NCBI GenBank assembly: GCA_005879015.1
Contig: VBMC01000012.1
Span: forward strand, 1 to 13,023
Length of the DNA stretch: 13,023 nt
From: Methanobacteriota archaeon
Lineage (GTDB): Archaea; Thermoplasmatota; Thermoplasmata; RBG-16-68-12
Direction of reading: 5' to 3'
Part shown: positions 1-13,023 of the stretch, in pieces
Numbering within the stretch: position 1 is the first letter of the stretch
How the letters are laid out: every line of letters begins with the position of its first letter
The notes under the pieces: model-generated
Database searches by the model: none
Told to the model about the DNA's origin: nothing
What the model saw: only the letters and a program-made list of their open reading frames with translations
Program-made: the position numbers and the translations under genes

Positions 1-441
1 AAGGCCCTAGTCGAGGCCGGGGGGATGTCCTCGCGAGTATCGTTCACGGGCCGCCTTCCGACGCCGGAGTACCTGCGGCAGACCGCGGCGATCGATGTCG
101 GCCTTGCCCTCTATTTCCCCACAACGAAGAACCAGACGACCGTCGTGCCGTTGAAGCTGTTCGACTACATGGGCCTCGGCATCCCGATCGTGGGCAGCGA
201 CTTCGCGGAGTTGCGACGGATCATCACGAACCTGTGTGGCTGTGGTGCCACGACGGATCCCGAGGACCCCGAGGCCCTTCGACGGGCCGTCGAGGCGCTC
301 CTCCGCGACCGGGCGGGGAGACAGGAGATGGGACGACGGGCACGGGAATGTTTCCAAACGCGGTTCTGCCAAGAACGGCAGGAGGAGGCCTTGCAGCGGT
401 CGCATCCCGTCTTCGCGGCCGGGGCCGATCGTCAGGGGTGA
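1..441 (+). CDS. Glycosyltransferase family 4, C-terminal part (5' truncated)
   Basis: The reading frame is open from base 1 and ends at TGA 439-441, so only the last 146 residues of the protein are present. They fit the C-terminal Rossmann-like domain of a GT-B fold glycosyltransferase, which binds the nucleotide-sugar donor. Visible landmarks are VSFTGRLPTPEYLR (the usual 'G.v....l..y...adv' step), a run containing VPLKLFDYMGLGIPIVGSD (the K-x-F-E/D-Y-M-x-x-G-x-P motif of GT4 enzymes), and a helical tail. The sugar and acceptor cannot be told. The last 20 or so residues look unlike a typical GT4 end, but no frame change is needed to explain this. The stop codon lies inside the ribosome-binding site of the methyltransferase that follows, so the two are probably co-transcribed in a glycan-synthesis operon. 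Confidence 0.85.
   Translation, partial: KALVEAGGMSSRVSFTGRLPTPEYLRQTAAIDVGLALYFPTTKNQTTVVPLKLFDYMGLGIPIVGSDFAELRRIITNLCGCGATTDPEDPEALRRAVEALLRDRAGRQEMGRRARECFQTRFCQERQEEALQRSHPVFAAGADRQG
435..441 (+). promoter_or_regulatory. Shine-Dalgarno site for the methyltransferase at 451
   Basis: GGGGTGA matches the archaeal anti-SD complement (GGAGGTGA) and sits 9 bases before ATG 451. It overlaps the stop codon of the upstream glycosyltransferase, which suggests translational coupling. Confidence 0.6.
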
Positions 442-450
442 CGTGCGACG

Positions 451-1233
451 ATGGACGCGAGGAAGCGGGCCGTCACGGACATAGTGCAATTCCCTCCGAC
501 GGTCCGCCTGGCGTACCGCTATCGCTGGCCTCTGCTCCGCTGGCTCCTCGACGAGCACGCGTTCCTACGCGAGGCCCTGCGGAAGGCGTGGCCGACGGCC
601 GTCCGCCAGGAGCTCGTGGTGACGGAGCGCGTCGTCGAAATTCCGTTCGTCCTCCGGTCGCTCGACCTCCCGGTCGGGAGTCGGGTGCTCGACATCGGAT
701 CGCGGTGGTCCGTGCTTCCGCTCTACCTCGTTTCCCTCGGCTACCGAACGGTTGCGGTGGACCTCCTGGACATCCTCCTCGGGTCGGCCGGACCCGATCT
801 GGTGAAGGCGGACCTCCGAGCCCCGCCATTCCGGACCGATTCCTTTGACGCCGCGGTGATGGTCAGCACGCTCGAACACGTTGGGATCGGGTGGTACGAC
901 GACCGCACGGACCCGGCGGATGACCAGCGGATCATGGGGAACCTCCGCACCCTGGTGAGACCGGGAGGGAGCCTCCTCCTCACGGTGCCATTCGGGCGCG
1001 GAGGGGTCGGACGGATCCAGAGGGCCTACGATGACGAACGTCTCCGGACCATAACCGAGGGCTGGACCATCGAGGAACAATCCTTCTTCGTCCAACGCGG
1101 GACCGCCTGGAGGCCTGCCACGCAGGAGGTCGCCGGGCGCGAGGATTCGGTCGAGTCGACCCGGGCGGTCGCCCTACTCCATCTACGGGCGTCAGGCCGC
1201 GGAACCGATCAGCCGGCCAAGGCCCGCTCATAG
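451..1233 (+). CDS. Class I SAM-dependent methyltransferase (glycan-cluster type)
   Basis: This 260-residue protein has a seven-strand Rossmann methyltransferase core. Motif I is VLDIGSRWS (residues 79-87), followed by an acidic strand end AVDLLD (102-107, D104 likely contacting the SAM ribose). Next come FDAAVMVSTLEHVGIGWYDD (132-151) and RPGGSLLLTVPFG (170-182). The 'STLEHVGIG...D...D' block and the segment RVVEIPFVLRSL ahead of motif I are typical of methyltransferases found beside glycosyltransferases in polysaccharide loci. The glycine-rich loop is degenerate, with only one glycine (DIGSRWS). The gene starts at ATG 451 behind a good ribosome-binding site. Its last 25 bases overlap, tail to tail, the end of the minus-strand glycosyltransferase. 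The likely role is methylation of a sugar or of a precursor in surface-glycan or N-glycan synthesis; the substrate is unknown. Confidence 0.8.
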   Translation: MDARKRAVTDIVQFPPTVRLAYRYRWPLLRWLLDEHAFLREALRKAWPTAVRQELVVTERVVEIPFVLRSLDLPVGSRVLDIGSRWSVLPLYLVSLGYRTVAVDLLDILLGSAGPDLVKADLRAPPFRTDSFDAAVMVSTLEHVGIGWYDDRTDPADDQRIMGNLRTLVRPGGSLLLTVPFGRGGVGRIQRAYDDERLRTITEGWTIEEQSFFVQRGTAWRPATQEVAGREDSVESTRAVALLHLRASGRGTDQPAKARS

Positions 1234-2180
1234 GCGTGCAGCGTGCCTTCCGCCGTCTTCCGGAACGTGAAGAGACGGGCCCGTGCGACCCGTTCGTCCA
1301 AGGTACCCTTTGGACCGTGGCTCAAGCAGTCAAGCATGGCGCCCGTGAGGAAGTCCACGTCCTCGAAGTAGCACCCCATGGGCCCGAGGACCTCTCGGAC
1401 TGCCGGTGCACGCGCGAGGACGTGAGCACCGCACCCAAGCGCCTCCAAGGGGACGAATCCAAATCCCTCCTCGGGCGTCGGATGGACAACCAGCGTCGCG
1501 CGACTGTACACCTGAGGAATCCCGGCTTCGCCCGGCCAATACACCTTCACGCGGGACCGAAGATTCGGACGTCCACGCAGATGCTCATCTAGGGTCTGGA
1601 ACCATGGGATTCGGGCGTCTCCGACGAAATGGAGCTCGTGGGGAATCCGATCCGCAATCCTCTCGAACGCCTCGAAGGTCAGCCTCGGCTCTTTGATCTC
1701 CCGGTGAATTCCCACTTGGACGATGAACGGCGTCTCCGGGGGTTCCCCGGCGATCGGCCGGAACCGGTCTTCGAGTCCGAGGGGTACGACGTCCATCGGG
1801 ACTCGCGGGTGAAATACCTTCTGGACGACGTCGCGGGTGCGCTCGCTGTCGACGACCATTCGTTTGCAAAAATGGCTGAACCAACGGAGCTTCTGGAGGT
1901 ACAAGGTCCGGATCCAAAGGCCATAGTATTGGGGCAACAGGGAGGGGAAGAGGTCGTGGATCGTGATGACCAAGGGGCGGCGTGGTCGGAGCGGCGCGTT
2001 CCAGGGCGCGGCAGGATCGTGGAGTACGTCAACGTCCCTTGGGTTGGCGCCCTTGTGTAAGGGCACGACGTCGACGCCCAAGTTGCGGAGTTCGCGGGTG
2101 AGGTAGTAGATGTACTTCGAGTACCCCGTGCCGATCTGGCCGTTCCGGTAGAGGTGGTCCGAATACAGGCCGACCCGCAT
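1209..2180 (-). CDS. Glycosyltransferase family 4 (GT-B fold)
   Basis: A complete 323-residue protein, short but normal for compact GT4 enzymes. The N-terminal acceptor domain begins MRVGLYSDHLYRNGQIGTGYSKYIYYL, with the glycine loop for the acceptor, and contains VITIHDLFPSLLP (71-83). The donor domain follows from about residue 150 (PFIVQVGIHREIKEPRLTFEAF). It carries the E-x7-E signature HPTPEEGFGFVPLEALGCG (233-251), with E238 and E246 as the conserved pair. The enzyme should move a sugar from a nucleotide-sugar donor to a glycan acceptor at the cytoplasmic face of the membrane; donor and linkage cannot be read. No signal peptide or membrane segment is visible. ATG 2180 has no ribosome-binding site, but a TATA-like element lies about 27 bases upstream, which fits a leaderless mRNA. 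It runs opposite to the flanking methyltransferases. Confidence 0.88.
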   Translation of the reverse strand: MRVGLYSDHLYRNGQIGTGYSKYIYYLTRELRNLGVDVVPLHKGANPRDVDVLHDPAAPWNAPLRPRRPLVITIHDLFPSLLPQYYGLWIRTLYLQKLRWFSHFCKRMVVDSERTRDVVQKVFHPRVPMDVVPLGLEDRFRPIAGEPPETPFIVQVGIHREIKEPRLTFEAFERIADRIPHELHFVGDARIPWFQTLDEHLRGRPNLRSRVKVYWPGEAGIPQVYSRATLVVHPTPEEGFGFVPLEALGCGAHVLARAPAVREVLGPMGCYFEDVDFLTGAMLDCLSHGPKGTLDERVARARLFTFRKTAEGTLHAYERALAG

Positions 2181-2591
2181 CGACTGCTGAATGAATGGTT
2201 TCGTATTTAGGAATGGGTCGCTCGACTGATGGGCATGATGAACCGTGGGGTCACTGCAAGAGTCTTTTCACCCATGATGCAATGCGGACGCGGAGGCGGA
2301 ATGTCCGCGAGGCCCATCCGGTACTGCGCCTGTGGAACCGCTCGGAGCAACCTCGGACGAAGGACGGTACATGGGGCGGGGAGAGAATACGGCATTCGAA
2401 GTATTGCCGGAAAAAGCCGGCCAGGATCGCTTCCGGATGTTTCGAATCGTTGCTGCCAGTAGACCCGGCGACAAACCTTATCCCATGCCATCAATTCCGA
2501 CGTCGCAGCGAGTTCGTGGGTGATCTTCGTTAGGCACGTCGACTTGGCCAATTGAAAGATCAATAGATGCAGGCGCGGCGGAGTTGGTCCC
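2181..2591. other. Gene-poor, more A/T-rich interval
   Basis: These roughly 410 bases lie between a divergent glycosyltransferase and methyltransferase. Short open frames exist on both strands, but none has a recognisable domain, a convincing ribosome-binding site or protein-like composition. There is a weak stem GCCGG-AAAAAG-CCGGC at 2406-2421 and a direct repeat CATGATG at 2234 and 2273. No tRNA or other RNA gene was seen. The base composition is visibly less GC-rich than the genes around it. It may hold promoters for both flanking genes, or the remains of a decayed gene. Confidence 0.5.
2204..2209 (-). promoter_or_regulatory. Candidate TATA box for the minus-strand glycosyltransferase
   Basis: On the minus strand the sequence reads CTAAATAC, centred 26-27 bases upstream of the A of ATG 2180. 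This is the archaeal TATA-to-start distance, so transcription would begin at the start codon itself. That agrees with the absence of a Shine-Dalgarno. The upstream BRE is not purine-rich, so support is moderate. Confidence 0.4.
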
Positions 2592-3113
2592 CTGACATGG
2601 CGACTTAACCTCGGAAGCGGGGAATCCCGATTCCCAGAGTTTGTGAACGTCGACATCTACGGCGGCGATATCCGAGCGAGCGCCGAACATCTTCCGTTCC
2701 GGGAGGGGTCCTTCGATTTCATTCATGCGAGCCATGTACTCGAACACGTCCCTGACCTCGATCGCGTGATGCGTGAGCTCCATCGAGTTCTTTCTCCCGA
2801 TGGAGTCCTCCAAGCACGCGTTCCGTATGGGCTGCGTTCGCTTTACGTCCCGTTCCATCTCCACGCGTTCAACCTCAACACGTTCGACTACTTCACGAAC
2901 CAACCGAGTGGCCTCCAAGGCGGCCCTCTGTTCGTCCTACTCCAGAAACGAACTTCGGATTGGTGGCTCCCGTTCCGCTGGCACCTCACCCGATATTTCC
3001 CGCGCTTGTTTGGGATTATCTCAGCGGCTGAAGACGACGGGAAGCGGCATCTTCGGCTGCCGACGGGTTTCCGGCACGAACTCTTCGTTCGGCTGAAGAA
3101 GCGAGGACCATGA
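2592..3113 (+). CDS. Short class I SAM-dependent methyltransferase, probable CTG start
   Basis: I read a 173-residue protein from CTG 2592. Its N-terminus, (M)TWRLNLGSGESRFPEFVNVD, holds SAM motif I (LNLGSGE, residues 5-11) and the acidic residue D21 (FVNVD). Then follow ASAEHLPFREGSFDFIHASHVLEHVPDL and a conserved RELHRVLSPDGVLQARVPYG. This order is standard for the family of small methyltransferases found with glycosyltransferases in surface-glycan loci. The first ATG/GTG/TTG in frame is GTG 2643, which would remove motif I. The frame is closed upstream by TGA 2553-2555. GGAG at 2580-2583 lies 8 bases before CTG 2592, supporting it as the start. Alternatively a former ATG has mutated and the gene is failing. 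It stops 43 bases before the convergent glycosyltransferase ends. Substrate unknown. Confidence 0.72.
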   Translation: MTWRLNLGSGESRFPEFVNVDIYGGDIRASAEHLPFREGSFDFIHASHVLEHVPDLDRVMRELHRVLSPDGVLQARVPYGLRSLYVPFHLHAFNLNTFDYFTNQPSGLQGGPLFVLLQKRTSDWWLPFRWHLTRYFPRLFGIISAAEDDGKRHLRLPTGFRHELFVRLKKRGP

Positions 3114-3156
3114 GTGGAAATCACATTCACGACATCGAGCGCGGCATTCTGCTTCT

Positions 3157-4200
3157 TCATCGCGGGTCCAGCGCGGCCTCATAGGCTTGTAGGTACGCGC
3201 TTGTCACGAGGTCGAGGTTCGCGGTTTGATTCACGAAAGAGTGGGCGCGCTCCCCGATCTCCCGTGCGGCCGTCGGATCCTCGAGAGCTTGCTTGATGCA
3301 ACGGACGAGGGACTCGGCATCGTTGGCGAGCCATCCGGTCACGCCGTGTTGGATGACTTCAGGGATGTTCCCCAGAGGCGTTGCGATAACCGGCGTCTTG
3401 AAGGCGATTGGGAAGAAGATGGAGCCCGATGTAGTTACTTCCTTGTACGGTTGGACGACGACGTTGCAGGCTTTGAACCAGTACTGTAACTCCTCGTCTC
3501 GGAGTTCAACAAGATGGATTCGAAGGTTCGCGTTCGCCGCGGCGGCGTCGCGGATCTCCCGGGCCAGTGGCGGATCGTGGCATGCACCGAAAATGCAGCA
3601 AAAGACATCCTTGCGTGCCATCCGGCGGATCGCCTCCAGAAAGAGGCGCGTTCCTTTGTAAGGGAGGGTGGGCGCAAAGTGCCCGACCACGGGGGCTCCG
3701 AGCGGGACACCGATCCTTTGCCGGGCCTCTTCGAGGGAAACCGTATCCGGCCAGATTCCATTGAAACTCATGTGCGGGATGATTCGATTGTTCGCCTTCC
3801 AAGTGGTCGGCAGGCCGCGGGCGGCAAAGAGATCCCGGGCCTCGCCGATGGTCCGTTCGCTGTGCCACACCGCAACATCCACACGGTCCAGATACCAATG
3901 GGTCGTGAAAATGTCCTCCCGGAACAGAGGGGCATGGGGAACAAGATTGTGGACCGTCCACACCTTGGGCACTCGGGTCGCGAAGAATAGTCTCGCGCCG
4001 AGGGCGGTGTCGAAGATGTTCCAATGCAAATGGCAAAGATCAGGTCCCTCGATCATTCTGCCGATGAATCGAACGATGTTCCCCGGCCACCGGACGTAGG
4101 GAAAGGGAGCTTCCGTGACCTGGACGCCTCGCCTGGTGAGGGCTTGCTTCAACAGACGGAGGTACACATGGCGACCCTCGGGAACGGCGAGGACCCTCAT
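3157..4200 (-). CDS. GT4-like glycosyltransferase
   Basis: A complete 347-residue GT-B fold protein starting at ATG 4200. The N-terminal domain begins MRVLAVPEGRHVYLRLLKQAL and has CHLHWNIFD (56-64) and VWTVHNLVPH (80-89), a pattern seen in polysaccharide glycosyltransferases that carry an 'LHW...TVHN' signature. The donor domain has VVGHFAPTLPYKGTRLFLEA (171-190) and VVQPYKEVTTSGS (248-260), then FKTPVIATPLGNIPEVI. The TTSGS segment replaces the classical E-x7-E; this variant is common in the subgroup. No membrane segment is seen. No clear Shine-Dalgarno precedes ATG 4200. The gene is divergent from the smc operon and convergent with the short methyltransferase. It probably adds one sugar in the same glycan pathway as its neighbours; donor and acceptor are unknown. 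Confidence 0.85.
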   Translation of the reverse strand: MRVLAVPEGRHVYLRLLKQALTRRGVQVTEAPFPYVRWPGNIVRFIGRMIEGPDLCHLHWNIFDTALGARLFFATRVPKVWTVHNLVPHAPLFREDIFTTHWYLDRVDVAVWHSERTIGEARDLFAARGLPTTWKANNRIIPHMSFNGIWPDTVSLEEARQRIGVPLGAPVVGHFAPTLPYKGTRLFLEAIRRMARKDVFCCIFGACHDPPLAREIRDAAAANANLRIHLVELRDEELQYWFKACNVVVQPYKEVTTSGSIFFPIAFKTPVIATPLGNIPEVIQHGVTGWLANDAESLVRCIKQALEDPTAAREIGERAHSFVNQTANLDLVTSAYLQAYEAALDPR

Positions 4201-4325
4201 TGGCTCGACCAGACATCGGGATAACGGAGTCGCTCGTAAAAACTGCGTTCGGACACGGAGGGCCGCGGCGTTCGCGTGGAAATAGGGCGTTTGTCAAACC
4301 GATACCGATTCGCGCCCCGCTACCC

Positions 4326-4333
4326 TTTTATAG
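4326..4333 (+). promoter_or_regulatory. Probable TATA box of the smc-scpA-scpB operon
   Basis: TTTTATAG stands out in a GC-rich divergent intergenic region. A start of transcription about 26 bases downstream (near 4356) would give a leader of roughly 90 bases before smc, containing two hairpins. Confidence 0.55.
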
Positions 4334-4357
4334 ACATCACTTCCTTGCGCATCCCTC

Positions 4358-4375
4358 GTCTGACTCGCGTCAGAC
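4358..4375 (+). repeat. Perfect inverted repeat at the predicted 5' end of the smc mRNA
   Basis: GTCTGAC-TCGC-GTCAGAC is a perfect 7-bp inverted repeat with a 4-base loop. It begins almost exactly where transcription from the TATA box at 4326 should start. It could be an operator for a dimeric repressor covering the start site, or a stabilising 5' RNA hairpin. Confidence 0.5.
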
Positions 4376-4406
4376 ACTAGAAGGATATACATGGGATGGG
4401 TTGCAA

Positions 4407-4424
4407 CAGCGCGCCCCCGCGCTG
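4407..4424 (+). repeat. Second perfect hairpin in the smc leader
   Basis: CAGCGCG-CCCC-CGCGCTG is a perfect 7-bp stem with a CCCC loop, ending 15 bases before the smc ribosome-binding site. As RNA it would be very stable and may affect ribosome access. No T-run follows, so it is not an obvious terminator. Confidence 0.5.
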
Positions 4425-4438
4425 ACGCTCCACCGGTC

Positions 4439-4444
4439 AGGTGA
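4439..4444 (+). promoter_or_regulatory. Shine-Dalgarno that decides the smc start
   Basis: AGGTGA matches the 16S 3' end complement and lies 5 bases before TTG 4450. It overlaps the alternative start GTG 4441, which has no ribosome-binding site of its own. This favours TTG 4450. Confidence 0.5.
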
Positions 4445-4449
4445 CGCCT

Positions 4450-7400
4450 TTGTTCCTGAAAGAGATCCAGATGGAGAATTTCAAGTCGTTCGGGCGAAAG
4501 ATCTCGGTCCCCTTCCTGCAGGGGTACACGTCCATCACGGGTCCCAACGGCTCCGGGAAAAGCAACATCGCGGACGCCATCCTGTTCGTCCTCGGCCCGA
4601 AGAGCGCGAAGGCGATCCGCGCAGGCAAACTGACGGATCTGATCTGGAACGGCGGGAAGGACAAGAACGCCGCCGACTCGTGCCAGGTCAGCCTGATCTT
4701 CGACAACTCGGACCGGCAGATTCCCCTCGAGGCGGACGAGGTGAAGCTGACGCGGTACATCGGCCTGAGCCCCTCCGTGGAGGGCGGCTACAACTCGTAC
4801 TTTTACATCAACGACCGGAAGTCCTCCCTGTCCGAATTCGACTCCCTCCTCGCACACGCGCGGATCTCGGCGGAAGGCTACAACCTCGTCCAGCAGGGGG
4901 ACATCCAACGGGTCGTGTCCATGTCCTCCGTGGAGCGCCGGCGGATCCTGGACAACATCGCGGGGATCACGAAGTTCGACGACGACATCAATCAGGCGGA
5001 AGGGAAACGCAAGGAGACCGAGGAGAACCTGGAGCGGATCCGGATCATCCTCGACGAGATCGACAAGCAGATCAAGCAGCTCGAGTCGGATCGGGACGGC
5101 GCGCTGAAGTACCGGGACCTGAACGAGCGCCTCACGACGGCGAAGGCCCAGCTCGCGTACAAGAACCGCGAACTGATCGAGCGGCAGATCGTCGGGACGC
5201 GAGAGCAGGTTGCGAAGCACGAGGCGGACAAGGCCAAGCTCGAGGCCCAGAAGCAGGAACTCCGCGGTCGGCTGGACGCCGCCGTCGCCCGGTTGAGCGA
5301 GCTCGAGCAAGAAATGGCGGACCGCGGCGGGGAGGAGGCGAAGCAGCTCAAGGAGAAGTTGGACGGCCTCCGGATCGAGCGGGCCCGAGCCACGGACGGG
5401 ATCGAGACTTCGAAGGAGACGCTGAAGCAGCTCCGGACCGAGAACGCGGACGCGACGAAGGAGAAAGGGAAGGTCCAGAAGGAGACGGACGCCCTCGCGC
5501 GGGAGCGGGAGAACGTCGATAAGCGCGTCGGCGACCTGGACGGCCAGATCAAGTCCGCGGACAAGGACCTCCATGAGGTCGATGAACTCGCGTCGAAGAG
5601 CGACGCGAAGGTGCTGACCATTCAGAAGCAGATCATCGCGCTGAACAACGAGATCGACCAGGTCGAGGAGAAGGTCAAGGGCCTCGTCCTGGAGGGAGAC
5701 CGGACGAAGGAGGCGATGACACGCCTCGAGTCCGAGATCGCCCTGCTCGAGGAATCCCGGAAACAATACCAGGTCGAGCATGAGGATGCGGACTGGCAGC
5801 TCAAGGAGCTGCACTCGTCCACGAAGGAATCGGGCAAGAGCCTCGAGAAACTCCAAGAGGACTTCCACAGCCGCAGGTCCGAGGAGACCCGCCTCGCGAA
5901 AGAGCAGGCCGAACTGCAGACGGCGATCTTGAGCCTGACCCGGCAATATGCGCAACTCAAGGCGGAGGCCGACGTCGCGGAGAACATGAAGCGCGGCTAC
6001 ACGTCCGCCGTCTCCGCGATCCTCGAGTGCCGCGAGACCGGTTCCATTAAGGGAATCCACGGGACCGTGGCCCAGCTCGCCCACGTCGAGACCCAGTACG
6101 AGACGGCGATCGTCACGTCCGCGGGCGCGCGGATGCAGGCGATCATCGTCGACGACGACACGGTCGCGGCCCAGTGCATCGATTACCTGAAGAAGCGCAA
6201 GGTCGGCCGCGCGACGTTCCTCCCTCTCAACAAGATGCTCGTCGGGAAACCGCGGGGCAAGGCGATCCTCGTGGCGAAGGAATGCCTCGGCTTCGCGATC
6301 GACCTCTGCCACTTCGACGAAAAGTACCGGGACGCGTTCTTCTACGTCTTCGGGGACACGCTCGTGGTCCAGACCCTCGACGAGGCGCGCAAGTGGATGG
6401 GCGGCGTCCGGCTCGTCACGATCGAAGGAGAGCTCATCGAGGCTTCCGGCGCCATGGTCGGCGGCGAGATGGAGCGGTCCACCGTGAAGTTCGGACCCAC
6501 GGCCGCGAGCGAGATGGAGAAGATCGCGGAGAAGTTGCGCGAGGCGCAGGCCCAGGGCGAGACGGTGGCGAACCGCCTCGACGAACTCCGAAAGGAGATC
6601 CTGGGACTCGAAGAGACGATCAAGGACACGGGCGGCCGGTCCGGGGCCGTCGAGGTGAAGACGAGCACGCTCGAGGCGAAACGGAAGGAGTTCGCCGCGA
6701 AGCTCGCGTCCGCGGACAAGGACCTCGCGGACCGGAAGGGACGGTTCGAGGACGCGCGGAAGACCGCGGCGCGGATCGAAGAGGACCTGACCAAATTCAC
6801 GAACGACGCCGAGGCCCTGAAGGCAAAACGGGACGAGCGCAAGAAGGCCGTCATGGAGGCGACGCCCCAGCAGATCTCCTCTCGGATGAAGGAGCTCATG
6901 AACCGCCGGGCGGCCTTCGCGGAGGAGTTGAGCGGCCTCCGGTCGAAACTCGAGGCCATGACGACCCAGACCACGTTCCTCGACGAGCGGCGGACGGAAC
7001 TCGACACGCGGATCGGGAGCTTGGAGGATCAGCGGAAGGAGCACGAGAAGCGGATCGAGACCTTCGAGGCGTCCCTCGGGCGGCTCGAGACGGAGATCCG
7101 CGGCCTCGAGAAGACGGAAGCCCAGATGGGCAAGAAGTTGAAGGACCTCCAGGACGCCCGCGACGCCGCGTACAAGGAGAAGACGGACCGCGAAGCGGAC
7201 CTCGACAAGGTCACGCACAAGATCGAGACGAAGGAGGACTTCCTCCTCAAGTTGGAAACGGAGCTGAAGGTCCAGGAGGAGCAGCTCGCGGAAGCGGAGC
7301 GCGTCATGACGGAGATGGCCGTCGAGGTCAAGGAAGGCCGCCTCCCGAGCCTCGAGGAACTCAAGACGACGATCGGCGAATGCGAGGCCGCGATCACGGC

Positions 7401-8036
7401 CCTCGGTCCGATCAATCTGAGGGCCCTCGAGGACTACGACGCCCAGCAAGCCCGCGCGGTCGAGCTCAAGGACGAGTTCAAGCGGCTCGAGGGCCAGCGG
7501 GAGGAACTGATCCGCCTGGTCGAGCAGCTGACGGACCGCAAGAAGGAGGGACTCGCGAAGGTCTTCACCGCGATCAGCGAGAACTTCACCCGCGTCTACG
7601 CGGAACTGAGCGAAGGCGGCGAAGCGGACCTCGTCCTCGAGGACCCGGAGAAACCGTTCGAGGCAGGCCTCATCCTGAAGGTGAGCCGGCGCACAAGAAG
7701 GTGCTGCGGCTCGAAGCCCTCTCCGGCGGGGAGAAGTCCCTCGCCTCGATGGCACTGATCTTCGCGATCCAGGAGTATGACCCGTCGCCCTTCTACCTGC
7801 TCGACGAGATCGACCAGAACCTCGACGCGATCAACGCGGAGAAGGTCGCCCGGATGATCCGGCGGAACAGCACGGCCGCGCAGTTCGTGCAGATCTCGTT
7901 GCGCAAGGTGAGCCTGAAAGAGGCGGACCACTTGATCGGCGTCACGATGACGCCGGAATCCGTCTCCGAAGTCATCATGCGCGTGAACCTGGCGGACATC
8001 GAGGACGAGAAGCCGACCGAGGTGATCCCGGCATGA
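4450..8036 (+). CDS. smc: Chromosome segregation ATPase SMC (with a -1 frameshift)
   Basis: SMC is the ATPase of the archaeal/bacterial condensin that, with ScpA and ScpB, loops and organises the chromosome. From TTG 4450 it reads (M)FLKEIQMENFKSFGRK, the usual SMC N-terminus; GTG 4441 would add three residues. The Walker A is GPNGSGKS (residues 31-38) and the Q-loop NLVQQGDI is near 148. A long coiled coil is followed by the hinge domain (about 531-677, from GIHGTVAQL to GAMVGGE), then the returning coiled coil. The frame then breaks: after LKVS (codon AGC 7684-7686) the family sequence continues in the -1 frame as PAHKKVLRLEALSGGEKS. There the ABC signature is LSGGEKS (7719-7739) and the Walker B is PFYLLDEID (7788-7814). 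Joined, the product is about 1195 residues, the normal SMC size. Without the join, the first frame stops at 7758 and lacks signature and Walker B. A missing C in a CC/CCC run is the simplest explanation. The stop overlaps the scpA start (ATGA). Confidence 0.95.
7680..7692 (+). other. Frameshift site in smc (one base apparently missing)
   Basis: Frame 1 reads L-K-V-S up to 7686 and frame 3 reads P-A-H-K-K-V-L from 7686. Adding one C (AGCC to AGCCC) restores an uninterrupted SMC head domain. No slippery heptamer is present. Both sides are well conserved, so a sequencing or assembly indel is likelier than an old pseudogene. Confidence 0.85.
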
Positions 8037-8953
8037 GCGAGAACTACCAGACGGTGTTGAACCACCTGCTGTTCCACAAGGCCTTGATCAGCGAGACGGA
8101 AGGCGGACAGCGGATCAACCGCTATCTGTCGATGTTGAACGAGATCGACCAGGGCATGCACGTCGCCGTGCGCGATCCATTCGAGAAGTCCGTCGTCGCG
8201 GCGTTCGAACTCGTCCTCGAGCGGCAGATGGACCCCTGGGAGATCAACCTCGTGCCCTTCACGAAGCTCTTCCTGGACAAGGTGAAGAAGGACGGCTCCG
8301 TGAACTTCGTGACCGCGGGCAAGCTCGTCTTCCTCGCCTGGTCGATCCTGAAGCTGCAGAGCGACAAGGTCCTGCTCGACGCGATGCCGCCGGAACCCAC
8401 GCCGGAGGATGGCGGCTGGGACCTCGACATGTTCCGGGATCCCGCGGACCTCGACTACAACCAGGTCGTACTGGCCGGGACCGCGACGCCCCTCACGGAG
8501 GCGATCCACCGCGAAGGCCGCCGGGCCGTGACCCTGATGGAGCTGATGGACGCCTTCGACGAGGCCCGCCGCGAGGCGGACATCCAGATGCAATTGAACG
8601 CCCTGCGCGAGCAGGCGATCCGCAAGTTCGCCCCGAACTTCCACCAGAAGGTGCACGGGGAGGACCTGACGGAGGACATCGCCCTCACCTGGCAACGCCT
8701 CGCTCAGTTCAACGGCGAGCCGATCCCGCTCCGCTCCCTGACGGTCGGAGACGTCTGGGACGAGGTCACCGTGTTCATGTCTCTCCTCTTCCTCGCCCAC
8801 CTGGAGAAGGTGAAGCTGTGGCAGAAGGACTACCCGTACGGAGAGATCTTCGTGAAGCGTCTCTCCATGGAGGTCGATCTCCCGATGGAAGAACTGCTCG
8901 CGATCCCAGTCCTCGGGCCGAAGCCTATCGGGACCCCGGAGGCCGTGCCATGA
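8033..8953 (+). CDS. scpA: Segregation and condensation protein A (kleisin)
   Basis: ScpA is the kleisin that bridges the two SMC heads and binds ScpB. The 306-residue protein shows the expected order. The N-terminal helical domain has DPFEKSVVAAFELVLERQMDPWEINLVPFTKLFLDKV (48-84), the counterpart of 'FDGPLDLLL.LI....ldi.di.i..it.qyl'. Next is GKLVFLAWSILKLQSDKVLL (96-115), matching the 'a..Ll.lKS..LL' helix. A variable linker leads to the C-terminal winged helix, DEVTVFMSLLFLAHLEKVKLWQKDYPYGEIFVKR (243-276), which contacts the SMC head. An unusual N-terminal extension of about 45 residues (MSENYQTVLNHLLFHKALI...) precedes the first helix. ATG 8033 overlaps the smc stop as ATGA, and the scpB start overlaps its stop the same way, so the three are translated together. 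Confidence 0.92.
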   Translation: MSENYQTVLNHLLFHKALISETEGGQRINRYLSMLNEIDQGMHVAVRDPFEKSVVAAFELVLERQMDPWEINLVPFTKLFLDKVKKDGSVNFVTAGKLVFLAWSILKLQSDKVLLDAMPPEPTPEDGGWDLDMFRDPADLDYNQVVLAGTATPLTEAIHREGRRAVTLMELMDAFDEARREADIQMQLNALREQAIRKFAPNFHQKVHGEDLTEDIALTWQRLAQFNGEPIPLRSLTVGDVWDEVTVFMSLLFLAHLEKVKLWQKDYPYGEIFVKRLSMEVDLPMEELLAIPVLGPKPIGTPEAVP

Positions 8954-9576
8954 ACCCTCGGGCGATCGTGGAAGCGGCCCTCTTCAGTGCCGGGAAAGCC
9001 CTCACCCCCGAGGACCTCGCCCGGACAACGAGGCTTGAGCCGGACGTGATCCGGGAGCACCTTCGGGCCTTGTCGAAGGAGTACACGAAACGGGAAAGTG
9101 CGATCGAGGTCGCGCAGATCGGGACGAAGTGGACGATGCAAATCCGCTCGGATTACTCGGAACGGGCCCGTGCCTTCGCCCCGCCAGAGATCGACCGGGA
9201 CCTCCTGAAGACGGCGGCCCTGATCGCCTACCACCAGCCGCTCCTCCAGAGCGACCTGTTCGACATGATCGGCTCGAAGGTGTACGAGCACACGAAGGGG
9301 CTCGAGGATCTCGGCCTCATCAACCGCAAGCCCTCCGGCCGCTCCCTCGCCCTGACGACGACGCGGTATTTTGCGGAATTCTTCGGACTGAAGTCCACGG
9401 ACCGCGAGGGGATCCGCCGACTCATGGCGGAGAAGGCCGGCGTCCCGTACAAGGAGAGGCCGGAAGGCACGCTCTCGGACGACGCGACCGAAGCGAGTCC
9501 GTTGCCCGCGCCCGAATCGGGCGCCGCGGTCCCGGTCTCGACCTCCCCGTCTCCCGTCGCCGCGGGAAACGAATAG
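8950..9576 (+). CDS. scpB: Segregation and condensation protein B
   Basis: ScpB dimerises and binds the middle of ScpA, completing the SMC-ScpAB complex. The start ATG 8950 overlaps the scpA stop (ATGA) and gives a 208-residue protein beginning MNPRAIVEAALFSAGKALTPEDLA, the usual ScpB opening. A longer open frame upstream is just scpA read out of frame. The first winged helix covers about residues 1-80 (with ALSKEYTKRESAIEVAQIGTKWTMQI). The second covers about 80-150 (DLLKTAALIAYHQPLLQSDLFDMIGSKVYEHTKGLEDLGLINRK, then TTTRYFAEFFGL). From about residue 165 the tail is rich in P, A, S and E and probably disordered. No promoter separates it from scpA. A new TATA box lies about 85 bases after its stop. 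Confidence 0.92.
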   Translation: MNPRAIVEAALFSAGKALTPEDLARTTRLEPDVIREHLRALSKEYTKRESAIEVAQIGTKWTMQIRSDYSERARAFAPPEIDRDLLKTAALIAYHQPLLQSDLFDMIGSKVYEHTKGLEDLGLINRKPSGRSLALTTTRYFAEFFGLKSTDREGIRRLMAEKAGVPYKERPEGTLSDDATEASPLPAPESGAAVPVSTSPSPVAAGNE

Positions 9577-9660
9577 GGCCGTTCGCGGTTCCGACCACCG
9601 CAAAACCGGGTCCCCAAAACGGACGCGGTGAATCATGCGTGATAACCACGGGCTAACGCG

Positions 9661-9668
9661 TTTATAAG
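9661..9668 (+). promoter_or_regulatory. TATA box for the giant repeat protein gene
   Basis: TTTATAAG is a strong archaeal TATA match, in the 169-base gap after scpB. Transcription should start near 9690, giving a leader of about 55 bases before GTG 9746. The gene downstream of the condensin operon therefore likely has its own promoter. Confidence 0.6.
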
Positions 9669-9745
9669 CTCGGATTTCTGACAACCATGCTGTTTCTCCC
9701 AGGACGAGCCGTAGCCGTCCCCCGAGGCAGCGGAGCCCCCGACCC

Positions 9746-12700
9746 GTGAGCGGGTACCTGCGAGACAACGCACTGCGAAAGCACTTGGACGAGAAAGTCA
9801 AGGAGACGGCCCGGACCCGTCAGGCCGCCGAGGACGGCCTGAGGGCCGCCCAGGACATGCTGGACCAGGCGCGCCGCGTCGACACGAACGTCGCGGAAGC
9901 GGAACGGGCCCTCGCGGAGGCAAGCGCCGCGATGGTCGCGAAGGACTACAAGGTCGCCGTCGACAAGTCCGCCGAGGCCCTCGAACGCGGGAGGCGCAGC
10001 TATCGAGAACGCGCCCGAGGGATCGTCGATTCGAGCGCGGCCCTAGGACGACTCGCGAAAGGGCTCGGCGCGGACCTGGCGGAGACGGAATCGACGCTCG
10101 CGAAAGCGGAAGGCGCCCTCGCCGCGGAAGACCTCGGAGGGGCGATCGACCACGCCAAGAAGGCGTGGAAACGGAGCGAGAAGATCCTCCAGGAACATCT
10201 GTCGTCCTCCTTCTCCAAGGCCCAAGCTCTCATCCTCTCGGCGAAGAACATGAGCCAGGATGTCGCACCGATCGAAGACCTCCTCTCGCGGGCTCGATCG
10301 GCGATGGAGAACAACGACTTCCAGAGCGCCCTCGACTTCACGAAGGAAGGGCTCGATACGATCCGGGAGGACATGACCGCCGCCATGACGAGGGAGATCC
10401 GGGTCGCGGAGGACCTCGTCCGGACGGCAAACGAGCTCGGCGCGGACACGACGAAGCCCGCGAACCTCATCGAGCGGGCCCGCGGGGACGTGACCAACCT
10501 CGATTTCGAGAAGGCGAAGAACGCCGTCAACCAGAGCCGGGCCGAATCGGAGAAAGCCCTCCAACGGTCCCTGGACGGACGGGCCAGCGACTTCTCCCGC
10601 ATCCTCCAGGAAGCGCGCGCGATGGGGGCCGACCCGGCCGTCGCCCAGGAGGTGCTCACCCGCGCGGAGACTGCGATCAAGAAAGGCAGTTACCAAGAAG
10701 GGGCCCAGCTCGCGAAGCAAGGGTTCCAAGCGGTCCAGCAGGCCCAGTTCCTGCGGGTCGTCGCCGTGCTCGGCACGTCCCGCGAGAAGTTCGCGGCCGC
10801 CGCGAACATGGGCGTGGATCTGAAAGGCCCGTTCGAGGACCTGAACACGGCCCGCGAGGCGATCCGACGAGGCGCGTTCCAGGAGGCGATCGCGCACGCG
10901 AAGCGCGCCGACGTGGCCGTCGACGCGATCCTGGACCGGTACCGCAAGGTCGAGACGCGGTTGAAGGAACTCCATCGGTCCTTCGCGGAGGTCGAGGGCT
11001 TCGGTGTCCAGACCGCGCGTGCACGCAAGCTCTCCGAGGCGGCTCGACAAGCGTACCAGGAGCGGAATCCGCCCGAGGTCGAGAAGGCGGTCCAGTCCGC
11101 CTTCGACGAGCTTCGACGGGCGGAGCGGGAACGGGTCTTGGAGGCGATCGAGCGCGCCGAGTTCATCCTGACGCTGGGCGAACAGAACGGGGTCGATCTC
11201 TCGGAGCCGTCGAAGCTCCTTCAAGAGGCCATTGTCGCGACGAAGTCGGACGACTACCGACATGCACTCGATCTCACCACGATACTCCAGGGCAAGGCGG
11301 AGCGGAGACTCGCCGAACTCGCGGCCAAACAGATTTCGACCCTGCGGACGTCCCTTCCCCACCTCGGCGACGAGAGCGGCAGCTTGAAGGCCCTCGTCAA
11401 CCGGGCGGACGCCTCGATGGCGTCCCAGGATTTCGAGGGGGCGTTCAAGGCGGTCGCGGAAGGTCAGAGGCTCGTCGAGGCACGGGTCCGGACGCGGGCC
11501 GAGGAGATCGTGGCCGACCTGGCCCTCGCGGTGCGGGTCGGCGTCGATGTGGGGGCGAACGTCACGGCCCTCGAGGCGTTGCACCGGGAACTGAACGCAT
11601 ACCTGGGCGGAGGCCAGGTCGCGGAGATCGTCGCCACGCGCGACAAGGCGACCGCGGCCCTCGCCGGCATCACGGACACCCTGGTCAGTCTCGTCCGCGG
11701 ACGGATCGGCGCTGCCCAGGGCCTCAAGATCGAAGTGGACGACCTGAACGACCTCGTGCGCCGCGCGCGCATGGCCTTCGGCGTCCAGAACTACCACGAA
11801 GGGTTGCGCCTCCTGAATGATGGGAACGAGCGCGCGAGCAAGGCGAGCGCGATGCACCGCCAGGCCTACAACGCGATCGCGACCGCCGCGGCCTTCGTGG
11901 CGGAGGCGAAGAAGAGGAACGTGGACGTGTCCAAGGTCGTGGAGATGCTCGTCGACGCGAAGAAGGCGTTCGAGCAGCTCGATCTCGAACGCGCCGTGCA
12001 GCTCGCGGGCGCGGCCCGGACGGAGACGGACAAGCTTACCGCCCTGTACTCCTCGGCACAGAAGATCCTTTCGTCCCGGGGCCGGCTCGAGCTCGCGGAG
12101 CGACTTGGGATCGCGGCGCCGCACCTCCGCCAGGTGTTCGCCGACGCCAAGGAGGCGATGAAGGCAAAGGACTACGACAAGGCGCTCGCCTTCGCACAGC
12201 GCACGGAGGACGAATTCACCGCCCTGATCAAGGACCGGCTGGCCTCCTCGTTGATGGCCTCAGAGCAACTCCTGGGTTCTTTGGAGGGCGTCGACCTCGC
12301 CGGGTCGAGCGACACCCTCGTCCGGGCGCGCGGCCACCTCGAGGCCGGGGAGGTCGAACAGGCCGCGGAGCTCTCACTCCAACTCAAGAGCCAGCTCGAC
12401 ACGCGCAAACGGCAGGGCGACGAGACGGAGGCCGCCCTGCGACAGATCCAAGACATCCTCGCCGACGCCGAGGCAATGAACGCTCCGTTGGAACGGACGC
12501 GGGCCCTGTTCGAAAGCGCCGAACGCGCGCATCGGCTCGGGCAGTTCGACGAGGCCCTCGACATCGTCGCCCAGGCTGACGTGGAGGCGACGAAGGAACG
12601 GGACCAGACGATCGCCGCGATGATGAAGCGCTTCGAAGAGAGCGTCCTCCGGGCGAAGAAGGAAGGGACCGACACCCGGTCCGCGGAGAAACTGTTCGAA

Positions 12701-13023
12701 AGCAGGCGATCGCGAAGCAGGCCGTCGACAGCGTGGAAGGCAAGCTCCGCGCGCTCGGCAAGGGATCGGAGCTGGTCGTCGGCTTCGTCGCCGACAGCCG
12801 CAAGGCGTACTCGGATGGCGACTACGTCAAGGCGCTGGACACGGCGATTCACGCATCCGATTCCATCGCGGACCTGCGGGTCCTACTCGAAGAGGTCGCG
12901 GAGGTCCGCGATAAGGCCCGGGAGCTCCTGCAGGTCTTCGCCGACGTCGGGGCCGACGCGACGAAGTTCGAGAGGTCGTTCCAGGAAGGGGAGGCCGCCT
13001 TCGAGATCGGCGAGGTCGAGCGG
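9746..13023 (+). CDS. Giant helical-repeat / coiled-coil protein (3' partial, with frameshift)
   Basis: I do not recognise the family. The frame starts at GTG 9746, with GGAG at 9732-9735 ten bases upstream. The only in-frame stop upstream is TAA 9665-9667, with no other ATG/GTG/TTG between. The product begins VSGYLRDNALRKHLDEKVKE, has no signal peptide or membrane segment, and is almost entirely alpha-helical, rich in A, E, R, K and D. It is built from tandem units of about 62 residues, each with a core like 'RAxxAMxxxDFxxALxxAxxA' (for example RARSAMENNDFQSALDF and DAKEAMKAKDYDKALAF) joined by long helices. The core resembles helix B of a TPR, but the period is far from 34. From residue 985 (12700) the repeat continues in the -1 frame to the window end. 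Its position right after smc-scpAB suggests, but does not prove, a chromosome-related or scaffold role. Confidence 0.8.
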   Translation, partial: MSGYLRDNALRKHLDEKVKETARTRQAAEDGLRAAQDMLDQARRVDTNVAEAERALAEASAAMVAKDYKVAVDKSAEALERGRRSYRERARGIVDSSAALGRLAKGLGADLAETESTLAKAEGALAAEDLGGAIDHAKKAWKRSEKILQEHLSSSFSKAQALILSAKNMSQDVAPIEDLLSRARSAMENNDFQSALDFTKEGLDTIREDMTAAMTREIRVAEDLVRTANELGADTTKPANLIERARGDVTNLDFEKAKNAVNQSRAESEKALQRSLDGRASDFSRILQEARAMGADPAVAQEVLTRAETAIKKGSYQEGAQLAKQGFQAVQQAQFLRVVAVLGTSREKFAAAANMGVDLKGPFEDLNTAREAIRRGAFQEAIAHAKRADVAVDAILDRYRKVETRLKELHRSFAEVEGFGVQTARARKLSEAARQAYQERNPPEVEKAVQSAFDELRRAERERVLEAIERAEFILTLGEQNGVDLSEPSKLLQEAIVATKSDDYRHALDLTTILQGKAERRLAELAAKQISTLRTSLPHLGDESGSLKALVNRADASMASQDFEGAFKAVAEGQRLVEARVRTRAEEIVADLALAVRVGVDVGANVTALEALHRELNAYLGGGQVAEIVATRDKATAALAGITDTLVSLVRGRIGAAQGLKIEVDDLNDLVRRARMAFGVQNYHEGLRLLNDGNERASKASAMHRQAYNAIATAAAFVAEAKKRNVDVSKVVEMLVDAKKAFEQLDLERAVQLAGAARTETDKLTALYSSAQKILSSRGRLELAERLGIAAPHLRQVFADAKEAMKAKDYDKALAFAQRTEDEFTALIKDRLASSLMASEQLLGSLEGVDLAGSSDTLVRARGHLEAGEVEQAAELSLQLKSQLDTRKRQGDETEAALRQIQDILADAEAMNAPLERTRALFESAERAHRLGQFDEALDIVAQADVEATKERDQTIAAMMKRFEESVLRAKKEGTDTRSAEKLFESRRSRSRPSTAWKASSARSARDRSWSSASSPTAARRTRMATTSRRWTRRFTHPIPSRTCGSYSKRSRRSAIRPGSSCRSSPTSGPTRRSSRGRSRKGRPPSRSARSS
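9890..12720 (+). repeat. Tandem 62-residue (about 186-bp) helical repeat array
   Basis: The marker dipeptide (D/S/A/G/Q followed by F/Y/L/V) falls at residues 67, 129, 191, 253, 315 and 377, exactly 62 apart. It continues less regularly at about 443, 503, 562, 624, 682, 746, 809, 869 and 933 (spacing 58-67). Units are diverged in sequence, sharing mainly alanines and the D-[FY]-x-x-A pattern. The array is therefore old, not a recent DNA-level amplification. More units follow after the frameshift (SDGDYVKALD, then GEAAFEIGEVE). Confidence 0.75.
12698..12722 (+). other. Frameshift and direct repeat in the giant protein gene
   Basis: The repeat protein frame runs to LFE (12692-12700), then turns into a serine/arginine-rich, non-helical translation. 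The -1 frame from 12700 resumes KQAIAKQAVDSVEGKL and typical repeat sequence. One missing A in the AAA run would fix the frame. AAGCAGGC occurs twice here, at 12700-12707 and 12715-12722. The next unit marker (D at about residue 1026) is about 93 residues after the previous one (933), not 62 or 124. A longer deletion of 3n+1 bases between repeats is therefore also possible. Confidence 0.7.

Follow-up and report, generated by a model that had tools for sequence, protein, structure and literature searches.

A predicted archaeal rod protein of 62-residue helical repeats with an Ig/CARDB-like tip and, in most members, a C4HC3 finger

Three-helix bundles arranged in line act as spacers or scaffolds in spectrin-repeat rods and in EzrA, the spectrin-like regulator of bacterial cytokinesis (PMC4243239). 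The Ebh and Embp proteins of staphylococci (EbhA, 2dgj; Embp, PMC7587433) are cell-surface proteins far longer than the one considered here. Among zinc fingers, C4HC3 is the ligand order of prokaryotic RINGs (PMC11354881), and a variant RING of the same order connects Nse1 with the eukaryotic Smc5/6 complex, the finger lying inside the kite subunit itself (PMC8750328). RINGv and C3H2C3 RING genes have been described from a marine group II euryarchaeote (PMC4327156), and RING-like genes in euryarchaeotes are therefore not new as such.

In an archaeal stretch of 13,023 nucleotides (the window, meaning the whole stretch analyzed), we identified a gene whose product departs from all of these systems. 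Like the spectrin-repeat rods and EzrA, it is predicted to consist of three-helix bundles in line, but its unit is 62 residues long, compared with a spectrin repeat period of about 106, it has no sequence match to them, and an Ig-like domain and a zinc finger stand at the end of its rod. In contrast to Ebh and Embp, it looks soluble and has about 22 units ahead of this tip. The finger shares the C4HC3 order with the Prok-RING_1 family (PF14446) and reaches 28.9 bits in the best of six tips, narrowly missing the curated cut-off of 29.1, and unlike those fingers it caps a rod. It also resembles that of Nse1, but is encoded by a separate gene beside scpB, a connection known from synteny, has no match to the Nse1 family in Pfam, and shows the SMC link in one order and one outside genome. 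We found no earlier description of the protein in the literature searched, which was only partly aimed at it and did not cover the 2011 survey of prokaryotic RING fingers by Burroughs.

The intact frame of the rod gene (positions 9,746 to 12,706, forward strand) starts with GTG, has 987 open codons covering about 16 of the approximately 22 helical units, and begins with MSGYLRD, the conserved N terminus of the rod protein in family f1. Autocorrelation of the 987 residues with BLOSUM62 scores peaked at lag 62 (z = 9.95), with lag 124 at z = 7.4 (400 shuffles). A hidden Markov model (HMM) of the unit, seeded from the window and its relatives L004 and L008, was retrained on ten proteins and then used to scan those same ten; it found 15 units in the frame, at steps of 64, 62, 62, 62, 62, 62, 64, 62, 59, 120, 64, 63, 60, and 64 residues; we take the step of 120 as one missed unit. 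Both the autocorrelation and the steps bear out the initial annotation, which had counted six consecutive markers exactly 62 residues apart, and the steps agree with the more variable spacing that it reported for the units beyond them. Its reading of the protein as an extended helical rod, distinct from both TPR and 106-residue spectrin repeats, also holds: TPR, HEAT, and standard spectrin repeats are ruled out by the period and by the lack of any profile match over the cut-off, the rod repeats having no Pfam match at that level. Lags 34 and 68 are absent from the top lags listed, lag 33 reaches z = 2.9 compared with 9.95 for lag 62, and the match to TPR_2 (E = 0.45) is below the cut-off. A Foldseek search with the rod gave no significant match. 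Several units weakly resemble the SoxAX-binding protein SAXB (NF052674), and we rejected that assignment as the scores were 34.8 bits for the window and at most 80 (L040), against a cut-off of 95.

Close to the end of the intact frame is a junction (positions 12,700 to 12,701) from which the gene continues in another frame on the same strand to the end of the contig (positions 12,701 to 13,023). This had been read as a simple slip, to be corrected by shifting the frame at 12,700. Instead, the DNA around this point is 96% identical to that of L004, and the window lacks 91 bp that are present there, which may be an assembly fault or a true deletion. The Ig-like domain and the zinc finger lie beyond the window, and the C terminus of the window's own protein is hidden because the contig ends. 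The genome consists of 300 contigs and is 65.8% complete, the window being contig C153. The missing 3' end of the gene was located on contig C242, at its very edge, where 76 codons including the finger adjoin a convergent hutH gene, the same layout as in the relatives.

Structure prediction used alignments of 11 and 9 sequences, all from family f1. For residues 1 to 620 (11 sequences), the AlphaFold2 model had a mean pLDDT of 88 and a pTM of 0.43 and placed helices at residues 68–106, 112–126, 130–168, 174–188, 192–230, and onward, such that helices of 39 and 15 residues alternate. The model implies a rod of short three-helix bundles chained in spectrin-like manner via continuous helices. In relatives within the window's order, the unbroken frame is 1,446 to 1,530 codons long (about 1,500 amino acids), with frame breaks in the rod genes of L010, L011, and L013. 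The unit HMM, scanning the proteins on which it had been trained, counted 22 units in four of the nine full-length proteins, 20 or 21 in another four, and 17 in L057; counting missed units, we take the probable number as about 22. Eight of the ten proteins share identical values for their first eight steps, and the order and spacing of units are largely kept in distant relatives within the class. The frame is longer in family f30, at 3,155 to 3,198 codons (two genomes).

The repeats that the initial annotation saw are thus present, but they do not make up the whole protein. In the relatives, the rod is followed by approximately 100 residues forming an eight-stranded Ig-like domain, with a fold match to 3idu (E = 3.7e-4). 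The CARDB model (PF07705, cut-off 22.7) was exceeded in one of six tips (L047, 32.0), narrowly missed in L008 from the window's family (21.6), and matched less well in the rest. At the end of most of the proteins stands a finger of eight Cys and His residues in the order C4HC3, seen in 21 of 22 selected tips. These 21, found by a pattern spanning the first six ligands, all show the full order of eight when aligned, the fingerless L045 being left out of that alignment. Within the C-terminal third as aligned for f1, the Ig-like domain and the finger are, by eye, the best conserved parts, and the finger is nearly invariant in the window's family. On the other hand, L045, from the window's order, stops after the Ig-like domain, and none of the four rods read in f23, f26, and f65 has the finger, all four keeping the rod and the Ig-like domain. 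The finger portion of the tip profile alone also matches a separate small gene in f23 and f26, and finger and rod are therefore separable modules. Together with the Ig-like domain, the finger is the strongest clue to function. The best matches of one tip among PDB sequences were the RINGs of RNF165 and Arkadia (E = 1.5e-4), and the zf-Nse model, of the Nse2 type, gave E = 0.29 in one tip, under the cut-off. Pfam scans of rod and tips yielded no kleisin, kite, or Nse match over the cut-off.

To describe the distribution, we searched related genomes with both parts of the protein. The 987-residue query matched 57 of 61 relatives, in part through weak repeat similarity. In the class, the tip profile matched 168 of 300 genomes, none of them from family f15 and two from f22 with weak matches; in a sample of the phylum it matched 84 of 243. 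Many of the weaker matches are to the finger alone or the Ig part alone. The window's genome has as its closest named relatives the 'Euryarchaeota archaeon isolate EA_*' genomes and RBG_19FT_COMBO_69_17. Genomes from Angelo soil have been placed in Ca. Angelarchaeales, Thermoplasmatota (PMC9038741), and, judging by sample names, the window's organism may be a member of that group. The rod protein occurs widely without an smc-scpAB neighbor.

The firm result is the architecture as read from sequence and prediction: repeats amounting to some 22 orthologous short helical units of shared order and spacing, predicted helices, an Ig/CARDB-like end, and, in most members, the signature of a C4HC3 finger. 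As to what such a protein does, we give somewhat better than even weight to a soluble, fixed-length scaffold whose tip binds proteins. The gene product would be a soluble cytoplasmic scaffold of approximately 164 kDa, and no hydrophobic segment suited to export or anchoring was found in the three rod proteins inspected. Its first 90% would form a rod built from some 22 small bundles of three helices and 62 residues each, chained so that the last helix of one continues into the following bundle as its first. With approximately 24 net helical residues, or roughly 36 Angstrom, per unit, the rod would span about 80 nm if straight and could act as a fixed-length spacer, fixing the distance between the C-terminal tip and an N-terminal binding target. 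The tip would bind partner proteins, which may be the E1/Ubl/E2 machinery in lineages with those genes; in the window's own family, where no E2 was found, an SMC partner is possible.

The first alternative gives the tip a specific activity: the protein would be a scaffold resembling RING-type ubiquitin ligases, its C4HC3 finger recruiting an archaeal E2 and its rod placing the substrates. The ligand order and the similarity to the RNF165 and Arkadia RINGs speak for this, as do the ubiquitin-like genes found in relatives. E2 genes exceeded the Pfam cut-off in 22 of 61 relatives. A profile built from 14 of these E2s, all of which keep HPN and a Cys, matched 21 of 61; the 14 were taken from 23 matches, with f12, G050, G060, and near-duplicates left out. 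In the four E2 neighborhoods read (L166–L169), BLAST showed ORFs similar to Ubl-like and JAMM genes adjoining the E2 in every case; Pfam confirmed JAB in the two neighborhoods scanned, two Ubl-like ORFs gave matches to YukD alone, under the cut-off, and ThiF-type E1 genes were found in L166 and L168. An E2-like gene whose product has a Ubl-like N terminus is the divergent neighbor of the rod gene in two f12 genomes that we read directly, G042 and G054, and by coordinates the layout is the same in G308, G316, G340, and G348. We considered whether the E2-like neighbor in L052 belongs to a complete ubiquitin operon and rejected this, as the other neighbors scanned matched TrkA/TrkH transport, queH, eIF2-alpha, L44, and other genes, and the region held one 101-residue ORF with weak matches alone.

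The same surveys count against a ligase. Neither of the two profiles found an E2 in the 22 genomes of the window's family, two of which are 98% complete, although the finger hardly varies in that family. Several families have rods without the finger. G053 has an E2 and no rod match, and half of the 16 f12 genomes lack the E2-like gene. Seven of the eight f12 E2-like proteins were read, and four have no active-site Cys while in the other three it is shifted by one residue. RING E3 ligases carry a basic linchpin after the last Cys, a feature that is not universal, and none of the 21 tips has Arg or Lys at that position. The correlation between rod and E2 across genomes is uninformative, the rod query matching 57 of 61 relatives with weak repeat matches included and E2 matching 22. 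A past or lineage-specific tie of the rod to a ubiquitin-like system is plausible from these gene contents, but fails to account for the rod gene in the window's own family, and we regard the ligase reading as unlikely overall.

The initial annotation favored a partner of SMC-ScpAB acting as a scaffold of chromosome architecture, and the genes that it placed upstream on the same strand are indeed there. The smc gene (positions 4,441 to 8,036, forward strand; PF06470 and PF02463) has a hinge match of 6.2e-33 and is split by a frame break near 7,680, to which a single gap relative to L004 is tied. It is followed by scpA, encoding the kleisin (positions 8,033 to 8,950, forward strand), which is divergent from its Pfam model (PF02616, E = 0.013, below the cut-off) and is matched at the same position in relatives, and by scpB of the kite family (positions 8,950 to 9,573, forward strand; PF04079, 2.1e-32), which ends approximately 170 bp before the rod gene. 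The TATA box claimed for the rod gene itself is also present (CGTTTATAA, positions 9,659 to 9,667, forward strand, approximately 80 nt before the start codon) and conserved across an alignment of 14 upstream regions, with the form CGTTTATA in nine of ten f1 regions and TATAAATAG in all three from f2. A conserved promoter of its own weakens the idea of one transcript with smc-scpAB and counts against the rod being a partner of the complex.

The check on whether homologues stand near scpB gave a split answer, positive within the order and negative outside it. Within the order, counted in 32 of 37 genomes (G001, G004, G015, G035, and G036 had the gene missing or fragmentary), scpB lies directly upstream on the same strand at 126 to 379 bp in 29 of 32 loci, spanning six families; in the remaining three it is at 851 bp, at 1,966 bp with an inserted gene, and not found within 1,993 bp. 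A link to smc-scpAB within 2 kb is thus seen in 31 of 32 loci, compared with 1 of 31 loci outside the order, the latter counted in those of 34 genomes with at least 1.5 kb upstream (L064, L152, and L156 were shorter); duplicate contig copies were counted once, and L171–L174 stand outside the neighbor count. No scpB was detected beside the rod gene in any of the 34 outside genomes with two order sequences as queries, which a divergent scpB could escape, while the smc and scpA queries included one sequence from outside the order. The exception is G167, where smc-scpA lie upstream of the rod gene with a small opposite-strand gene between, and the other four genomes of its family do not have the link.

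Adjacency is nevertheless a poor argument for function, because an unrelated gene is kept as strictly: hutH, encoding histidine ammonia-lyase, lies convergently 3 to 68 bp downstream in all 22 order loci with sequence there. It also follows the rod gene outside the order, at 64 bp in f18 (1/1) and at approximately 2.85 kb in f8 (5/5), with no scpB upstream in these cases. All 10 loci of families f19 and f24 have still another gene after the rod gene; the copy that was scanned encodes DUF5591, PUA, and TGT domains. The SMC neighborhood is a feature of the window's order and no firmer than that of hutH; the link is genuine, though it argues only weakly for a function. The archaeal ScpA and ScpB tested in one study do not interact (PMC7055376), and scpB therefore need not mark an SMC complex. 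Taken with the 30 of 31 outside loci that have no link, this makes a partnership with SMC-ScpAB improbable in our view.

In a more elaborate version, the SMC-ScpAB of the window's order would have acquired a fixed-length rod that carries a variant RING of the C4HC3 type, a parallel to Nse1 of Smc5/6; the rod would outreach the SMC arms, which are about 50 nm long (PMC4255302), and its tip would recruit effectors to chromosome loops, among them ubiquitin-like conjugation enzymes in the families that have them. The analogy is attractive, but it rests on a synteny that the hutH control weakens, and we hold this version to be quite doubtful. A further reading, as a cell-surface adhesin comparable to the giant Ebh proteins, would draw on the Ebh-like bundles and on a CARDB-like domain of the kind named for cell adhesion; it is most improbable given the lack of a hydrophobic export or anchor segment in three proteins and an eight-ligand Cys/His finger that would suggest the cytoplasm.

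For the soluble scaffold of fixed length that we prefer, the fact that even distant members of the class share unit order and spacing suggests selection on length, as in molecular rulers. That archaea combine a C4HC3 RING-like finger with a CARDB-like domain, and that some of them have E2 genes clustered with Ubl-like, JAMM, and partly E1 genes, bears on the origins of RING scaffolds. Should the position of the gene beside smc-scpAB reflect function, an SMC complex in archaea would possess a partner that carries a finger.

Upstream of smc, the stretch from 1 to 4200 of the window holds a methyltransferase gene (451-1233) and two glycosyltransferase genes on the reverse strand (1209-2180 and 3157-4200). 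The smc gene itself shows a frame break near position 7680, a single gap in comparison with the relative L004, which is perhaps a sequencing fault.

In genome G167 (L136, 136-7272), which falls outside the window's taxonomic order, smc-scpA is followed by a small opposite-strand gene that resembles rpoL and then by the rod gene, an arrangement found in one of the five genomes of its family. At L013, an opposite-strand gene with weak matches to a TAT signal and to solute-binding proteins is inserted between scpB and the rod gene (8141-9916), and the opposite-strand open reading frame upstream of the rod at L065 (9607-11283) may be the same insertion.

The rod and the finger also occur apart. 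Among the rods of families f23, f26 and f65, we detected 17-22 units in those at L171 (3795-8117), L172 (4126-8478), L173 (2351-6658) and L174 (4016-8344), which end at the C-terminus in the Ig-like domain and lack the finger; a separate finger-only match of ~230-290 codons is present in the f23 and f26 genomes. Small open frames of ~170-390 codons in families f11 and f25, and at 414-575 of contig C74 in genome G000, lack a rod and match the tip profile in its finger region. Rod-profile matches with other architectures were found at L125 (702-2186), L126 (1-6012), L127 (5117-11050), L128 (911-2485) and L134 (1992-7976). One type among them is ~500 amino acids long and, by eye, has zinc-ribbon-like CxxC pairs at the N-terminus; a second is ~2,000 amino acids long, and one protein of this type shows, by eye, an Ig-like stretch close to its end. 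The family f30 rods, with Ig-like domain and finger, reach about twice the usual length at 3,155-3,198 codons (L129, 1574-11167; L131, 1664-11128).

A search for E2 genes in the window's own family gave none. Among relatives, E2 is clustered with JAMM and Ubl-like open reading frames at L166 (4129-7320), L167 (5469-6925), L168 (5490-7765) and L169 (6611-8037), accompanied at L166 and L168 by a ThiF-type E1 gene. The JAMM gene at L166 has a JAB match of 2.1e-15; the Ubl-like frames are YukD-like, their match falling below the cut-off. Family f12 carries E2-like proteins (L052, 8411-9127, reverse strand; L054, 6288-7004, forward strand; and L158-L164) with a Ubl-like N-terminus and the active-site Cys lost or shifted. 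Eight genomes encode such a protein, and in six of these its gene adjoins the rod gene.
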